In this document: one piece after another, positions 1-64,000 of the stretch | Position numbering within the stretch: the first letter of the stretch is position 1 | How the letters are laid out: the number at the start of each line of letters is the position of its first letter | Assembly (NCBI RefSeq): GCF_023015965.1 | Contig: NZ_JALKAN010000003.1 | Coordinates: 62,001 to 126,000 of the forward strand | Origin: Allomuricauda sp. F6463D | Lineage (GTDB): Bacteria > Bacteroidota > Bacteroidia > Flavobacteriales > Flavobacteriaceae | Direction: 5' to 3' | Length of the DNA: 64,000 nt | Translations under genes and position numbers: made by a program | Notes under the pieces: generated by a model | What the model was told of the DNA's origin: nothing | Seen by the model: the letters and a program-made list of their open reading frames with translations, nothing else | Database searches by the model: none

Positions 1-1
1 T

Positions 2-1147
2 GCTATTGCTGCCGTTGGAATGTTGGCCAACACAGGTATCCAGCTTGCGGTTGATGCCTACGGACCTATTTCAGATAATGCTGGTGGTATTGCAGAAATG
101 GCAGAACTTCCAAGTGAAGTTCGTGATAGAACAGATAAACTGGATGCTGTTGGTAACACTACCGCTGCTATAGGTAAAGGGTTTGCGATTGCATCTGCAG
201 CGCTAACTGCATTGGCTCTTTTTGCTGCATTTATGAAAACAGCAGGTGTTAAATCCATTGATGTTTCCCAACCTGATATTATGGCGGGACTCTTGGTAGG
301 AGGAATGCTGCCTTTTGTTTTCTCTGCACTTTCCATGAATGCCGTGGGTAGAGCTGCCATGTCCATGATTGAAGAAGTGCGCCGTCAGTTTAAAGATATT
401 CCAGAATTGAAAGCCGCTTTGGCCGTTATGCGTAAATATGATTCGGACCTTACCAATGCCAGTAAAGAAGATATGGAGATTTTTGAAGCTGCCGATGGTA
501 AAGCGGAATATCAAAAATGCGTGGCAATTTCCACTCAGGCATCCATTAAAGAAATGGTGTTTCCGGGATTATTGGCGATTGCTGTTCCTGTTGCCGTAGG
601 TTTTATCGGTGGAGCTGAAATGTTAGGAGGACTTTTGGCGGGGGTGACCACTGCTGGGGTACTTATGGCCATTTTTCAGTCCAATGCAGGTGGAGCATGG
701 GACAACGCAAAAAAAACTATAGAAAGTGAAGGACGTAAAGGAAGCGATGCACATAAAGCAGCTGTTGTTGGTGATACGGTCGGTGACCCTTTTAAGGATA
801 CTTCTGGTCCTTCTTTAAATATTTTGCTTAAATTGATGTCTGTTGTTGCTTTAGTGATTGCACCTAGCTTAGTAAGTCTTGCCCCTGCAGATGAGGTTAG
901 TATGATGAAAGAAGATGGTACTATGATCACCATAACCGAAGACGGGATGAAAGAAACCAAAGCAGTAGAGAAACAAATTCGGGTAGAAGTTAGTAATACA
1001 GAAGATGGCGCTTACAAAGCCATGGTTACTTCAAGTACCAATACCAATGGAGAAGTGGTAGAAGAAACCAAGGAGTTTACTGCCGATACCAAAGAAGAAC
1101 TAGAGAAAATGATTCAAGAATATAAGAGTGCTGAGGCAAAGAATTAG
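2..1147 (+). CDS. hppA: Membrane-bound K+-dependent pyrophosphatase, C-terminal part (5' end outside window)
   Basis: The reading frame is open from base 2, so the true start lies upstream. The protein is the C-terminal part of the ion-pumping pyrophosphatase family, which couples PPi hydrolysis to H+ or Na+ export in the inner membrane. Seen here: the family blocks [19 protein letters not shown] and GGAWDNAKK, the motif [19 protein letters not shown], and several hydrophobic helices. The motif [10 protein letters not shown] carries Ala where K+-independent enzymes have Lys, which by family knowledge indicates a K+-dependent enzyme. H+ versus Na+ specificity is set upstream and cannot be read. 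After the last helix there is a hydrophilic, Glu/Lys-rich tail of about 85 residues that the core family does not need. A perfect hairpin terminator follows the stop codon. Confidence 0.95.
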
Positions 1148-1169
1148 CTCTCGCTTTTAGGTAAAGCTG

Positions 1170-1199
1170 AAAAAACCACGCCATTGGCGTGGTTTTTTT
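1170..1199. terminator. Bidirectional intrinsic terminator between hppA and tonB
   Basis: A perfect 13-bp stem (A-run plus CCACGCC / GGCGTGG plus T-run) with a 3-base loop sits between two convergent genes. A-tract and T-tract flank the stem, so it can terminate both strands. Confidence 0.9.
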
Positions 1200-1230
1200 A
1201 TGCTGTAATATCGAGAGAAATCGAGAGGAA

Positions 1231-1947
1231 TTAATTCAATTTAAAAGTAATTGGAATGGAGTAGGGGACTTTTACTGCCGTTCCCCGTTGTTTGCCAGGT
1301 TGTAATTTAGGTAATTTAGAAATGATTCTAGCAGCTTCTTTTTCCAAACTTTCATGGGGACCACGAAGTTTTATATCGCCAATGTTACCATCTTTTTGTA
1401 CGGTAAAGACAACACTTACTCTTCCTTGTAGACCCATTTCCTGTGCAACTTCTGGATAACGGAAATTTTTGCGGATATGCTTTAGTATCATTTCTTGAAA
1501 ACAGGCTTTTTTCTCTTTTTCCGAGGTCTCATTTTCACAACCTGGAAAAACGGGAGCATTTTCTATAAGCATAAAAGGTACTTCGTCAGGGATGTCGTTG
1601 TCTGCAACTTCAATACTTTCAATAGGGGTAATCTCAGTATCTTGATTAGGCTCAGAAGATGCTATTACTGTTTCAATAATATCTTTTTCATCTTCCACAA
1701 CATCAATCACCGGCGGTGTTTTAATTTTAGGTTTAGGAGGTTCAGGTATCTTTAATTTAAGAAAAGGTGTCTCTTCCTCCAGTTCATCTTGTACTTTTAG
1801 ATTACCAACATCCCAAGCATTAGCTTGGTAGTAGGTTTTCCATTCCAAAGCCAAATAGGCCAAGAAAAGCATTAAGGTCATCCCTACAAAAAAGAAGAGC
1901 AGACTATTTCGTTTTACATCAAGTTTTGGATTTTTTTTTGGTTCCAT
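1231..1947 (-). CDS. tonB: Energy transducer TonB
   Basis: TonB-family protein of 238 residues that would carry proton-motive energy from ExbBD to outer-membrane receptors. A single N-terminal membrane anchor (about residues 15-33) is followed by an acidic, proline-rich stretch (PEPPKPKIKTPP) that spans the periplasm. The C-terminal TonB domain contains RYPEVAQEMGLQGRV and VVFTVQKDGNI. The start MEPKKNPK at 1947 is preferred because it puts a short basic segment before the anchor; an in-frame extension of 20 codons lies upstream but looks unlikely. No exbB or exbD is adjacent. It may serve the two receptor genes in this window, but that is inference. It converges on hppA across the shared terminator. 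Confidence 0.9.
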   Translation of the reverse strand: MEPKKNPKLDVKRNSLLFFFVGMTLMLFLAYLALEWKTYYQANAWDVGNLKVQDELEEETPFLKLKIPEPPKPKIKTPPVIDVVEDEKDIIETVIASSEPNQDTEITPIESIEVADNDIPDEVPFMLIENAPVFPGCENETSEKEKKACFQEMILKHIRKNFRYPEVAQEMGLQGRVSVVFTVQKDGNIGDIKLRGPHESLEKEAARIISKLPKLQPGKQRGTAVKVPYSIPITFKLN

Positions 1948-2178
1948 AATTTTCAAATTTAGGTCCATAAGGACTCGGTTAATGAATATGGGAAAAGTCC
2001 CAATCACAAACTAGTTTGAAAATCAATCAATTAAAAAGAGTAATGAGGGAACGGTTGCTTTGAATGAGGGAACTAGAAAATAGGCTTAGTTTTGTATAAA
2101 CTAAACCTGTAAAGTGTTTGTTGAAAAAGGATGAAATCTATAAAAAGTCTGAAATAAAAAAGGTTTTCTCTTTTTTAA

Positions 2179-2796
2179 CTATTCAAACAATCCGTGTATT
2201 TCGCCGTCAATCCTGTTGATTACTTCACCCAAATCTTCGGGTTCGTCCACAAAATTAAGATTGTCCACGTCAAGAATGAGCAGCTTTCCTTTTTCGTAAG
2301 TGTTTACCCAAGCCTCATAACGTTCATTTAAACGACTTAGGTAATCAATGGAAATGGAATTTTCGTAATCGCGACCACGTTTATGAATTTGATTCACCAA
2401 GTTAGGAATGGTACTGCGCAAATAAATCAAAAGGTCAGGCGGTTGTACCAATGTTTCCATTAATTCAAAGAGCCCTTTATAGTTTTCAAAATCACGATTG
2501 GTCATCAACCCCATAGCATGTAGGTTGGGGGCAAAAATATGGGCGTCCTCATAAATGGTTCTATCTTGTATCACACTTTTGCCGCTTTCCCTGATTTTCA
2601 AAATCTGACGATACCTGCTGTTCAAAAAATAAATCTGAAGATTAAAACTCCAGCGTTCCATCTGAGTGTAGAAATCATCTAAGTAAGGGTTGTCCACTAC
2701 ATCTTCAAAATGAGCATCCCACTTATAGTGCTTTGACAATAATTTGGTTAAAGTGGTCTTTCCGGCACCAATATTTCCGGCTACTGCGATATGCAT
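2179..2796 (-). CDS. Deoxynucleoside kinase
   Basis: Cytosolic salvage kinase of 205 residues that phosphorylates deoxynucleosides with a nucleoside triphosphate. The P-loop GNIGAGKTT lies at residues 7-15. The substrate-site motif ERWSFNLQIYFLNSRY is in the first half, and the catalytic DRTIYEDAHIFA block (DRS/T-x-x-E-D type) is present. The Arg-rich lid region (KRGRDYENSI) follows. Length is normal for the dNK family. Which deoxynucleosides it prefers cannot be read from sequence. It is a single gene, divergent from the GLPGLI gene, with about 230 bases to the tonB start. Confidence 0.9.
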   Translation of the reverse strand: MHIAVAGNIGAGKTTLTKLLSKHYKWDAHFEDVVDNPYLDDFYTQMERWSFNLQIYFLNSRYRQILKIRESGKSVIQDRTIYEDAHIFAPNLHAMGLMTNRDFENYKGLFELMETLVQPPDLLIYLRSTIPNLVNQIHKRGRDYENSISIDYLSRLNERYEAWVNTYEKGKLLILDVDNLNFVDEPEDLGEVINRIDGEIHGLFE

Positions 2797-2992
2797 ATGT
2801 CAGTGTTTAAAATTGATGAATAGGTTTTTTCTGCAACACCTGCGGCACAATATACAAAGTTAATAGGCATCATTGAAAACTTTTGGACGAAGGGGGATAT
2901 TTCTTAAATAAATCTTAAATTAAAATATTTTACTGGTGTTGATTAAACCATTCTGCGATATTGGGGTCAAATCCACAAACTTGACCCAAACC

Positions 2993-3901
2993 ATGATAAA
3001 AAAGACACTGTTTTTTACCATTTTTTTGATACTTCCTTTGGTTTATGGCTATTCCCAGAGTTTTGTAGGTAAGGCCATTTATCAAAGTAAAACTTCGATT
3101 CAAGGTGATTTTGGACCTCCGGATATGCCAGAGGCTCGAAAACAGGAGATGATGGAACGAATGAAAAAGGCAATGGAGAAAACATTCGAGTTGACTTTTG
3201 ATCGTTCAGCCTCTATTTATATAGAAGATGAAAAATTGGAAGCACCATCCGTTGATCAAGGTGGAAGAGGACGCCGGTTTGGTATGTTCTCTTCTGGTGG
3301 CGGCACCTACTATAAAAACATACAGGAACAAGCTTATGCCAATCAAGTGGAAACCTTTGGCAAGAAATTTTTGATAAAGGATAGTCTACAGCAATTGAAC
3401 TGGCAACTTACATCAGAAACAAAAAAAATAGGCAACTATATATCTTACAAAGCAACAGCTATAAGGGCGATAGATTCGACTTCTATTGAAAACCTAAGGG
3501 GTATGATGCGACCTCCCAGAAGAAATAATTCTCAATCAGAGAATACGGAAAAGGAAAAGGATACGGTTAAAAATAGTTCCTTATTGTCGCGTATTGAAGC
3601 TCCAAAAGAACAAACCATTACTGCATGGTTTACACCCGATATTCCTGTGGGTCAGGGGCCTGGTTCTTATTGGGGACTTCCCGGCTTAATATTGGAAGTG
3701 AATGACGGTCGCACAGCTATCTTATGTACAAAGATAATCCTCAATCCTGATGAAAAAAATGAAATAGAAGAACCCAAAAGAGGAAAAGAGGTAAATCAGG
3801 CTGAATACAACGAAATATTGGCAGAGAAAATAAAGGAAATGTCAGAAAGATTTAGGAACGGACGAAGAGGTGGGGGTTTAGGTCCAAGAGGTAGACCATA
3901 A
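2993..3901 (+). CDS. GLPGLI family protein, exported
   Basis: Bacteroidetes-specific exported protein of about 302 residues. The start MIKKTLFF is chosen because it begins a clean signal peptide ending near YGYSQS; an ORF extension of 19 codons upstream lacks signal character. The family signature GLPGLILEVNDG is visible in the C-terminal half, after a SYWGLP turn. A glycine/arginine-rich stretch (GGRGRRFGMFSSGGG) and a basic C-terminus (NGRRGGGLGPRGRP) are unusual additions. Biochemical function of GLPGLI proteins is unknown. The next gene, 17 bases downstream, encodes a TonB-dependent receptor-like protein; this pairing suggests the two act together at the outer membrane. Confidence 0.85.
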   Translation: MIKKTLFFTIFLILPLVYGYSQSFVGKAIYQSKTSIQGDFGPPDMPEARKQEMMERMKKAMEKTFELTFDRSASIYIEDEKLEAPSVDQGGRGRRFGMFSSGGGTYYKNIQEQAYANQVETFGKKFLIKDSLQQLNWQLTSETKKIGNYISYKATAIRAIDSTSIENLRGMMRPPRRNNSQSENTEKEKDTVKNSSLLSRIEAPKEQTITAWFTPDIPVGQGPGSYWGLPGLILEVNDGRTAILCTKIILNPDEKNEIEEPKRGKEVNQAEYNEILAEKIKEMSERFRNGRRGGGLGPRGRP

Positions 3902-3918
3902 TTTTTTTAGGATAGTTG

Positions 3919-6597
3919 ATGAATAAAATTTTTCAGGCACTTTTGTTACTGCTGGTAACATCTGCTACGGCTCAAAAGGTCACAGTTACGGGAATGGTGA
4001 CCGATTCCCTTAATAACCCATTGGATGTTGCAAACGTTGTTGCAGTGAACCAAGAAAACCAAGCATTGGACGGTTTTGGGATAACCAATGATAAAGGACA
4101 GTATAAATTAAACCTAAAGGCTAACTCCGATTATATTTTAAAAGTTAGCTACCTTGGATTCAGTCCTGCGGAGGTTCCATTAAAAACTGAAGAAACCGAT
4201 GTTGTTCTTGATGTAGTACTTTATGAGCAGGCCGAGAGTCTGGATGAAGTTGAAGTGGTTTATGAAATACCAATAACCATACAGGGTGATACCATTGTTT
4301 ATAATACGGATTCTTTTGTTTCTGGGACGGAAAGGAAGTTGGCAGATGTATTAGAAAAATTGCCAGGAATTGAGGTTAGTGATGAAGGTGAGATACAGGT
4401 GGAAGGTAAAACGGTGACCAAGGTTATGGTTGAAGGAGAGGAATTTTTTGACGGGGATTCCAAACTAGCCTCCAAAAATATTCCGGCCAATGCACTTAGT
4501 AAGGTGGAGGTGTTGCGCAATTATTCCGAAGTTTCCCAATTGGGCGGTGTCACCAATAATGAGGACAATGTAGCCCTGAATATTAAACTAAAAGAAGGCA
4601 AAAAGAAATTTTGGTTTGGTGAAATTACCGGAGGTCTGGGTCTGGATGAAAGGTATATTGCCCATCCAAAGCTTTTTTATTACTCACCCGATTTTAGCGT
4701 AAACATATTGACAGACCTTAACAATATTGGTGAGGTGGCCTTTTCCTCACGCGATTATTGGAATTTTACAGGCGGGTTTCGCAGTGCCACCCGAAGCATA
4801 GTGGGAACATCCTTCACCACAAGCTCCAGCAGCCAAGGAATTACTACAGCGCAGAACAACCGGGCGAAATCCGTTGCGACGAAGTTTGGGGCAGTAAATT
4901 TCACTTACAAACCAACCGAAGCGTGGCGCTTGAGCGGTTATGGAATTTATTCCTATAACAATACGCTAATGCAGACAACAGCAAGCAAAACATTTATTTC
5001 CAGTGGAGAAACAGAATTTTCGGAAACCAACACCGATCAAACATCAAAGTTGGGTCTGCTAAAACTGGAATCTTCCTATAAACCAAATGAAAGGTTGCAA
5101 TGGGATTATCAAATCCAAACAAGATTGTCGGATGAGGACCAATATGCAAATACCTTGTCGGTTTCGGATATAACAGATGAAATTGGTCAAAACAATGCAC
5201 AAAAGCCAACAGCAGTTACACAGAACACTAACTTGTACTATACATTGAACCCCAACCATATATTTGCTTTTGAGGGACAATATGAATACGCGGATGAAGA
5301 CCCATTCTATAATGCGGTACGATCCGAACAGCCGTTCGAAGGCCTTATTCCTTTAGACTCTGATCAATCCGATTATGATATTAACCAGAGACAGTATACC
5401 CAAACGAATAGGTTGGATGCCAAGCTCGATTATTTTTGGGTAACGGGTGCAAAGAGCAATATAAATTTCACATTGGGAACCACTCAATCTAGCCAGCGGT
5501 TCAATTCTTCCATATTTCAAGTATTGGACTCGGGGAATGATCTCACATTTAATGAAGAGGAATTGAACAATGATGTTCAATTTAATTTTTCCGATATGTA
5601 CTTTGGATTTCACTATAAATGGATATTGGGCAAGTTTACTTTCAATCCGGGGTTTCATGTACATAATTATGTGGCTACCAATTCACAGCTCAATACGGAA
5701 ACAAAAGATGAGCTGACCAACTTGGTTCCTGATTTATTTATAAATTTTCAGTTAAAACAATCCGAAAGCATCAGGTTTAATTATAACATAACCCGGAACT
5801 TTACCGATATAAACAATTTGGCTGAAGGTTACATTTTTAATAATTATAACTCGCTATATCAAGGTAACCGTGATTTGGAGAGTGCACTATATCATAATGT
5901 GTCCCTAAATTATTTTAGTTTTAATATGTTTAATCTCCAGAACATATTTGCAAGGTTCAATTATAGTAAACGGATTGATGCCTTTAAAGGCAATACCAGT
6001 ATTGAGGGAATCAACCAAGTACGTAGCACCATCAATTCAAATTTGGAGGACGAAACATTTAGTGGGTCCGGAAGTTTCCAACGTACATTTGGTAGAATAA
6101 AGGTGAAGACCAATGCCTCGTTGTCACTTTCTAGTACCTATAATATTGTAAATGAATTGCCTCAGAACTCCAAGTCGGTAACCCAAAGTTATACTGCATC
6201 CGTTGGTAGTAGTTTTACCAATGCACCGAATTTGGAATTGGGTCTTAGATATTCCATTAATGATTATAATAATGGTGACACCAGTACGACCTACTACACC
6301 AATAGACCATTTGCCAAGTTTGATGCCGCTTTTTTAAAGAATTTCCTCTTTTTGTTGGACTATGACCACTACATATATACCGACAAAGAGGGAACCATAG
6401 ATAATCGCTATGGATTTTTGGATGCGAGTTTATCGTATCATAAAAGCGATAGTAAGTGGGAATATAGTCTAGAGGCAACCAATTTGACCAATAATTCCAC
6501 TTTAGACCAAAACTCCAATAATGATTTTTATTTCAGTACTTCAAATTATGTGGTGCAACCAAGGTATGTGGTTTTAAAGGTGAAATATGAATTATGA
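3919..6597 (+). CDS. TonB-dependent receptor-like outer-membrane beta-barrel protein
   Basis: Outer-membrane protein of 892 residues. A signal peptide (about residues 1-19, ending TSATAQ) is followed by a carboxypeptidase-regulatory-like beta-sandwich (about 20-105), a plug-like domain (ADVLEKLPGIEVSDEGEIQVEG, VMVEGEEFFDGD) and a long barrel rich in alternating aromatic and polar residues. It ends with an aromatic-type barrel strand (VVLKVKYEL). This is the large outer-membrane beta-barrel family often associated with GLPGLI proteins. The substrate is unknown. ATG at 3919 is taken as start; a TTG at 3916 directly precedes it. It is probably co-transcribed with the GLPGLI gene. Confidence 0.88.
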   Translation: MNKIFQALLLLLVTSATAQKVTVTGMVTDSLNNPLDVANVVAVNQENQALDGFGITNDKGQYKLNLKANSDYILKVSYLGFSPAEVPLKTEETDVVLDVVLYEQAESLDEVEVVYEIPITIQGDTIVYNTDSFVSGTERKLADVLEKLPGIEVSDEGEIQVEGKTVTKVMVEGEEFFDGDSKLASKNIPANALSKVEVLRNYSEVSQLGGVTNNEDNVALNIKLKEGKKKFWFGEITGGLGLDERYIAHPKLFYYSPDFSVNILTDLNNIGEVAFSSRDYWNFTGGFRSATRSIVGTSFTTSSSSQGITTAQNNRAKSVATKFGAVNFTYKPTEAWRLSGYGIYSYNNTLMQTTASKTFISSGETEFSETNTDQTSKLGLLKLESSYKPNERLQWDYQIQTRLSDEDQYANTLSVSDITDEIGQNNAQKPTAVTQNTNLYYTLNPNHIFAFEGQYEYADEDPFYNAVRSEQPFEGLIPLDSDQSDYDINQRQYTQTNRLDAKLDYFWVTGAKSNINFTLGTTQSSQRFNSSIFQVLDSGNDLTFNEEELNNDVQFNFSDMYFGFHYKWILGKFTFNPGFHVHNYVATNSQLNTETKDELTNLVPDLFINFQLKQSESIRFNYNITRNFTDINNLAEGYIFNNYNSLYQGNRDLESALYHNVSLNYFSFNMFNLQNIFARFNYSKRIDAFKGNTSIEGINQVRSTINSNLEDETFSGSGSFQRTFGRIKVKTNASLSLSSTYNIVNELPQNSKSVTQSYTASVGSSFTNAPNLELGLRYSINDYNNGDTSTTYYTNRPFAKFDAAFLKNFLFLLDYDHYIYTDKEGTIDNRYGFLDASLSYHKSDSKWEYSLEATNLTNNSTLDQNSNNDFYFSTSNYVVQPRYVVLKVKYEL

Positions 6598-6808
6598 TTT
6601 CTTTTTATATCCAAAATTTTGTTGGTTTTCGGTTTCAACGTACTTTTGTCCATCAAAATGAGGAAAGATTTGACTGATTGCAACCTCTTGTCCTGAATAG
6701 TTTTGGACCATAAAATGCTAAAGCAGTTTACTGAATCTGTGTTCAGTATCTCATCCGAGAAATAAACTCCTTTGGTTTTCTGTTGAATCTTTCCGTTAAA
6801 GGATAACA

Positions 6809-8062
6809 ATGTCATATTTATTTACATCAGAATCTGTTAGTGAAGGTCATCCAGATAAAATTGCAGATCAGATCAGTGATGCCTTGTTGGATAATTTTTT
6901 GGCCTTTGACCCTGAAAGTAAGGTGGCCTGCGAAACTTTGGTGACCACTGGCCAAGTTGTGTTGGCAGGAGAGGTAAGAAGCAATACTTATGTGGATTTA
7001 CAAAGTATAGCGCGTGATGTAATTAACAAGATCGGGTACACCAAAGGCGAATATAAATTCAGTGGCGATTCATGTGGGGTTATTTCATTGATTCATGAAC
7101 AGTCACAGGATATCAACCAAGGAGTTGATCGTGGTTCCAAAGAAGAACAAGGTGCAGGAGATCAAGGAATGATGTTCGGTTATGCAACAACCGAGACCGA
7201 AAATTACATGCCGTTGGCATTGGATATCTCACACAAGATATTGGAAGTGTTGGCCAGTTTGAGAAGAGAGGGAATCAAAATTCCATATCTGCGACCCGAT
7301 GCAAAAGCTCAGGTGACCATAGAATATTCGGATGATAATGTTCCGCAAAGAATAGACACGATTGTTGTCTCTACCCAACATGATGAGTTTGACTCTGACG
7401 AAACCATGTTGGCCAAGATTAAAAACGATATCATCAATATTTTGATTCCGGAAGTAAAAAAAATGTTGCCCGAGAATATTCAGAAATTATTTACGGATAA
7501 CATTAACTACCATATCAACCCAACGGGAAAGTTTGTGATCGGAGGTCCTCATGGCGATGCCGGTCTTACAGGAAGAAAGATTGTGGTGGACACCTATGGA
7601 GGTAAAGGAGCCCATGGTGGTGGGGCATTTAGCGGCAAAGACCCTAGTAAAGTGGACCGAAGTGCGGCCTATGCAGCTCGCCACATGGCCAAAAATTTAG
7701 TGGCAGCAGGTGTTGCTGGGGAAATTTTGGTACAGGTGAGTTACGCCATAGGGGTAGTGGAACCTACATCCATTTTTGTGGATACCTACAAATCAAGCAA
7801 TGTGGATATGACAGATGGGGAAATTGCCAAAATTGCGTCCGAATTGTTCGATATGCGACCTTTCGCCATAGAAGAGCGTTTGAAGCTTAGAAACCCAATT
7901 TATTTGGAAACGGCCGCTTATGGTCATTTGGGCAAAGAACCAAGAACTTTGACCAAAGTGTTTGAGTCTCCCTATAACGGAAGAATTGAGAAAGAGGTGG
8001 AGTTGTTCACATGGGAAAAATTGGATATGGTGGATAAGGTGAAAGAAACCTTTGGTTTGTAA
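6809..8062 (+). CDS. metK: S-adenosylmethionine synthetase
   Basis: Cytosolic enzyme of 417 residues making SAM from ATP and methionine. Family blocks seen: [20 protein letters not shown] at the N-terminus, [12 protein letters not shown], the P-loop-like [14 protein letters not shown], and [16 protein letters not shown]. It contains an insertion of about 25 residues around positions 190-215 compared with the typical 385-residue enzyme. About 210 bases separate it from the upstream receptor gene, with no SAM riboswitch visible there, so it is not obviously under the same control as the two riboswitch units downstream. Its product is their ligand. Confidence 0.97.
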
Positions 8063-8108
8063 TTCAACCTTAAAGCAGAAGTAGTTTGCTCTCTAAAAGG
8101 TTGGGTTT

Positions 8109-8189
8109 CGTCAACCTGAACCTGATTCAGGTTCTCATAGTGATTCGTATATTAGCTTGATGAGATTTTGAGATGAATTCAGAGTGACG
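8109..8189. repeat. REP-like element with inverted ends
   Basis: The segment begins CGTCAACCTGAA and ends TTCAGAGTGACG; the ends are inverted repeats matching at 10 of 12 positions. An inner palindrome GAACCTGATTCAGGTTC lies at 8117-8133. It sits between metK and the next gene and resembles dispersed extragenic palindromes common in Flavobacteriia genomes. Only one clear copy was found in this window. It could also act as a terminator-like hairpin for metK, although no T-tract follows directly. Confidence 0.5.
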
Positions 8190-8253
8190 CTCTCAATACT
8201 TTTTAGACTCTTTTTTTAATTGGTTTGCTCCATCAATCTTTAGTAGTTTTAGC

Positions 8254-10206
8254 ATGTCAAAAAGTAAATTTATGAGAAGTTCCGTTAGAATTTTGTTCCT
8301 AAGTATTGCAGTGTTGTTTGTAACCGTTAGTTGCAAAAAAACAATAAAGACCGAAACTAAAGCGGTAGACACTTATGTTGCAGACAATTATACTAAGAAA
8401 GAAGTAGATATAGAAATGAGGGATGGGGTAAAACTACACACAACCATTTACGCTCCAAAAGATACATCAAAAGAGTATCCCATCATTATGCAACGTACAC
8501 CCTATAGCTCTAGACCCTATGGAGAGGGAAGTTTTAAGACTAAGATAGGTCCCAACGAGCATTTGATGAAGCAGGGGAACATTATTGTTTACCAAGATGT
8601 AAGGGGAAGGTGGCTCAGCGAAGGACATTATGAAAATATGCGGGCCTACATTCCCAATAAAACATCCGATGATCAAGTGGATGAAAGCTCGGATACCTAC
8701 GACACCATTGAGTGGTTGGTGAATAATGTGGAAAACAACAACGGCAATGTGGGGATTTGGGGTATTTCCTATCCAGGATATTATTCCACATATGCTACGG
8801 TTGATGCGCATCCAGCACTTAAAGCTGCTTCGCCACAAGCCTCTATCGGAGATTTCTTTTTTGACGATTTTCATCACAATGGAGCTTATTTGTTAAGTTA
8901 CTTTAGGGCAACCTCATTATTTGGAACTCCAAGACCAAATGGAGACCAACCTATAGATACGGCATGGTACACACTTCCCGATTTGCCTACAGAGGACCAA
9001 TATCAGTTTTTTTTGGATGTAGGCCCGCTCAAGAATCTGGATTACTTTTTCGAATATGAGACGGCAGACACCCCGACGATGCGTCCCGAAGGCGTCACTG
9101 ATGATTTCTTTTGGAACGAATTAAAGGAACATCCCAATTATGATGAAATGTGGCAGAGCAGGGGATTGATACAACATCTTAAAAATGTAAAGAGCAGCGT
9201 CGCAACCATGGTCGTAGGAGGATGGTTCGATGCAGAAGACTTATACGGTCCATTGGAAACCTATAAAAATATAGAAAAATACAACGAGGATAATTATAAC
9301 ACCATGGTATTCGGTCCATGGGATCACGGAGCTTGGGCAAGGACAAAAGAACGGAACACAGTAGGCAATTACTATTTTGGGGATTCCATTTCCTTGTTCT
9401 TTCAAAAAGAAATTGAGACCAAGTTCTTCAATCATTTTTTAAAGGGCGAAGGTGATAAAAACTCTGGATTACCTGAAGCCTATGTATTTGATACAGGTAA
9501 AAAGGAATGGAAAACATACGATACTTGGCCTCCTGCAAATGCAGAGAAACAGACGATGTATCTTTCCGAAGATCAAGAACTGACAATGGAACCGAAAAGT
9601 ACCACTGGAATACAGTTTATCAGCAATGTAAAAAAACCCGTGCCATATTCCGAGGATGTGAAGACAGTTTTTACTCCAAGAAAATACATGACGGACGATC
9701 AGCGATTTGCTGCTAGACGTTCTGATGTGTTAGTATTTGAAACGGATGTGATGGATGAAGACCTTACCCTTGCAGGCGACATTATGGCGAATTTGAAAGT
9801 GGCCACTACGGGAACGGCCGCAGATTGGATTGTAAAGGTAATCGATGTGCACCCTGCAGATGTTGAGACAAACGAAGAAATGCAAGACCATCTTAAAATG
9901 AGCAACTACCATCTAATGGTGAGGAGCGAAGTGCTCCGTGGTCGATTTAGGAATAGTTTTTCCGAACCAGAACCATTTACGCCAAATAAAAAGACAGATG
10001 TCAACATAAAGCTCCAAGATGTGTTCCATACTATTAAAAAAGGACACAAGTTGCAAATTCAAGTACAAAGTACCTGGTTCCCACTTATAGACTTAAATCC
10101 ACAGACCTATGTGGACAATATTTTTAAGGCAGATGAATCTGACTTTAAAACGCAGACACATACAGTGTTCACCGATTCAGAAATCGAATTTACTGTTTTA
10201 AAGTAA
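8254..10206 (+). CDS. CocE/NonD family hydrolase, lipoprotein
   Basis: Exported alpha/beta hydrolase of 650 residues in the CocE / X-Pro dipeptidyl-peptidase (S15) superfamily. The N-terminus is a lipoprotein signal (hydrophobic core then VTVSC, lipidated Cys27). The nucleophile elbow GISYPGYYS gives Ser172; the acid region GGWFDAEDLYG and the His region FGPWDHGAW complete the expected triad. The C-terminal jelly-roll domain typical of the family follows (about 430-650). Substrates are likely peptides or acyl esters; specificity is unknown. A second CocE-type protein is encoded at 54343-56166 on the other strand. About 190 bases precede it, including the REP-like element. Confidence 0.88.
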   Translation: MSKSKFMRSSVRILFLSIAVLFVTVSCKKTIKTETKAVDTYVADNYTKKEVDIEMRDGVKLHTTIYAPKDTSKEYPIIMQRTPYSSRPYGEGSFKTKIGPNEHLMKQGNIIVYQDVRGRWLSEGHYENMRAYIPNKTSDDQVDESSDTYDTIEWLVNNVENNNGNVGIWGISYPGYYSTYATVDAHPALKAASPQASIGDFFFDDFHHNGAYLLSYFRATSLFGTPRPNGDQPIDTAWYTLPDLPTEDQYQFFLDVGPLKNLDYFFEYETADTPTMRPEGVTDDFFWNELKEHPNYDEMWQSRGLIQHLKNVKSSVATMVVGGWFDAEDLYGPLETYKNIEKYNEDNYNTMVFGPWDHGAWARTKERNTVGNYYFGDSISLFFQKEIETKFFNHFLKGEGDKNSGLPEAYVFDTGKKEWKTYDTWPPANAEKQTMYLSEDQELTMEPKSTTGIQFISNVKKPVPYSEDVKTVFTPRKYMTDDQRFAARRSDVLVFETDVMDEDLTLAGDIMANLKVATTGTAADWIVKVIDVHPADVETNEEMQDHLKMSNYHLMVRSEVLRGRFRNSFSEPEPFTPNKKTDVNIKLQDVFHTIKKGHKLQIQVQSTWFPLIDLNPQTYVDNIFKADESDFKTQTHTVFTDSEIEFTVLK

Positions 10207-10281
10207 AGCGTGTTCAGGGATCTTTGGTGTGGATATCACTAAAATATTCTAAAAGATTAGGAAAATCTGTGATTCCAATTG

Positions 10282-10289
10282 TATATTTG
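10282..10289 (+). promoter_or_regulatory. Candidate -7 box TATATTTG upstream of SAM riboswitch 1
   Basis: TATATTTG matches the Bacteroidetes -7 consensus TAnnTTTG and lies about 30 bases upstream of the riboswitch P1 stem, a sensible distance. No good TTG box was found at the expected spacing, so this is only a partial promoter. Confidence 0.4.
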
Positions 10290-10318
10290 CCCAACAAAGT
10301 TCAAACACGTATTGATTA

Positions 10319-10421
10319 GTTATCAAGAAAGGTGGAGGGAATAGACCCTGTGAAGCCTTAGCAACCCTTGGCCCCAGAGCCAAGAAGGTGCTACATTCTA
10401 TCCCAAATGGGTATAGATAAC
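10319..10421 (+). ncRNA. SAM-I riboswitch (S-box) upstream of metY
   Basis: P1 pairs GTTATC (10319-10324) with GATAAC (10416-10421). Between them lie the conserved S-box core strings AAGAAAGGTGGAGGGA, GACCCTGTGAAGCC and AGCAACC, a P3 hairpin CTTGGC...GCCAAG and a short P4. The fold and core are those of the SAM-I class, which lowers expression when SAM binds. The expression platform is unclear: only a weak hairpin AATCGA...TCGATT (about 10425-10442) follows, without a clean T-run. The metY ATG is 113 bases downstream of P1. This non-coding stretch (10207-10534) otherwise shows nothing recognisable. Confidence 0.93.
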
Positions 10422-10534
10422 GACAATCGACATTTTTCGATTTCATTTCTTATAACTTTTTGATTTACCTACGGCCCATGCTGAAGGGTTTGACTTTTTA
10501 TTTAATCAATTTAATAAGTAAAGAAGCAAAAGTC

Positions 10535-11812
10535 ATGAGCAATCAAAAATTTTCAACAAACGTATTACACGCAGGTCATGATACCACACAGACAGGCGGA
10601 ACAAGGGCGGTACCTATTTACCAATCAACATCCTATGTATTTAAAGACACGGACCATGCGGCCAATTTATTTTCATTGGCAGAATTGGGTTATATCTATA
10701 CAAGATTAAACAACCCTACCAATCAAGTATTACAAGACAGATTGGCAGCTGTTGAGGGTGGTGTGGGAGCTGTTGTTTTTGCATCTGGTTCTTCGGCAAT
10801 TTCTACAGGGTTGTTGACCCTTTTAAAAGCGGGTGACCACATTGTGGCTTCCAGCAGTTTGTATGGAGGTACCTATAATTTATTAAATGTTACCTTACCA
10901 AGATTGGGTATAACCACCACTTTTGTAGATGCCTCTGATCCATCAAATTTTGCAGATGCTGTAAAAGAAAATACACGGGCATTCTTTATAGAATCTTTGG
11001 GTAATCCCAAGTTGGATGTGCTGGATCTGAAAGCAATTTCTACAGAAGCAAAAGCAGCAGAAGTACCTTTTATTGTGGACAATACCGTGGCTACACCAGG
11101 ACTTTTAAACCCTATTGACCATGGTGCCAATTTGGTTATTCATTCCTTGACAAAATATATTGGTGGTCAGGGAACCTCACTTGGGGGAGCTATTATTGAT
11201 GCAGGTACTTTTGATTGGAGCAATGGAAAATTTCCGGAATTTACAGAGCCATCTGCGGGATATCACGGTTTGGTTTATCATGAGACATTGGGTGCAGCGG
11301 CTTTCACTTTTAAATTAATTTTAGAAGGATTACGGGATTTTGGTGGAGCTTTGAGTCCGTTCAATGCTTTCCAAATTTTACAAGGTTTGGAGACGTTGCC
11401 AGTTCGAATCAAACAGCATAGCACAAATGCGCTGGAGTTGGCGGAGTGGTTGCAGGGTAGAGAAGAAGTGGCTTGGGTAAACTATCCAGGGCTCAAAGGA
11501 AGTAAGTATTATGAATTGGCACAAGAATACTTGCCAAAAGGACAAAGCGGAATTGTAACGTTTGGAGTAAAAGGTGGTTTTGAAGCAGCAAAAAAACTAA
11601 CAGATGCTACCAAAGTATTCTCTTTACTTGCCAATATTGGAGATACAAAATCCCTTATCATTCATCCTGCAAGTACTACGCATCAGCAATTGGATGAAGA
11701 ACAACAAGCAAGTGCTGGTGTTACTCAAGATTTGATTAGACTCTCTGTGGGGCTTGAAGATATTGAGGATTTAAAAGCCGATTTGGAAGCTGGTTTCGCA
11801 GCTATTGATTAA
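10535..11812 (+). CDS. metY: O-acetylhomoserine sulfhydrylase (O-acetylhomoserine aminocarboxypropyltransferase)
   Basis: PLP enzyme of 425 residues in the Cys/Met metabolism family. It converts O-acetylhomoserine and sulfide to homocysteine and acetate. Seen: GGTRAVPIYQSTSY near the N-terminus, YTRLNNPTNQVLQDRLAAVEGG, VFASGSSAIS, the PLP-lysine region HSLTKYIGGQGTSLGG, and GDTKSLIIHPASTTHQQL near the end. Length near 425 and the long insertion after the lysine (DWSNGKFPEFTEPS) fit MetY rather than MetB or MetZ. ATG at 10535 is chosen over an upstream extension because the family starts close to KFSTNVLHAG. First gene after SAM riboswitch 1; the next gene is 24 bases away. Confidence 0.93.
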   Translation: MSNQKFSTNVLHAGHDTTQTGGTRAVPIYQSTSYVFKDTDHAANLFSLAELGYIYTRLNNPTNQVLQDRLAAVEGGVGAVVFASGSSAISTGLLTLLKAGDHIVASSSLYGGTYNLLNVTLPRLGITTTFVDASDPSNFADAVKENTRAFFIESLGNPKLDVLDLKAISTEAKAAEVPFIVDNTVATPGLLNPIDHGANLVIHSLTKYIGGQGTSLGGAIIDAGTFDWSNGKFPEFTEPSAGYHGLVYHETLGAAAFTFKLILEGLRDFGGALSPFNAFQILQGLETLPVRIKQHSTNALELAEWLQGREEVAWVNYPGLKGSKYYELAQEYLPKGQSGIVTFGVKGGFEAAKKLTDATKVFSLLANIGDTKSLIIHPASTTHQQLDEEQQASAGVTQDLIRLSVGLEDIEDLKADLEAGFAAID

Positions 11813-11836
11813 ATATTTTGAAATAAGCAAACACGC

Positions 11837-14800
11837 ATGTTGCATAAGATTGATATAAAGGAATACACCACCATATCTGGTCATAAACAGGAAATTAAAC
11901 TGTCATATCAGTTGTTTGGTAAACCGTTGCACACAGCACCCATTATTTTGGTGAACCATGCGCTCACCGGTAATTCCAATGTTGCAGGAAAAGATGGATG
12001 GTGGTCCGATTTAATTGGGGATGGAAAATGTATTGATACAGAAAGATATACGATTTTATCCTTCAATATTCCCGGAAATGGTTTCGATGGTTTTATCATC
12101 GAAAATTATAAGGATTTTGTGACCGGGGATATTGCCAGAATATTTCTTTGGGGACTAGAGCAGTTAAAAGTAGATAAATTATTTGCTCTGATTGGTGGTT
12201 CTTTGGGAGGCGGCATTGCATGGGAAATGGCGGCCATCAACCCAAATATAACGGAACATTTGATTCCCGTGGCATCCGATTGGAAATCCACTGATTGGTT
12301 GATTGCCAATTGCCAGATTCAAGAACAGTTCTTGGTGAACTCCAAACAACCTGTGCACGATGCGCGTATGCATGCCATGTTGTGTTACCGTACTCCTGAA
12401 TCTTTCAAAGAAAGATTTAAAAGAAGTACCAACGAGGAGCTACAGGTTTTTAATGTAGAATCTTGGTTGATGCACCATGGTAAAAAGTTACAAGAACGTT
12501 TTCAGCTTTCAGCCTATAAGTTGATGAACCAATTGTTAAGGTCTATCGATATTACCCGTAATGGAGAGGAGGCCTTTAAAGCCCTGCAGGAGAGCGATAC
12601 CAAAATCCATATCATTGGGGTGAATTCTGATTTGTTCTTTACTGCAGAAGAAAACAAGGAAACCTTTAAAAGATTGGCGCAAGCCAACACCAATGTTACC
12701 TATGGAGAGGTGCAATCCGTGCATGGACATGATGCCTTTTTGATGGAGTTTGAGCAGTTGGAAAAATTGTTGGAGACTGTTTTCCAAAAAAACACCGAAC
12801 GCATCAAAATTTTAAAATTTGGAGGTAAATCTTTGGCCAATGGCGATGGTATTCAACGCGTGTTGGAGATTATTGCTCAAAGGGTCAAAAAACAAGAGCA
12901 CTTTGCCGTAGTGGTATCCGCTCGGGGCAAGGCCACGAACCAGCTGGAAAGTTTGTTGGAAAAAGCGGCCAATGGGATTGATTTTCAATTAGATTTTGAA
13001 AAATTTGCCAATTATCAAAAAAATAATTTTGATGGATTGACTATTGATGAAGAACTGGCTGCCATTGAAAAAATATTGAATGGTGTTTCACTAACGGGCG
13101 ACTATAGTCTAAAAATTAAAGATGAAGTGCTTTCGTTTGGAGAACTTATTTCTGGTAAATATGTAACCTCGGCATTATGTGGCAAAGGGATCAAAGCCCA
13201 GTTGCTGGACTCACGAGAACTGATAAAAACGGATGATGGTTTTAGTAATGCAGAAGTAGATGAAGGCCTGTCCAAAGAAAATGTGATTAGATATTTCCAT
13301 AATTTGGAATCAGGAACCATTCCAGTGGTAACCGGTTTTATTGCATCAAATAAGGCAGGAGCAACAACCACTTTGGGAAGAAATGGCACCAATTACTCGG
13401 CAGCTTTGCTGGCCAACTTTTTGGATGCTGGAGAATTGGTCAATTACACCCATGTAGACGGTATTTTTACCGCAAACCCTGACTTGGTTCAAGATGCTAA
13501 GTTGATAGACATAATATCGTACAGCGAAGCCAATGAATTAGCTAATTTCGGTGCAAACATTCTACATGCTAAGACTATAATCCCATTATTAGAGAAAAAT
13601 ATTCCATTACGTATCTGCAATACTTTTAACGATAAGAGTAAGGGAACATTGATTGGGCCAAAGTCAGATAATGGAGGGATTAAATCTCTTTCCGTGTTGG
13701 ACAATATGGCGCTTATCAATCTGGAAGGAAGAGGATTGCTGGGTAAAGTGGGAGTGGATATGCGCATTTTTAGGGCATTGGGTCAAAATGGAATAAGTGT
13801 AGGTATTGTTTCTCAAGGATCATCTGAACGTGGCATTGGTTTGGTTGTGGACGAGTCCGTAGCGGACAAAGCCAAAAAAGTACTTGACCAAGAATTTGAA
13901 ACAGATTATTCATCGCAAGACATTAACCAGATTTCAGTGATCAAGGATGTATCTGTTATTTCCATTGTTGGAATGGATTTAAGTAGTTTTCATAAACCAT
14001 TCAATGCTTTGGCCAAAAATCAAATCACCCCCCTATTGTTCAATAATACGGTCACGGGGAAGAACGTAAGTATGGTGGTGAAGAAATCCGATTTGCACAA
14101 GGCTATCAATGTGGTTCACGGGCAAATTTTTGGAATTGCAAAGAGAATTAATCTAGCATTGTTTGGACATGGTAATGTGGGGGCAACATTAATTAGTCAA
14201 ATTCTAGGTTCGGATGAAGCCATTGAGGAACGGAAAAGCATCGACTTAAAAATATTTGCCGTAGCAAACTCCAAAAAAGTACTTTTGGATGCTTCAGGTG
14301 TTGGCTCCGATTGGAAAGTACGTTTGGAAAAAGAAGGGAAACCCTTCGAAATAGAAGATATTATAGCTTTTGCCAAACAACATCATTTAGAAAACATGAT
14401 TGCTGTGGACAACACGGCCAGTAGAGCACTTGTTGAACATTACGAGCTTTTGATTGAGCGTGGGTTTGATCTGGTCTCATCCAACAAAATTGCAAATACA
14501 TTGAGTTTTGATAAATACAAGTCGGTAAGAAGAAGCCTTCATAAAAATCAAAAGCAGTATTTGTATGAAACCAATGTAGGAGCAGGGCTCCCCTTAATAG
14601 ATACCATTAAATTATTGCATCTTTCAGGTGAGAACATCACTCGGATAAAGGGAGTGTTCTCGGGGTCGTTGAGTTATATTTTTAATACTTACTCAGAGAA
14701 CGATGTTTCGTTTTCAGAAATTGTTAGAAAAGCAATGGAAAGTGGTTTTACCGAACCCGATCCTAGAGAAGATTTATCTGGGAATGATGTAGGAAGGAAG

Positions 14801-15217
14801 TTGTTGATTTTGGCCAGGGAATTGGACCTCCAAAACGAGTTTTCCGATATTGATGTTCAAAACTTGATTCCATCCGAGCTCCGAACCTTGGATTTTGAGA
14901 AATTCATGGACCGTATCACTGAGATGGACAAGGTTTATAAGGAAATTAAAGAGAATCAGGAGCAGGGATATGTACTGCGTTATGTTGGTGATTTACATGG
15001 TGATTTACAACAGGACAAAGGAATTTTGGACGTAAAATTGATTTCCGTTCCCAAGGAGAGTGCTCTGGGTCAAATAAAAGGTTCCGATTCAATTATTGAG
15101 ATTTATACGGAATCTTATGGCGAAAACCCTTTAGTGATCCAAGGAGCAGGAGCTGGGGCGGCCGTTACCGCGAGAGGTGTATTCGGAGATATTTTAAGAA
15201 TAGCGGAGAAAGTTTAA
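11837..15217 (+). CDS. thrA: Fused homoserine O-acetyltransferase-like / aspartate kinase / homoserine dehydrogenase
   Basis: A 1126-residue protein with three modules. Residues 1-320 are a MetX-like alpha/beta hydrolase: LVNHALTGNS, nucleophile elbow GGSLGGG (Ser122), Asp265 in NSDLFF and His298 in GHDAFL form the expected acyltransferase triad. Residues 324-770 are an aspartate kinase with KFGGKSLA (327-330 KFGG), TTLGRNGTNYSAALLA and tandem ACT-type regulatory regions. Residues 771-1126 are a homoserine dehydrogenase with FGHGNVG (777-782), SSNKIAN (Lys884) and GNDVGRKLL (Asp984, Lys988). One chain would thus hold the first and third steps toward homoserine plus its acylation; aspartate semialdehyde dehydrogenase is not here. 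It sits between metY and metZ downstream of the SAM riboswitch. Confidence 0.93.
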   Translation: MLHKIDIKEYTTISGHKQEIKLSYQLFGKPLHTAPIILVNHALTGNSNVAGKDGWWSDLIGDGKCIDTERYTILSFNIPGNGFDGFIIENYKDFVTGDIARIFLWGLEQLKVDKLFALIGGSLGGGIAWEMAAINPNITEHLIPVASDWKSTDWLIANCQIQEQFLVNSKQPVHDARMHAMLCYRTPESFKERFKRSTNEELQVFNVESWLMHHGKKLQERFQLSAYKLMNQLLRSIDITRNGEEAFKALQESDTKIHIIGVNSDLFFTAEENKETFKRLAQANTNVTYGEVQSVHGHDAFLMEFEQLEKLLETVFQKNTERIKILKFGGKSLANGDGIQRVLEIIAQRVKKQEHFAVVVSARGKATNQLESLLEKAANGIDFQLDFEKFANYQKNNFDGLTIDEELAAIEKILNGVSLTGDYSLKIKDEVLSFGELISGKYVTSALCGKGIKAQLLDSRELIKTDDGFSNAEVDEGLSKENVIRYFHNLESGTIPVVTGFIASNKAGATTTLGRNGTNYSAALLANFLDAGELVNYTHVDGIFTANPDLVQDAKLIDIISYSEANELANFGANILHAKTIIPLLEKNIPLRICNTFNDKSKGTLIGPKSDNGGIKSLSVLDNMALINLEGRGLLGKVGVDMRIFRALGQNGISVGIVSQGSSERGIGLVVDESVADKAKKVLDQEFETDYSSQDINQISVIKDVSVISIVGMDLSSFHKPFNALAKNQITPLLFNNTVTGKNVSMVVKKSDLHKAINVVHGQIFGIAKRINLALFGHGNVGATLISQILGSDEAIEERKSIDLKIFAVANSKKVLLDASGVGSDWKVRLEKEGKPFEIEDIIAFAKQHHLENMIAVDNTASRALVEHYELLIERGFDLVSSNKIANTLSFDKYKSVRRSLHKNQKQYLYETNVGAGLPLIDTIKLLHLSGENITRIKGVFSGSLSYIFNTYSENDVSFSEIVRKAMESGFTEPDPREDLSGNDVGRKLLILARELDLQNEFSDIDVQNLIPSELRTLDFEKFMDRITEMDKVYKEIKENQEQGYVLRYVGDLHGDLQQDKGILDVKLISVPKESALGQIKGSDSIIEIYTESYGENPLVIQGAGAGAAVTARGVFGDILRIAEKV

Positions 15218-15252
15218 TATTGACTATGTAGGGTCTCTAAAATGTATTGGTA

Positions 15253-16416
15253 ATGAAAAAGAAATTCGAAACAGAAGCTATAAGAACGCAAATGGAGCGA
15301 AGTCAAAACTTGGAGCACTCAAGCCCAATATATATGACATCTAGCTTTATTTTTGAGGATGCTGAGGATATGCGTGCTTCTTTTGCCGAAGAGAAAGAAC
15401 GCAATATTTATTCTAGATATTCCAATCCAAATTCATCCGAATTAATAGCAAAGATTTGCAAAATGGAAGGGGCCGAACAGGGTTTTGCCTATGCATCGGG
15501 GATGTCCGCTGTGTTTTCTACCTTGGCCGCACTTTTAAATGCAGGGGATCATGTAGTGTCTTCCAAAAGTATTTTTGGTTCTACACATACATTGTTTACT
15601 CGGTTTCTACCAAAATGGAATATAAGTACCAGTTATTTTGATACCAATGACCTTTCTGCAATCGAAGGGCTGATCAAACCCAATACTAAAATATTATATG
15701 TTGAAACACCCACCAATCCGGGTGTGGATGTCTTGGATTTGGAGGTGTTGGGAAAGATTGCCAAAAAACATGGCCTTATTTTTATAATTGACAATTGTTT
15801 TGCAACACCGTACTTACAGCAACCCATAAAATTTGGGGCGGATTTGGTGATTCACTCAGGTACAAAGTTGCTGGACGGCCAAGGAAGGGTACTTGCGGGA
15901 ATTACGGTAGGTAGTGGTGAATTGATGGACAAGGTCTACCGATTCTCTCGTATTACCGGACCGGCTTTGTCACCGTTCAACGCTTGGGTGTTGTCCCGTA
16001 GTTTGGAGACTTTGGCCGTTCGGGTCGACAGACATTGTGAGAATGCTTTAAAGTTGGCAACCCATTTAGAAGACCACGATAAGATTGAATGGGTGAAATA
16101 CCCATTTTTAAAATCACACCCAAAATACGAAGTTGCCAAGAGACAGATGAAAGCGGGCGGATGTGTCGTTGCTTTTGAAGTAAAAGGTGGGCTTGAAGCT
16201 GGCCGGAAATTTTTTGATAGAATTCAATTGTTATCTCTGTCCGCCAATTTGGGTGATTCTCGAAGTATTGTTACCCACCCTGCATCAACCACTCACAGCA
16301 AGCTGACTTCAGAAGAGCGTGAAGCAGTTGGGATTTCTGATGGTATGGTTCGGGTATCCGTCGGATTGGAGCATATTGACGATATTATTGCGGATATAGA
16401 TCAAGCTTTGGGTTAA
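15253..16416 (+). CDS. metZ: O-succinylhomoserine/O-acetylhomoserine sulfhydrylase-type trans-sulfuration enzyme
   Basis: PLP enzyme of 387 residues, a paralogue of the MetY product two genes upstream. Seen: EHSSPIYMTSSFIFEDAEDM at the N-terminus, YSRYSNPNSSELIAKICKMEGAE, FAYASGMSAVFS, the lysine motif IHSGTKLLDGQGRVLAG, and GDSRSIVTHPASTTHSKL. It lacks the MetY insertion, so the MetZ subgroup fits best; cystathionine gamma-synthase or lyase activity cannot be excluded. ATG at 15253 is preferred over a TTG two codons upstream. The gap to the fusion gene is 35 bases, so it is likely in the same SAM-controlled unit. Confidence 0.88.
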   Translation: MKKKFETEAIRTQMERSQNLEHSSPIYMTSSFIFEDAEDMRASFAEEKERNIYSRYSNPNSSELIAKICKMEGAEQGFAYASGMSAVFSTLAALLNAGDHVVSSKSIFGSTHTLFTRFLPKWNISTSYFDTNDLSAIEGLIKPNTKILYVETPTNPGVDVLDLEVLGKIAKKHGLIFIIDNCFATPYLQQPIKFGADLVIHSGTKLLDGQGRVLAGITVGSGELMDKVYRFSRITGPALSPFNAWVLSRSLETLAVRVDRHCENALKLATHLEDHDKIEWVKYPFLKSHPKYEVAKRQMKAGGCVVAFEVKGGLEAGRKFFDRIQLLSLSANLGDSRSIVTHPASTTHSKLTSEEREAVGISDGMVRVSVGLEHIDDIIADIDQALG

Positions 16417-16473
16417 TCTTGCGTGACCCTACTTTTCGGAAGGTAGATTGTTAATTTTGCCTATATTCGTGTG

Positions 16474-16881
16474 ATGCTCTCAAAGAAGACAAAATACGGA
16501 TTAAAGGCGCTAACATTTCTGGCCAAAATAAAGGATAGAGAACCCATACAAATTGCCGAAATAGCCAAGCATGAGAATATTTCCCAAAAATTTTTGGAAA
16601 GTATTTTACTTACCCTCAGAAGAAATGGACTGTTGGGGTCCAAAAAAGGAAAAGGGGGTGGGTATTATCTTATTAAAGAACCAGAAGATATTCTTATGAC
16701 CACCGTAATGCGGGTTTTGGAAGGACCTATTGCCATGGTGCCCTGCGTTAGCCTAAATTTCTACGAAAAATGCGATGACTGTCCAGATGAAGAAGCGTGT
16801 TCCGTGCACAAGTTAATGCTTCAGATAAGGGATAATGCTTTGGATGTCTACAAAAATAATACGTTGGCAGATTTGTTGTAA
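16474..16881 (+). CDS. Rrf2 family transcriptional regulator
   Basis: Small winged-helix regulator of 135 residues. The N-terminal start LSKKTKYGLKALTFLA, the recognition region AEIAKHENISQKFLESIL and the wing GLLGSKKGKGGGYYL are typical. The cysteines Cys91, Cys100, Cys103 and Cys109 lie in the region where IscR-type members bind an Fe-S cluster, so a cluster or thiol sensor is plausible; CymR-type members of this family control cysteine metabolism. It lies directly before the sulfate assimilation operon and after metZ, so a role in sulfur control is the natural inference. ATG at 16474 is used; a GTG immediately precedes it. Confidence 0.9.
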   Translation: MLSKKTKYGLKALTFLAKIKDREPIQIAEIAKHENISQKFLESILLTLRRNGLLGSKKGKGGGYYLIKEPEDILMTTVMRVLEGPIAMVPCVSLNFYEKCDDCPDEEACSVHKLMLQIRDNALDVYKNNTLADLL

Positions 16882-16991
16882 AACTTCTTAAAAATATAGC
16901 TTATCCAATCAGATTCTTTTAATGGTATGTCCATTTTCTAATTAATCTACTAAAACTATAGGGTAAATCATTATTTAAATGGTCATTTTAC

Positions 16992-17021
16992 TTTTTGTTA
17001 TTAAAATAAATTATATTTTTG
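16992..17021 (+). promoter_or_regulatory. Candidate promoter of the sulfate assimilation operon
   Basis: TTTTTG (16992-16997) and TATTTTTG (17014-17021) match the Bacteroidetes -33 TTG and -7 TAnnTTTG boxes with a 16-base spacer, slightly short. Transcription would begin near 17028, about 35 bases before the DUF2061 ATG. Confidence 0.55.
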
Positions 17022-17023
17022 AA

Positions 17024-17046
17024 TACCCTATTAAATCGATGGGATA
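17024..17046 (+). promoter_or_regulatory. Candidate operator palindrome over the predicted start of transcription
   Basis: A 23-bp imperfect palindrome (TACCCTAT...ATGGGATA; TA, CC, AT positions mirror GG, TA, AT) overlaps the predicted transcription start. The octamer TACCCTAT occurs again in inverted orientation as ATAGGGTA at 16958-16965. An Rrf2-type gene ends 140 bases upstream and is the obvious candidate binder; that is inference. Confidence 0.4.
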
Positions 17047-17061
17047 ATTAATTTAAGTGAA

Positions 17062-17325
17062 ATGATTACTGATCAGTTGATTATAAAAAGCGATAAGGAA
17101 CAGCATACCTATATAAAGGATAGTGCTTCTGAAAGCCCTAAAAGAAGCATTGTTAAATCCATAAGTTGGCGGGTGGTTGGAACATTGGATACCATTTTAA
17201 TATCATGGCTTGTAACGGGAACACTAAGTTTGGCTCTATCCATTGGATTAGTGGAATTGGTTACCAAAATGGTTCTTTACTTTTTTCATGAAAGAATTTG
17301 GAACTCCATAAAATGGGGTAAATAA
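17062..17325 (+). CDS. DUF2061 small membrane protein
   Basis: An 87-residue protein of the DUF2061 family. A charged N-terminal segment of about 30 residues precedes the family core KSISWRVVGTLDTILISWL, a first membrane helix, then GLVELVTKMVLYFFHERIW with a second helix, ending IKWGK. Function is unknown. It is the first gene of the sulfate assimilation operon, with cysH starting 9 bases after its stop, so it is almost surely co-transcribed. A role in sulfate or sulfite handling at the membrane is suggested by context only. Confidence 0.85.
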   Translation: MITDQLIIKSDKEQHTYIKDSASESPKRSIVKSISWRVVGTLDTILISWLVTGTLSLALSIGLVELVTKMVLYFFHERIWNSIKWGK

Positions 17326-17334
17326 AAATAGACT

Positions 17335-17958
17335 ATGGCATTAACTCAAGAGGAAATACAAAATTTGAATCGCCAGTTTAAGGGCATTCCGCCCGTGGAA
17401 ATTGTATCATGGGCAATTCACCATGGAAAGATTCCGGTACTCACTACTAACTTTAGACCATATGAGGTTGCTATTTTACATGTGGTAACGCAAGTAGAAA
17501 GAAGTATTCCGGTAATATGGTGTGATACGGGCTACAATACCCCACAAACCTATAAGCATGCTGAAGAACTGATTTCTAGACTGGGGCTCAATGTAAAACT
17601 ATATGTGCCCAAGCAAACCAGTTCTCATCGTGATGCCATTATGGGCATTCCGCAAATAGATAATCCCTTGCACCAGGAGTTTACGGAGCAAGTGAAGTTG
17701 GAGCCGTTCAGGAGAGCTATGGAAGAACATAAGCCAGATGTTTGGTTAACTAATCTTCGCAAAGGCCAAACGGCCCATAGGGATTCGTTGGATGTGTTGA
17801 GTTTGAGCAAGGATGGAGTACTGAAGGTCAGTCCTTTTTATCATTGGAGTGATACACAGTTAGATGCTTACTTAAACGCACGCCAATTACCTAACGAACA
17901 CAACTATTTTGATCCCACAAAAGTATTGGCCAACCGCGAATGTGGTTTGCATACATAG
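17335..17958 (+). CDS. cysH: Phosphoadenylyl-sulfate (or adenylyl-sulfate) reductase without Fe-S motif
   Basis: Cytosolic reductase of 207 residues that makes sulfite from activated sulfate using thioredoxin. Seen: the nucleotide-fold region VIWCDTGYNTPQTYKHAEEL, NLRKGQTAHRDSL and the C-terminal catalytic ECGLHT with Cys203. The CC...CxxC cluster motif of assimilatory APS reductases is absent, so by family rules it looks like the PAPS type. Yet no APS kinase is encoded in this operon. The C-terminal lobe between NYFDP and ECGLH is shorter than in the E. coli enzyme. Substrate, APS or PAPS, therefore remains open. cysD follows after 54 bases that contain a 7-bp hairpin. Confidence 0.88.
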   Translation: MALTQEEIQNLNRQFKGIPPVEIVSWAIHHGKIPVLTTNFRPYEVAILHVVTQVERSIPVIWCDTGYNTPQTYKHAEELISRLGLNVKLYVPKQTSSHRDAIMGIPQIDNPLHQEFTEQVKLEPFRRAMEEHKPDVWLTNLRKGQTAHRDSLDVLSLSKDGVLKVSPFYHWSDTQLDAYLNARQLPNEHNYFDPTKVLANRECGLHT

Positions 17959-18012
17959 ATAATAATAATTTGTCACTATTTATTGAAATGGTGATAGGTA
18001 AAAGATATAACA

Positions 18013-18960
18013 TTGAGCACAATTACAGAAGAAATTAAAAAGCCAGAGTCTTTGAACGGTGTCGAAAGACCAATCGCAAATGCTCTGGAACATGAAGCCA
18101 TTTACATAATGCGTGAAGTAGCAGCGCAGTTTGAAAAACCCGTACTGTTATTTTCCGGAGGAAAAGATTCCATTACCTTGGTGCGTTTGGCCCAAAAAGC
18201 ATTTTGGCCGGCGAAAATTCCATTCCCTTTAATGCATATTGATACAGGTCACAACTTTCCTGAAACCATCGAGTTTAGAGATAAGTTAGTCGAAGAGCTA
18301 GGTGTAGAACTGATTGTGAGAAATGTTCAGGATTCTATTAATGAGGGGAAAGTAGTAGAGGAAACAGGTAAGTATGCCAGTAGGAATATGTTACAAACAA
18401 CCACCTTATTGGATGCTATAGAAGAATTTAAATTCGATGCGTGTATAGGTGGAGCTCGCAGGGATGAAGAAAAAGCAAGGGCTAAAGAACGTATTTTTTC
18501 GGTACGTGACGATTTTGGTCAGTGGGATGAGAAGAACCAACGACCAGAATTGTTCGATATGCTAAATGGTGAAATCGAAATAGGTCAAAATGTACGTGTA
18601 TTCCCGATAAGCAATTGGACGGAATTGGATGTTTGGAGCTATATCCAAAAAGAAAGCATAGAGATTCCATCCATCTATTTTGCACATAAAAGGAATATTT
18701 TTCTACGAGACGGTTTAATCTGGTCTGCCGAAGACGGTGTTGTTTTTAGGGCAGAGGATGAGCAGGTAGAAGAAAGAATGGTACGTTTTAGAACTGTGGG
18801 CGATATGAGCTGTACAGCAGCTGTGGAATCCTATGCCGACACCATAGATAAGGTCGTGGCTGAAATCAGGGATTCCAGAATCTCGGAAAGGGGAGCTCGA
18901 ATTGATGACAAGCGTTCCGAAGCAGCGATGGAAAAACGTAAACAACAAGGTTATTTTTAA
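18013..18960 (+). CDS. cysD: Sulfate adenylyltransferase small subunit
   Basis: Subunit of 315 residues that, with CysN, forms APS from ATP and sulfate. The PP-loop FSGGKDSITLVRL, HIDTGHNFPETIEFRD, GGARRDEEKARAKERIFS and NWTELDVWSYI are all present. The start is TTG at 18013: the first in-frame ATG (MREVAAQF) would remove the conserved HEAIYIMREVAA segment. The C-terminus (SERGARIDDKRSEAAMEKRK) is typical. cysN begins 16 bases after the stop. Confidence 0.95.
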   Translation: MSTITEEIKKPESLNGVERPIANALEHEAIYIMREVAAQFEKPVLLFSGGKDSITLVRLAQKAFWPAKIPFPLMHIDTGHNFPETIEFRDKLVEELGVELIVRNVQDSINEGKVVEETGKYASRNMLQTTTLLDAIEEFKFDACIGGARRDEEKARAKERIFSVRDDFGQWDEKNQRPELFDMLNGEIEIGQNVRVFPISNWTELDVWSYIQKESIEIPSIYFAHKRNIFLRDGLIWSAEDGVVFRAEDEQVEERMVRFRTVGDMSCTAAVESYADTIDKVVAEIRDSRISERGARIDDKRSEAAMEKRKQQGYF

Positions 18961-18976
18961 TAGTAAGAAGAAGCAA

Positions 18977-20224
18977 ATGGACGTTTTAAAGATAGCAACA
19001 GCAGGAAGTGTAGATGATGGTAAAAGTACCTTGATTGGAAGATTATTGTACGATACAAAATCAATGACCGATGATAAATTAGAGGCCATTGAAAAAACTA
19101 GTAAACAAAAAGGATACGATTATCTCGATTTTTCGTTGGCTACCGATGGTTTGGTAGCAGAAAGAGAACAGGGAATCACCATCGATGTGGCTCACATCTA
19201 TTTTTCCACACCAACCAAAAGTTACATCATTGCCGATACTCCCGGGCATGTGGAGTACACACGAAATATGGTTACCGGAGCATCAACTTCTCAGGCATCC
19301 ATTATTTTGATTGATGCTCGAAAGGGTGTAATAGAACAGACACACCGCCACTTTTTCATCAACAATCTGTTAAGGGTGAAAGATGTTATTGTGGCAATCA
19401 ATAAGATGGACTTGGTAGATTTTTCTGAAAAAACCTATAATACGATTAAGGATGATTTCGTGGAATTGATGGAGAAAAGAGATTATCAAGATCAAAACAT
19501 CACCTTTATTCCTGTTAGTGCCTTAAAGGGTGACAACGTGGTAAATCGTTCAGAGCATACACCTTGGTACAAAGGTCAAACACTTTTAGAGCATTTGGAG
19601 GAGTTGGACCAAAAAGATGTATACAATACAGGTACCCCACGTTTCCCTGTGCAATATGTAATACGTCCAAAAACCAAAGATTTTCATGATTTCCGTGGAT
19701 TTGCTGGAAAAGTATACGGGGGAGAGCTTAGTGTGGGTGACGAAGTGGCGGTGTTGCCTTCAATGACCCGTTCCAAAATCAAAGACATTTATTTTTACGA
19801 TAAAAAGTACAAAACGGCACCACGAAGGTCTTCCGTTACAATCACCCTAGAAGATGAGGTGAATGTAAGTAGAGGAGATATGTTGGTGAAAGCAGAAGAT
19901 TTGCCAACCGTGGACAAACAATTAACGGCAATAGTATCGTGGATGGATAGTGATAATTTTACTCCTGGAGGAAAGTATGTATTACAACACGGGGTAAACA
20001 AAGTGCTAGCGAAGGTGGATGCTATTGAACATAAAATACATCCAGATTATTCAGGAATTGAGGAGAATGTACCTTCACTTCAAATGAATGACATAGCTAA
20101 AGTACGTTTAAGATTGAACAAACCTATTTTTTATGATAGGTTCAAAGACCACCGTACCAACGGTTCTTTCATTATAATCGACAGCCGAACAAACACAACA
20201 GCAGGCGTAGGATTTATAGATTGA
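18977..20224 (+). CDS. cysN: Sulfate adenylyltransferase large (GTPase) subunit
   Basis: A 415-residue EF-Tu-like GTPase that drives APS formation by CysD. G1 GSVDDGKSTLIG, switch block LVAEREQGITIDVA, G3 DTPGHVEYTRNM, G4 NKMD and G5-like SALKGDNV are visible, followed by two beta-barrel domains. It ends GVGFID without a fused APS kinase (CysC) domain. ATG at 18977 (MDVLKIATAGS) is chosen; upstream in-frame residues overlap cysD and do not resemble the family. A 73-base gap with two hairpins separates it from the sulfite reductase gene. Confidence 0.95.
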   Translation: MDVLKIATAGSVDDGKSTLIGRLLYDTKSMTDDKLEAIEKTSKQKGYDYLDFSLATDGLVAEREQGITIDVAHIYFSTPTKSYIIADTPGHVEYTRNMVTGASTSQASIILIDARKGVIEQTHRHFFINNLLRVKDVIVAINKMDLVDFSEKTYNTIKDDFVELMEKRDYQDQNITFIPVSALKGDNVVNRSEHTPWYKGQTLLEHLEELDQKDVYNTGTPRFPVQYVIRPKTKDFHDFRGFAGKVYGGELSVGDEVAVLPSMTRSKIKDIYFYDKKYKTAPRRSSVTITLEDEVNVSRGDMLVKAEDLPTVDKQLTAIVSWMDSDNFTPGGKYVLQHGVNKVLAKVDAIEHKIHPDYSGIEENVPSLQMNDIAKVRLRLNKPIFYDRFKDHRTNGSFIIIDSRTNTTAGVGFID

Positions 20225-20297
20225 TTTTCTTCTGCTTCATTAGAAGAAAGGGAGTTTTTATAAAATAACTCTATAAAACAGATAGGAAAAATAGATT

Positions 20298-22388
20298 ATG
20301 CAAAGTTTTAGAACAGAGATAGAAAATCCAGTTGTAGAAAAGGACATTATTGAATTGGAGAAAAAGATTAATCAATTCAACGGTGGAAATGTGGACGAGG
20401 AAAAATTCCGAAGTCTTCGATTGGCTCGGGGAATTTATGGTCAGCGGCAGCAGGGTGTACAAATGATTCGTATCAAATTGCCATATGGAAAGGTGACTTC
20501 TGAACAATTGCTTCGAATCGCAGATGTCTCTGATGAATATTCCCGTGGAAGGTTGCATATCACTACCCGTCAAGATATTCAGATTCATTATGTGGATTTG
20601 GACCGTACGCCCGAGCTTTGGGCGCAACTCGAAAAAGACAAGGTGACCATTCGGGAAGCTTGTGGAAATACTGTTCGTAATGTAACCGCTAGCGAAACTG
20701 CCGGAATCGATGTGGATGAACCTTTTGATGTCTCACCATACGCCCAAGCTATTTTCGAATACTTTTTAAGAAACCCAATCGGACAGGAAATGGGAAGAAA
20801 ATTCAAGGTTTCCTTTTCCGCAAGTGATGCAGATACCGGATTGTCCTATATGCACGATTTAGGATTTATCGCTAAAGAAGTAGATGGCGAAAGAGGTTTT
20901 AAAGTAATGTTGGCCGGTGGATTGGGTTCTCAACCACGCCACGCCGATGAGCTGTATAGCTTTTTGCGCACCGATAAAATTATTCCATTAATGGAAGGTG
21001 TAATCCGTGTGTTCGATAGATACGGAGAACGAAAAAGTAGGGCAAAAGCACGTATGAAGTTTTTGCTTAAAGACCTTGGTTTGGATGGCTTCAAAAAATT
21101 GCTCAATGAAGAACAATTGGCTGTGCCGCATCAAACATATCCGATTAATACCGGGGATTATCCGAAGGTGAGTATTGCTGAGGTTGAAACTCCAGAAGTT
21201 GCTATAGACAGCCAAGAAGCTTTCAAACAATGGAAATCCACCAACATAGTGCCTCAAAAACAAGAGGGCTATGTAGCTATTGGTATAAAAGTACTTTTGG
21301 GTGATTTCTATACCGATAAAGCCCGTAAGTTGGCGAAATTGGTACAGGACTATGCAGCAGGAGAAATTCGTTTGTCACTTAGACAAAATATATTGATTCC
21401 TTATGTGAAAGAAGCATTGGTTCCTTTCTTTTACCAAGAACTTAAGAAGTTAGGATTTGCCGAAGCTGGTTACAATAAGGCATTGGATATTACAGCCTGT
21501 CCGGGAACGGATACTTGTAACCTCGGAATTGCTAGCAGTACCGGAATCGCGGATGAACTTGAGAAAGTTATCAAAGCAGAATACCCACATTATATCAACA
21601 ATCCAGATGTGGTAATAAAAATAAGTGGATGCATGAACGCTTGCGGACAGCACAATATGGCTCATATCGGGTTCCAGGGAATGTCCGTGAGAACCAAAGA
21701 TAAATTGGTGGCCCCGGCCCTTCAGGTTTTATTGGGAGGAGGAAACTATGGTGATGGTAAAGCTAGATTTGCAGATAAAGTAGCCAAAATTCCAAGTAAG
21801 CGTGGCCCACAAGCGCTTCGACTTATTTTGGATGATTTTGAAGCCAATGGCAAAGGCTTATCATTCACCGATTATTATGAGGAAAAAGGCCAACATTACT
21901 TCTATGATTTTTTAAAGCCATTGACCAATGTTGAAAATCTGACCCAAGAAGATTTTATCGACTGGGGCAATGAGGAAAAATATAAAAAAGAGATAGGAAT
22001 TGGAGAATGTGCAGGTGTCATTGTAGACTTAGTGGCAACCCTTTTCTTAGAAAGTCAAGAAAAAATAACCAACGCCGAAGAAGCCATCAAAGAAGAAAAA
22101 TGGGCAGCCAGTATTTACTATTCCTATCAGTCCATCGTAAATTCTGCCAAAGCATTGTTGACTGCAGAAAAAGTAAAGACCAATACCCATGCAAGTATCA
22201 TCAGGGATTTTGATAAACTTTATGTTGAATCTGGCAAGATAACCTTTGAAAGCGGGTTTGCAGAAATAGCCTTGCAATTGAACAAGAACGAACCATCTGA
22301 AGATTTTGCAAAAAGCTACAAGGAAAATGCCAAAAAGGTTTTGGACAAATTGGAAACCTTCAGAAAATTAGAGTTGGAACATGCATAG
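20298..22388 (+). CDS. Nitrite/sulfite reductase with C-terminal HEPN-like domain
   Basis: A 696-residue siroheme protein expected to reduce sulfite to sulfide with six electrons. Two ferredoxin-like repeats (about 50-115 and 320-390) and two catalytic domains are visible. Residues GRLHITTRQDIQIHYV and ACGNTVRNVTAS match substrate and siroheme sites. The 4Fe-4S/siroheme ligands are Cys401, Cys407, Cys445 and Cys449 in TACPGTDTCNLG and SGCMNACGQHNMAHIGF. Residues about 585-690 form an extra helical domain with AASIYYSYQSIVNSAKALL and THASIIRDFDKLYV, which resembles the HEPN fold without the usual RNase motif. Position in the sulfate operon supports sulfite rather than nitrite. cobA overlaps its last 8 bases. 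Confidence 0.92.
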   Translation: MQSFRTEIENPVVEKDIIELEKKINQFNGGNVDEEKFRSLRLARGIYGQRQQGVQMIRIKLPYGKVTSEQLLRIADVSDEYSRGRLHITTRQDIQIHYVDLDRTPELWAQLEKDKVTIREACGNTVRNVTASETAGIDVDEPFDVSPYAQAIFEYFLRNPIGQEMGRKFKVSFSASDADTGLSYMHDLGFIAKEVDGERGFKVMLAGGLGSQPRHADELYSFLRTDKIIPLMEGVIRVFDRYGERKSRAKARMKFLLKDLGLDGFKKLLNEEQLAVPHQTYPINTGDYPKVSIAEVETPEVAIDSQEAFKQWKSTNIVPQKQEGYVAIGIKVLLGDFYTDKARKLAKLVQDYAAGEIRLSLRQNILIPYVKEALVPFFYQELKKLGFAEAGYNKALDITACPGTDTCNLGIASSTGIADELEKVIKAEYPHYINNPDVVIKISGCMNACGQHNMAHIGFQGMSVRTKDKLVAPALQVLLGGGNYGDGKARFADKVAKIPSKRGPQALRLILDDFEANGKGLSFTDYYEEKGQHYFYDFLKPLTNVENLTQEDFIDWGNEEKYKKEIGIGECAGVIVDLVATLFLESQEKITNAEEAIKEEKWAASIYYSYQSIVNSAKALLTAEKVKTNTHASIIRDFDKLYVESGKITFESGFAEIALQLNKNEPSEDFAKSYKENAKKVLDKLETFRKLELEHA

Positions 22389-23157
22389 AGGAAAGTTGAC
22401 AGTGGTTGGCGCAGGCCCAGGTGATGTGGATTTGATTACATTAAAAGGGGTTAAGGCATTGCAAAGTGCAGATGTAGTACTATATGATGCCTTGGTATCA
22501 CCGGAATTGCTGGAATATGCCACAAATGCAGAGAAAATATTTGTGGGCAAACGCAAGGGGTGTTATTCATATCAACAAGAACAAATCAATGATTTGATCG
22601 TTGAGCGAGCCACACAAGGATTGCAAGTTGTAAGATTAAAAGGAGGAGATCCCTTTGTTTTTGGCAGAGGAGCGGAGGAAATGCAACATGCGGCCAATTA
22701 TGGAGTTGAAGTCGCTGTCGTGCCAGGAATTTCATCCTGTGTTTCTGTGCCAGCATCCCAAAACATCCCAGTAACCAAAAGAGGGGCGACTGAAAGTTTT
22801 TGGGTTATAACAGGAACTACCAAAGCGCATAAACTGTCTAGCGACGTTGCCCTGGCAGCAAAATCCAATGCAACAGTAATCATCTTAATGGGGATGTCAA
22901 AATTGGGAGAGATAATGGAAACCTTCCAAAAAGAAGGAAAAGAAAATATACCGGTGGCCATCATTCAGAACGGCACTACAGAAAATGAAAAAATAGGTAT
23001 TGGCACTGTTGCTTCTATTGAGAACAAGGCAACGGAGCAGCAGTTGTCCAATCCTGCAATTATTGTTATCGGTGAAGTGGTGAATCATCGTCAGAAAGTA
23101 TTGGATATTCAAAATGAATATCAACACCAGGGAAAAGAATTGCTAGAAAAAGTGTAA
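22381..23157 (+). CDS. cobA: Uroporphyrinogen-III C-methyltransferase
   Basis: SUMT of 258 residues that methylates uroporphyrinogen III twice with SAM to give precorrin-2, the precursor of siroheme. Seen: VVGAGPGDVDLITLKGVKAL, VVLYDALVSPELL, VVRLKGGDPFVFGRGAEEM and VVPGISSCVSVPA. Its start overlaps the sulfite reductase gene by 8 bases, so translation is probably coupled, matching its job of supplying siroheme. There is no fused or adjacent precorrin-2 dehydrogenase/ferrochelatase, so the last two siroheme steps must be encoded elsewhere. Confidence 0.95.
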   Translation: MHRGKLTVVGAGPGDVDLITLKGVKALQSADVVLYDALVSPELLEYATNAEKIFVGKRKGCYSYQQEQINDLIVERATQGLQVVRLKGGDPFVFGRGAEEMQHAANYGVEVAVVPGISSCVSVPASQNIPVTKRGATESFWVITGTTKAHKLSSDVALAAKSNATVIILMGMSKLGEIMETFQKEGKENIPVAIIQNGTTENEKIGIGTVASIENKATEQQLSNPAIIVIGEVVNHRQKVLDIQNEYQHQGKELLEKV

Positions 23158-23229
23158 AAATTGTCAGGTCGAAGCATGTATCCCTGTGCTATGTCAAAGG
23201 ATACTTCAAGGCCTTTTAATAGTAGAATT

Positions 23230-24291
23230 ATGATCAAAACAGATATTATTATCATAGGAGCAGGACCAACAGGACTATTTACTGTTTTTGAAGCTGGATT
23301 GCTGAAGTTAAAATGTCATCTAATCGATGCTTTGCCTCAACCGGGAGGTCAATGTTCGGAAATTTACCCGAAGAAACCCATTTACGATATTCCTGCTTAT
23401 CCAGAGATTTTAGCAGGTACGTTGGTGGATAATTTAATGGAGCAAATTAAACCGTTTGAACCTGGTTTTACTTTAGGAGAACGAGCGGAAACATTGGATA
23501 AACAAGAGGATGGTTCTTATATAGTTACCACTAACAAGGGTACAAAACATCATGCTCCTATTGTAGTTATTGCTGGAGGACTCGGTTCTTTTGAGCCTAG
23601 AAAACCATTGATTCCAAATATTGGATTGTTTGAAAGTAAAGGGGTGGAGTATATGATTAAAGACCCTGAGCAGTTCCGCGATAAAAAAGTGGTCATTTCC
23701 GGTGGAGGAGATTCTGCGTTGGATTGGGCCATATTTTTGGCCGATGTGGCCTCCGAGGTATCTTTGGTACACAGAAGAAATGAATTTAGAGGGGCTCTTG
23801 ATTCGGTGGAAAAAGCAAGGGAACTGGCCAAATTGGGTAAAATTCAATTGTTTACTAAAGCTGAGGTCAAGGAAATTCATGGTAAAGATGATTTACATGC
23901 GGTTGTGATTAAGTACAATGACGAGGAAAAGGAACAAGCCTATGTGGAAACCGATTATTTTATACCATTATTTGGGTTGTCCCCAAAATTGGGGCCATTG
24001 GGCAACTGGGGCTTGGAAATTGAGAAAAATGCGATTAAGGTAAATAACGCCAAGGATTACCAGACCAACCTCCCCGGTGTGTTCGCCATTGGTGATGTCA
24101 ACACCTATCCCGGTAAGCTCAAGTTGATTTTGTCAGGCTTCCACGAAGCTGCAGTAATGTGTCAATTTGCTTATCAAATCATAAATCCTGACAAACGATT
24201 TGTGATGAAATATACCACTGTTGGAGGAGTAGAAGGATTTGATGGATCTAAAAAAGAAGCCAAAAAGGAAGTGGTACAGAGCATTAATTAG
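23230..24291 (+). CDS. NAD(P)/FAD-dependent oxidoreductase, ferredoxin-NADP reductase type
   Basis: A 353-residue thioredoxin-reductase-like flavoprotein. FAD site IIGAGPTGLFTVFEAG, the family block PGGQCSEIYPKKPIYDIPAYP, NAD(P) site VVISGGGDSALDWA, and the second FAD block GVFAIGDVNTYPG are clear. There is no CxxC redox pair, which fits the YumC-type ferredoxin-NADP+ reductase rather than a thioredoxin reductase. As last gene of the sulfate operon it most likely feeds electrons, via ferredoxin, to the sulfite reductase; this is inference from context. ATG at 23230 (MIKTDIII) is chosen over upstream starts that lack homology. A terminator follows. Confidence 0.9.
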   Translation: MIKTDIIIIGAGPTGLFTVFEAGLLKLKCHLIDALPQPGGQCSEIYPKKPIYDIPAYPEILAGTLVDNLMEQIKPFEPGFTLGERAETLDKQEDGSYIVTTNKGTKHHAPIVVIAGGLGSFEPRKPLIPNIGLFESKGVEYMIKDPEQFRDKKVVISGGGDSALDWAIFLADVASEVSLVHRRNEFRGALDSVEKARELAKLGKIQLFTKAEVKEIHGKDDLHAVVIKYNDEEKEQAYVETDYFIPLFGLSPKLGPLGNWGLEIEKNAIKVNNAKDYQTNLPGVFAIGDVNTYPGKLKLILSGFHEAAVMCQFAYQIINPDKRFVMKYTTVGGVEGFDGSKKEAKKEVVQSIN

Positions 24292-24316
24292 TACAAATTT
24301 GTTTTTAGAAGAGGAG

Positions 24317-24356
24317 ACGCCTTCCAGAAGAAATTTTGGAGGGTGTTTTTATTTTT
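24317..24356 (+). terminator. Terminator of the sulfate assimilation operon
   Basis: A 13-bp stem (ACGCCTTCCAGAA with TTTTGGAGGGTGT, three G-U pairs) and a GAAA loop are followed by a T-rich run TTTTTATTTTT. Confidence 0.85.
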
Positions 24357-24413
24357 AAAATAAAAGCTTAAAAAAAGCAGGAAAGTACATTACCCAATCA
24401 AAAATTATCCCAT

Positions 24414-24421
24414 TAATTTTG
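24414..24421 (+). promoter_or_regulatory. Candidate -7 box TAATTTTG upstream of the SDR gene
   Basis: TAATTTTG matches TAnnTTTG and lies 25 bases before the SDR start. No matching TTG box was seen at normal spacing. Confidence 0.35.
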
Positions 24422-24446
24422 TTCAGAATGAATAAAACAAAGAAAT

Positions 24447-25208
24447 ATGACTAGAAATAAAATAGCATTGGTAACAGGAGGTAGTCGTGGATTGGGTAAA
24501 GACATGGCCATCAACATTGCAAAAAAAGGAATAGATGTGGTTTTGACCTACCATTCAAATAAAAATATGGCAGAAGAAGTTGTTGCAAGTATTCAAAGAT
24601 TGGGACAGAAAGCGCTGGCAGTACAATTGGATACTTCTAAAGTCAAGACTTTTGATGCTTTTTTTAATCAATATAAAAAAGGTTTGGAAGAAACAATGGG
24701 GTCGTCTAAATTCGACTTTCTAATCAATAATGCAGGTACGGGTATTTATGAGCCCTTTGTTTCAACAACAGAGAAACAGTTTGATGAGATGTTTAATATT
24801 CATATAAAAGGAGTTTATTTCTTTACCCAAAAAGCCTTACCTTATCTTAAGGATGGTGGAAGAATCATTAATATTTCGTCTGGTTTGGTACGATATGCTT
24901 TCCCTACATGTTCCGCTTATGCATCCATGAAAGGAGCAGTTGAAGTGTTTACTCGTTATTTGGCCAAAGAATTGGCTTCAAGGAAAATAACTGCAAATGT
25001 GGTTGCACCAGGTGCCGTTGAAACCGATTTTGGAGGAGGTGAGAATAAAAACAATGAAACTAAAAGAGGTTTTATTGTTAAAGGAACCGCTTTAGGGCGT
25101 ATTGGTAGACCCGATGATATCGGAGGGGTAGTTGCCTTTCTGTGTACCGATGATGCGAAATGGATAAATGCACAAAAAATTGAAGTCACTGGAGGTACGA
25201 TGATTTAA
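24447..25208 (+). CDS. SDR family oxidoreductase
   Basis: Classical short-chain dehydrogenase/reductase of 253 residues. The cofactor site VTGGSRGLGKDMA, the NNAGTG motif, catalytic Ser in NISSGLV and the YASMK Tyr-Lys pair are present, and the C-terminus has GRPDDIGGVVAFLCTDDAKWI. Arg in the glycine motif and the YHSNKN segment after the second strand suggest NADP(H). Substrate is unknown. It stands alone between the sulfate operon terminator and the second SAM riboswitch, with no visible link to sulfur metabolism. Confidence 0.92.
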   Translation: MTRNKIALVTGGSRGLGKDMAINIAKKGIDVVLTYHSNKNMAEEVVASIQRLGQKALAVQLDTSKVKTFDAFFNQYKKGLEETMGSSKFDFLINNAGTGIYEPFVSTTEKQFDEMFNIHIKGVYFFTQKALPYLKDGGRIINISSGLVRYAFPTCSAYASMKGAVEVFTRYLAKELASRKITANVVAPGAVETDFGGGENKNNETKRGFIVKGTALGRIGRPDDIGGVVAFLCTDDAKWINAQKIEVTGGTMI

Positions 25209-25325
25209 ACACCCATATTTTGGATACCCAAAAATTGCTGTAAATGCGAAATTAGCAGTTCTTTTTTTGCTTTTCACTAAGGAGTGCCGTTTCTTTGTTG
25301 TTCAGTTCATTTATAAATTGAAAGT

Positions 25326-25461
25326 GTTATCAAGAAAGGTGGAGGGATTAGACCCTGTGAAGCCTTAGCAACCCTCGACCTCGAGAAGGTGCTACATTCT
25401 ACCCTGAACCTGACCTTTTTTGGGAAGGAAGCAGTACATCCTGCCAAATGGGAAGGATAAC
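25326..25461 (+). ncRNA. SAM-I riboswitch (S-box) upstream of the methionine synthase genes, enlarged P4
   Basis: P1 pairs GTTATC (25326-25331) with GATAAC (25456-25461). The core strings AAGAAAGGTGGAGGGA, GACCCTGTGAAGCC and AGCAACC are identical to those of the copy at 10319. P3 is shorter (CTCGA...TCGAG). P4 holds about 40 extra bases, including the small hairpins CCTT...AAGG and GCAG...CTGC. No clear terminator follows. The next gene's ATG is at 25535. The rest of the 25209-25534 non-coding stretch shows nothing else. Confidence 0.93.
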
Positions 25462-25534
25462 GAAAAGAATACAACACAGTATCTACGCACTTTTCTTGAT
25501 ATCATTACATCCTTTTTTAAAGGAAAATAGTACT

Positions 25535-26536
25535 ATGAAAAAAATTGAAGATATACTGCAAAAACGAATCCTAGTTCTAGATGGAGCCATGGGAACCATG
25601 TTGCAACGATATAAGTTTGGGGAAGAAGATTTTAGGGGAGAGCGATTCAAGGATTGGCCAAGTGATCTTCAGGGAAACAACGATTTGTTGTCCTTGACAC
25701 AGCCAGAAGCGGTAAAAGAAGTCCATCGTGCGTTTTTGGAAGCAGGTGCGGATATTCTTGAGACCAATACTTTTTCCGGTACTACCATTGCAATGGCAGA
25801 CTATGGCATGGAAGAGTTGGTGTATGAACTGAACTATGAATCCGCCAAGATTGCCAAGGAAGTGGCCGATGAATATACCAAGAAAGACCCTAGCAAACCT
25901 AGATTTGTGGCAGGAAGTATGGGGCCAACAAACAAAACGGCCAGTATGTCTCCAGATGTAAACGACCCAGGCTATAGAGCTGTTTCTTTTGATGAATTAA
26001 GAAAAGCATACAAACAAGAAGTGGAAGCATTGTTGGATGGTGGTGTAGACCTTTTATTGGTAGAGACTATTTTTGACACCCTCAATGCGAAGGCAGCACT
26101 TTTTGCCATAGAAGAGGTGAAAGATGAACGCAATATTGAAGTACCTATAATGGTCAGTGGCACCATTACCGATGCCTCAGGAAGAACATTATCTGGGCAA
26201 ACTGCCGAAGCCTTTTTGATTTCCATTTCCCATATCCCGATTTTATCCGTTGGATTCAATTGTGCCTTGGGAGCCAAACAATTGGTGCCCCATTTGGAAG
26301 TGATTTCGGCAAAATCGGAATTTGCAACCTCTGCACATCCAAACGCAGGTCTGCCAAATGCATTTGGTGAGTACGACGAAACACCCGAACAAATGGCGGC
26401 ACAGATAAAAGAGTATCTAGAAAAAGGCTTAGTGAACATTGTGGGAGGTTGCTGTGGAACCACACCCGAACATATTAAGGCCATTGCTGATTTAGTGAAG
26501 GATTATGAACCAAGAAAGCTTTTGAATCCAGCATAG
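25535..26536 (+). CDS. metH: Homocysteine S-methyltransferase module of split methionine synthase
   Basis: A 333-residue protein equal to the N-terminal homocysteine-binding module of MetH. It holds the substrate barrel with [31 protein letters not shown] and zinc ligands Cys243 (GFNCALGA), Cys306 and Cys307 ([11 protein letters not shown]). It ends where the folate domain of one-piece MetH would begin, and that domain is encoded by the next gene after 10 bases. ATG at 25535 is used because upstream codons lie in the riboswitch. Together the two genes should make methionine from homocysteine and methyl-tetrahydrofolate. Confidence 0.93.
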
Positions 26537-26546
26537 TTTAGGACTT

Positions 26547-29246
26547 ATGGAAAAAGAGAACCCACAACAAATAAGGAACAACGAACAGCGATACCTAAAA
26601 CTATCGGGCCTTGAGCCCTTAATCGTAACCCCCGAAAGCAATTTCATTAATGTTGGGGAGCGAACCAATGTAGCTGGTTCCAAAAGGTTTTTAAGGTTAG
26701 TCAAAGAAGAAAAATTCGATGAGGCCCTGGACATTGCCCGCCAACAGGTAGAAGGTGGTGCACAAGTCATTGATGTGAACATGGATGATGGAATGATCGA
26801 TGGAAAGGAGGCCATGGTCAGGTTTTTGAACTTAATCGTTGCCGAACCCGATATTGCTCGCGTACCCATTATGATTGATAGTTCCAAATGGGAAATTATC
26901 GAAGCAGGATTACAAGTAGTACAAGGTAAATGTGTAGTAAATTCCATCAGCCTTAAAGAAGGAAAAGAAGAATTTGTGCACCATGCAAAATTAATCAAGC
27001 GATATGGGGCGGCCGTCATCGTAATGGCCTTCGACGAAGTTGGTCAGGCAGATACTCTGGAGCGTCGGAAAGAAATTGCAAAACGTTCTTACGACATCTT
27101 GGTCGATGAAGTCAATTTTCCTCCCGAAGACATCATTTTCGATCTCAATATTTTTCCTGTGGCAACAGGAATGGACGAGCATAAGAAAAATGCCATTGAT
27201 TTTATCGAAGGTACTCGTTGGGTACGGGAGAATTTGCCCTATTGCAGTGTAAGTGGTGGGGTGAGCAATGTTTCATTCTCCTTTAGAGGGAACAATCCGG
27301 TTCGTGAAGCCATTAATTCAGCCTTTTTGTTCCATGCCATTAAAGCAGGTATGAACATGGGAATCGTAAACCCGGTCATGCTGGAAGTTTATGATGATAT
27401 CCCAAAAGATTTGTTGGAACATGTTGAAGATGTACTGCTCAATAGGAGGGATGATGCCACGGAACGATTGCTGGAATTTGCCGAAACGGTTGTAGGTACT
27501 GCCAAAGAAAGTAAAGTTGATTTGTCTTGGAGAGAAGAGCCGCTTCAAGATCGCATTACCCGTGCCTTGGTTAAGGGAATCGATCAATATATTATTGAAG
27601 ATGTAGAAGAAGCCCGGCAAAAGGCAACAATGCCTTTGGAAGTGATCGAAGGAAATTTAATGGCAGGAATGAACGTTGTTGGAGATCTTTTTGGAAGTGG
27701 AAAAATGTTTCTGCCCCAAGTGGTGAAATCCGCAAGGGTGATGAAGAAGGCGGTCGCTTATTTAACCCCATATATTGAAGCATCAAAAGACAAAAACGCT
27801 AAGGCAGCCGGGAAAATTTTGATGGCCACGGTAAAAGGTGATGTACACGATATTGGAAAAAATATTGTAAGTGTGGTGCTCGCTTGTAACAATTATAAAA
27901 TTGTAGATATGGGCGTGATGGTACCACCGGAAAAAATCATCAATAAAGCTAAAGAGGAACAAGTGGATATTATTGGTCTGAGTGGATTGATTACTCCATC
28001 ATTGGACGAAATGGTGTTTTTGGCGAAGGAAATGGAACGTCAAAACTTTAATGTACCTCTTTTAATTGGTGGGGCGACTACGAGCAAGGCCCATACCGCT
28101 GTAAAAATAGACCCCCAGTATAGCCAAGCAGTGGTTCATGTGAACGACGCATCCAGGGCAGTTACGGTGGTGGGCGATCTACTTCAGGATGCGACTTCCT
28201 CGAAGTACAAAAAATCTATCAAATTAGACTATGAGAGTTTTAGAGAAAAGTTCTTAAGTCGTTCTAGAAAGAAAGAATACTTGACCTTGGAGCAAGCAAG
28301 GCAAAATAAGCTTCAAATCGAATGGAATCCAGTAGATATTAAAAAACCTAATAAGCTAGGTATTGAGGTGTGGGAGGATTTTGATTTGAAGAAACTGGAA
28401 GAATTTATAGATTGGACCCCATTTTTTCGTAGCTGGGACTTGCACGGAAAGTATCCGGATATTTTGACGGATGATATAGTTGGCGAACAAGCCACTGAAC
28501 TATTTAAGGATGCCAAGGAGCTCTTGAGTAAAATTTTGGATGAAAAACTACTTAAGGCCAGAGCCATATTCGGGTTATTTCCCGCCAATCAAATCAAAGA
28601 AGACGATATAGAAGTTGAGAAAGATGGTAAAATCTTTATGTTTAGAACACTCCGACAACAATTGAAAAAGCGTAAAGGGGTTCCCAATATCGCCTTGGCA
28701 GATTTTATTGCACCAAAAGATTCAGGAATACAGGATTATATGGGCTTCTTTTGTGTAAGCACAGGTTTTGGTACGCAAGAACTGGCTACCGAATTTGAGA
28801 AAAACCATGATGATTATAATTCCATTATGATCAAAGCCCTAGCGGATAGATTGGCTGAAGCTTATGCAGAGTATCTCCACAAAGAAGTGAGGACTAAATA
28901 CTGGGGCTATGCAGTTGATGAGAATTTAGAAAATACCGAATTGATAAAGGAAAAATACAGTGGAATACGTCCGGCTCCAGGATATCCGGCATGTCCGGAT
29001 CACTTGGAAAAACTTACTATCTGGGATTTATTGGATGTTGAGGAAGAAATTGGTGTGAAATTAACCGATGGTTTGGCAATGTGGCCCGCTGCGAGCGTGA
29101 GTGGATATTATTTTGGACATCCACAAGCCAAATATTTTGGGTTGGGAAAAATCGAACAAGATCAGGTCCAAGATTTTGCTGAACGAAAAAATATAACATT
29201 GGAGAAAGCTCAAAAATGGCTGGCTCCCAATATAGTTGATGAATAA
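26547..29246 (+). CDS. metH: Methionine synthase, folate-, cobalamin- and activation-domain polypeptide
   Basis: An 899-residue polypeptide carrying the rest of cobalamin-dependent methionine synthase. Residues about 20-300 are the methyl-tetrahydrofolate (pterin-binding) barrel with [14 protein letters not shown] and [11 protein letters not shown]. About 335-420 is the cobalamin cap. About 420-560 is the B12-binding Rossmann domain with DVHDIGKN (Asp432, His434, Gly437; His434 is the expected cobalt ligand). About 600-899 is the reactivation domain that binds SAM, with [14 protein letters not shown]. The homocysteine module is the separate gene just upstream. Confidence 0.96.
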
Positions 29247-29295
29247 AATATCCAATTACCACATCAACCAATAATAATAAACGGATAACCATAAA

Positions 29296-30249
29296 ATGAA
29301 AATCACCGATCACATAAATAATGCAAACGGAAAAACCCTCTTCAGTTTTGAGATAGTACCGCCAGTAAAAGGGAAAAGTATTCAGGAACTCTATAAAAAT
29401 ATAGACCCCTTAATGGAGTTCAAACCTCCGTTTATAGATGTGACAACCTCTAGGGAAGAATATATATACAAAGAGAAGGATGGGTTGTTGGATAAGAAAC
29501 TGACCCGTACCCGTCCAGGGACGTTGGGCATCTGTGCCTCTTTAAAGCATAAATACGATGTGGATACCGTGCCCCATGTGCTTTGTGGCGGCTTTACCAA
29601 GGAGGAAACCGAATACCTTTTGGTGGACTGTCAATATCTTGAGATTGAAAATGTAATGGCACTACGCGGGGATGCCCGAAAAGAGGAAAGATATTTCACT
29701 CCCACAAAAGGAGGCCATCAATATGCTACGGAATTGGTGAAACAGATTAAGGACATTAATGAAGGAAACTATTTGCACGATTCCATTGAATCCAGTGATT
29801 GTGGTGATTTTTGTATAGGTGTGGCGGGTTATCCAGAAAAACACATGGAGGCACCATCCTTGCAATCCGATTTAAAACGATTAAAGGAAAAAGTAGAGTT
29901 TGGAGCCGATTATGTAGTTACACAAATGTTTTTTGACAATCAAAAATTCTTTGAATTTGAGAAGGCGGCCCGGGAAATGGGAATTGATGTGCCCATTATT
30001 CCAGGCATAAAACCTATTGCAGTTAAAAGACATTTACAATTATTGCCACAAGTTTTTAGTATAGATCTCCCCCAAGATTTGATAGATGCCGTTGAAGCAT
30101 GTAAAACAAATCAAGAAGTGCGTCAAGTTGGTGTGGAATGGGCCATTCAACAATCAAAAGAGTTAAAAGAAGCAGGTGTGCCAGTCTTACATTATTATTC
30201 TATGGGGAAATCAGATAATGTAAAGGCAATTGCCAAGGAACTTTTTTAA
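29296..30249 (+). CDS. metF: Methylenetetrahydrofolate reductase
   Basis: Flavoprotein of 317 residues producing 5-methyltetrahydrofolate, the methyl donor for the MetH pair encoded just upstream. Typical segments include FSFEIVPPVKGKS, a VLCGGFTKEE loop, ENVMALRGDARKEE, GVAGYPEKHMEAPS, and VVTQMFFDNQKFFEF. Length is normal. The 49-base gap to metH and the shared function indicate one SAM-controlled transcription unit. Confidence 0.96.
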   Translation: MKITDHINNANGKTLFSFEIVPPVKGKSIQELYKNIDPLMEFKPPFIDVTTSREEYIYKEKDGLLDKKLTRTRPGTLGICASLKHKYDVDTVPHVLCGGFTKEETEYLLVDCQYLEIENVMALRGDARKEERYFTPTKGGHQYATELVKQIKDINEGNYLHDSIESSDCGDFCIGVAGYPEKHMEAPSLQSDLKRLKEKVEFGADYVVTQMFFDNQKFFEFEKAAREMGIDVPIIPGIKPIAVKRHLQLLPQVFSIDLPQDLIDAVEACKTNQEVRQVGVEWAIQQSKELKEAGVPVLHYYSMGKSDNVKAIAKELF

Positions 30250-30269
30250 TTTTCCTACTTTAGCTATCC

Positions 30270-31370
30270 ATGGAGCACCTACTTTATTTGGTATTTCTAT
30301 TATGTTTTTGCTTTGGATTTTCCCAAGAGCCGGAAATCCCAAAAGTATATACGTTGGATGTCAACCAATTTTATGGGTCCATACTTTTGCACAACCCCGA
30401 TATTTCGCATTTGATTACAAATCATCCAGCAGGGATTATTTTGGGGGTAAGCCGAAAAACATACGGCCAAAAGGAATGGGAGGCAGATTTTGGCTATCCT
30501 GATACCGGTTATACTTTTATTTATCACAATACCAATAACCCTACCCTTGGTAATCATTACGGGTTGTACGGTCATTATAATTTCTATTTTTTAAAAAGAA
30601 ATGTTCAGTTGCGGGTCGCTCATGGATTGGCATACAATACAAACCCTTATGATAAAGTGGATAACTTCAGAAACAATGCCTACGGAAGCCACTTATTGAG
30701 CAGTACTTTATTGATGCTCAATTATCAGAAAGAAAATTTAGTGGCTGGATTGGGTCTAAATGCAGGACTGTCTTTTATACACTATTCCAATGCCAATTAT
30801 AAGGCGCCCAATACGTCTACCAATACATTTTCCGTGAATTTCGGGTTGACATATAACCTGGACCATGAAACAACTTTTGAATATCTAAAACCGGAATCAA
30901 CAAATAAAATAACCGAACCGATTCGCTATAATTTAGTACTTCGTGGAGGTGCCAACGAAAGTGATGTGATCAATTTGGGGCGTTATGGCTTTGCTATTAT
31001 CTCGGCCTATGCGGATAAACGTTTGGGCAAGCGCAGTGCCATTCAATTGGGAACGGATGTTTTCTTTTCAAGCTTTTTAAAGGAATTGATTAGATATCAA
31101 TCGATTGCATTCCCAGAACTCGATGTGGATCCAAATACGGATTATAAAAGGGCGGGTATTTTTGTTGGGCACGAACTCTTTGTGAATAAAATGAGCATTG
31201 TGGCCCAACTGGGGTATTATGTGTATTATCCATTTGATTTTGAAGGTAGGATATACAATCGAATTGGTATGAAAAGATATTTTGGGGAAAAGGTTTTCGG
31301 AGCGATTACCTTAAAATCACATGCGGCCAAAGCAGAAGCAGTGGAATTTGGAATAGGGGTAAGATTATAG
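30270..31370 (+). CDS. Acyloxyacyl hydrolase / PagL-like lipid A deacylase
   Basis: A 366-residue outer-membrane beta-barrel with an N-terminal signal peptide (ends near GFSQEPE). The segment GLSFIHYSNANYKAPN gives the His171-x-Ser173 catalytic pair and following Asn of the PagL lipid A 3-O-deacylase family. It is about twice as long as proteobacterial PagL, as an extra C-terminal barrel part is present. It probably trims acyl chains from lipid A or related lipids; not proven by sequence. It starts only 20 bases after metF, so it may be transcribed from the methionine unit. Confidence 0.75.
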   Translation: MEHLLYLVFLLCFCFGFSQEPEIPKVYTLDVNQFYGSILLHNPDISHLITNHPAGIILGVSRKTYGQKEWEADFGYPDTGYTFIYHNTNNPTLGNHYGLYGHYNFYFLKRNVQLRVAHGLAYNTNPYDKVDNFRNNAYGSHLLSSTLLMLNYQKENLVAGLGLNAGLSFIHYSNANYKAPNTSTNTFSVNFGLTYNLDHETTFEYLKPESTNKITEPIRYNLVLRGGANESDVINLGRYGFAIISAYADKRLGKRSAIQLGTDVFFSSFLKELIRYQSIAFPELDVDPNTDYKRAGIFVGHELFVNKMSIVAQLGYYVYYPFDFEGRIYNRIGMKRYFGEKVFGAITLKSHAAKAEAVEFGIGVRL

Positions 31371-31432
31371 TATACAGATTTGAGATGGTAGCAATGAGAA
31401 GATTTTTTGAATTTAGTATTATCACCTCGAGT

Positions 31433-32188
31433 ATGATCGAGAAATCTGTACTTTTCATCTTATCGCTGCTTTTCGTTTCCTGTAACGGAGATAATGTACC
31501 AGATTGTTTCCAAAATGCAGGGGATATTGTCCGAATAAAAGTTGATGTCTCAGATTTTTCTACCATTACAGTTTTTGAGAATTTGAACGTGGTCTTAAAA
31601 CAAGGAGACGAACAGCTAGTGGAAATTGAAACCGGTGAATTCCTATTAAATGACGTTACTGCCGTGGTAGATGAGAGTCGACTCGTACTAAGAAATGAAA
31701 ACGGTTGTAATTATGTTAGGGATTATGGGATAACTACGGTGTATGTAACATCTCCCAATATAACGGAAATTCGTAGTGGTACGGGACTACTAATTTCCAG
31801 TGATGGCGTTTTAAGCTATCCGAGCCTTACTTTAATTTCCGAAAGCTACAACAACCCGGAAACCGACACTACCGACGGTTCTTTTGATTTGGAATTAGAT
31901 GCAACCACAGTAAGAGTTACGGTAAATGGTATAGCCTATTTTAAACTGGATGGAAACACCGTAAACTTTAATCTTAATGTAGCAGCGGGTGATTCCAGAA
32001 TTGAGGCTGAAAATATGGAAGCCACCAATGTGACCATCAACCATCGGGGATCCAATGATGTCTTTGTGAACCCACAACAAAGATTAAGCGGGGTTATCAG
32101 GGGTACGGGTGATGTAATCAGTGTGAACACGCCCCCTGAAGTGGATGTGGAAGAATTGTTCAACGGAAGATTAATATTCCAGGATTGA
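31433..32188 (+). CDS. Head-GIN domain lipoprotein (DUF2807)
   Basis: A 251-residue exported protein. The start MIEKSVLF at 31433 gives a short lipoprotein signal with lipobox FVSC; an upstream ATG would spoil it. The body has the repetitive beta-helix character of head-GIN auto-transporter-like domains: FSTITVFENLNVVLKQGDEQ, TVYVTSPNITEIRSGTG, IEAENMEATNVTINHRGS. These domains are common and of unknown function in Bacteroidetes, thought to act in the envelope. A second such protein lies at 43359. A 7-bp hairpin follows the stop but has no T-tract. Confidence 0.8.
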   Translation: MIEKSVLFILSLLFVSCNGDNVPDCFQNAGDIVRIKVDVSDFSTITVFENLNVVLKQGDEQLVEIETGEFLLNDVTAVVDESRLVLRNENGCNYVRDYGITTVYVTSPNITEIRSGTGLLISSDGVLSYPSLTLISESYNNPETDTTDGSFDLELDATTVRVTVNGIAYFKLDGNTVNFNLNVAAGDSRIEAENMEATNVTINHRGSNDVFVNPQQRLSGVIRGTGDVISVNTPPEVDVEELFNGRLIFQD

Positions 32189-32265
32189 TATAGTTGTCCA
32201 AACTATAAAGGAAATCTTGTTGTTCCATACTATTTCTCATTATTTTAGAATTTCAAATCAGAAAT

Positions 32266-33327
32266 TTGGGTAGACTTCTCACATACTTTAGATGTTTGTT
32301 ATCTCCTTTTCCTAAAGTAAAACCGTTGGACGGGTTGAAAGGATTGGAAAGAGCTGATGTACTTTTCCATAATCTTGTGGCAGAAAAGAAAGTGCCTGGG
32401 TTGGCTGTTACCATTTTAAATCAAGGCAAACCTATTCTAAAAAAAGGGTATGGTTTCTCTAATTTCGAGAATAGAAAAAGAATAGACCCAAAGCAAACTA
32501 TTTTCCGAATAGCCAGTATTTCTAAATGCATTACAGGATTGGCCTTGGGAAAAATGGAAGAAGATGGCATCATAGATTTAGATGAATCTCTTTATACTTA
32601 TGTGCCATATTATCCTAAAAAACAATATGATTTTACGCTTCGGCAGTTGGCAGGTCATATTGCGGGAATACGTGGATATCGAGGAAAAGAATTCGCTTTG
32701 AACCAAGATTATTCCATTAAAGAAGGAGTGGGAATCTTTAAAAATGACCCGCTGATTTTTGAACCAGGAAGTAATTATCTCTACAACAGTTTTGATTTTG
32801 TGTTGTTGTCCTTAGCCATGCAAGAGGTCAGCGGTGTGCCGTTTCAACAATACGTGAAAGAAAATGTATTGAAATCATTGGGAATGGAAAATACGTTCCC
32901 ACAAGAAGATGGAGTTGAGAATTTGGCACAGTTCTACACCAAGCGGTCATTATGTTTTAAAAAAGCTGTAGAAGTAAACAATGTCTATAAGTTGGCAGGA
33001 GGAGGTTTTTTGTCCACTTCTGAAGATGTAGCTAAACTGGGGCAATGCATACTAGAACAAAAGTTGCTGAAGGTCGAGACTTATGGTCAATTGTTGACCT
33101 CACAAATTGTAAATGAAAATCCCACTTATTACGGTATTGGGTTTCAGGTGAGCAAAGATTCCAAAGGAAGGAATTTTGTTGGCCATGTAGGCAATAGTGT
33201 AGGGGCCTATACCAACCTTTTTGTATATCCCGAAGCGGAAAAAGTGATTGCTGTGTTAATCAATTGCACAGATCCGAAGGTGCAAGCTCTTTTGGATGAA
33301 GCTATTGATTCTATTTTTGATTTGTGA
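32266..33327 (+). CDS. Serine hydrolase, class C beta-lactamase/esterase family
   Basis: A 353-residue serine hydrolase of the penicillin-binding-protein-like family. The SxxK motif is Ser84-Ile-Ser-Lys87 in FRIASISKCITG, and a Tyr-Asn-Ser motif in NYLYNSFDFV takes the second catalytic place. A late HVGNSVGAY segment corresponds to the KTG-type box, here HVG as in esterases and DD-peptidases of this group. There is no convincing signal peptide. The start is TTG at 32266, since no ATG precedes the conserved region. It is probably an esterase or peptidase, not necessarily a beta-lactamase. Confidence 0.85.
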   Translation: MGRLLTYFRCLLSPFPKVKPLDGLKGLERADVLFHNLVAEKKVPGLAVTILNQGKPILKKGYGFSNFENRKRIDPKQTIFRIASISKCITGLALGKMEEDGIIDLDESLYTYVPYYPKKQYDFTLRQLAGHIAGIRGYRGKEFALNQDYSIKEGVGIFKNDPLIFEPGSNYLYNSFDFVLLSLAMQEVSGVPFQQYVKENVLKSLGMENTFPQEDGVENLAQFYTKRSLCFKKAVEVNNVYKLAGGGFLSTSEDVAKLGQCILEQKLLKVETYGQLLTSQIVNENPTYYGIGFQVSKDSKGRNFVGHVGNSVGAYTNLFVYPEAEKVIAVLINCTDPKVQALLDEAIDSIFDL

Positions 33328-33369
33328 ACCTCATGATTTTTATGGAAATTTATTGAAACACCATTCATT

Positions 33370-34086
33370 TTGAAATACGCAAAATATCTTACATTATTGT
33401 TTTTCCTGATATTCATAGAGGAGTCCTTTGCAGGCGAATCTTTTTCTTTTAATAAGTCTACTGCTAAAATGGATAGTATTCATAGTGGTTTGTCATCATT
33501 GGAGTGGAGAAAATTCAAAAAATTTGAGGAAGCTTTGCTTGCTGCCGAATTGTCCGAGCGGGAAAGTGAAAATGAACTAACGGTTTATGCCCGCGACTCA
33601 CTCAAAATATTAAAGGTAAAACTGATGGCCATTAAGGTTTTGGAAGAAAAAAACCTTTTGAACCGAGATATTGCTGAAAACCCATCCTACTATACTGCAT
33701 TGATGGAAGAATTTAAGGGAAGTAATATTCCCTCTTCCGAATATCTTTTTCTGGAAGAGAAATTGGCTTATATAAATCAAGAAACGCTCCGCCAAAGATT
33801 ACAATGGAGTACATGGAGCAACATAGGTCTTGTTATAATTGTAGTTTTGTTGGCTTACATTACATTTAGGCTGGGAAAAGGCCGCAAACCTATATTGCCT
33901 CAATTGAGCAAGCAAGAAACTTTGGTTCGCAACCTAATCCTTCAAGGTAAAAGCAATAAGGAAATTGCCGCGGAATTGTTCATCAGCCTTAGTACGGTAA
34001 AGAGTCACATCACCAATATCTATAGCAAATTAAATGTGGTGAACAGACAAGAATTACTTAAAAAAAGTCCGGGTACTAGCACCTAA
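33370..34086 (+). CDS. Membrane-anchored LuxR-type transcriptional regulator
   Basis: A 238-residue protein with an unusual layout. An N-terminal hydrophobic signal (residues 1-20) is followed by a helical, Glu/Lys-rich segment that would be extracytoplasmic (about 22-148), one membrane helix (151-167) and a C-terminal LuxR/NarL helix-turn-helix (178-232) with LILQGKSNKEIAAELFISLSTVKSHITNIYSKL. There is no receiver domain. The start is TTG at 33370. The membrane topology suggests a tethered factor responding to envelope events. The next gene, 66 bases downstream, encodes an outer-membrane receptor-like protein, a plausible target or partner. Confidence 0.8.
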   Translation: MKYAKYLTLLFFLIFIEESFAGESFSFNKSTAKMDSIHSGLSSLEWRKFKKFEEALLAAELSERESENELTVYARDSLKILKVKLMAIKVLEEKNLLNRDIAENPSYYTALMEEFKGSNIPSSEYLFLEEKLAYINQETLRQRLQWSTWSNIGLVIIVVLLAYITFRLGKGRKPILPQLSKQETLVRNLILQGKSNKEIAAELFISLSTVKSHITNIYSKLNVVNRQELLKKSPGTST

Positions 34087-34152
34087 ATCCGACCTTCCTT
34101 ACACTCGATAAATACCGATTCCAGTTTAATTTGTTTCAAAATTCATACAGTT

Positions 34153-36474
34153 TTGAAACAATTACATTGGTTATTCATCGCATTATCCGTTTCTAGTTAT
34201 GGCCAAGAACAGTTCACGGTAAAGGGAAAAGTTATTGATGCATATAGTGAGATGGTCCAAATCGGGGATGTCTTTTTGTTCGATTCCAATAGAGAAAACC
34301 TTGTGATGTACACCACTTTGCATGACGGGCAATTTATTTTGGAAGAGATATCCGCAGGCGATTACTCTTTGGAGGTTTCTGCTTTGGGATTCAAAAAATA
34401 TTCAAGGACAATCAGCGTGGATAAAAACCTTGAATTTTCCGTCCATTTGATAGAGCAGGTAACCGAGCTCGAGGATGTTGAGGTCATTGCCCTTAAAAAT
34501 CCTATTACCAACAACAACGGTAATTTAAAAATAGATGTGCAGAATCCTGTTTTTTTATCCATTGCAGATCCTTTGGATGTACTTTCCAAGTTGCCCAATA
34601 TTCAAATTTCGCCAGATAGAGAATCCATATCGGTTATTTCAAGAGGAAGCCCATTGATTTATTTGGGCAATCAACGAATCAGTTTGGAAGAACTTAAAGG
34701 ACTGTCCGTAGAATTCATTGAGAGCATTGAACTTATCAACAATCCCTCGCCCAAATATGAGGCAGAAGGACAAGTAGTGATCTTGGTTCATTTGAAGATG
34801 AGCAGGGACAAGGGAGCTAGCTTCAGTCTTGGAGAAACGTTGTCTTTTAGGCAAAACACCAATCATTATCTAAGCTCCAATGGAAGTTTCTCGAATGGGA
34901 AATGGAATTTAAGAGGTAATCTTAATTATAATGCCATTGGGCAATGGGAGAGCAATACTTTTGAGTTTGCCATTCCTGAAGAGGATATTTATTCTAATTA
35001 TTTGGTGTTGATTCCGGATAATAATAGAATTCAAATAAATGGTGGTCTTGGGCTATACTATCCTATTAATGATAGTGATTATGTCTCCTTTAATACTACA
35101 ATGAAGCTTCAAACGGATGAAGCCGATTTTGAAACCAACACTTTTGTTAGCGATGGTATTGAAGAGAATCAAATTTTATCCAAACCTAACAATGATAATC
35201 AACGAAGATATTTTAGTGGTAATTTCAATTTGAATAAAAAATTAGACGCAGATTGGAACCTTTTTACGGGAATCCAATATTCTACTTTCAAACAAACGTT
35301 GGACACTGATATTTTCAATAACTATAACAATGAGAGTTTCTTTTTAGATGAGTCCAGATATCAGGAATACGAAATAGGTTCATTGGCGGCCTGTTTAGAT
35401 GTTGAACATACAATTTCCGATAAATTAAGAAGTGAATTTGGAGCGAGTTGGAACGAAGCGCAGGCAACTGCCCATTCAAAGGTTCAGCAATTGGAAACCC
35501 AAAATGAAGAAAATGTGGATTACGATTATAAAGAGCGATTATATGCTTCATACTTGAACTTTAGTTCAAACTTGAACAAAAAACTGGATGTGAGCATTGG
35601 GGCCAGAGTGGAATATAATGACGTATCTGGTACTTTGAACAATGAAACCAATCCATTGGTCAGTAGAAAAAACACTAGGTTTTTTCCAAAAGCAGGACTA
35701 AACCTTAAGATAGATAGTGTCAAAACGCTATCGTTCAATTATTCCAAAAGCATTACAAGGCCTAATTTTTCCAGAACAAGTTCAGTTTCTGTTTTTATAA
35801 ATCCCTTTTTGGAGGCTACCAACAATATAAATTTAGTGCCAACTATTTCCCGGAGAATTTCTTCCAATTTGCAATGGAAAAACAAATCATTTTTTCTGGA
35901 TGTGTATCAAAAGGAAAACCCGTCGTATTACGCCATTAGTTATGAAGCAAATGATACCACGGCCACCTTATCTCCCATTAATTTGGAAAAGGAGATGGGT
36001 TTTTATGTAGGTGCCACCTTTCCATTTTCATATAAAATATGGACCTCCACCACTTCTGTAAGTTTAAATTATAATAAAATCACGGATTCCTCAGCGGTTG
36101 TGGCAACAGTTAAGCCTTATGTATATGCATATACCGACCATCAATTCAAAGTGGCCAAGGATACTATTGTTTCTTTTGGTGGATGGATGATGACCGAACG
36201 TAACGAAGGGATTTATACTAGAAACACTATGTTGATACTAAACGCCTCTGTGACCAAAACGTTGTTCGATAAATTTCAATGCGCGATCCGTTTGAACGAT
36301 ATTTCCAAGGCAATGAATTTTGAAGAAAGCTATTCCATTAATGGAGTGGAAGCCAATGGTACCTATTTCGTGGATGCACGGGAAATTGCATTTGCCATAA
36401 AGTATAAGTTCGATAATAATACCAATAAATTCAAAAATAAGGATGTTGATGAAAACCTAAATCGAATCAATTAG
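34153..36474 (+). CDS. Outer-membrane beta-barrel, TonB-dependent receptor-like protein
   Basis: A 773-residue outer-membrane protein. A signal peptide ending near SSYGQE is followed by a carboxypeptidase-regulatory-like domain (VKGKVIDAYSEM, SAGDYSLEVSALGFKKY; about 20-100), a short plug-like region (DPLDVLSKLPNIQISPDRES) and a barrel of the OMP_b-brl_3 type. The plug is short, so active TonB-coupled transport is not certain. The start is TTG at 34153. Its stop overlaps by 4 bases the stop of the convergent decarboxylase gene, leaving no space for a terminator. Confidence 0.82.
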   Translation: MKQLHWLFIALSVSSYGQEQFTVKGKVIDAYSEMVQIGDVFLFDSNRENLVMYTTLHDGQFILEEISAGDYSLEVSALGFKKYSRTISVDKNLEFSVHLIEQVTELEDVEVIALKNPITNNNGNLKIDVQNPVFLSIADPLDVLSKLPNIQISPDRESISVISRGSPLIYLGNQRISLEELKGLSVEFIESIELINNPSPKYEAEGQVVILVHLKMSRDKGASFSLGETLSFRQNTNHYLSSNGSFSNGKWNLRGNLNYNAIGQWESNTFEFAIPEEDIYSNYLVLIPDNNRIQINGGLGLYYPINDSDYVSFNTTMKLQTDEADFETNTFVSDGIEENQILSKPNNDNQRRYFSGNFNLNKKLDADWNLFTGIQYSTFKQTLDTDIFNNYNNESFFLDESRYQEYEIGSLAACLDVEHTISDKLRSEFGASWNEAQATAHSKVQQLETQNEENVDYDYKERLYASYLNFSSNLNKKLDVSIGARVEYNDVSGTLNNETNPLVSRKNTRFFPKAGLNLKIDSVKTLSFNYSKSITRPNFSRTSSVSVFINPFLEATNNINLVPTISRRISSNLQWKNKSFFLDVYQKENPSYYAISYEANDTTATLSPINLEKEMGFYVGATFPFSYKIWTSTTSVSLNYNKITDSSAVVATVKPYVYAYTDHQFKVAKDTIVSFGGWMMTERNEGIYTRNTMLILNASVTKTLFDKFQCAIRLNDISKAMNFEESYSINGVEANGTYFVDAREIAFAIKYKFDNNTNKFKNKDVDENLNRIN

Positions 36475-37922
36475 ACTTTACTTGTCAATTTTCCCTCAAT
36501 CTCCAAAGCATAGTTTTTACACATATCAAAAGTATCTGTCACATCTTTCATGGTAGTCCTTGGATTTATCAAGCACATACGCAATACAATTTGTCCGTTC
36601 AAAATTGTGGTGACTAACAATGCTTTGCGCGATTCCACTACTTTTTCTGAAATGTACTGGTTAATTTTATCCAATTCCTTTTCACTGTATTTTTTGGTTA
36701 TGGGATTATACCTAAAGTTGATTACGGCCAAGGTAGCAGGGAATACTACCTCCCAACTTTTGCTTCCCCTGAGCAGGGTTTCAACTTCTTCGGCTAAATC
36801 AATATTATAGGTGACCGCATCGCGAAATTCTTTCAACCCAAAAGTCTTGAGCGACATATAAAATTTTAGAGCTCTAAATCTACGGGTCAACTGAATACCA
36901 TGATCGTAAAAATTGATTTCGGAGGTATTTCCTTCGATATCCCTTAAATATTCCGGTTTTTCGGTAAAAGTATTGCTGAGGTTCTTGTGGTTTCTCACCA
37001 AAAGACAACCCATTTCGTAGGGCTGAAAGAACCATTTGTGTGGATCAACGGTCAATGAGTCCGCTTTTTCAATACCTTTCATGGTTTGCTTACCTTTTTT
37101 GGATAGGATAGCGGCTCCGCCATAGGCACCATCAATATGGAACCAGATATCCTCTTTTTTACAAATGTTGGCCAACTCCATCAATGGGTCAACTGTGCCA
37201 GTGTTGGTAGTTCCCGCTGTCGCTATTAAACAAAAAGGATGTAGACCTTCTAATCTATCTTTGGCGATACAATTTTTTAGTTTGTTTATCGCAAATTTGA
37301 ATTCGTTATCCGTCGGAATAATTCTGATTTGTTCTTTCTTAAAACCTAAAACTCTTATCGCCTTAATGTTGGATGAGTGTGCTTGATCTGAGAGGTAAAT
37401 GATGGCTTTGGAGAAGTCATCACCACATTTGATTCGCCTAGCGGTTGCCACCGCAGTAAGGTTGGCCATAGAGCCTCCGCTCGTAAAAATACCTCCTCCT
37501 TTTTTCTTTGGAAAACCAAAAATTTTTAACAACCATTGAATGGTTACGATTTCTAATTCGGCTGCCGCTGGACTGGCAGCCCAACCGCCTGAAAAAATAT
37601 TGTAACCAGTTGCCAAGGTGTCTGCCATAACACTTATATAATTGCTTGGGCCCGGAACAAATGAAAAGGATTTTGGATGCGCCATATTTGTACTGTTGGT
37701 CATTACCTTTTCCAATACAAAGTTGAGCACTTGGGCGGGGTCTGAACCTTTTTCGGGGGCTTCTTCTAAGAATAGGGACTCCATTTCGTTTCGAGAGCCC
37801 AAGGCGACCGGCATCTTATCTGCCTGCTGTTGATGATGTTCCACTATGGCATCAACAACTTGATAGCCATAGCTCTTCATTTCTTCTTTGGAAAGTTCCA
37901 ATCTAGCGTTGTTTTTCTTCAT
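36471..37922 (-). CDS. Pyridoxal-dependent amino-acid decarboxylase (group II)
   Basis: PLP enzyme of 483 residues in the aromatic-L-amino-acid/glutamate/diaminobutyrate decarboxylase family. Seen: FSFVPGPSNYISVMADTLA, GGIFTSGGSMANLTAV, AGTTNTGTVDPL, WFHIDGAYGGAAIL and the PLP lysine in TVDPHKWFFQPYEMG. Length fits aromatic amino-acid decarboxylases. Substrate cannot be fixed from sequence. A -7-like box TACTTTTG lies on the minus strand about 25 bases upstream of the start. It follows gldA in the same direction after about 100 bases. Confidence 0.9.
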   Translation of the reverse strand: MKKNNARLELSKEEMKSYGYQVVDAIVEHHQQQADKMPVALGSRNEMESLFLEEAPEKGSDPAQVLNFVLEKVMTNSTNMAHPKSFSFVPGPSNYISVMADTLATGYNIFSGGWAASPAAAELEIVTIQWLLKIFGFPKKKGGGIFTSGGSMANLTAVATARRIKCGDDFSKAIIYLSDQAHSSNIKAIRVLGFKKEQIRIIPTDNEFKFAINKLKNCIAKDRLEGLHPFCLIATAGTTNTGTVDPLMELANICKKEDIWFHIDGAYGGAAILSKKGKQTMKGIEKADSLTVDPHKWFFQPYEMGCLLVRNHKNLSNTFTEKPEYLRDIEGNTSEINFYDHGIQLTRRFRALKFYMSLKTFGLKEFRDAVTYNIDLAEEVETLLRGSKSWEVVFPATLAVINFRYNPITKKYSEKELDKINQYISEKVVESRKALLVTTILNGQIVLRMCLINPRTTMKDVTDTFDMCKNYALEIEGKLTSKV

Positions 37923-38025
37923 TTGTCCATAATCTTCTGGACCGCAAAAGTACCATATTTGAGACGGTTTACCATCCCATTCCAGTTAGGGATCTTATCA
38001 AAATGGATAAAAAGGAAAGGAAAAG

Positions 38026-38919
38026 TTAGGCAGTTAGCTCGGTGAACAAGCTCTCCAGGTTTTTATTCTTTCTACTGAGTTGAAGTGTCTTCAATTTATT
38101 ATCGTGCGCAAAATCAAATACGGACGGTCTCATATCTTTGGAAGTGCTAAAAGTGATTTCGTAAACGAAGCCCCCAGTGTTTTTTACTTTGGAAACGTTT
38201 GGCAGTTGATGTAATAGTTGTTCTTCCACCCGATAGTCAAACTCTACTTCAATGATCTGTTCTTCCTCAGTACGTAGTTCTTCCAGTTTTTTATCGGCCA
38301 CCAATTTTCCTTTGTTGATGATGATCACACGGTCGCAAACGGCTTCTACCTCTTTCATAATGTGTGTGGAAAGCAATATGGTTTTTTCCTTGCCAATTTC
38401 ACGAATTAATTTTCGGATTTCAATCAATTGGTTTGGATCCAGTCCTGTGGTGGGTTCGTCTAAAATTAAAACATCAGGATTGTGCAACAGGGCAGCAGCA
38501 AGACCAACCCTTTGACGGTAGCCTTTGGATAATAGTCCAATTTTTTTATGGGCTTCGGGAGTTAAGCCCGTTTGCTCAATAACATCATTGATTTTGGATT
38601 TGTCAACTTTGTAGACATCCGCATTGAATGCCAAGTACTCTTTTACATACATCTCCAAGTACAACGGATTATGTTCTGGTAAATACCCAATACTTCTTTG
38701 AACATCATTTGCCGCATTTAAAACATCGAATTCATTTACGGATGCATTTCCACTGTCTGCTTGGTAATATGTGGTAAGAATTCGCATCATGGTAGATTTT
38801 CCTGCACCATTAGGGCCTAAAAAACCAACCACTTCGCCTTTGTTGATGGTAAAGGAAACATTGTCAAGTGCTTTTTGGGTGCCAAAGGTTTTAGTAATGT
38901 TTTGTACGGTGATGGACAT
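38026..38919 (-). CDS. gldA: Gliding motility ABC transporter ATPase GldA
   Basis: ABC ATPase of 297 residues closely matching the GldA type. Walker A GPNGAGKST, Q-loop region, signature LSKGYRQRVGLAAALLHNP, Walker B VLILDEPTTGLDP and switch His LSTHIMKE are all present; YLPEHNPLYLEMYVKEYL is characteristic of the GldA/Nos-like subgroup. In Flavobacterium GldA works with the membrane proteins GldF and GldG in gliding; neither is in this window. A -7-like box TATTTTTG lies just upstream on the minus strand. Confidence 0.88.
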   Translation of the reverse strand: MSITVQNITKTFGTQKALDNVSFTINKGEVVGFLGPNGAGKSTMMRILTTYYQADSGNASVNEFDVLNAANDVQRSIGYLPEHNPLYLEMYVKEYLAFNADVYKVDKSKINDVIEQTGLTPEAHKKIGLLSKGYRQRVGLAAALLHNPDVLILDEPTTGLDPNQLIEIRKLIREIGKEKTILLSTHIMKEVEAVCDRVIIINKGKLVADKKLEELRTEEEQIIEVEFDYRVEEQLLHQLPNVSKVKNTGGFVYEITFSTSKDMRPSVFDFAHDNKLKTLQLSRKNKNLESLFTELTA

Positions 38920-39154
38920 TCAAGAAGAATTTATTTATTTCAAAAATACGCTTTTAGTTGTTTTAATCCTTAGGATTTAAAAATTGGGATAGGACTTAGC
39001 TCGTCTTTTTCTTTATAATTGAGATAATTTGAATTCTTAAAAAAAACAGTGTTTCTTTAGAATAATGTGCAGTAATAATCTGGTTTTTAAAAAATATCAA
39101 AAAAAAATTAGGAAACCCTTTGTGTTTCCAATTGAATACCTAAATTAGCCGACA
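38920..39154. other. Non-coding stretch between gldA and the pheA leader
   Basis: AT-rich divergent intergenic region. It holds a minus-strand -7-like box for gldA (38941-38948) and the plus-strand promoter of the pheA leader at its right end. I see no other gene, repeat or RNA here. Confidence 0.5.
39119..39148 (+). promoter_or_regulatory. Candidate promoter of the pheA leader and operon
   Basis: TTTG (39119-39122) and TAAATTAG (39141-39148, one mismatch to TAnnTTTG) are 18 bases apart. Transcription would begin near 39155, about 12 bases before the leader peptide ATG. Confidence 0.5.
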
Positions 39155-39166
39155 ATTAACAAAGAG

Positions 39167-39238
39167 ATGACAAGCACGTATTTCTGGAACCGTTTTTATT
39201 TTTTCTTCTTTTTTGAAAGAGGAACGGGACTATTGTAG
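39167..39238 (+). CDS. Phe-rich leader peptide of the aromatic operon (attenuator)
   Basis: A 23-codon open frame from ATG 39167 to TAG 39236. It encodes seven Phe, two Tyr and one Trp; five consecutive Phe codons lie at 39200-39214 after a Phe-Tyr pair. The composition matches the product of the operon it precedes (pheA, aminotransferase, tyrA, DAHP synthase). The purine stretch AAAGAG precedes the ATG. By analogy with Phe leaders in proteobacteria, ribosome stalling at Phe codons when charged tRNA-Phe is scarce would favour the antiterminator (39225-39231 with 39267-39273). Function is inferred from layout. Confidence 0.75.
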   Translation: MTSTYFWNRFYFFFFFERGTGLL

Positions 39239-39295
39239 ATACGTTTAAAGTATAACCAATTTATAAAGTCCCGATACTATCGGGGCTTTTTTTTT
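39225..39295 (+). promoter_or_regulatory. Transcription attenuator: antiterminator and terminator of pheA
   Basis: Terminator: GTCCCGAT (39268-39275) pairs with ATCGGGGC (39279-39286) over a 3-base loop, followed by nine T. Antiterminator: CGGGACT (39225-39231), inside the last leader codons, pairs 7 of 7 with AGTCCCG (39267-39273), using the same bases as the terminator's left arm. A ribosome at the leader stop codon would cover 39225-39231 and allow termination. The T-run ends 4 bases before the pheA ATG. Confidence 0.75.
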
Positions 39296-39298
39296 GCA

Positions 39299-40126
39299 AT
39301 GGAATTAAAAATAGCCATACAGGGAATTAAAGGATCTAATCACCATCAGGTTGCTAGGGATTATTTTGGGGATAATATTGAATTGTTGGAATACAACTCT
39401 TTTGATGCGGTTGTAGATAATCTATTACAGGGTGTTGCGGATATGGGTATTATGGCGATTGAAAACTCCATTGCTGGTTCCATTATCCCTAATTACAACT
39501 TAGTGTACCATAATAATATCCACATCATAGGTGAGCATTACTTGAATATTCATCATAACCTTATGGTTTTAAAGGGTAAAACTTTTGAGGATATAAAAGA
39601 AGTGCATTCGCACCCCATGGCTTTGCTACAGTGCAAAGAATTTTTTAAGGCCCATTCCCGGATCAAACTTGTTGAAAGCGTGGATACCGCAGAGACTGCG
39701 AAAAGAATCAAAGAGGGTAATTTAAATAATATTGCTGCCATTGCTCCTAAAATGGCTGCAGAATTGTACGGATTGGATATTATTGCGGATAACATTCAGA
39801 CCATTGTGAATAATTCAACACGATTTATCATCCTTAAAAAGCAAAATAAAGTGTTGCCTAAAGAGGAAATTAATAAAGCTTCTTTAAGGTTTATAACCGA
39901 TCATAAAAGGGGAAGTTTGGCCACAGTTTTGAATGTTTTGAGTGATTGTAACATGAACCTTACCAAGATTCAATCATTACCTGTGATCGAAACGCCATGG
40001 AAGTATGCCTTTTTTGTTGATGTTACTTTTGATAAATATGAGCAATTTTCCAAAACAAAATCTTTGTTGCAGATCATGGCGGAAGATTTTAGGGTTTTGG
40101 GTGAATATAAAAAAGCATTATTATAA
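39299..40126 (+). CDS. pheA: Prephenate dehydratase
   Basis: A 275-residue monofunctional prephenate dehydratase making phenylpyruvate. Seen: IAIQGIKGSNHHQVA at the N-terminus, MAIENSIAGSI, the substrate motif NNSTRFIIL, and a C-terminal ACT domain with SLATVLNVLSDCNMNLTKIQSLP and WKYAFFVDV that should bind Phe for feedback inhibition. No chorismate mutase is fused; that activity is on the DAHP synthase three genes downstream. It starts directly after the attenuator T-run. Its stop overlaps the next ATG by one base (TAATG). Confidence 0.95.
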   Translation: MELKIAIQGIKGSNHHQVARDYFGDNIELLEYNSFDAVVDNLLQGVADMGIMAIENSIAGSIIPNYNLVYHNNIHIIGEHYLNIHHNLMVLKGKTFEDIKEVHSHPMALLQCKEFFKAHSRIKLVESVDTAETAKRIKEGNLNNIAAIAPKMAAELYGLDIIADNIQTIVNNSTRFIILKKQNKVLPKEEINKASLRFITDHKRGSLATVLNVLSDCNMNLTKIQSLPVIETPWKYAFFVDVTFDKYEQFSKTKSLLQIMAEDFRVLGEYKKALL

Positions 40127-41268
40127 TGATAGCGGCAGATAGGCTAAAAAGCGTACAGGAATATTATTTCTCAAAGAAACTTAGAGAAGTAAGGGGGTTG
40201 ATTGCCCAAGGTAGACCAATTATCAACATGGGAATTGGAAGTCCGGATTTGGCACCTTCGCCCAAAGTTTTGGAAACGTTGAGGAATTCCATCACCGAGG
40301 CTGGCGCGCATCAATATCAAAGTTATCAAGGATTACCGCAATTAAGAGAAGCGATTGCCGATTTCTATCAGCAAAAATTCAATGTATCCATAGAACCAAA
40401 CTCCGAAGTTTTGCCTTTGATGGGTTCCAAAGAAGGAATAATGCATATTAGTATGGCATTTTTAAATGAAGGAGATCAAGTACTTTTACCCAATCCGGGT
40501 TATCCTACATACGGATCGGTGACCAATTTGGTAGGCGCAAAACCCATAACCTATGACTTAAGAGCGGAGAACGGTTGGTTCCCTGATTTGGTGGAACTCT
40601 CCAAAAAGGATTTGTCCAAGGTAAAATTAATGTGGGTCAGTTATCCTCATATGCCTACAGGTGCAACTGCAACTGAAGAACAACTTACATCGTTGGTGGA
40701 TTTTGCAAAAAAGAACAACATACTATTGGTTAACGATAACCCTTATAGTTTTGTGCTTTCGAGTAATCCAAAAAGTATTTTATCCATAACCGGGGCTAAG
40801 GACTGCACCTTGGAATTGAACAGTTTGAGCAAGACCTTCAATATGGCCGGTTGGCGTGTAGGAATGGTGCTTGGAAATGCAGAACATATCAATTCGGTGC
40901 TAAAGGTGAAGAGCAACATGGATTCTGGAATGTTCTATGGTATACAAAAAGGGGCGATTGCAGCCCTAAATAGCGGTCCCGATTGGTTTGAAGAATTGGA
41001 CAAGGTATATACCAAAAGAAGAGAACTGATGTTTGAGTTGGTGGAAAAATTAGGGTGTACATATGATAAAAATGCCGTTGGGATGTTTGTTTGGAGCAAA
41101 CTTCCCGAAGGGGCACTACCCTCAGAACAATTTATTGATGAGGTGTTATACGATAAGAATATTTTTATAGCGCCAGGCACCATATTTGGAAGTAATGGTG
41201 AAGGGTATATTCGGTTCTCCCTATGCGTAAAAGAAGACAAAATCAAAGAAGCCATTGAAAGATTTTAA
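40126..41268 (+). CDS. PLP-dependent aminotransferase, probably aromatic
   Basis: Class I/II aminotransferase of 380 residues. INMGIGSPDLAPSPKV, HQYQSYQGLPQLREAIADFY, LLPNPGYPTYGS, VNDNPYSFVL and the PLP lysine in ELNSLSKTFNMAGWRVGM are typical of the LL-diaminopimelate/aspartate aminotransferase group. Its place between pheA and tyrA, with a 1-base overlap to pheA and 3 bases to tyrA, indicates it converts phenylpyruvate and hydroxyphenylpyruvate to Phe and Tyr (or acts on prephenate). Substrate specificity is context inference. Confidence 0.88.
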   Translation: MIAADRLKSVQEYYFSKKLREVRGLIAQGRPIINMGIGSPDLAPSPKVLETLRNSITEAGAHQYQSYQGLPQLREAIADFYQQKFNVSIEPNSEVLPLMGSKEGIMHISMAFLNEGDQVLLPNPGYPTYGSVTNLVGAKPITYDLRAENGWFPDLVELSKKDLSKVKLMWVSYPHMPTGATATEEQLTSLVDFAKKNNILLVNDNPYSFVLSSNPKSILSITGAKDCTLELNSLSKTFNMAGWRVGMVLGNAEHINSVLKVKSNMDSGMFYGIQKGAIAALNSGPDWFEELDKVYTKRRELMFELVEKLGCTYDKNAVGMFVWSKLPEGALPSEQFIDEVLYDKNIFIAPGTIFGSNGEGYIRFSLCVKEDKIKEAIERF

Positions 41269-41271
41269 ATC

Positions 41272-42138
41272 ATGAAATTAGTAATCATAGGAGTTGGATT
41301 GATAGGAGGTTCCTTTGCCAAAGACGTAAAAAGGCTGCACCCAAAATCGGAAATTATAGGTGTGGACAAAAACGATTCCCATCTAAATAAAGCCATGGAA
41401 CTCCAAGTTATAGATAAAAAAGGAGGGTATGCAGATTTAGAAACTGCCGATATGGTCTATGTTGGTATACCGGTAAATGTGCTAATGAGCGAACTGCCCA
41501 AAATTTTGGATGCAGTCGGGGATGAAACCGTGGTAATGGATGCAGGTTCCACCAAACGTTTAATTTGCGAACAAGTGGAGGACCATCCTAAACGAAGAAA
41601 TTTTATGGCTTGCCATCCTATCGCGGGTACAGAATTTTCTGGACCAACCGCAGCTTTCGAAGGATTGTACACGGATAAGACCATGATTATTTGTGAAGTA
41701 GAAAAAACAGCTTTCAAATTACAAGAAAGAGCTTTGAGCATTTTTCAAGACATTGGAATGCGTATACGGTACATGAATCCAAAAGCGCACGATAAGCATA
41801 TTGCCTATGTATCTCATTTATCACATATCAGCTCTTTTATGTTGGGAAAAACGGTTATTGAAAAAGAAAAGAATGAGCGCGATATTTTTGACATGGCTGG
41901 GAGTGGTTTTGAAAGCACAGTGAGATTGGCAAAAAGTTCACCCGATATGTGGACTCCAATTTTTGAACAGAACAAGGATAACGTTGTGGAAACGTTGGAA
42001 GAATACATTCAGAACCTAACCACGTTCAAACAATTGATTATGGACAACGATTTTGAGAATGTCCACCAAGAGATGAGTAATACCAATAAAATAAAACAAA
42101 TATTAAAAGGAATACCACTGACAAAAAATAGAGGGTAA
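41272..42138 (+). CDS. tyrA: Prephenate dehydrogenase
   Basis: A 288-residue NAD(P)-dependent dehydrogenase giving 4-hydroxyphenylpyruvate. The dinucleotide site GVGLIGGSFAKD, the VGIPVNVL and DAGSTKRLI segments, substrate block FMACHPIAGTEFSGPTAAFEGLY and HDKHIAYVSHLSHISSFML are characteristic. There is no C-terminal ACT domain. It lies within the tightly packed Phe/Tyr operon, with 2 bases to the next gene. Confidence 0.95.
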   Translation: MKLVIIGVGLIGGSFAKDVKRLHPKSEIIGVDKNDSHLNKAMELQVIDKKGGYADLETADMVYVGIPVNVLMSELPKILDAVGDETVVMDAGSTKRLICEQVEDHPKRRNFMACHPIAGTEFSGPTAAFEGLYTDKTMIICEVEKTAFKLQERALSIFQDIGMRIRYMNPKAHDKHIAYVSHLSHISSFMLGKTVIEKEKNERDIFDMAGSGFESTVRLAKSSPDMWTPIFEQNKDNVVETLEEYIQNLTTFKQLIMDNDFENVHQEMSNTNKIKQILKGIPLTKNRG

Positions 42139-42140
42139 TT

Positions 42141-43223
42141 ATGGAAAACAAAAAGGAAATGAGAAAATGGTTGGATGATATGAATCTGGATCATCCATTG
42201 GTCGTAGCCGGTCCGTGCAGTGCGGAAACTGAGGATCAGGTGTTAAGAATAGCCCATGATTTAAAAGATACCGATGTAAGCTATTACCGTGCCGGAATTT
42301 GGAAACCAAGAACGCGTCCAGGTAATTTTGAAGGAGTAGGAGCCATCGGATTAAAGTGGTTGCAAAAGGTAAAAGAAGAAACAGGTCTTAAAACCGCTAC
42401 CGAAGTTGCTAATAGAGCACATGTGGACCTCGCTTTGGAACATGATATTGATTTATTATGGATTGGCGCAAGATCTACGGTCAGTCCATTTATCGTCCAA
42501 GAAATCGCAGATGCCTTAGAAGGAACAGATAAGATTGTTTTGGTGAAAAATCCGGTAAACCCAGACCTTTCCTTATGGTTGGGTGCGGTAGAGCGTTTAA
42601 ACTCTGCTAATATTGATAAATTAGGGGTAATTCATAGAGGTTTCTCTACTTATGAAAAAACCAAATACCGTAATATCCCAGAATGGCAATTGGCTATTGA
42701 GTTACAAACACGATTTCCTGATTTACCCATAATAAATGATCCAAGTCATATTACAGGAAAACGAGATATGGTTTTTGATGTGTCGCAAACAGCATTGGAT
42801 TTGAATTTTGATGGGTTGATGATTGAAACACATTATGACCCGGACAATGCATGGAGTGATGCCTCGCAACAGGTAACACCTAAAACATTGGTTCAGATCA
42901 TGAAAGATTTGCGTATTAGAAAAGAGACTGATGACGAGGCCGAATACAAGAATGATTTAAGTAACCTTAGAGCTCAAATTGATGTCTTGGATAATCAATT
43001 GGTTGATCTTTTAGGTAAAAGAATGAAGGTTTCAGATGGAATAGGAAAGTTGAAAAAACAAAAGAACGTAGCAGTACTTCAAAGTAATCGTTGGAACGCT
43101 ATCTTGGGCAATATGATCTTGGAAGGTGAAGAAAGAGGGTTGAGCGAGGAATTTGTTTTGAAAATGTTCAAGGCAATTCATCAAGAATCCATCAACCACC
43201 AAGAAAAAATAATAAACGCATAG
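42141..43223 (+). CDS. Bifunctional DAHP synthase / chorismate mutase
   Basis: A 360-residue protein with two modules. Residues about 10-265 are a type I-beta 3-deoxy-7-phosphoheptulonate synthase (VVAGPCSAETEDQ, AGIWKPRTRPGNFEGVG, LGVIHRGFSTY, INDPSHITGKRD). Residues about 275-355 are an AroQ-type chorismate mutase (LRAQIDVLDNQLVDLLGKRM, VSDGIGKLKKQ, FKAIHQESINHQ). The C-terminal position of the mutase is the arrangement known from Bacteroidetes such as Porphyromonas; Bacillus has it at the N-terminus. The mutase feeds prephenate to PheA and TyrA of the same operon and may confer feedback control on the synthase. Confidence 0.93.
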   Translation: MENKKEMRKWLDDMNLDHPLVVAGPCSAETEDQVLRIAHDLKDTDVSYYRAGIWKPRTRPGNFEGVGAIGLKWLQKVKEETGLKTATEVANRAHVDLALEHDIDLLWIGARSTVSPFIVQEIADALEGTDKIVLVKNPVNPDLSLWLGAVERLNSANIDKLGVIHRGFSTYEKTKYRNIPEWQLAIELQTRFPDLPIINDPSHITGKRDMVFDVSQTALDLNFDGLMIETHYDPDNAWSDASQQVTPKTLVQIMKDLRIRKETDDEAEYKNDLSNLRAQIDVLDNQLVDLLGKRMKVSDGIGKLKKQKNVAVLQSNRWNAILGNMILEGEERGLSEEFVLKMFKAIHQESINHQEKIINA

Positions 43224-43247
43224 TAGGTTTTTTTACCTGTTGGATCT

Positions 43248-43299
43248 AAAAACTATTTGTAGCTTCGGTGAATTACCGTTGTTATAAATAGTTTTTTTT
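43248..43299 (+). terminator. Terminator of the aromatic operon
   Basis: AAAAACTATTTGTA pairs with TATAAATAGTTTTT, enclosing an inner CGGTGAATTACCG hairpin, and is followed by an uninterrupted run of eight T. Confidence 0.75.
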
Positions 43300-43358
43300 A
43301 TTCCAAAGTGTAACAAAACAATAAGATGGTCATCTTTGTGAAGTAAAAACAATCCACC

Positions 43359-44033
43359 ATGAAAAAAATATACACATTAAGTCTTTTACTGCTTCCCTTG
43401 ATTATGTTTTCACAGCGCATCATTGATACTGAAGTTGGTGAATTCAACGAGATCAAGGTTTTTGATTTGATCGAGGTTAACTTGATTCAATCTGAAGAGA
43501 ACAAAATCATGATCAAAGGCCAGAACGGCGACGATATTCAATGGGTCAATAAAAATGGTGTCTTGAAACTTCGCATGCAATTGGACAAAAAATTTCAAGG
43601 AGAAGATACCCTAATCGAGGTTTATTATACCAATTTGGATGTAATCGACGGTAATGAAGGTGCGCGGATAACCTGTAACGAGATGGTGCAAAAAAACAAA
43701 ATTGAGCTTCGTGCACAGGAAGGAGCCGTTATACATATAGGAATGGATGTTGATCATGCCGATGTAAGAGCGGTAACCGGTGGGGTTGTTCGTGCCTCAG
43801 GACTGGCGAAAAGTCAAGCAGTAGTACTCAATACAGGAGGTGTTTTTGAAGGAAGGGATTTGAGAACCGCCACTACCAATATTAAAATTTCAGCTGGGGG
43901 AGAGGCAGATGTATTTGCTTCGGAAGTTGTGGATATCAATGTAAAAGCAGGAGGTAATGTTTATGTATATGGGAACCCTTCAACTGTGCATAAGAAAACA
44001 TTTGTGGGCGGAAACATTTATATAAGGGAATAA
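43359..44033 (+). CDS. Head-GIN domain exported protein (DUF2807)
   Basis: A 224-residue exported protein: signal peptide MKKIYTLSLLLLPLIMFSQ then a beta-helix-like repeated domain (FNEIKVFDLIEVNLIQSEENK, IEVYYTNLDVIDGNEGARI, DVRAVTGGVVRASGLAKS, DVNVKAGGNVYVYGNP-like turns). It is of the same family as the lipoprotein at 31433 but lacks a lipobox. Function is unknown. A CATCTTTG box 22 bases upstream is one mismatch from the -7 consensus. Confidence 0.78.
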   Translation: MKKIYTLSLLLLPLIMFSQRIIDTEVGEFNEIKVFDLIEVNLIQSEENKIMIKGQNGDDIQWVNKNGVLKLRMQLDKKFQGEDTLIEVYYTNLDVIDGNEGARITCNEMVQKNKIELRAQEGAVIHIGMDVDHADVRAVTGGVVRASGLAKSQAVVLNTGGVFEGRDLRTATTNIKISAGGEADVFASEVVDINVKAGGNVYVYGNPSTVHKKTFVGGNIYIRE

Positions 44034-44057
44034 AGAAATATAAATTGGTGAATTAAA

Positions 44058-44085
44058 AAAGCCCTTAGCTAGAGCAAAGGGCTTT
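44058..44085. terminator. Bidirectional terminator between convergent genes
   Basis: AAAGCCCTT and AAGGGCTTT form a perfect 9-bp stem around a 10-base loop, with an A-run before and T-rich bases after, between the head-GIN gene and the minus-strand gene at 44106. Confidence 0.8.
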
Positions 44086-44105
44086 ACTTTTAGCTTGTAT
44101 CCCTT

Positions 44106-44546
44106 TTATTTTTTAAAGATATACCGGGTAATAAAAATACCCTGTCCATCGCCTTTTCCTCCTTCGCTTTCCACACCACTTAATACAAATGCCAATTCCC
44201 AACCGTTGGAAACCATATCATTGATCATAGAGGTGATCATGGCATCATTGGCGGCAATATTTTGAAAACGGATTCCACCAACATTATAGAAATTCAATAG
44301 TTTGGTTTCTTCAAAATTTTTGACACGGATTTCACCTCTTTTAGACTTATTACGTGTGTTGTCGTCTTCGGTTTGAACGCTTGTAAATTCCTTGTAGTCC
44401 TTATCCTCCAGGGCGTTAATGATCCTGGATCTTCCAAGGCCATTTGGCACAATGGATTCTACGCTGGTTATTACTTTATACTGTTGTGCGCTTGCGCTGA
44501 ATGCAGTTGCCAATGCTATTACTGCGAAAAAAATGATTTTCTTCAT
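44106..44546 (-). CDS. Exported protein of unknown function
   Basis: A 146-residue protein that I do not recognise. It has a clear signal peptide (MKKIIFFAVIALATAFSASA, cleavage before QQYKV). The mature part of about 125 residues mixes charged and hydrophobic segments; the final part MINDMVSNGWELAFVLSG...GIFITRYIFKK resembles the small domains that end in a 'GWELV' strand and helix pattern (DUF4177-like), but the match is weak. It is a single gene flanked by a bidirectional terminator and divergent from rsgA. Confidence 0.7.
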   Translation of the reverse strand: MKKIIFFAVIALATAFSASAQQYKVITSVESIVPNGLGRSRIINALEDKDYKEFTSVQTEDDNTRNKSKRGEIRVKNFEETKLLNFYNVGGIRFQNIAANDAMITSMINDMVSNGWELAFVLSGVESEGGKGDGQGIFITRYIFKK

Positions 44547-44639
44547 AATTAAATGTTAGTTAATGTTAAAACTGTTCTCAAGGTTATACGACGAAAAGAA
44601 TGGAATATTGTTACTTTGTATTAAAAAAGTGAACAAATT

Positions 44640-45584
44640 GTGAACGGAACTGTATATAAATCAACGGGAAGTTGGTATACCGTAAAATCTTCAGAAGGAG
44701 AATTTTACGAATGCCGTATTAAGGGGAAGTTCCGTACGCAGGGAATCAAGAGCACTAATCCAGTGGCTGTTGGAGATCATGTTCAATTTGATTTGGAAAC
44801 AATCGGCGATGAAACCGTTGGTGTTATCACGGAAATTGGTGAGCGCAAGAACTATATTGTCCGTAAATCGGTCAAACTCTCTAAACAAACCCATATTATT
44901 GCTTCCAATCTTGATCAAGTTTTTTTGCTGGTCACACTTAACAACCCTCCCACTTTTACCAGTTTTATAGATCGATTTTTAGTTACTGCGGAAGCCTATC
45001 ACATTCCAGTGGTGTTGCTGTTTAATAAGATGGATGTTTACAGTAGTGAGGAAAAATTGGAGGTGGACTATTTAATGCATCTGTATACCAAAATTGGTTA
45101 CCAATGCATTGCAATTGAAGCTGAAAGGGGTAAGAATGTGGATAAGGTAAAAGAATTGATGTTTGATAAAACAAGTATGTTTGCGGGACACTCCGGAGTT
45201 GGGAAATCAACCCTGGTAAACGCCTTAGAACCGGGTTTACAGTTAAAAACAGCAGAGATATCCGAACAGCATATGCAAGGACAGCACACTACTACCTTTG
45301 CAGAAATGTACGACCTCTCCTTTAATGCTCATATAATAGATACTCCAGGGATTAAAGGATTTGGGATTGTGGATATGGACAGGTATGAGATCGGTGATTA
45401 TTTCCCTGAATTTTTTGCATTAAAACCCGAGTGTAAGTTTAATAACTGTCTACATTTGGATGAGCCCAAGTGTGCAATAAAAGATGCCTTGGAGGACGAT
45501 GAAATAGCAGCAAGTCGCTACAGGAGTTATGTTCAAATGTTAACGGGGGATGAAGATAATTACAGGGCGGATATTTATAAATAA
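44640..45584 (+). CDS. rsgA: Ribosome small-subunit-dependent GTPase A
   Basis: A 314-residue circularly permuted GTPase that helps mature the 30S subunit. The OB-fold start (GTVYKSTGSWYTVKSSEGEFYECRIKGK) precedes G4 NKMD, then G1 GHSGVGKSTLVN and G3 DTPGIKGFG. The C-terminal zinc site is visible as CKFNNCLHLDEPKC. The start is GTG at 44640, giving the expected N-terminus. First gene of a likely operon with dtd (4-base gap), mazG, aroA. Confidence 0.95.
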   Translation: MNGTVYKSTGSWYTVKSSEGEFYECRIKGKFRTQGIKSTNPVAVGDHVQFDLETIGDETVGVITEIGERKNYIVRKSVKLSKQTHIIASNLDQVFLLVTLNNPPTFTSFIDRFLVTAEAYHIPVVLLFNKMDVYSSEEKLEVDYLMHLYTKIGYQCIAIEAERGKNVDKVKELMFDKTSMFAGHSGVGKSTLVNALEPGLQLKTAEISEQHMQGQHTTTFAEMYDLSFNAHIIDTPGIKGFGIVDMDRYEIGDYFPEFFALKPECKFNNCLHLDEPKCAIKDALEDDEIAASRYRSYVQMLTGDEDNYRADIYK

Positions 45585-45588
45585 GAAA

Positions 45589-46041
45589 ATGAAAACGGTA
45601 ATTCAAAGAGTTTCAAAAGCAAGTGTTACAGTTGATGGAAAAGTGATTTCATCCATTGGAAACGGACTTTTGGTATTATTAGGAATTGAGGAAGCGGATG
45701 GAAAGGAAGATATTGAGTGGTTGGCTCAAAAAACTGCGAACCTTAGAATTTTCAATGATGAACATGGGATAATGAACCGGTCTGTTATGGAAGTGAATGG
45801 CGATATAATCGTGGTAAGCCAATTTACGTTGCACGCCCAGACCAAAAAAGGTAACCGACCCTCCTACATTAAAGCAGCAAAGCCAGATGTAGCGACTCCA
45901 ATCTATGACGAATTTGTAAAAGTATTGGAGCAAAAAACAAGGAAAAAGGTGGGCACCGGGGTTTTTGGTGCAGATATGAAGGTGGAACTGCTCAACGATG
46001 GCCCAGTAACCATAACGATGGATACAAAAAATAAGGAATAA
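45589..46041 (+). CDS. dtd: D-aminoacyl-tRNA deacylase
   Basis: A 150-residue proofreading enzyme that frees tRNA from D-amino acids. MKTVIQRVSKASVTVDG at the N-terminus, the active-site SQFTLHAQTKKGNRPSY block and the C-terminal NDGPVTI (Gly-Pro motif) are diagnostic. ATG at 45589 gives the standard N-terminus. Its stop codon overlaps the next gene's ATG by one base. Confidence 0.96.
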   Translation: MKTVIQRVSKASVTVDGKVISSIGNGLLVLLGIEEADGKEDIEWLAQKTANLRIFNDEHGIMNRSVMEVNGDIIVVSQFTLHAQTKKGNRPSYIKAAKPDVATPIYDEFVKVLEQKTRKKVGTGVFGADMKVELLNDGPVTITMDTKNKE

Positions 46042-46367
46042 TGAATATCGAAAATGCACAACAAGCAGTAGATGAATGGATAAAAGAACATGGGGTCCGT
46101 TACTTTAACGAACTTACCAATATGGCTCAACTTACCGAAGAGGTTGGAGAGGTAGCCCGTATTATTGCAAGACGGTATGGGGAACAGAGCGAAAAAGAAT
46201 CCGATAAGTCCAAGGATTTAGGCGAAGAACTCGCCGATGTGGTCTTTGTTGTGCTTTGTTTGGCGAACCAAACAGGAATAAACTTACAAGAAGCTTTTGA
46301 CAAAAAACTGGATGTGAAGACCAAACGTGACCACGACCGTCATCAAAATAACAAAAAACTCAAATAA
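46041..46367 (+). CDS. MazG-like nucleotide pyrophosphohydrolase
   Basis: A 108-residue all-alpha NTP pyrophosphohydrolase. The metal-binding acidic motifs are EEVGEVARII and DLGEELADVVFVVLCLA, the ExxE...ExxD arrangement of the MazG family. It likely removes non-canonical or excess nucleoside triphosphates. A one-base overlap with dtd points to translational coupling. Confidence 0.9.
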   Translation: MNIENAQQAVDEWIKEHGVRYFNELTNMAQLTEEVGEVARIIARRYGEQSEKESDKSKDLGEELADVVFVVLCLANQTGINLQEAFDKKLDVKTKRDHDRHQNNKKLK

Positions 46368-46409
46368 AGTTGTCCGCATAAAGAGACTTTAGATGTGTTT
46401 TTTCTAGTT

Positions 46410-47666
46410 TTGACAATTCATCCAAACAACAACGAATTGAGACTCCAACTTTCCGTACCTCATAATAAAAAGATTAAAAAAACCATTGCAATTACCGGTT
46501 CCAAAAGTGAAACGAACCGATCTTTACTATTGCAGGCTCTCTTTTCAAACATTAAAATTGAGAACTTATCCAATTCTGATGATGGTGAGGTAATGCAAAA
46601 AGGGTTGGCCCAATCACACAGCGTAGTTGATATTCACCATGCAGGAACTGCCATGCGTTTTTTAACGGCTTATTTTGCATCACAAGAAGGCAAACAGGTC
46701 GCCCTTACAGGCTCACAACGCATGCAGGAACGCCCTATAAAAGTATTGGTTGAGGCGCTTCAATCTCTTGGGGCCAATATTCAATATGAAAAAGAAGAGG
46801 GGTATCCGCCATTAAAAATAACGGGGAAAAAACTAAGAAAAAGCCAAGTATCATTACCGGCCAATATCAGCAGCCAATATATATCCGCTTTATTATTGAT
46901 AGCCCCTAGCTTGGAAAATGGGTTGGAGTTGGAACTTATCGGTAAAATTACCTCGGTTCCGTACATAAAGATGACCTTGGCGCTTTTGAATGAAATTGGG
47001 GTGCAGACTTCTTTTAAGGAAAACAAGATTGTAGTAAAACCCATGCAAGAAGTGGAAGATACTACCTTGGTCGTGGAATCCGATTGGAGCTCTGCAAGTT
47101 ATTTTTATAGTATTGTGGCCATGTCCGATTTAGGTACGGAGATTCGATTGTCTTCCTACAAGGAAAATTCTTTGCAGGGCGATAGTGTTTTAGCAGAAAT
47201 TTACAAGGATTTTGGTGTAGAGACTACGTTTTTTGATAATAGCATTCTACTTAAAAAAGTGGCAGAAGTTAGTTCCGACAGTCTTAATTATAATTTATCC
47301 AATGCCCCGGATATTGCACAGACCATTGCGGTAACTTGCTTAGGTTTAGGAATAGGTTGTCACTTAACTGGCCTACATACTTTGCCGATCAAGGAAACTG
47401 ATCGTTTGGCCGCACTGCAAGTGGAGTTGGGCAAGTTTGGTGCCACTGTTGATATTGATTCCGAAAGCTTAACATTAACAGCCCAATCAAGCCTTAGGTC
47501 AGGAGTTGAAGTCGATACCTACAACGATCATAGAATGGCCATGGCATTTGGTCCTTTACTTCTTAAAACTGATTTTGTAGTAAATGATGCCGAGGTGGTT
47601 TCAAAATCCTATCCGGACTTTTGGAACGATCTTAGGTTACTTGGATTTGGTGTCAAGGAGCTGTAA
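46410..47666 (+). CDS. aroA: 3-phosphoshikimate 1-carboxyvinyltransferase (EPSP synthase)
   Basis: A protein of about 418 residues joining shikimate-3-phosphate and PEP. GSKSETNRSLLLQAL, GTAMRFLTAYFA, DWSSASYFY, NAPDIAQTIAV, KETDRLAALQVEL and YNDHRMAMAFGP are seen. The start has no ATG: TTG at 46410 (TIHPNNNELRLQL) is preferred, GTG at 46395 is the alternative. It supplies chorismate to the Phe/Tyr operon but is not in it; it follows mazG after 42 bases. No candidate attenuator precedes it. Confidence 0.93.
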   Translation: MTIHPNNNELRLQLSVPHNKKIKKTIAITGSKSETNRSLLLQALFSNIKIENLSNSDDGEVMQKGLAQSHSVVDIHHAGTAMRFLTAYFASQEGKQVALTGSQRMQERPIKVLVEALQSLGANIQYEKEEGYPPLKITGKKLRKSQVSLPANISSQYISALLLIAPSLENGLELELIGKITSVPYIKMTLALLNEIGVQTSFKENKIVVKPMQEVEDTTLVVESDWSSASYFYSIVAMSDLGTEIRLSSYKENSLQGDSVLAEIYKDFGVETTFFDNSILLKKVAEVSSDSLNYNLSNAPDIAQTIAVTCLGLGIGCHLTGLHTLPIKETDRLAALQVELGKFGATVDIDSESLTLTAQSSLRSGVEVDTYNDHRMAMAFGPLLLKTDFVVNDAEVVSKSYPDFWNDLRLLGFGVKEL

Positions 47667-47689
47667 ATCACATTTAATCATCAATTTAC

Positions 47690-47721
47690 TTGACATCCCC
47701 TATCGCGAGGTCGTATATTTG
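47690..47721 (+). promoter_or_regulatory. Promoter of queA
   Basis: TTG (47690-47692) and TATATTTG (47714-47721) fit the flavobacterial consensus TTG-N17-23-TAnnTTTG exactly, with a 21-base spacer. Transcription would begin near 47728, about 25 bases before the queA ATG. Confidence 0.75.
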
Positions 47722-47752
47722 CCATTCTTAAAAAAAATCGAAAAAAAGCCAC

Positions 47753-48802
47753 ATGAAATTATCGAACTTCAATTTTGAATTGCCGAAAGAGCTTTTGGCA
47801 GAATATCCTGCGGAACACAGGGACGAATCCAAATTAATGGTAATTCATAGGGATACGGGAAAAATTGAACATAAAATGTTCAAGGATATAGTTGATTACT
47901 TTGATGAGGATGATGTCATGGTTTTGAACAATACCAAGGTATTTCCTGCGAGACTTTTTGGAAATAAAGAAAAAACGGGAGCAAGGATCGAGGTTTTCTT
48001 GTTAAGGGAACTAAACCAAGAACAACGCCTTTGGGATGTATTGGTGGACCCGGCAAGGAAAATACGTATAGGTAACAAACTTTATTTTGGTGAAGATGAG
48101 AGTTTGGTGGCGGAAGTAATTGACAATACCACATCTAGAGGGAGAACGTTACGTTTTCTATATGATGGATCATATACCGATTTCAGAAGGAAACTTAGGG
48201 AATTGGGTGAAACTCCACTGCCAAAATACATCAAAAGAGAAGTTACGGCAGAAGATGAGGAACGTTACCAGACTATTTATGCCAAGCATGAAGGAGCTGT
48301 TGCGGCCCCAACTGCAGGTTTGCACTTTTCCAAACATTTATTAAAACGTCTGGAAATAAAAGGTATTGAATTTGCCGAGGTAACTTTGCATGTAGGTCTG
48401 GGAACCTTTAATCCAGTCGAAGTAGAGGATTTGTCCAAGCACAAAATGGACAGTGAAGAGTTGGTGATCGATGAAAAAGCGACAGAAATCGTTAATAATG
48501 CTAAATCGAACAAAAGAAGAGTATGTGCCGTAGGTACAACAGCAATGAGGGGCTTGGAAAGTGCGGTTTCGTCTGAACATACGTTGAACACGTTTGAAGG
48601 TTGGACCAATAAATTCATATTTCCACCATATGAATTTAGTATAGCGAATTGCATGATTACAAATTTCCATTTACCAAAATCAACTTTGATGATGATGGTT
48701 TCCGCATTTGCCGGTCACGATTTAATCAAAAAAGCATACAAGCAGGCTATTTTGGAAGGTTACCGTTTTTATTCTTACGGTGATGCCATGTTGATTATCT
48801 AA
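47753..48802 (+). CDS. queA: tRNA preQ1(34) S-adenosylmethionine ribosyltransferase-isomerase
   Basis: A 349-residue enzyme that transfers the ribosyl part of SAM to preQ1 in tRNA to make epoxyqueuosine. The N-terminal [68 protein letters not shown] and the C-terminal [15 protein letters not shown] are diagnostic. It has its own promoter and ends at a terminator. Confidence 0.96.
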
Positions 48803-48823
48803 AGTCAAAATTTAATAGAAAAG

Positions 48824-48857
48824 AAATCCCGTTAGCTTTATGCCAGCGGGATTTTTT
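48824..48857 (+). terminator. Terminator after queA
   Basis: AAATCCCGTTAGC pairs with GCCAGCGGGATTT (one mismatch, one G-U) and is followed by a T-run. It lies 19 bases before the rlmN start codon. Confidence 0.8.
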
Positions 48858-48875
48858 CTTACGTATCTTTAAGTA

Positions 48876-49916
48876 GTGGAAATCAGTAAAAAGGACATAC
48901 GCGCATTGACCAAGGAACAGCTCCGTCAATTTTTTGTGGAGCAGGGGGACAAAGCATTTCGTGGTAACCAGGTATATGAATGGTTGTGGCAGAAATCTGC
49001 GTACGATTTTGAGGCCATGACGAACATCTCCAAGGAAACCCGAAAAATGCTTGAAGACAATTTTGTGATCAATCATATTCGGGTGGATCAAATGCAGCGG
49101 AGTTCTGATGGTACCATCAAAAATGCAGTGCGTTTACATGATGGATTGATTGTTGAATCCGTTTTGATTCCCACAGAAACCCGCACTACGGCATGTGTTT
49201 CCAGTCAGGTGGGATGTAGTTTGGATTGTAGGTTTTGTGCAACCTCGCGTCTAAAGCGCATGCGAAACTTAAATCCGGATGAAATTTATGATCAAGTAGT
49301 GGCCATTGATAACGAAAGTAGATTGTATTTCGACCGCCCATTGAGCAATATTGTTTTTATGGGTATGGGGGAGCCTTTGATGAACTATAACAATGTGTTG
49401 AAGGCCATTGATAAGATTACATCATCAGAAGGATTGGGCATGTCTCCCAAGCGAATTGTGGTATCTACCTCTGGAGTTCCCAAAATGATCAGAAAAATGG
49501 CAGATGAAGAAGTTAAGTTCGGTTTGGCCGTTTCGCTTCATTCAGCTATTGATGAGGTGCGAACCTCCATAATGCCCTTTAATGCCAAATTCCCGTTGAA
49601 AGATTTAAGGGAGGCTCTCGAGTATTGGTATAGTAAGACCAAAAATAGGATTACATACGAATATGTGGTTTGGAAAGGTATTAACGACACTCAAGAAGCC
49701 GTTGATGCCCTCGTTAAGTTCTGCAAATTTGCACCATCCAAAGTCAATATAATTGAATATAACCCGATTGATGATGGGGAATTTCAACAAGCCTCCAACA
49801 ATGCGGTTACAATGTATCAAAAAACCTTGGAGCGGAATGGTATTACAGTGACCGTGCGTAGATCTCGCGGTAAGGATATTGATGCGGCTTGTGGACAGCT
49901 TGCAAATAAGAGTTGA
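48876..49916 (+). CDS. rlmN: 23S rRNA (adenine2503-C2)-methyltransferase
   Basis: A 346-residue radical SAM methyltransferase acting on 23S rRNA A2503 and some tRNAs. The cluster motif CSLDCRFCATSRLKRMRN (CxxxCxxC) is present, with GMGEPLMNYNNVL and VSTSGVPKMIRKMADE. A late Cys in DAACGQL and the Cys in the N-terminal half serve methyl transfer. The start is GTG at 48876, 59 bases after the previous terminator's stem begins. Confidence 0.96.
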   Translation: MEISKKDIRALTKEQLRQFFVEQGDKAFRGNQVYEWLWQKSAYDFEAMTNISKETRKMLEDNFVINHIRVDQMQRSSDGTIKNAVRLHDGLIVESVLIPTETRTTACVSSQVGCSLDCRFCATSRLKRMRNLNPDEIYDQVVAIDNESRLYFDRPLSNIVFMGMGEPLMNYNNVLKAIDKITSSEGLGMSPKRIVVSTSGVPKMIRKMADEEVKFGLAVSLHSAIDEVRTSIMPFNAKFPLKDLREALEYWYSKTKNRITYEYVVWKGINDTQEAVDALVKFCKFAPSKVNIIEYNPIDDGEFQQASNNAVTMYQKTLERNGITVTVRRSRGKDIDAACGQLANKS

Positions 49917-50083
49917 ACTGTTGAATTAGGTAGACTGCATTGGTATGCATTCATACTTCACCTTTTTTAGTTGCAGATTATCGAAACTTTTAGAACTGCA
50001 TCTTAAAACTTCGATTTCATTCCAACAACTCTTTCATTTTCCCTACTTTTAGGGATTCAAAACCAAATACCACACCTGTTACG

Positions 50084-51058
50084 TTGAAAATCGTTTCGCA
50101 GATAAGGGAACCTATTGAAAATGAGATGCAGCTTTTTGAGGAGAAATTCCTCAAATCCATGTCCTCTAAAGTGGCGTTGTTCAATAGAATCACCTATTAT
50201 ATTGTTAATAGAAAGGGTAAGCAAATGCGCCCTATGTTCGTGTTCCTGACTGCCAAAATGTTAAATGGGAAAGTAAACGAACGTACATATACCGGAGCCT
50301 CCATAATTGAGTTGATTCATACGGCCAGTTTGGTGCACGACGATGTTGTGGACGATAGTAACAAACGCCGGGGGTTTTTCTCCATCAATGCATTGTGGAA
50401 GAATAAAATCGCTGTTTTGGTAGGTGATTTTCTTTTCTCTAAAGGTTTATTGGTTTCTTTGGAAAACAAAGATTATGATCTTTTGCATATTATTTCCAAC
50501 GCTGTACGGGATATGAGCGAAGGAGAATTGTTGCAAATTGAAAAAGCCCGATTATTGGATATCACGGAAGATGTGTACTACGACATTATCCGCCAGAAAA
50601 CTGCAACCTTGATTGCTGCTTGTTGCAGTATGGGAGCTTGTTCCGTTCGGCCAGATTCCGAGGAAGTGGAAACCTTTAGAAAGTTTGGTGAGCTATGTGG
50701 GATGGCTTTTCAAATAAAAGATGACTTGTTTGATTATGGAGCGGATAAAATTGGAAAACCGACGGGAATCGATATCAAAGAACAAAAAATGACCCTTCCC
50801 TTAATCTATGCTTTGAACCATAGTGATAAGGAAAAGAAGAAATGGCTCATTAACTCCATTAAAAAGCACAACAAGAACAAAAAGCGTGTAAAGGAGGTGA
50901 TTGAATACGTCAAGGAAAAAGGGGGTCTGGATTATGCCGTTGTCAAAATGTTGGAGTTTAAGGATGAGGCTCTGGCCATTTTGGATAATTATCCCGATTC
51001 TGAATATAAAAGTGCTCTTATCTTTATGGTCAACTACGTGGTTGATCGAAAAAAATAG
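50084..51058 (+). CDS. Polyprenyl synthetase family protein
   Basis: A 324-residue trans-prenyltransferase probably making a long chain for menaquinone or an octaprenyl-type product. The first aspartate-rich motif is DDVVDDSNKRRG, the second DDLFDYGADKIGKP; KGKQMRPMFVFL also fits. The residues upstream of the first motif (ELIHTASLVH) suggest medium or long chain length, but length cannot be fixed. The start is TTG at 50084. Confidence 0.92.
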   Translation: MKIVSQIREPIENEMQLFEEKFLKSMSSKVALFNRITYYIVNRKGKQMRPMFVFLTAKMLNGKVNERTYTGASIIELIHTASLVHDDVVDDSNKRRGFFSINALWKNKIAVLVGDFLFSKGLLVSLENKDYDLLHIISNAVRDMSEGELLQIEKARLLDITEDVYYDIIRQKTATLIAACCSMGACSVRPDSEEVETFRKFGELCGMAFQIKDDLFDYGADKIGKPTGIDIKEQKMTLPLIYALNHSDKEKKKWLINSIKKHNKNKKRVKEVIEYVKEKGGLDYAVVKMLEFKDEALAILDNYPDSEYKSALIFMVNYVVDRKK

Positions 51059-51169
51059 AATTTTAAAAAACTTAATATCAGCAAATTACCTGAAATTTTT
51101 ATTTTCAGGCAACGATATGTGTCTTTATTGCGTCTATTAAAATAGAAGCACTTTTATAAACCAAACTTT

Positions 51170-51745
51170 TTGAAGATCATCACGCTACATACTAACGAAC
51201 AACAACTGATCAAAAAAGCAATCAAAAGCGACCGACAGGCCCAGAAGTTGCTCTACGATAAGTTTTCACCTAAAATGTTAGGGGTTTGCAGGCAATACAT
51301 AAAGGATCTCCATTTTGCAGAAGATGTTATGATCAGCGGATTTGTTAAGGTTTTTAATCATCTGGGTTCCTTTCAGAATACAGGAAGCTTCGAAGGTTGG
51401 ATCCGGACCATTATGGTAAGAGAGAGTATTTCGTATTTGCGTAAACGACAATTTGTTGTCTATGATGACGATGCGGTTGCTGTGGAGGGAGAAGTCTTAT
51501 CATCAAATGATGGTCTCTTGGATGCTGAATATGTGCAACATCTTATCGATCAATTACCAGAAGGTTACAAAGCGGTGTTCTTGCTAAATACCATCGAGGG
51601 TTATGGCCATAAAGAGATTTCGGAAATGTTGGAAATATCTGAAGGAACCTCAAAATCACAATTGTTTAAAGCCAGAAGGATGCTTCAAGAGAATTTAAAT
51701 TTAAAAGGGATGTCGCCCAAATCAATTTCGGCGAGCAAAAAATAA
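51170..51745 (+). CDS. ECF-type RNA polymerase sigma factor
   Basis: A 191-residue sigma-70 family factor. Region 2 is seen as DKFSPKMLGVCRQYI and FAEDVMISGFVKVFNHLGSF; region 4 as LPEGYKAVFLLNTIEGYGHKEISEM followed by GTSKSQLFKARRML. No region 1 or 3. The start is TTG at 51170. The next gene begins 6 bases after the stop and encodes a membrane protein likely to control it. Target promoters are unknown. Confidence 0.9.
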   Translation: MKIITLHTNEQQLIKKAIKSDRQAQKLLYDKFSPKMLGVCRQYIKDLHFAEDVMISGFVKVFNHLGSFQNTGSFEGWIRTIMVRESISYLRKRQFVVYDDDAVAVEGEVLSSNDGLLDAEYVQHLIDQLPEGYKAVFLLNTIEGYGHKEISEMLEISEGTSKSQLFKARRMLQENLNLKGMSPKSISASKK

Positions 51746-51750
51746 AAGGT

Positions 51751-52473
51751 ATGGATAAACTAGGAAAGCATATCAAAGAAACGTTGGAGAAGCGGAATAT
51801 TGCCCCATCCAAAAGTGCCTGGGATGAAATAACATCTCGGGTCAATGAGCCATCACCAAGAAAAAGGAATACATGGTTGCCATACGCTATAGCGGCAAGT
51901 GTTGCGGGTATTGTGCTGGTGTCGGTTTTCTTTTTTGCAAAAGGAGATTCTGAAGTTGAACAAATACAAATAGTAGATACCGAGACTGAAAAAGAAACAT
52001 TGATTCACCCCGAAGCGAAAGAGCTTCAAGATGTAATAATAGAGGAGCAAACCGAAATTGTTCAGACAAAGTCAGAACCAATTACATCAGAAAAAACGGA
52101 AGAATTTAGTTCAAAAACATCAAATTCCACCTCTTCAATTGCTGAACAAGACATAAAACAACCTTTACAAGATAAGGTTAAACTAAACTCGGATAAGTTG
52201 ATTGCACAAAAGGTCGAAGAAGTTGTGGCACATGTAACGCTGATGGAAAGTGCCCAGCAAGATGTTTCCGATGCTGAAGTTGATTCCTTGTTACGCGCTG
52301 CACAAAGACAGATTTTGACCGAAAAGTTGTTCACTAACGGTTCAGTGGATGCAAAGTCGCTTTTGGCAGAAGTGGAAGGTGAACTGGACAATTCCTTCCG
52401 AGACCAGATTTTTGACGCTCTTAAAACGGGATACTTTAAATTACGTACCGCGGTTGCAGACCGAAATCAATAA
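51751..52473 (+). CDS. Single-pass membrane protein, possible anti-sigma factor
   Basis: A 240-residue protein. An N-terminal cytosolic part (1-40, with the AWDEITSRV pattern seen in several Bacteroidetes sigma-associated proteins) precedes one membrane helix (about 42-63) and a Glu/Thr/Ser-rich extracytoplasmic region of low complexity. It has no recognised catalytic or zinc motif. The 6-base spacing after the ECF sigma gene suggests it binds or modulates that factor; this is inference. The downstream outer-membrane protein may be part of the same unit. Confidence 0.7.
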   Translation: MDKLGKHIKETLEKRNIAPSKSAWDEITSRVNEPSPRKRNTWLPYAIAASVAGIVLVSVFFFAKGDSEVEQIQIVDTETEKETLIHPEAKELQDVIIEEQTEIVQTKSEPITSEKTEEFSSKTSNSTSSIAEQDIKQPLQDKVKLNSDKLIAQKVEEVVAHVTLMESAQQDVSDAEVDSLLRAAQRQILTEKLFTNGSVDAKSLLAEVEGELDNSFRDQIFDALKTGYFKLRTAVADRNQ

Positions 52474-52558
52474 AATTATTCATCAATCAAAACGGGCCTT
52501 TAAATACTTCCCGTCCAAAATGGGCGGGAAGAGATAAGGTCTATAAATCAAAACAGTC

Positions 52559-53629
52559 ATGAAAACAATTACATTTTATACAGCACTGGTATGCTTATTT
52601 CTTATTTCACAAATCGTTTTTGGACAAGAAGACTATCAAAAGAAAATTGAGGCATTAAAAATTGAAAAAGAACGTATTGTTGAACAGGAAAAAGATGCCC
52701 TTAAGTTTGAGGTCAGGGAAATCAACAAGCGGGTGGAGAAAGGTGATGTCTCGGAAATGGAAGCTAAAAGCTTAAAGGAAGAAGCGGCCAAGCGACGTGC
52801 CTTAAATATTGAGAACCGGGTAGCTATCGTTGAGAATAAAATTGTGTGGTTGGAACGCAATGAAGGTGAAGTACTGGTCTTAACAGCTGTAGATTCTCTT
52901 GATAATGACGGGATAAGTGTAGGTTTACAGATTTATGGCAAACCAACATTTAACTTCAATTCCAAAAGATGGAAACGGGATATGAAATATGATAGACGTA
53001 CCTATTCCGATTTTGTCTTCGCCGTTGGGCTGAACAATGCCGTGATAGAAGGACAATCATTGGACGAATCATCATACAAAATTGGGGGAAGCCGTTTTTT
53101 TCAAATGGGTTGGCAATGGCGAACAAGGGTTTTTAAAAACTCCAACTGGTTGCGTTTCAATTACGGATTTTCATTTCAATTCAATGGATTGAAACCGGAA
53201 GGGAATCAATTATTTGTTCAGGAAGGAAATCAAACTGTTTTGGAAGAGTTTGAGTATGATTTGGATAAATCCAAATTCAGGATGGATAATTTGGTATTTC
53301 CTGTTCATTTTGAGGTAGGGCCTTCTCGGTTAACAAAAACAGAGCGCACTATGCGATATTCCATAAGAAATCAATTTAGGATGGGTTTTGGCGGCTATGG
53401 AGGTTTTAATCTAGGAACTCGCCAAAAATTAAAATATAATAGGGATGGCGATAATGTAAAGGATAAACTAAAGAGGGACTATAATACCAGTAGCCTTATT
53501 TATGGCGTAAGCACATATATTGGGTTTGATGGAATATTACTTTACTTAAAATATGATCTCAACCCAATTTTTAAAGATGCGGAGATAAAGCAGAACAATA
53601 TATCTCTGGGTCTTCGGTTCGATATCTGA
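52559..53629 (+). CDS. Exported protein with coiled coil and outer-membrane barrel-like domain
   Basis: A 356-residue protein that I cannot assign to a named family. A signal peptide ends near QIVFGQE. Residues about 24-100 are strongly charged, Lys/Glu-rich, with heptad character (a coiled coil). The rest alternates aromatic and polar residues (LGLRFDI ending, FNFNSKRWKRDMKYD, GFSFQFNGLKP), typical of an outer-membrane beta-barrel. It lies 85 bases after the possible anti-sigma gene and is followed by a terminator. A role as target or sensor of that sigma system is possible. Confidence 0.75.
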   Translation: MKTITFYTALVCLFLISQIVFGQEDYQKKIEALKIEKERIVEQEKDALKFEVREINKRVEKGDVSEMEAKSLKEEAAKRRALNIENRVAIVENKIVWLERNEGEVLVLTAVDSLDNDGISVGLQIYGKPTFNFNSKRWKRDMKYDRRTYSDFVFAVGLNNAVIEGQSLDESSYKIGGSRFFQMGWQWRTRVFKNSNWLRFNYGFSFQFNGLKPEGNQLFVQEGNQTVLEEFEYDLDKSKFRMDNLVFPVHFEVGPSRLTKTERTMRYSIRNQFRMGFGGYGGFNLGTRQKLKYNRDGDNVKDKLKRDYNTSSLIYGVSTYIGFDGILLYLKYDLNPIFKDAEIKQNNISLGLRFDI

Positions 53630-53650
53630 TCATTTCAATTTTTGCAACAA

Positions 53651-53685
53651 AAAACGGTCAGGGTAAACCCGACCGTTTTTTATTT
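53651..53685. terminator. Terminator between convergent genes at 53.6 kb
   Basis: AAAACGGTC and GACCGTTTT form a 9-bp stem, continued by GGG/CCC with one bulged A and a TAAA loop; T-rich bases follow. It serves the plus-strand gene and likely also the minus-strand zinc-ribbon gene. Confidence 0.85.
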
Positions 53686-53922
53686 GGATAAAGTCTGCTC
53701 CATTTCTGGAGTAAATTCCTCTTTGTAATACACTTTTTTACAATGCGAGCATTCAGCGTACTGTACATTGTTTATGTTAAAAATAGGAATCCAGAACAAG
53801 TGGGCATAGTTGGGCTGTTCCACCGCCGTCAAGGTGCCTGTTTGATTGCAGTAAGGACAAGTGACATGAGTAAGTGCTTTGGTTTCCTTTTTGCCTGGTT
53901 TTGTTCCAAAAAAAAGTATCAT
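53680..53922 (-). CDS. Small zinc-ribbon protein
   Basis: An 80-residue protein with two Cys pairs, CPYC (about 22-25) and CSHC (about 58-61), forming a likely zinc ribbon. Between them is a hydrophobic segment (YAHLFWIPIFNINNV) that may touch a membrane. Similar short proteins occur in many Bacteroidetes with unknown role. Its start codon overlaps the stop of the neighbouring gene by one base, so the two are translationally coupled. Confidence 0.8.
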   Translation of the reverse strand: MILFFGTKPGKKETKALTHVTCPYCNQTGTLTAVEQPNYAHLFWIPIFNINNVQYAECSHCKKVYYKEEFTPEMEQTLSK

Positions 53923-54224
53923 TATTTATAGGGTATCTGCTGGATTAAATCTTCATTCTGCGCGGTTGATGCACCATAGGACATAACCAAAGTGCCTTTG
54001 GTTCCGTCGTTGGCTTCAACTGTAAATACAATGGATTCATCACTTGGATTGGTCATTCCCTCAAAACGATAGGAATTGTTGATGACCAAATCCTTGGGTT
54101 GGTATTCCTTTTTTGAATACAAAGCCTTTATGCAAGATTCATCAGCCTCAAAATCTTCTTTATACCCTTCTTTGGTAAGGGTGTTTACTGCTTCTGATAA
54201 TGTGGTGAAACTATGTTTGTCCAT
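53922..54224 (-). CDS. Small conserved protein of unknown function
   Basis: A 100-residue protein beginning MDKHSFTTLSEAVNTLTKEGY. It has the compact look of a small alpha/beta fold, with conserved-looking ESCIKALYSKKEYQP and YRFEGMTNPSDESIVFTVEAND. Homologues in Bacteroidetes are often labelled phosphoribosylpyrophosphate synthetase, but it is far too short and has no PRPP-binding motif, so that name should be avoided. It precedes and overlaps the zinc-ribbon gene. Confidence 0.75.
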   Translation of the reverse strand: MDKHSFTTLSEAVNTLTKEGYKEDFEADESCIKALYSKKEYQPKDLVINNSYRFEGMTNPSDESIVFTVEANDGTKGTLVMSYGASTAQNEDLIQQIPYK

Positions 54225-54342
54225 ATAATTATATTTTTAAATAATTAAAATTGTCACGTTTTAAGGTGATGTTTAAACTGGATTGAATACACATAATATT
54301 TTTAATATTATCAATGATTTTGGTCAGTTGCCTGAGGTAAAA

Positions 54343-56166
54343 TTATAATTCACCGCTTACCACTGGCAATGTAAGTTCGGTGCCATCCAAATCCACGGTC
54401 AAAATGGTTCCGGGTTCTGGCCAAAGCGTAAATTCTTTGTCACTGGAAAAAATCATCAAACCGATTTGCTGTCCTTTGGGAATAATTTGGTCGTCTGGCA
54501 TCAACTCAAATTCCATTTCATAAAAATTGTTGGGGACCAAAGGTTCACTTTCTCTTAACGAGCTATGGTTTTGTGGGTCTGCCCATCCACGGGTAATAAT
54601 GTTATCGGTAATCTTGGTGTTCAAAGCGTCGGTCCACGGTAGTGATACCAGCCAAACTGATAAATTGGCAACCGGTTTACTACTGGCCAATTTGATTTTA
54701 ATTCTGGGTACTCCCGAAATGTGAACGTCTTTTGTTAATGGTGCTGTCACATATAGTAATCGGTGTTCTGTGGTTTCTGCTTTTGCCAAACTGGCACCTG
54801 AAAAGGAATAATTGTCCACCAACGTCTCCGTACCTTGTTTCTTAGGTTTAAAATTTGTTAATTTTCCTTTGGAAGGTGCACCGGTACTTGGATAAAGCTT
54901 TATGTCCTTTGCCTCGGGGTTTGGGAAATCTGCATATGGAGTAGGATTATCCTTTTTATGGTTTTCCCTTACAATCCAAGCTTTTGGCTCATTTTCCACG
55001 CCATTTTCTACCCCATAGAGGAAGCGCGTAAACCAGCGATTCATCATGGATAATGGAGGTGGTCCCCCATGCCCACTTTGGTGATAATAAATTTGCACTG
55101 GCAATCCCATTTCTTTGGCTTTTTTATAGATACGGTAGCTGTGCTCGGGCATTACGTTCCAATCATTAAAACCATGGGACATCAAAAGGGCTGCTTTCAT
55201 TGGAGTCATATGGTTCAAATAATCCCTTCCCGCCCAGAAGTCATTGTAATCACCTGTAATACGATCTTGTCCATTTTTCATCTCCGTATCCCGGACTACT
55301 CTGTTGTTTCTTTCTCTTTTTGATTCAGCACCACTATGGATGAAATCGTAAAGTACATCGATATCCTCACCTAAATACCCTCCTGGAGAACGCACAAGCC
55401 CATTGGAACGGTAATAATGGTAATAGGACGTATTCGGGGCGATGGGTATTATTGCTTCCAGACCTTCTACGCCGGTTGTTGCGGCAGCAAGTGGTATGGT
55501 ACCATTGTATGAGGTGCCCGTCATACCCACTTTTCCAGTGGACCAGTAAGCTTTGACTTCTATTTGGCCATTACGTTCGGTGTAGCCTTTTGCTCTCCCA
55601 CATAGCCAATCGATAACGGCTTTGGGAGCCAAGGATTCGTTGTTGCCACCAACGGTTGGGGCACCATCGGAAAGGCCTGTACCGGGAGAGGAGGAGTGAA
55701 CCACAATAAATCCTCTTGGCACCCACGTTCTTGTTTGGGAATTGGAAATAATGGGTCGTTCCCCGATACGCGTTACGTTTGGGTGTTTTCTAGGTGTTCC
55801 GGGTTCACCGATTTCATGCTGCACATTCCAAAAAATATCTTTGTCCAAAGCAGCGGTTCCGGCATAATACGGACTCGATTCATAGATTACCGGCAATTTT
55901 AACCCTTCCGTTTCTGTTTGTTCTGGGCGTGTAATTCCAACATGCATTCGGTCCAGTTGGCCATCACCATCAGAGTCAAAACTCGACTCCACCCAAAGAT
56001 CATGGCGAATCCATTTACTTGGGTCCGAAAAGGCCTCAATCACTTGGGATTCACCATTTATAAAATAGGGTGAGGCCTTGGTTGCCATTTGTGCATTCGT
56101 CGCATGAATCGTGATAAAAAGGAAACATGCTGCAATAAATATGTCTTTTAATCTTTTTTGAACCAT
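54343..56166 (-). CDS. CocE/NonD family hydrolase, exported (X-Pro dipeptidyl-peptidase-like)
   Basis: A 607-residue exported alpha/beta hydrolase. The chosen start (MVQKRLKDIF at 56166) gives a signal peptide ending ATNAQ; further in-frame ATGs lie upstream and cannot be excluded. Seen: VIYESSPYYAGTAALD, the nucleophile elbow VGMTGTSYNGTIPL (Ser), an acid near HGFNDWNV and His in YHQSGHGG, then a C-terminal jelly-roll domain with ITRGWADPQNHSSLRESEP. This looks closer to X-Pro dipeptidyl-peptidase (S15) than the paralogue at 8254. Probably a periplasmic or secreted peptidase or esterase. Confidence 0.87.
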   Translation of the reverse strand: MVQKRLKDIFIAACFLFITIHATNAQMATKASPYFINGESQVIEAFSDPSKWIRHDLWVESSFDSDGDGQLDRMHVGITRPEQTETEGLKLPVIYESSPYYAGTAALDKDIFWNVQHEIGEPGTPRKHPNVTRIGERPIISNSQTRTWVPRGFIVVHSSSPGTGLSDGAPTVGGNNESLAPKAVIDWLCGRAKGYTERNGQIEVKAYWSTGKVGMTGTSYNGTIPLAAATTGVEGLEAIIPIAPNTSYYHYYRSNGLVRSPGGYLGEDIDVLYDFIHSGAESKRERNNRVVRDTEMKNGQDRITGDYNDFWAGRDYLNHMTPMKAALLMSHGFNDWNVMPEHSYRIYKKAKEMGLPVQIYYHQSGHGGPPPLSMMNRWFTRFLYGVENGVENEPKAWIVRENHKKDNPTPYADFPNPEAKDIKLYPSTGAPSKGKLTNFKPKKQGTETLVDNYSFSGASLAKAETTEHRLLYVTAPLTKDVHISGVPRIKIKLASSKPVANLSVWLVSLPWTDALNTKITDNIITRGWADPQNHSSLRESEPLVPNNFYEMEFELMPDDQIIPKGQQIGLMIFSSDKEFTLWPEPGTILTVDLDGTELTLPVVSGEL

Positions 56167-56323
56167 AAACATCTGTATTTTCAATTCAAACCCAAATGGC
56201 ATTGAAATTTTTCGTTTGTAAGAATTTGCTTCTAAGATATTAAATCTTCTAGAGTGATTTGTTATTCGGTTCGCCAAAACATTGTTTTTATTTACCTTTA
56301 ACAGCTAGTTAGACGTAACAATT

Positions 56324-58297
56324 TTGATTTCGAAAACCACCATAGATCAAGTATATGAAACCGCCCGTTTGGAGGAGGTTATCGGTGATTTTGTACAATT
56401 GAAGAAATCGGGTTCCAATTTTAAGGGACTTAGTCCTTTTAGCGATGAGCGTACACCAAGTTTTATGGTTTCTCCGGTGAAACAGATATGGAAGGATTTC
56501 AGTAGTGGCAAAGGGGGCAATGTGGTCGCTTTTTTGATGGAGCATGAGCATTTTACCTACCCTGAAGCTATCAAGTATTTGGCTAAAAAATATAATATTG
56601 AGGTAGAGGAAACCGAACAGAGCAATGAACAAAAAGAGCAGGCCAATGAGCGGGAAAGCATGTATCTGGTCTCCGAGTATGCCCAAAAGTATTTTGCTGA
56701 AACCCTACACAACAGTGAACCTGGAAAAGCTATAGGACTGACTTATTTTAAGGAACGAGGATTCTCCAATGAGACCATAAAAAGTTTTGGTCTTGGATAT
56801 TGTCTGGACGAATGGGAGGCTTTTACCAAAACGGCGCTGGGAAAAGGGTATAAATTGGAGTTCTTGGAAAAAACAGGGCTCAGCATTGTGAAGGAAAAGC
56901 CCGGGGGAGAAAAAAGAACCTTTGATAGGTTCAAGGGGCGTGTAATGTTCCCTATCCATTCCATGAGTGGTCGGGTACTCGGTTTTGGAGGTCGTATTTT
57001 GACCAATGATAAAAAGGCTGCCAAATATCTGAATTCACCAGAAAGCGAGATTTACCATAAAAGCAAGGTGCTTTATGGTATCTACTATGCCAAGCAAGCC
57101 ATTGCTAAAGAAGATAATTGTTATTTGGTCGAAGGATATACGGATGTGATACAGATGTATCAGCGTGGGGTGGAAAACGTAGTGTCCTCTAGCGGAACCG
57201 CATTAACTCCTGAGCAGATTAGACTTATTAATAGGCTAACAAAGAACATTACGGTTCTATTTGATGGTGATGCCGCAGGACTTCGAGCATCTTTGCGCGG
57301 TATCGACCTTATTTTGGAACAGGGCATGAATGTGAAGATCTGTACTTTTCCAGAAGGAGAGGACCCTGATAGTTTTGCCAAGAACAACACTTTTGAAGAG
57401 GTCCAACTATATCTTAAGGAGCAATCTAAGGACTTTATCCAGTTCAAGACATCTTTATTGGCGGAGGAAGCAGCCAATGACCCTATAAAGCGAGCCGATA
57501 CAGTAAGGGATATTGTGAACAGTATTAGCAAGATTCCTGATCGTATCCGTCAGGAAATCTATGTGCAGGAATGTGCAAAGATCATGCAAATTTCTGAAGA
57601 TGTGTTGTACAATACTTTGGCACAGATAGATAAAAAACTTCGGACCGATACAGCTAAGAAAGCCAAACAGGAAAGAAAAACTTTCGAAGTTGTAAAAAAT
57701 GACGCTGTTGTAGAAAAAGTAGATGTCCAATATGAATTGGAACGAAAGATTATTGAAGTGCTTTTGCTTTATGGCGACCAAAAACAGGAGTTTGAGGATT
57801 TGGTACTCAAGGAAAATGAAGGAGGTGAATTGGTGCTTGAGCCAGAAACCGTTGAAACCAAAGTGTATGAAAAAGTATATCTAGATCTTCAGGATGACGA
57901 AATTGAGCTTACCAATGAGCAGTTCAAGGTTATATATTATAAATTGATAGAGAAACTGAATGAGGACGCAAATTTTTCAGTAAGTACATTTTTATCAGAG
58001 TTAGATCAAGAGACTGTTTCAGAAGTTTCTTCCATTTTAATGGAAGAAGAGCAGTATGTACTTCACGATTGGGAACGTCGGGATATCTATCCAAAGCAAA
58101 AAAAAGTGGGGGTGGCCCAGTTGGTTGGAGAAACCATTCTTACCTTACGTTGCAACCTAATCAAGAATAGAATTGAAAAACTACAGGAGCGGACAAAGGA
58201 GAACCAAGAGGATAATACCGAAGTTTTGGAAGAGATTGTGAATTACCTTCAGCTGAATAAACTATTGAACGCCAAATTGAATAGAGTGCTTTCTTAA
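56324..58297 (+). CDS. dnaG: DNA primase lacking zinc-finger ligands
   Basis: A 657-residue primase that makes RNA primers at the replication fork. The N-terminal domain has the frame of the CHC2 zinc module (GLSPFSDERTPSFMVS, QIWKDFSSGKGGN), but the four usual ligands are replaced by Ser37, Ser40, Asp58 and Ser61. The TOPRIM core is intact: VEGYTDVIQMYQRG (Glu) and VLFDGDAAGLRAS (Asp-x-Asp), with the basic FKGRVMFPIHSMSGRVLGFGGR. A C-terminal helicase-binding part (about 430-657) follows. The start is TTG at 56324. It ends at a strong hairpin. Confidence 0.93.
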   Translation: MISKTTIDQVYETARLEEVIGDFVQLKKSGSNFKGLSPFSDERTPSFMVSPVKQIWKDFSSGKGGNVVAFLMEHEHFTYPEAIKYLAKKYNIEVEETEQSNEQKEQANERESMYLVSEYAQKYFAETLHNSEPGKAIGLTYFKERGFSNETIKSFGLGYCLDEWEAFTKTALGKGYKLEFLEKTGLSIVKEKPGGEKRTFDRFKGRVMFPIHSMSGRVLGFGGRILTNDKKAAKYLNSPESEIYHKSKVLYGIYYAKQAIAKEDNCYLVEGYTDVIQMYQRGVENVVSSSGTALTPEQIRLINRLTKNITVLFDGDAAGLRASLRGIDLILEQGMNVKICTFPEGEDPDSFAKNNTFEEVQLYLKEQSKDFIQFKTSLLAEEAANDPIKRADTVRDIVNSISKIPDRIRQEIYVQECAKIMQISEDVLYNTLAQIDKKLRTDTAKKAKQERKTFEVVKNDAVVEKVDVQYELERKIIEVLLLYGDQKQEFEDLVLKENEGGELVLEPETVETKVYEKVYLDLQDDEIELTNEQFKVIYYKLIEKLNEDANFSVSTFLSELDQETVSEVSSILMEEEQYVLHDWERRDIYPKQKKVGVAQLVGETILTLRCNLIKNRIEKLQERTKENQEDNTEVLEEIVNYLQLNKLLNAKLNRVLS

Positions 58298-58303
58298 AAT
58301 ATA

Positions 58304-58336
58304 AAATCCCTTCCAATGGTCGATTGGAAGGGATTT
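58304..58336. terminator. Hairpin between convergent dnaG and response regulator
   Basis: AAATCCCTTCCAAT pairs perfectly with ATTGGAAGGGATTT (14 bp) around a 5-base loop. The T-tract on either side is short, but the stem is very strong and lies between two convergent stops. Confidence 0.75.
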
Positions 58337-58364
58337 ACTCAATGGTTGGTTTGGTTGGGTATTC

Positions 58365-58994
58365 TTAATATAATTCCAGCGCTTTGGCCTGTTGCAGTAA
58401 GTCGACCAAATTGTCCACATTCAGTTTCTTCATCAATCTTGCTTTGTATGTGCTTACTGTTTTTTCGTTAAGGTTCAACCCTTCGGCAACCTCCTTGTTT
58501 CTTTTCCCACTGGCCAATAGCTTAAGTACTTCTACCTCTCTGGAAGATAATTTTCTAAAGAATCTTCTAGGTTTTTGTGTACTTTCATCAAAAGCTAAAC
58601 GTTGGGCAAGCTCGTTTGTTATGAACATGTTGCCTTCGCTAACTTTTTTTACGGCAGAAATAATGTATTCTACATCGGCAGTTTTGGAAAGGTATCCAAA
58701 GGCACCTGCACGTATTGTGCTGAGCGCATAGACATCTTCGGATTGTCCACTGTACATTAAAGTTTTAATGTCCGGGAACTCCAATTTCATTTTTCTAAGT
58801 GTGGCAATTCCATTTATTTCTGGAATATCCATTTCTAAAATAATTACATCGGGGGTTATGTTTTTCAATGTATTAAAAAGCTCTTCGGTAGTTGAAACAT
58901 CCGCTATAACTTCAATGTCAGAGCTGGATTCAAGTACCTTTTTGATACCAAGCCTTACCACAGGATGGTTATCAGCTATCAATACTTTTATCAT
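58365..58994 (-). CDS. NarL/LuxR-type response regulator with altered phospho-acceptor site
   Basis: A 209-residue two-domain protein: receiver (1-120) and LuxR HTH (about 145-205, SSREVEVLKLLASGKRNKEVAEGLNLNEKTVSTYKARLMKKL). The receiver departs from the standard: the acidic pocket reads ADNH (Asp8, Asn9) and the phospho-acceptor position aligned with PDLILLD in NarL is Glu54 (PDVIILEMDIPE). The Lys of the active site is kept in YLSKTAD. Glu can mimic phospho-Asp, so the protein may act constitutively or by another signal. No histidine kinase is adjacent. Confidence 0.88.
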   Translation of the reverse strand: MIKVLIADNHPVVRLGIKKVLESSSDIEVIADVSTTEELFNTLKNITPDVIILEMDIPEINGIATLRKMKLEFPDIKTLMYSGQSEDVYALSTIRAGAFGYLSKTADVEYIISAVKKVSEGNMFITNELAQRLAFDESTQKPRRFFRKLSSREVEVLKLLASGKRNKEVAEGLNLNEKTVSTYKARLMKKLNVDNLVDLLQQAKALELY

Positions 58995-59094
58995 CGTATT
59001 AGATTTAATTTAATAAATGGTTAGTGGCTAAATACTTACAATATATAGCGAGCAAGATAATAATTAATTAACGTAAACTTCTAACTTTTTTCTT

Positions 59095-59123
59095 AAAACC
59101 ATAGTTTTTCTATGGTTTTTTTT
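59095..59123. terminator. Hairpin between nadE and the response regulator
   Basis: AAAACCATAG and CTATGGTTTT form a 10-bp stem over five T. It lies just past the nadE stop on the minus strand, with only a short T-run there; on the plus strand the T-run is eight bases. Confidence 0.55.
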
Positions 59124-59153
59124 GTCTTAGTCAAGGGTTTTTAGGGTAAGATG

Positions 59154-59942
59154 TTATTTTAGTCCTGTTGGGATTTCACAAATAGGTATTGGGATCATCT
59201 TATGTTTATTGGCCTTATTGTATTTTTTATAGATTGCGAAAACTTCTTTTTCCCTTCCGGTGAAGTCATTTGTTGTTTTTTCGGTATCATCCATTTGCAT
59301 GGCCCATTCCAATTCGGGGTAGGAGGCACCTATTTGATCCTCATCGGTTCGGCTGTCTCCCCATAACCCGTCGGTAGGGGCTGCCTCCATAATATCTTGG
59401 TTTACGCCTAGTACTTGTCCAATTTCATAAACTTCGGTTTTTAACAGGTCGGCGATGGGACTAAGGTCAACACCTCCGTCACCATATTTTGTGTAAAACC
59501 CAATACCGAAATCTTCAACCTTGTTTCCTGTTCCGGCAACCAAATATCCTTTTAGGGCTGCAAAGTAGTACAAAGAGGTCATGCGCAATCGTGCTCTAGT
59601 ATTTGCCAAGGACATAAACCGCTCTTCTTCTTTATCTACTTTAGGAAATGCATCCACTAGGCTATCGAACACTGGAGTAAGGTTGACAGATTGTCTGTAA
59701 ACGTTGGGAAAGTTCTCAATCAACCAATCAATATGCTTATCGGCACGTGTTACTTGATTTTCACCTTGGTGAATGGGCATTTCCAGACACAAAAGTTCCA
59801 GCCCGGTTTTGGCACAAAGTGTTGAGGTTACCGCCGAATCGATTCCACCGGATACGCCAATTACAAAACCTTTGCATTTTGCGTTCTCAGCATAGTCCTT
59901 TAACCAATCAACAATGTGGGTGATTACCTTTTCTGTTTGCAT
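59154..59942 (-). CDS. nadE: NH3-dependent NAD(+) synthetase
   Basis: A 262-residue enzyme that amidates NaAD to NAD+ with ATP. The PP-loop SGGIDSAVTSTLC and the segments VAGTGNKVEDFGIGFYTKYGDGGVDL and PTDGLWGDSRTDEDQIG are diagnostic. No glutaminase domain is fused, so it uses ammonia or an external glutaminase. It is divergent from gldB over a 66-base gap. Confidence 0.95.
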   Translation of the reverse strand: MQTEKVITHIVDWLKDYAENAKCKGFVIGVSGGIDSAVTSTLCAKTGLELLCLEMPIHQGENQVTRADKHIDWLIENFPNVYRQSVNLTPVFDSLVDAFPKVDKEEERFMSLANTRARLRMTSLYYFAALKGYLVAGTGNKVEDFGIGFYTKYGDGGVDLSPIADLLKTEVYEIGQVLGVNQDIMEAAPTDGLWGDSRTDEDQIGASYPELEWAMQMDDTEKTTNDFTGREKEVFAIYKKYNKANKHKMIPIPICEIPTGLK

Positions 59943-59967
59943 TTCTTACTATTTAGATTCAATAAAT

Positions 59968-59975
59968 TACCTTTG
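59968..59975 (+). promoter_or_regulatory. Candidate -7 box TACCTTTG for gldB-gldC
   Basis: TACCTTTG matches TAnnTTTG exactly and would start transcription near 59982, 27 bases before the gldB ATG. The nearest upstream TTTG (59936) is too far, so the -33 box is not clear. Confidence 0.45.
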
Positions 59976-60008
59976 TGCCCTGTAAATTTAAACCCTGTAT
60001 CCTTAAAA

Positions 60009-60998
60009 ATGAAGTGGTTGTTGAAATACTTTAAGAATCCGATATGTAAATGTTTTGGTTTGATGATGATCTTGCTTCTATCATCTTGTGGAAAAACAGA
60101 TAAAAAGGAGGATGAAATCGCCAAGATTAATGTCGACCTTCGAATATCTAGGTTCGATCAAGAATTTGCAAATGCATCACCAAGTGATATACCAAAGTTA
60201 AAGAGCGAGTATCCTTATTTGTTCCCTAAGCAATATTCTGATAGTGTTTGGATTACAAAGTTAACGGACACCCTTCAACAAGAACTTTCCGAAGAGGTTG
60301 CCAAAACGTTTGGAGATTTTGAACAAGAAGCAGCTGATTTGGAATCACTTTTTAAACACATCAAATATTATTTTCCAGAAACAGAAACCCCACACGCGGT
60401 AACACTAACCTCAGATGTTAGATATGACAATCGCATTATTTTGGTTGACTCTCTTTTGTTGATTGGTCTTGATAACTATTTAGGTGAGGACCATCATTTT
60501 TATGAAGGACTCCAAAGGTATATAGCAGCTAACTTGGACAAAACATTTTTAGTGTCGGATGTGGTGAGTGCGTTTTCCAAAAAAGTACTGGCCTATCCAA
60601 GAAACCGTACATTACTTTCCCGTATGGTGTACTATGGAAAAGAACTTTATTTAAAAGATAAATTAATTCCTTTAGCGACCGATGCTCAGAAAATCGGGTA
60701 TTCAGATGAGCAAATAGCGTGGGCCAAGACCAATGAAGAACAAATGTGGAAGTATTTTGTGGAGAGAGAACTGCTATACAATACAGATTCCGACTTGGAT
60801 GGAAAATTCTTGGACCCGGCACCCTTTTCGAAATTTGGATTGGAACTGGATAACGAATCGCCCCCTCGTTTGGGAAGGTATATGGGTTGGCAAATTGTAC
60901 GGGCCTTTATGGAAAAAACCGATATAGGTTTAAAACAGTTGCTGGAGATGCCAGCTGATGAAATTTTAAAACAATCAAATTACAAACCAAGAAAATAG
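60009..60998 (+). CDS. gldB: Gliding motility lipoprotein GldB
   Basis: A 329-residue lipoprotein needed for gliding in Flavobacterium. The start MKWLLKYF at 60009 yields a lipoprotein signal with lipobox LLSSC; an ATG about 90 bases upstream overlaps nadE and lacks signal features. The mature part contains VDLRISRFDQEFANASPSD, SDVRYDNRIILVDSLLLIGLDNYLG and a C-terminal RLGRYMGWQIVRAFMEK that match the GldB family. gldC starts immediately after the stop. Confidence 0.9.
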   Translation: MKWLLKYFKNPICKCFGLMMILLLSSCGKTDKKEDEIAKINVDLRISRFDQEFANASPSDIPKLKSEYPYLFPKQYSDSVWITKLTDTLQQELSEEVAKTFGDFEQEAADLESLFKHIKYYFPETETPHAVTLTSDVRYDNRIILVDSLLLIGLDNYLGEDHHFYEGLQRYIAANLDKTFLVSDVVSAFSKKVLAYPRNRTLLSRMVYYGKELYLKDKLIPLATDAQKIGYSDEQIAWAKTNEEQMWKYFVERELLYNTDSDLDGKFLDPAPFSKFGLELDNESPPRLGRYMGWQIVRAFMEKTDIGLKQLLEMPADEILKQSNYKPRK

Positions 60999-61334
60999 AT
61001 GGCAGTAAAACATACTTCGGAGATAACATTAAAAGTTGGATTGGATGAGAATCGGGTGCCCGAGGAATTAGAGTGGTCTGCACAAGATGGAGGTATTGAC
61101 AGAGAAGAGGCGAAAGCTATGATGCTTTCGGTTTGGGACAGTAAAAACCAGGAGTCATTAAAAATTGACTTATGGACCAAGGATATGCCGGTAGACGAGA
61201 TGAAATTGTTTTTTCATCAAACATTGGTGACGATGGCCGATACCTTTTTTAAGGCCACACAGGATGAAAAAATGACGGCGACCATGAAGGATTTTTGCGA
61301 TTATTTTGCGGAAAAACTTGAGTTGAAGAAGTAG
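60999..61334 (+). CDS. gldC: Gliding motility protein GldC
   Basis: A 111-residue cytosolic protein that follows gldB with no gap, the conserved gldBC order. VKHTSEITLKVGLDENRVPEEL-like N-terminal strand pattern, EWSAQDGGIDREEAKAM and MKDFCDYFAEKLELKK fit the GldC family. In Flavobacterium it supports but is not essential for gliding; its exact role is unknown. Confidence 0.9.
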   Translation: MAVKHTSEITLKVGLDENRVPEELEWSAQDGGIDREEAKAMMLSVWDSKNQESLKIDLWTKDMPVDEMKLFFHQTLVTMADTFFKATQDEKMTATMKDFCDYFAEKLELKK

Positions 61335-61340
61335 TATAAG

Positions 61341-62014
61341 CTATTTCTTTATTTCTATATAGCCTTTTTTTATCAAGGACAGGTTTTTAATGTTTCGATG
61401 GATATTATCGGTTATCTCTCCAGTACTTTTATGCACTTTAAATAGGGTGCTTTGATGTTCTGATAAAGCGGTAATTTCAAAAAAAGTATCCTGTTCAATT
61501 ATCGTTAAGGTCTTATTTGCACCATTGAGTATTTTCCATTGTTTCCTATACGAAGATTTTTGCCCATTGTTCGCATGTAAAATAAACTCAATAAGTTGCT
61601 CGTCCTCCTTACTTGGAATATAAAATGGAAAATGTTGAGAAGCATCTAAGATATCTTCTGTATTAATAATGGGCTGATAAATTGTGGATTTAGAGATAAT
61701 ATCAACCGAAGCACTGTAATAAAAAGCAGAATTTTTTTAGCCGCAAATTTTATGGGAATATCAAAAAATACAATCATTGAGCTGTCTTTGGAAAATACCT
61801 TGGACTCATAAATTTCTGGTATATCTTTCCCACTATCTAATTTGATAAGTCTTTTAGCTATTTGAACAATATTTTCTTTCTTTTTGTCAATCATATTTTC
61901 TACTGCTATCCGGTCTTTTGTAATAGCATTTTTTGAAGGGACGCAGCTGGAACTGGCTAAAATTAAATGAAGTAGTAGATTAATATAAAGGAAATTGTGG
62001 ATTAGATTTTTCAT
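61341..62014 (-). pseudogene. Lipoprotein gene with frameshift in an A7 run
   Basis: The gene starts at 62014 with a lipoprotein signal (lipobox ASSSC) and reads in frame to a run of seven A (minus strand, 61733-61739). Beyond this the first frame gives short nonsense and stops at 61646. If one base is gained or re-read, the frame continues NSAFYYSASVDIISKS and stays open for about 130 codons to a TAG at 61341. The restored protein would have about 224 residues. I do not recognise the family. The shift may be a true mutation, an assembly error or programmed slippage. The region is AT-rich. Confidence 0.7.
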
Positions 62015-62022
62015 CGATTTGA

Positions 62023-62520
62023 TTAGGCAAATTGATTGAATATTATTTTTTCCTTCCCTCTCAAGCGTAGTTGTTCTGCTATTTTTTCTTTTTTAGGCAC
62101 TAGTATTATCATGTAGAGTACCAATATGCCTCCAATTAGTAGATAGGCCAGGTTGTGGGTCGTATGATAAATGAAAGTGCTGACCACTGCTGGGCCATAA
62201 ATAAGCGAAAGCTTGATTACAAATGCTATTCGAAATTTGTTGATCTTTTCAGTCAATGGCGTAGCTGCGGTAATCTCGGAAATCTTTTTTTTGAAAATAA
62301 AATCTCCAAACAAAATGCAGCTTGTTACGGCCATTGCAGTAAATGCTAATTCTGTTTCTTCCGATAGGTAAATGCCATGCTCAAGATTTCTGCTTAACAG
62401 ATAGAATGTGGAACCAAATATAATTGGTATCATAACAAATATTTTGTGAATCGATCTTATTTTGATTGTAAACCCAGAAATGTTGTCATGTTGTTTTTGC
62501 ATCGATAGGGATTTTCTCAA
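62023..62520 (-). CDS. Small integral membrane protein of unknown function
   Basis: A 165-residue protein (or 159 from the internal ATG at 62502) with four hydrophobic segments: FVMIPIIFGSTFYLL, LAFTAMAVTSCILFGDFI, FVIKLSLIYGPAVVSTFIY and LAYLLIGGILVLYMIIL. The segment between helices is basic, and the C-terminus is charged. I do not recognise a family. It precedes the frameshifted lipoprotein gene with an 8-base gap, so the two likely form one unit. Confidence 0.7.
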   Translation of the reverse strand: MRKSLSMQKQHDNISGFTIKIRSIHKIFVMIPIIFGSTFYLLSRNLEHGIYLSEETELAFTAMAVTSCILFGDFIFKKKISEITAATPLTEKINKFRIAFVIKLSLIYGPAVVSTFIYHTTHNLAYLLIGGILVLYMIILVPKKEKIAEQLRLRGKEKIIFNQFA

Positions 62521-62695
62521 AGAAAAGGAATCAATAGCTTAAAAGAATAGCTGAATTGACGAATACCCAATACTGATTGACGGTTAAGGCGTATTGTAAA
62601 TAATGGAGCTGATTATAAACGCTTTTTTAAGAAACTACGATAAAATATATAATCCAATTTGGATATCAGTGCGTTAAAATATTGTGATGGAGCTG

Positions 62696-63307
62696 CTAAT
62701 TTTTTTTGAAAAACTGTTGATTGATGCCGTCAATGAAATCCAAAAGTTCTTTGCGCCCCATTCGGTTGGTGGAAGAGGTAGTGAAATGAGAAGGAGCCTC
62801 TTCCCAAGCGCCTTCCAATAATATTTGAAGGTAAGCGTTGGCCTGCTTCTCGATAACGGCAGGTTTTAGTTTGTCTGCTTTGGTAAAAATAATGGCAAAA
62901 GGTATCTGATTGGTTCCCAACCATTCCATGAATTCCAAATCAACAGGTTGTGGTTCGTGGCGAATATCGACCAATACAAAACCACAGACCAATTGTTTTC
63001 TTTTTTGAAAATACTCCGTAATATATTTCTGAAATGTTTTTTTATCCTTTTTGGAAACCCGGGCATAGCCGTAACCGGGCAAATCCACCAAAAACCAATT
63101 GTTGTTGATTTTAAAATGGTTGATGAGCTGTGTTTTTCCAGGTCTCCCCGAAGTTTTTGCCAATGCTTTGCGTTCCACAAGCATATTGATCAAGGAAGAT
63201 TTACCAACGTTGGATCTACCTATAAAAGCGTACTCCGGTATCGGTTCATTAGGGCATTTTGCAACATTGGAGTTGCTCATTACAAATTCTGCAGACGTGA
63301 TTTTCAT
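62696..63307 (-). CDS. engB: Ribosome biogenesis GTPase EngB (YihA/YsxC)
   Basis: A 203-residue GTPase needed for 50S assembly. G1 GRSNVGKSSLIN, switch GRPGKTQLINHF, G3 DLPGYGYA, and G4 TKADK are all in order. The C-terminus (TSSTNRMGRKELLDFIDGI) is typical. It is followed on the minus strand after 175 bases by the small membrane protein gene and preceded by an alpha/beta hydrolase gene. Confidence 0.96.
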   Translation of the reverse strand: MKITSAEFVMSNSNVAKCPNEPIPEYAFIGRSNVGKSSLINMLVERKALAKTSGRPGKTQLINHFKINNNWFLVDLPGYGYARVSKKDKKTFQKYITEYFQKRKQLVCGFVLVDIRHEPQPVDLEFMEWLGTNQIPFAIIFTKADKLKPAVIEKQANAYLQILLEGAWEEAPSHFTTSSTNRMGRKELLDFIDGINQQFFKKN

Positions 63308-63451
63308 TTTAAATAGGCGTTTGACTGTAGCTTTAAGAAGATAGATTTAAAACTAAGACTTTGTTCTGAAAAATTCGTTGTTTTAAATAGATAATAACTG
63401 ACAAGTAGCTAGGTGAAAATGGATTATAGTTAAAACCCTATCGGCCGATTG

Positions 63452-64000
63452 CTAAAACCCTCTTTTTTCAAGCCAAGCTCCCAAAATACGGTTAAAGTCA
63501 TTTGGGTGTTCCATCATCGGTGCATGACCACATTTTTCTATCCAATACAAATCGGAATCAGGTAATAGTTCATGGAATTCCTTGGCCACATTGGGTGGAG
63601 TTACCGTATCATTTTCTCCCCAAATAATACAAGTTGGGGTATTCATATGAGGTAAATCCTTGGACATATTGTGGCGGATGGCACTCTTGGCTATTGCCAA
63701 TGTCTTCACCAGTTTCATTCTATCGTTTACCGTGGCAAAAACCTCGTCCACAATTTCTTTGGTGGCTACCTTTGGATCGTAGAAAACATCTTCGGCCTTC
63801 TTTTTTATGAATTCATAATCGCCACGTTTGGGATAACCATCTCCCATGGCGCTTTCATAAAGTCCAGAACTGCCCGTTATTACCAATGCTTTAACCATTT
63901 CCGGGAACATTTTGGTGTGTAAAAGACCAATATGTCCACCAAGAGAATTTCCAAGCAGGATAACATCTTTTAGTCCTTTGTACTCAATAAACCCTTCCAA
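63452..64000 (-). CDS. Alpha/beta hydrolase, C-terminal part (5' end outside window)
   Basis: The frame is open to the right edge, so the start lies beyond 64000. The 182 visible residues include the nucleophile elbow LLGNSLGGHIGLL (Ser), the acid in IIWGENDTVTPP and the His in EKCGHAPMMEHP, i.e. a complete triad with the usual spacing. About 80 N-terminal residues are missing. The reaction is unknown. Location next to engB is common in Flavobacteriia. Confidence 0.88.
   Translation of the reverse strand: MEGFIEYKGLKDVILLGNSLGGHIGLLHTKMFPEMVKALVITGSSGLYESAMGDGYPKRGDYEFIKKKAEDVFYDPKVATKEIVDEVFATVNDRMKLVKTLAIAKSAIRHNMSKDLPHMNTPTCIIWGENDTVTPPNVAKEFHELLPDSDLYWIEKCGHAPMMEHPNDFNRILGAWLEKRGF

What the first reader, a model, noticed from the sequence alone, without database searches (positions are those of the whole stretch)
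39155..39298. Phe/Tyr leader-peptide attenuator ahead of the aromatic operon
Seen: a 23-codon ORF with seven Phe codons (five in a row) and two Tyr, an intrinsic terminator whose T-run ends 4 bases before the pheA ATG, and a 7-bp antiterminator (39225-39231 with 39267-39273) that competes with the terminator and overlaps the end of the leader. Established: this is the logic of pheA and trp attenuation in enteric bacteria. Inference: the flavobacterial operon pheA-aminotransferase-tyrA-DAHP synthase is controlled by charged tRNA-Phe. Transcription-translation coupling and attenuation are little studied in Bacteroidetes.
Basis: partly seen in the sequence, partly recalled or inferred. Interest (0 to 1): 0.75.

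Follow-up and report, generated by a model that had tools for sequence, protein, structure and literature searches.

The report
Phe/Tyr leader-peptide attenuator before pheA
A tiny gene rich in phenylalanine and tyrosine codons sits before an aromatic amino acid operon and very probably lets the cell switch the operon on when these amino acids run short; the same device, with changing but still matching RNA sequences, is found widely in the Bacteroidia, so it is a well-supported member of a known kind rather than a new kind.

Summary
The window holds a 23-codon ORF (39167-39238, MTSTYFWNRFYFFFFFERGTGLL) with 7 Phe, 2 Tyr and 1 Trp codon, a terminator whose T-run ends 3 bases before the pheA ATG, and a competing antiterminator. 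It is conserved: 79 of 80 close relatives carry it (the miss is a truncated contig), as do 29 of 45 PheA-bearing genomes of the class outside the family (14 of 22 families). The same criterion met 125 of 150 PheA-like ORFs and 0 of 304 other ORFs.
The antiterminator strand keeps about 10 nt from the last aromatic codon while the stop codon moves. The same genome has His, Trp and Ile/Val leaders.
Prior art exists: Rfam's Bacteroid-trp, and a Flavobacterium transcriptome paper naming a structured element before pheA and leader-peptide attenuation before amino acid operons (PMC9723704 passages). So: a new, well-supported member of a known kind. No expression data were available.

The parts
39119..39122 (+). 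putative -33 promoter element (TTTG)
   Evidence: position read from the sequence; inference from the flavobacterial promoter type, recalled
39141..39148 (+). putative -7 promoter box TAAATTAG; implies a transcript start near 39153 and a 5' UTR of about 14 nt
   Evidence: TTAGCC-like block conserved in 55 upstream regions; box end to ATG is 17-18 nt in 60 of the 68 leaders with a recognised box, 80 examined, 12 without; box type TAnnTTTG at -12 to -5 from PMC9723704 passages
39167..39238 (+). leader peptide ORF, 23 codons, MTSTYFWNRFYFFFFFERGTGLL, stop TAG
39176..39196 (+). region 1: leader codons 4-10; outer part 39176-39183 and inner part 39184-39196 pair with region 2
39194..39214 (+). regulatory codons 10-16 (F Y F F F F F)
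39221..39244 (+). region 2: pairs with region 1 (1:2) or region 3 (2:3); overlaps the leader's end and stop codon; antiterminator core 39225-39231
39265..39275 (+). region 3: 5' arm of the terminator; 39267-39273 pairs with 39225-39231 in the antiterminator
39279..39295 (+). region 4: 3' arm of the terminator and run of nine T
39299..40126 (+). pheA, prephenate dehydratase (first gene of the regulated operon)
   Evidence: Pfam PDT, 199 bits
40126..41268 (+). aminotransferase class I/II
   Evidence: Pfam Aminotran_1_2
41272..42138 (+). tyrA, prephenate dehydrogenase
   Evidence: Pfam PDH_N and PDH_C
42141..43223 (+). DAHP synthase fused to a C-terminal chorismate mutase
   Evidence: Pfam DAHP_synth_1 and CM_2

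Best explanation
It is a classical ribosome-mediated transcription attenuator that senses charged tRNA-Phe and tRNA-Tyr. RNA polymerase transcribes a very short 5' UTR and the leader ORF, and a ribosome starts on the leader (inferred). If Phe or Tyr is scarce the ribosome stalls on codons 5-16, covers region 1 and leaves region 2 free; region 2 pairs with region 3 as soon as that is made, the terminator cannot form, and the operon pheA - aminotransferase - tyrA - DAHP synthase/chorismate mutase is transcribed. If both are plentiful the ribosome reaches the stop codon and covers region 2, the terminator (3:4) forms, and transcription stops just before pheA. Without a ribosome the 1:2 helix can hold region 2 and so favour termination (the weakest step). 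Shown here: the ORF, its conservation, the three alternative helices, their compensatory change and the spacing. Inferred: translation, stalling, coupling, termination.
For: Leader in 79 of 80 close relatives, the miss a truncated contig; in 29 of 45 PheA-bearing same-class genomes outside the family. Amino-acid-level selection on the aromatic block: 78 synonymous and 18 non-synonymous departures, against 9:72 for random single changes. 2:3 own duplex -14.4 against -11.3 kcal/mol with swapped arms, own better in 41 of 47; 1:2 -11.6 against -8.9, own better in 41 of 47; in the 21 non-canonical leaders 20 and 18 of 21. 1:2 pairs in 89.9% of cells of a 55-sequence alignment, slid versions 38-57%. 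Folding with region 4 not yet made: 2:3 above 0.5 in 46 of 47 with a ribosome at the last aromatic codon and in 0 of 47 with one at the stop (9-nt footprint). The antiterminator strand starts 5-13 nt (median 10; one outlier at 18) after the last aromatic codon, while the end of the stop codon lies 6-42 nt after it. His, Trp and Ile/Val leaders in the same genome.
Against: No expression or ribosome data. With a 12-nt downstream footprint the stalled-state 2:3 exceeds 0.5 in only 23 of 47. Equilibrium folding of the full leader favours the terminator in most states tested, also stalled (probability 0.73 in the window, 0.45-0.98 in five relatives), so antitermination must be kinetic. Without a ribosome 2:3 still exceeds 0.5 in 38 of 47 (0.80 in the window), so the protector role of 1:2 is uncertain. 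2:3 paired worse than swapped in L044, L045, L060, L076, L097 and L148, 1:2 in L060, L076, L111, L115, L130 and L146. For 2:3 on the alignment, one slid version (-3) equals or exceeds the real one in pairs and cells changed on both sides (7 and 21 against 7 and 15), though not in percentage paired (29.7 against 80.2). 16 of 45 class genomes with PheA lack the leader by the criterion, and 54 of 299 family genomes have no match to the RNA model. Own-versus-swapped tests do not correct for shared ancestry.
Confidence: 0.9

Rival explanations
1. Translational attenuation: the 3:4 hairpin, whose T-run abuts the pheA start, mainly blocks initiation of pheA rather than ending transcription.
For: The T-run ends 3 bases before the pheA ATG here, and in 58 of 80 leaders (window included) it ends within 5 nt of the pheA match start.
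Against: In 22 of 80 the T-run ends 17-98 nt upstream of the pheA match start, yet the U-run persists: six T columns are invariant in the 55 aligned sequences.
Confidence: 0.05
2. Nascent-peptide arrest: the peptide itself stalls the ribosome in response to a free small molecule.
For: The peptide is well conserved among the 96 canonical leaders (YFWNGFYFYFFF).
Against: Across the class only aromatic richness is kept, not a fixed peptide; the conserved non-aromatic codons N-G and the G-L-L/F end are explained by pairing.
Confidence: 0.03
3. A protein- or tRNA-binding leader (T-box or riboswitch type) with an incidental ORF.
For: A terminator and an antiterminator are present, as in those systems.
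Against: No Rfam family reaches its gathering score at this place; the ORF is under amino-acid-level selection; the antiterminator spacing follows the aromatic codons.
Confidence: 0.02

Closest known systems
Enterobacterial pheA / pheST leader (Rfam RF01859 Phe_leader)
   Same: Phe-rich leader peptide, alternative 1:2 / 2:3 / 3:4 helices (recalled), terminator before a Phe gene. It is the best-scoring family at a permissive threshold (27.3 bits, E 0.0076).
   Different: Far below the gathering score of 55 bits; Phe and Tyr codons mixed; controls a Phe and Tyr operon with DAHP synthase; region 2 overlaps the leader's own end and stop codon; predicted 5' UTR of about 14 nt. How far the last two differ from the enteric leader is recalled, not tested.
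Bacteroid-trp (Rfam RF01692, listed in Weinberg et al. 2010, PMC2864571 passages)
   Same: Leader-peptide attenuator in the same phylum; this genome's trpE leader matches it (59.4 bits against a gathering score of 49).
   Different: A Trp leader; the pheA leader does not match it.
Structured 5' element upstream of pheA in Flavobacterium psychrophilum (PMC9723704 passages)
   Same: Very likely the same element: the main text names 5' elements before pheA and hisG that are present in other Flavobacteriaceae genera, without Rfam hits, and 'strong clues' for leader-peptide attenuation before amino acid operons.
   Different: The passages seen give no leader peptide sequence, helices, covariation or spread beyond the family; the supplement could not be read here.

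Membership tests
Ribosome-mediated (leader-peptide) transcription attenuator | Short ORF rich in codons for the operon's product amino acid | tested here: met
   9 Phe/Tyr of 23 codons; conserved in relatives
Ribosome-mediated (leader-peptide) transcription attenuator | ORF kept at the amino acid level (translated) | tested here: met
   78 synonymous against 18 non-synonymous departures in the aromatic block; indirect evidence of translation
Ribosome-mediated (leader-peptide) transcription attenuator | Intrinsic terminator (3:4) before the first structural gene | tested here: met
Ribosome-mediated (leader-peptide) transcription attenuator | Mutually exclusive antiterminator (2:3) with compensatory change | tested here: met
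Ribosome-mediated (leader-peptide) transcription attenuator | 1:2 pause/protector helix | tested here: inconclusive
   Pairing and own-versus-swapped tests support the helix; its power to prevent 2:3 without a ribosome is doubtful; pausing not testable
Ribosome-mediated (leader-peptide) transcription attenuator | Read-through rises on starvation for the cognate amino acid | not testable with these tools
   No expression data
Rfam RF01859 Phe_leader | Score at or above the gathering score (55 bits) | tested here: not met
   27.3 bits
Rfam RF01692 Bacteroid-trp | Score at or above the gathering score (49 bits) | tested here: not met
   No match to the pheA leader
T-box or metabolite riboswitch | Match to a known aptamer or T-box model at this place | tested here: not met
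   Only SAM (2) and SAM-II (1) reach the gathering score in the window, all elsewhere

The most novel reading that the evidence does not exclude
Ribosome-mediated attenuation is an ancestral, general way of controlling amino acid operons (Phe/Tyr, His, Trp, Ile/Val) in the class Bacteroidia, working without Shine-Dalgarno initiation on a 5' UTR of about 14 nt, with region 2 read in different reading frames in different families but held at a fixed distance from the regulatory codons; some lineages carry two such attenuators in tandem. This would make tight transcription-translation coupling in the group directly testable.
Probability: 0.6. Interest if true: 0.62.

Novelty: new member of a known kind. 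Interest (0 to 1): 0.47.

Why it matters
Attenuation by a translating ribosome works only if the ribosome keeps pace with RNA polymerase. Ribosomes of Bacteroidia fail to recognise Shine-Dalgarno sequences (PMC9976891, start of abstract in a search listing), and F. johnsoniae mRNA leaders average 33 nt (PMC6847099 passages). A device found in at least 14 families of the class outside the window's own would be natural evidence for coupling there and gives a ready reporter for it. The spacing of about 10 nt from the last aromatic codon to the antiterminator is a testable estimate of the ribosome's downstream edge. The alignment and model also give a way to annotate a leader peptide and RNA that Rfam does not yet cover.

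Tried and rejected
Weak AT hairpin between stop and terminator as an independent pause hairpin: hardly stronger than shuffles (-1.4 against -0.9 kcal/mol, p 0.014). The post-stop AT block is better explained as the outer part of the 1:2 helix (own better in 37 of 47, p 0.0001; 15 of 21 in the non-canonical leaders, p 0.019). The consensus fold also shows a 6-pair hairpin inside the Phe codons; I gave it no role.

Codon-level covariation between codon 7 and codon 23 was tabulated and shows no clear pattern; no statistic was computed. Full-length equilibrium folding with ribosome masks, tried on 6 leaders, did not separate the states well; folding before region 4 is made did (47 leaders). A first look for leaders at hisG, trpE and ilvD missed them (+ strand only, and too strict for His); one search found them.

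Weak covariance-model hits cannot all be trusted: of 26 loci newly fetched, 22 had pheA and a leader and 4 (L124, L133, L136, L137) had no pheA; all 30 loci fetched had pheA and a leader. The model also misses real ones: G174 had no match but has a leader (L176). So the model tallies (245 of 299 family genomes, 72 of 395 phylum genomes) are only indicative, and the PheA-anchored counts are used instead.

Rows dropped: L050 (truncated). 142 leaders reduced to 50 at under 0.85 similarity, and L144, L145 and L147 left out of the 47-leader tests because the automatic choice of leader or terminator was unsure (L145 and L147 have two leader ORFs). In one search the canonical leaders were required to have Phe at codon 12, which dropped 1 of the 97 distinct 23-codon leaders. 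Outside the class only the 21 fetched of 59 same-phylum PheA genomes were examined; itself took 80 handles between G300 and G384, without five that I knew to be of the window's family.

The natural control was first printed as 125 of 509 ORFs (which took in the his loci L208-L231 as well); the recount without them and with PheA-like ORFs identified by blastp is 125 of 150 against 0 of 304. An Rfam scan of the leaderless class loci found no match at the gathering score.

Full report
WHAT IS THERE. The leader ORF runs 39167-39238 and encodes MTSTYFWNRFYFFFFFERGTGLL. The terminator is 39265-39289 with its T-run ending at 39295, and pheA starts at 39299. CGGGACT (39225-39231) matches AGTCCCG (39267-39273). 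Folded alone, the antiterminator segment (39217-39280) reaches -18.4 kcal/mol (z -4.2, 0 of 200 shuffles as good) and the terminator segment (39250-39298) -15.0 (z -4.1, 0 of 200). Downstream lie prephenate dehydratase, an aminotransferase, prephenate dehydrogenase and a DAHP synthase fused to chorismate mutase. A Phe- and Tyr-rich leader therefore fits an operon that makes both.

CONSERVATION NEARBY. The leader was found in 79 of these 80; the miss, L050, is cut by the contig end but shows the leader's 3' part. Among 96 distinct 23-codon leaders, Phe 10, 14 and 15 are invariant (codon 12 was required to be Phe, which dropped 1 of 97); Tyr 5, 11 and 13 are Tyr in 93, 88 and 94 and codon 7 is Trp in 81. 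In the aromatic block there are 78 synonymous and 18 non-synonymous departures from consensus, 13 of the 18 to another aromatic residue; random single changes would give 9:72. Seven other codons show 68 and 246.

CONSERVATION FAR AWAY. Anchoring on PheA rather than on the RNA model, 198 genomes of the class were searched and 52 had PheA: 6 of the window's family, 1 of the same order but another family, 45 of other families. Of these 45, 29 have an aromatic-run ORF followed by a terminator before pheA, in 14 of 22 families; 16 do not. One of the 16 (L172) looks like a leader by eye, and one (L178) has less than 300 nt upstream. The one same-order genome outside the family (L203) lacks it. Outside the class, 2 of 21 examined PheA loci have it (L143, L148) and 19 (L149-L167) do not; these 21 are the fetched ones among 59 same-phylum genomes with PheA. 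Controls: 0 of 3450 shuffles for the stricter version; for the relaxed version, 125 of 150 PheA-like ORFs and 0 of 304 other ORFs of at least 150 codons in loci L002-L167. That the window's family is Flavobacteriaceae follows from the named relatives; that 'same class' means Bacteroidia is recalled from GTDB.

THE THREE HELICES. 3:4 (terminator) has 10 pairs in the consensus fold, 9 of which vary and are mostly kept. 2:3 (antiterminator), as drawn from the window, has 15 pairs and 80.2% of cells paired, with 2, 2, 2, 18 and 3 of 500 shuffles as high on the five measures; a version slid by -3 equals or exceeds it in changes on both sides but has only 29.7% of cells paired. The window itself uses a shifted register (CTGGAACCGTTTT with GGAACGGGACTAT, -10.1 kcal/mol). 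This can explain why the codons W-N-G and G-L-L/F are conserved. An outer extension pairs codons 4-6 with the bases around and just after the stop (own better in 37 of 47).

COMPENSATORY EVOLUTION. For 47 leaders under 0.85 similarity, each region 2 was paired with its own and with every other region 3: own -14.4, swapped -11.3 kcal/mol, own better in 41 of 47 (Wilcoxon p 4.6e-8). For 1:2 the values are -11.6, -8.9, 41 of 47 (p 1.6e-7). Among the 21 non-canonical leaders (locus L114 and up; some are still of the window's family) own is better in 20 of 21 (p 2e-5) and 18 of 21 (p 9e-4). These p-values ignore shared ancestry. Examples of 2:3: CGAGACCT/AGGTCTCG (L128), CGAGACTT/AAGTCTCG (L129), GCAGGGCT/AGTCCTGC with one G-U (L072), AGCCGGGATT/AATCCCGGCT (L116). 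In the canonical leaders the core is read in frame as xCG GGA CTx TTx stop (..GLL/F), while in family f3 (for example L115) nearly the same bases are read CGG GAC TGA (..RD stop), so the RNA sequence is held independently of the peptide.

A SPACING RULE. The first paired base of region 2 lies 5-13 nt after the last aromatic codon (median 10; one case of 18), whereas the end of the stop codon lies 6-42 nt after it (the script prints the spacing less one). This is about where the leading edge of a ribosome stalled on the last aromatic codon would be (recalled footprint size). Masking a ribosome there and stopping the RNA before region 4 lets 2:3 exceed 0.5 in 46 of 47; masking at the stop codon gives 0 of 47; no ribosome gives 38 of 47. 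With a 12-nt instead of a 9-nt footprint the stalled figure falls to 23 of 47, which shows how sensitive this model is.

INITIATION. A -7-like box is found 17-18 nt before the leader ATG in 60 of the 68 leaders where a box was recognised (80 examined, 12 without). With the box at -12 to -5 (PMC9723704 passages) the 5' UTR here would be about 14 nt. The base at -3 is A in 46, G in 28, C in 4 and T in 2 of 80; the window has G. A at -3 is a positive determinant in F. johnsoniae (PMC6847099 passages).

NOT ALONE IN THE GENOME. Upstream of hisG, trpE and ilvD the same genome has MRNKNTHHHFYTCPQAR, MINRTVNIWWWKNLRRTS and MKRNNIVIVEVIIVPISG, each followed by a terminator-like hairpin. Similar peptides are found in 20 of 20, 20 of 20 and 19 of 20 fetched loci, the own genome included (one ilv locus could not be oriented). 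The fetched loci are the best 20 of 37, 36 and 30 matching genomes among 59, nearly all of the same genus. The trp leader is Rfam's Bacteroid-trp. The pairings in these three leaders were not tested.

WHAT IS KNOWN. [quoted passage not shown] Weinberg et al. 2010 list Bacteroid-trp (PMC2864571 passages). The 2021 F. [quoted passage not shown] The 2020 B. thetaiotaomicron map mentions short ORFs reminiscent of leader peptides (PMC7366714 passages). In my searches (open-access library, listings and passages only) I saw no description of the pheA leader's peptide, helices or class-wide spread. A 2026 paper assigns runaway transcription to six phyla, Bacteroidota not among them (PMC13323073 passages).

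VERDICT. The mechanism is about as sure as sequence alone can make it. The finding is a new, richly supported member of a known kind, with prior hints for this very element. What is added here is the 1:2 helix, the compensatory evolution, the independence of reading frame, the spacing rule and the class-wide spread.

Noticed in passing
L208 (hisG), L209 reverse strand (trpE), L211 reverse strand (ilvD), same genome as the window: Leader peptides MRNKNTHHHFYTCPQAR, MINRTVNIWWWKNLRRTS and MKRNNIVIVEVIIVPISG, each followed by a terminator-like hairpin; the trp one is Rfam RF01692.
   Followed up: partly
L145 and L186 (family f9), L147 (family f5), upstream of pheA: Two successive Phe/Tyr-rich leader ORFs before pheA, apparently tandem attenuators.
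   Followed up: partly
L143 (G361, family f17) and L148 (G312, family f20): Genomes outside the class with a leader and a PheA closer to the window's (41-44% identity against 31-38% for the 19 other same-phylum loci); possible horizontal transfer of the whole unit.
   Followed up: no
window 39203-39205: Leader codon 13 is Phe here but Tyr in 94 of 96 distinct canonical leaders, so this strain's leader leans more to Phe.
   Followed up: no
window 10317-10423, 25324-25434, 6654-6731 (+): Two SAM riboswitches and one SAM-II riboswitch.
   Followed up: no
window 42141-43223: DAHP synthase fused to a C-terminal type II chorismate mutase.
   Followed up: no
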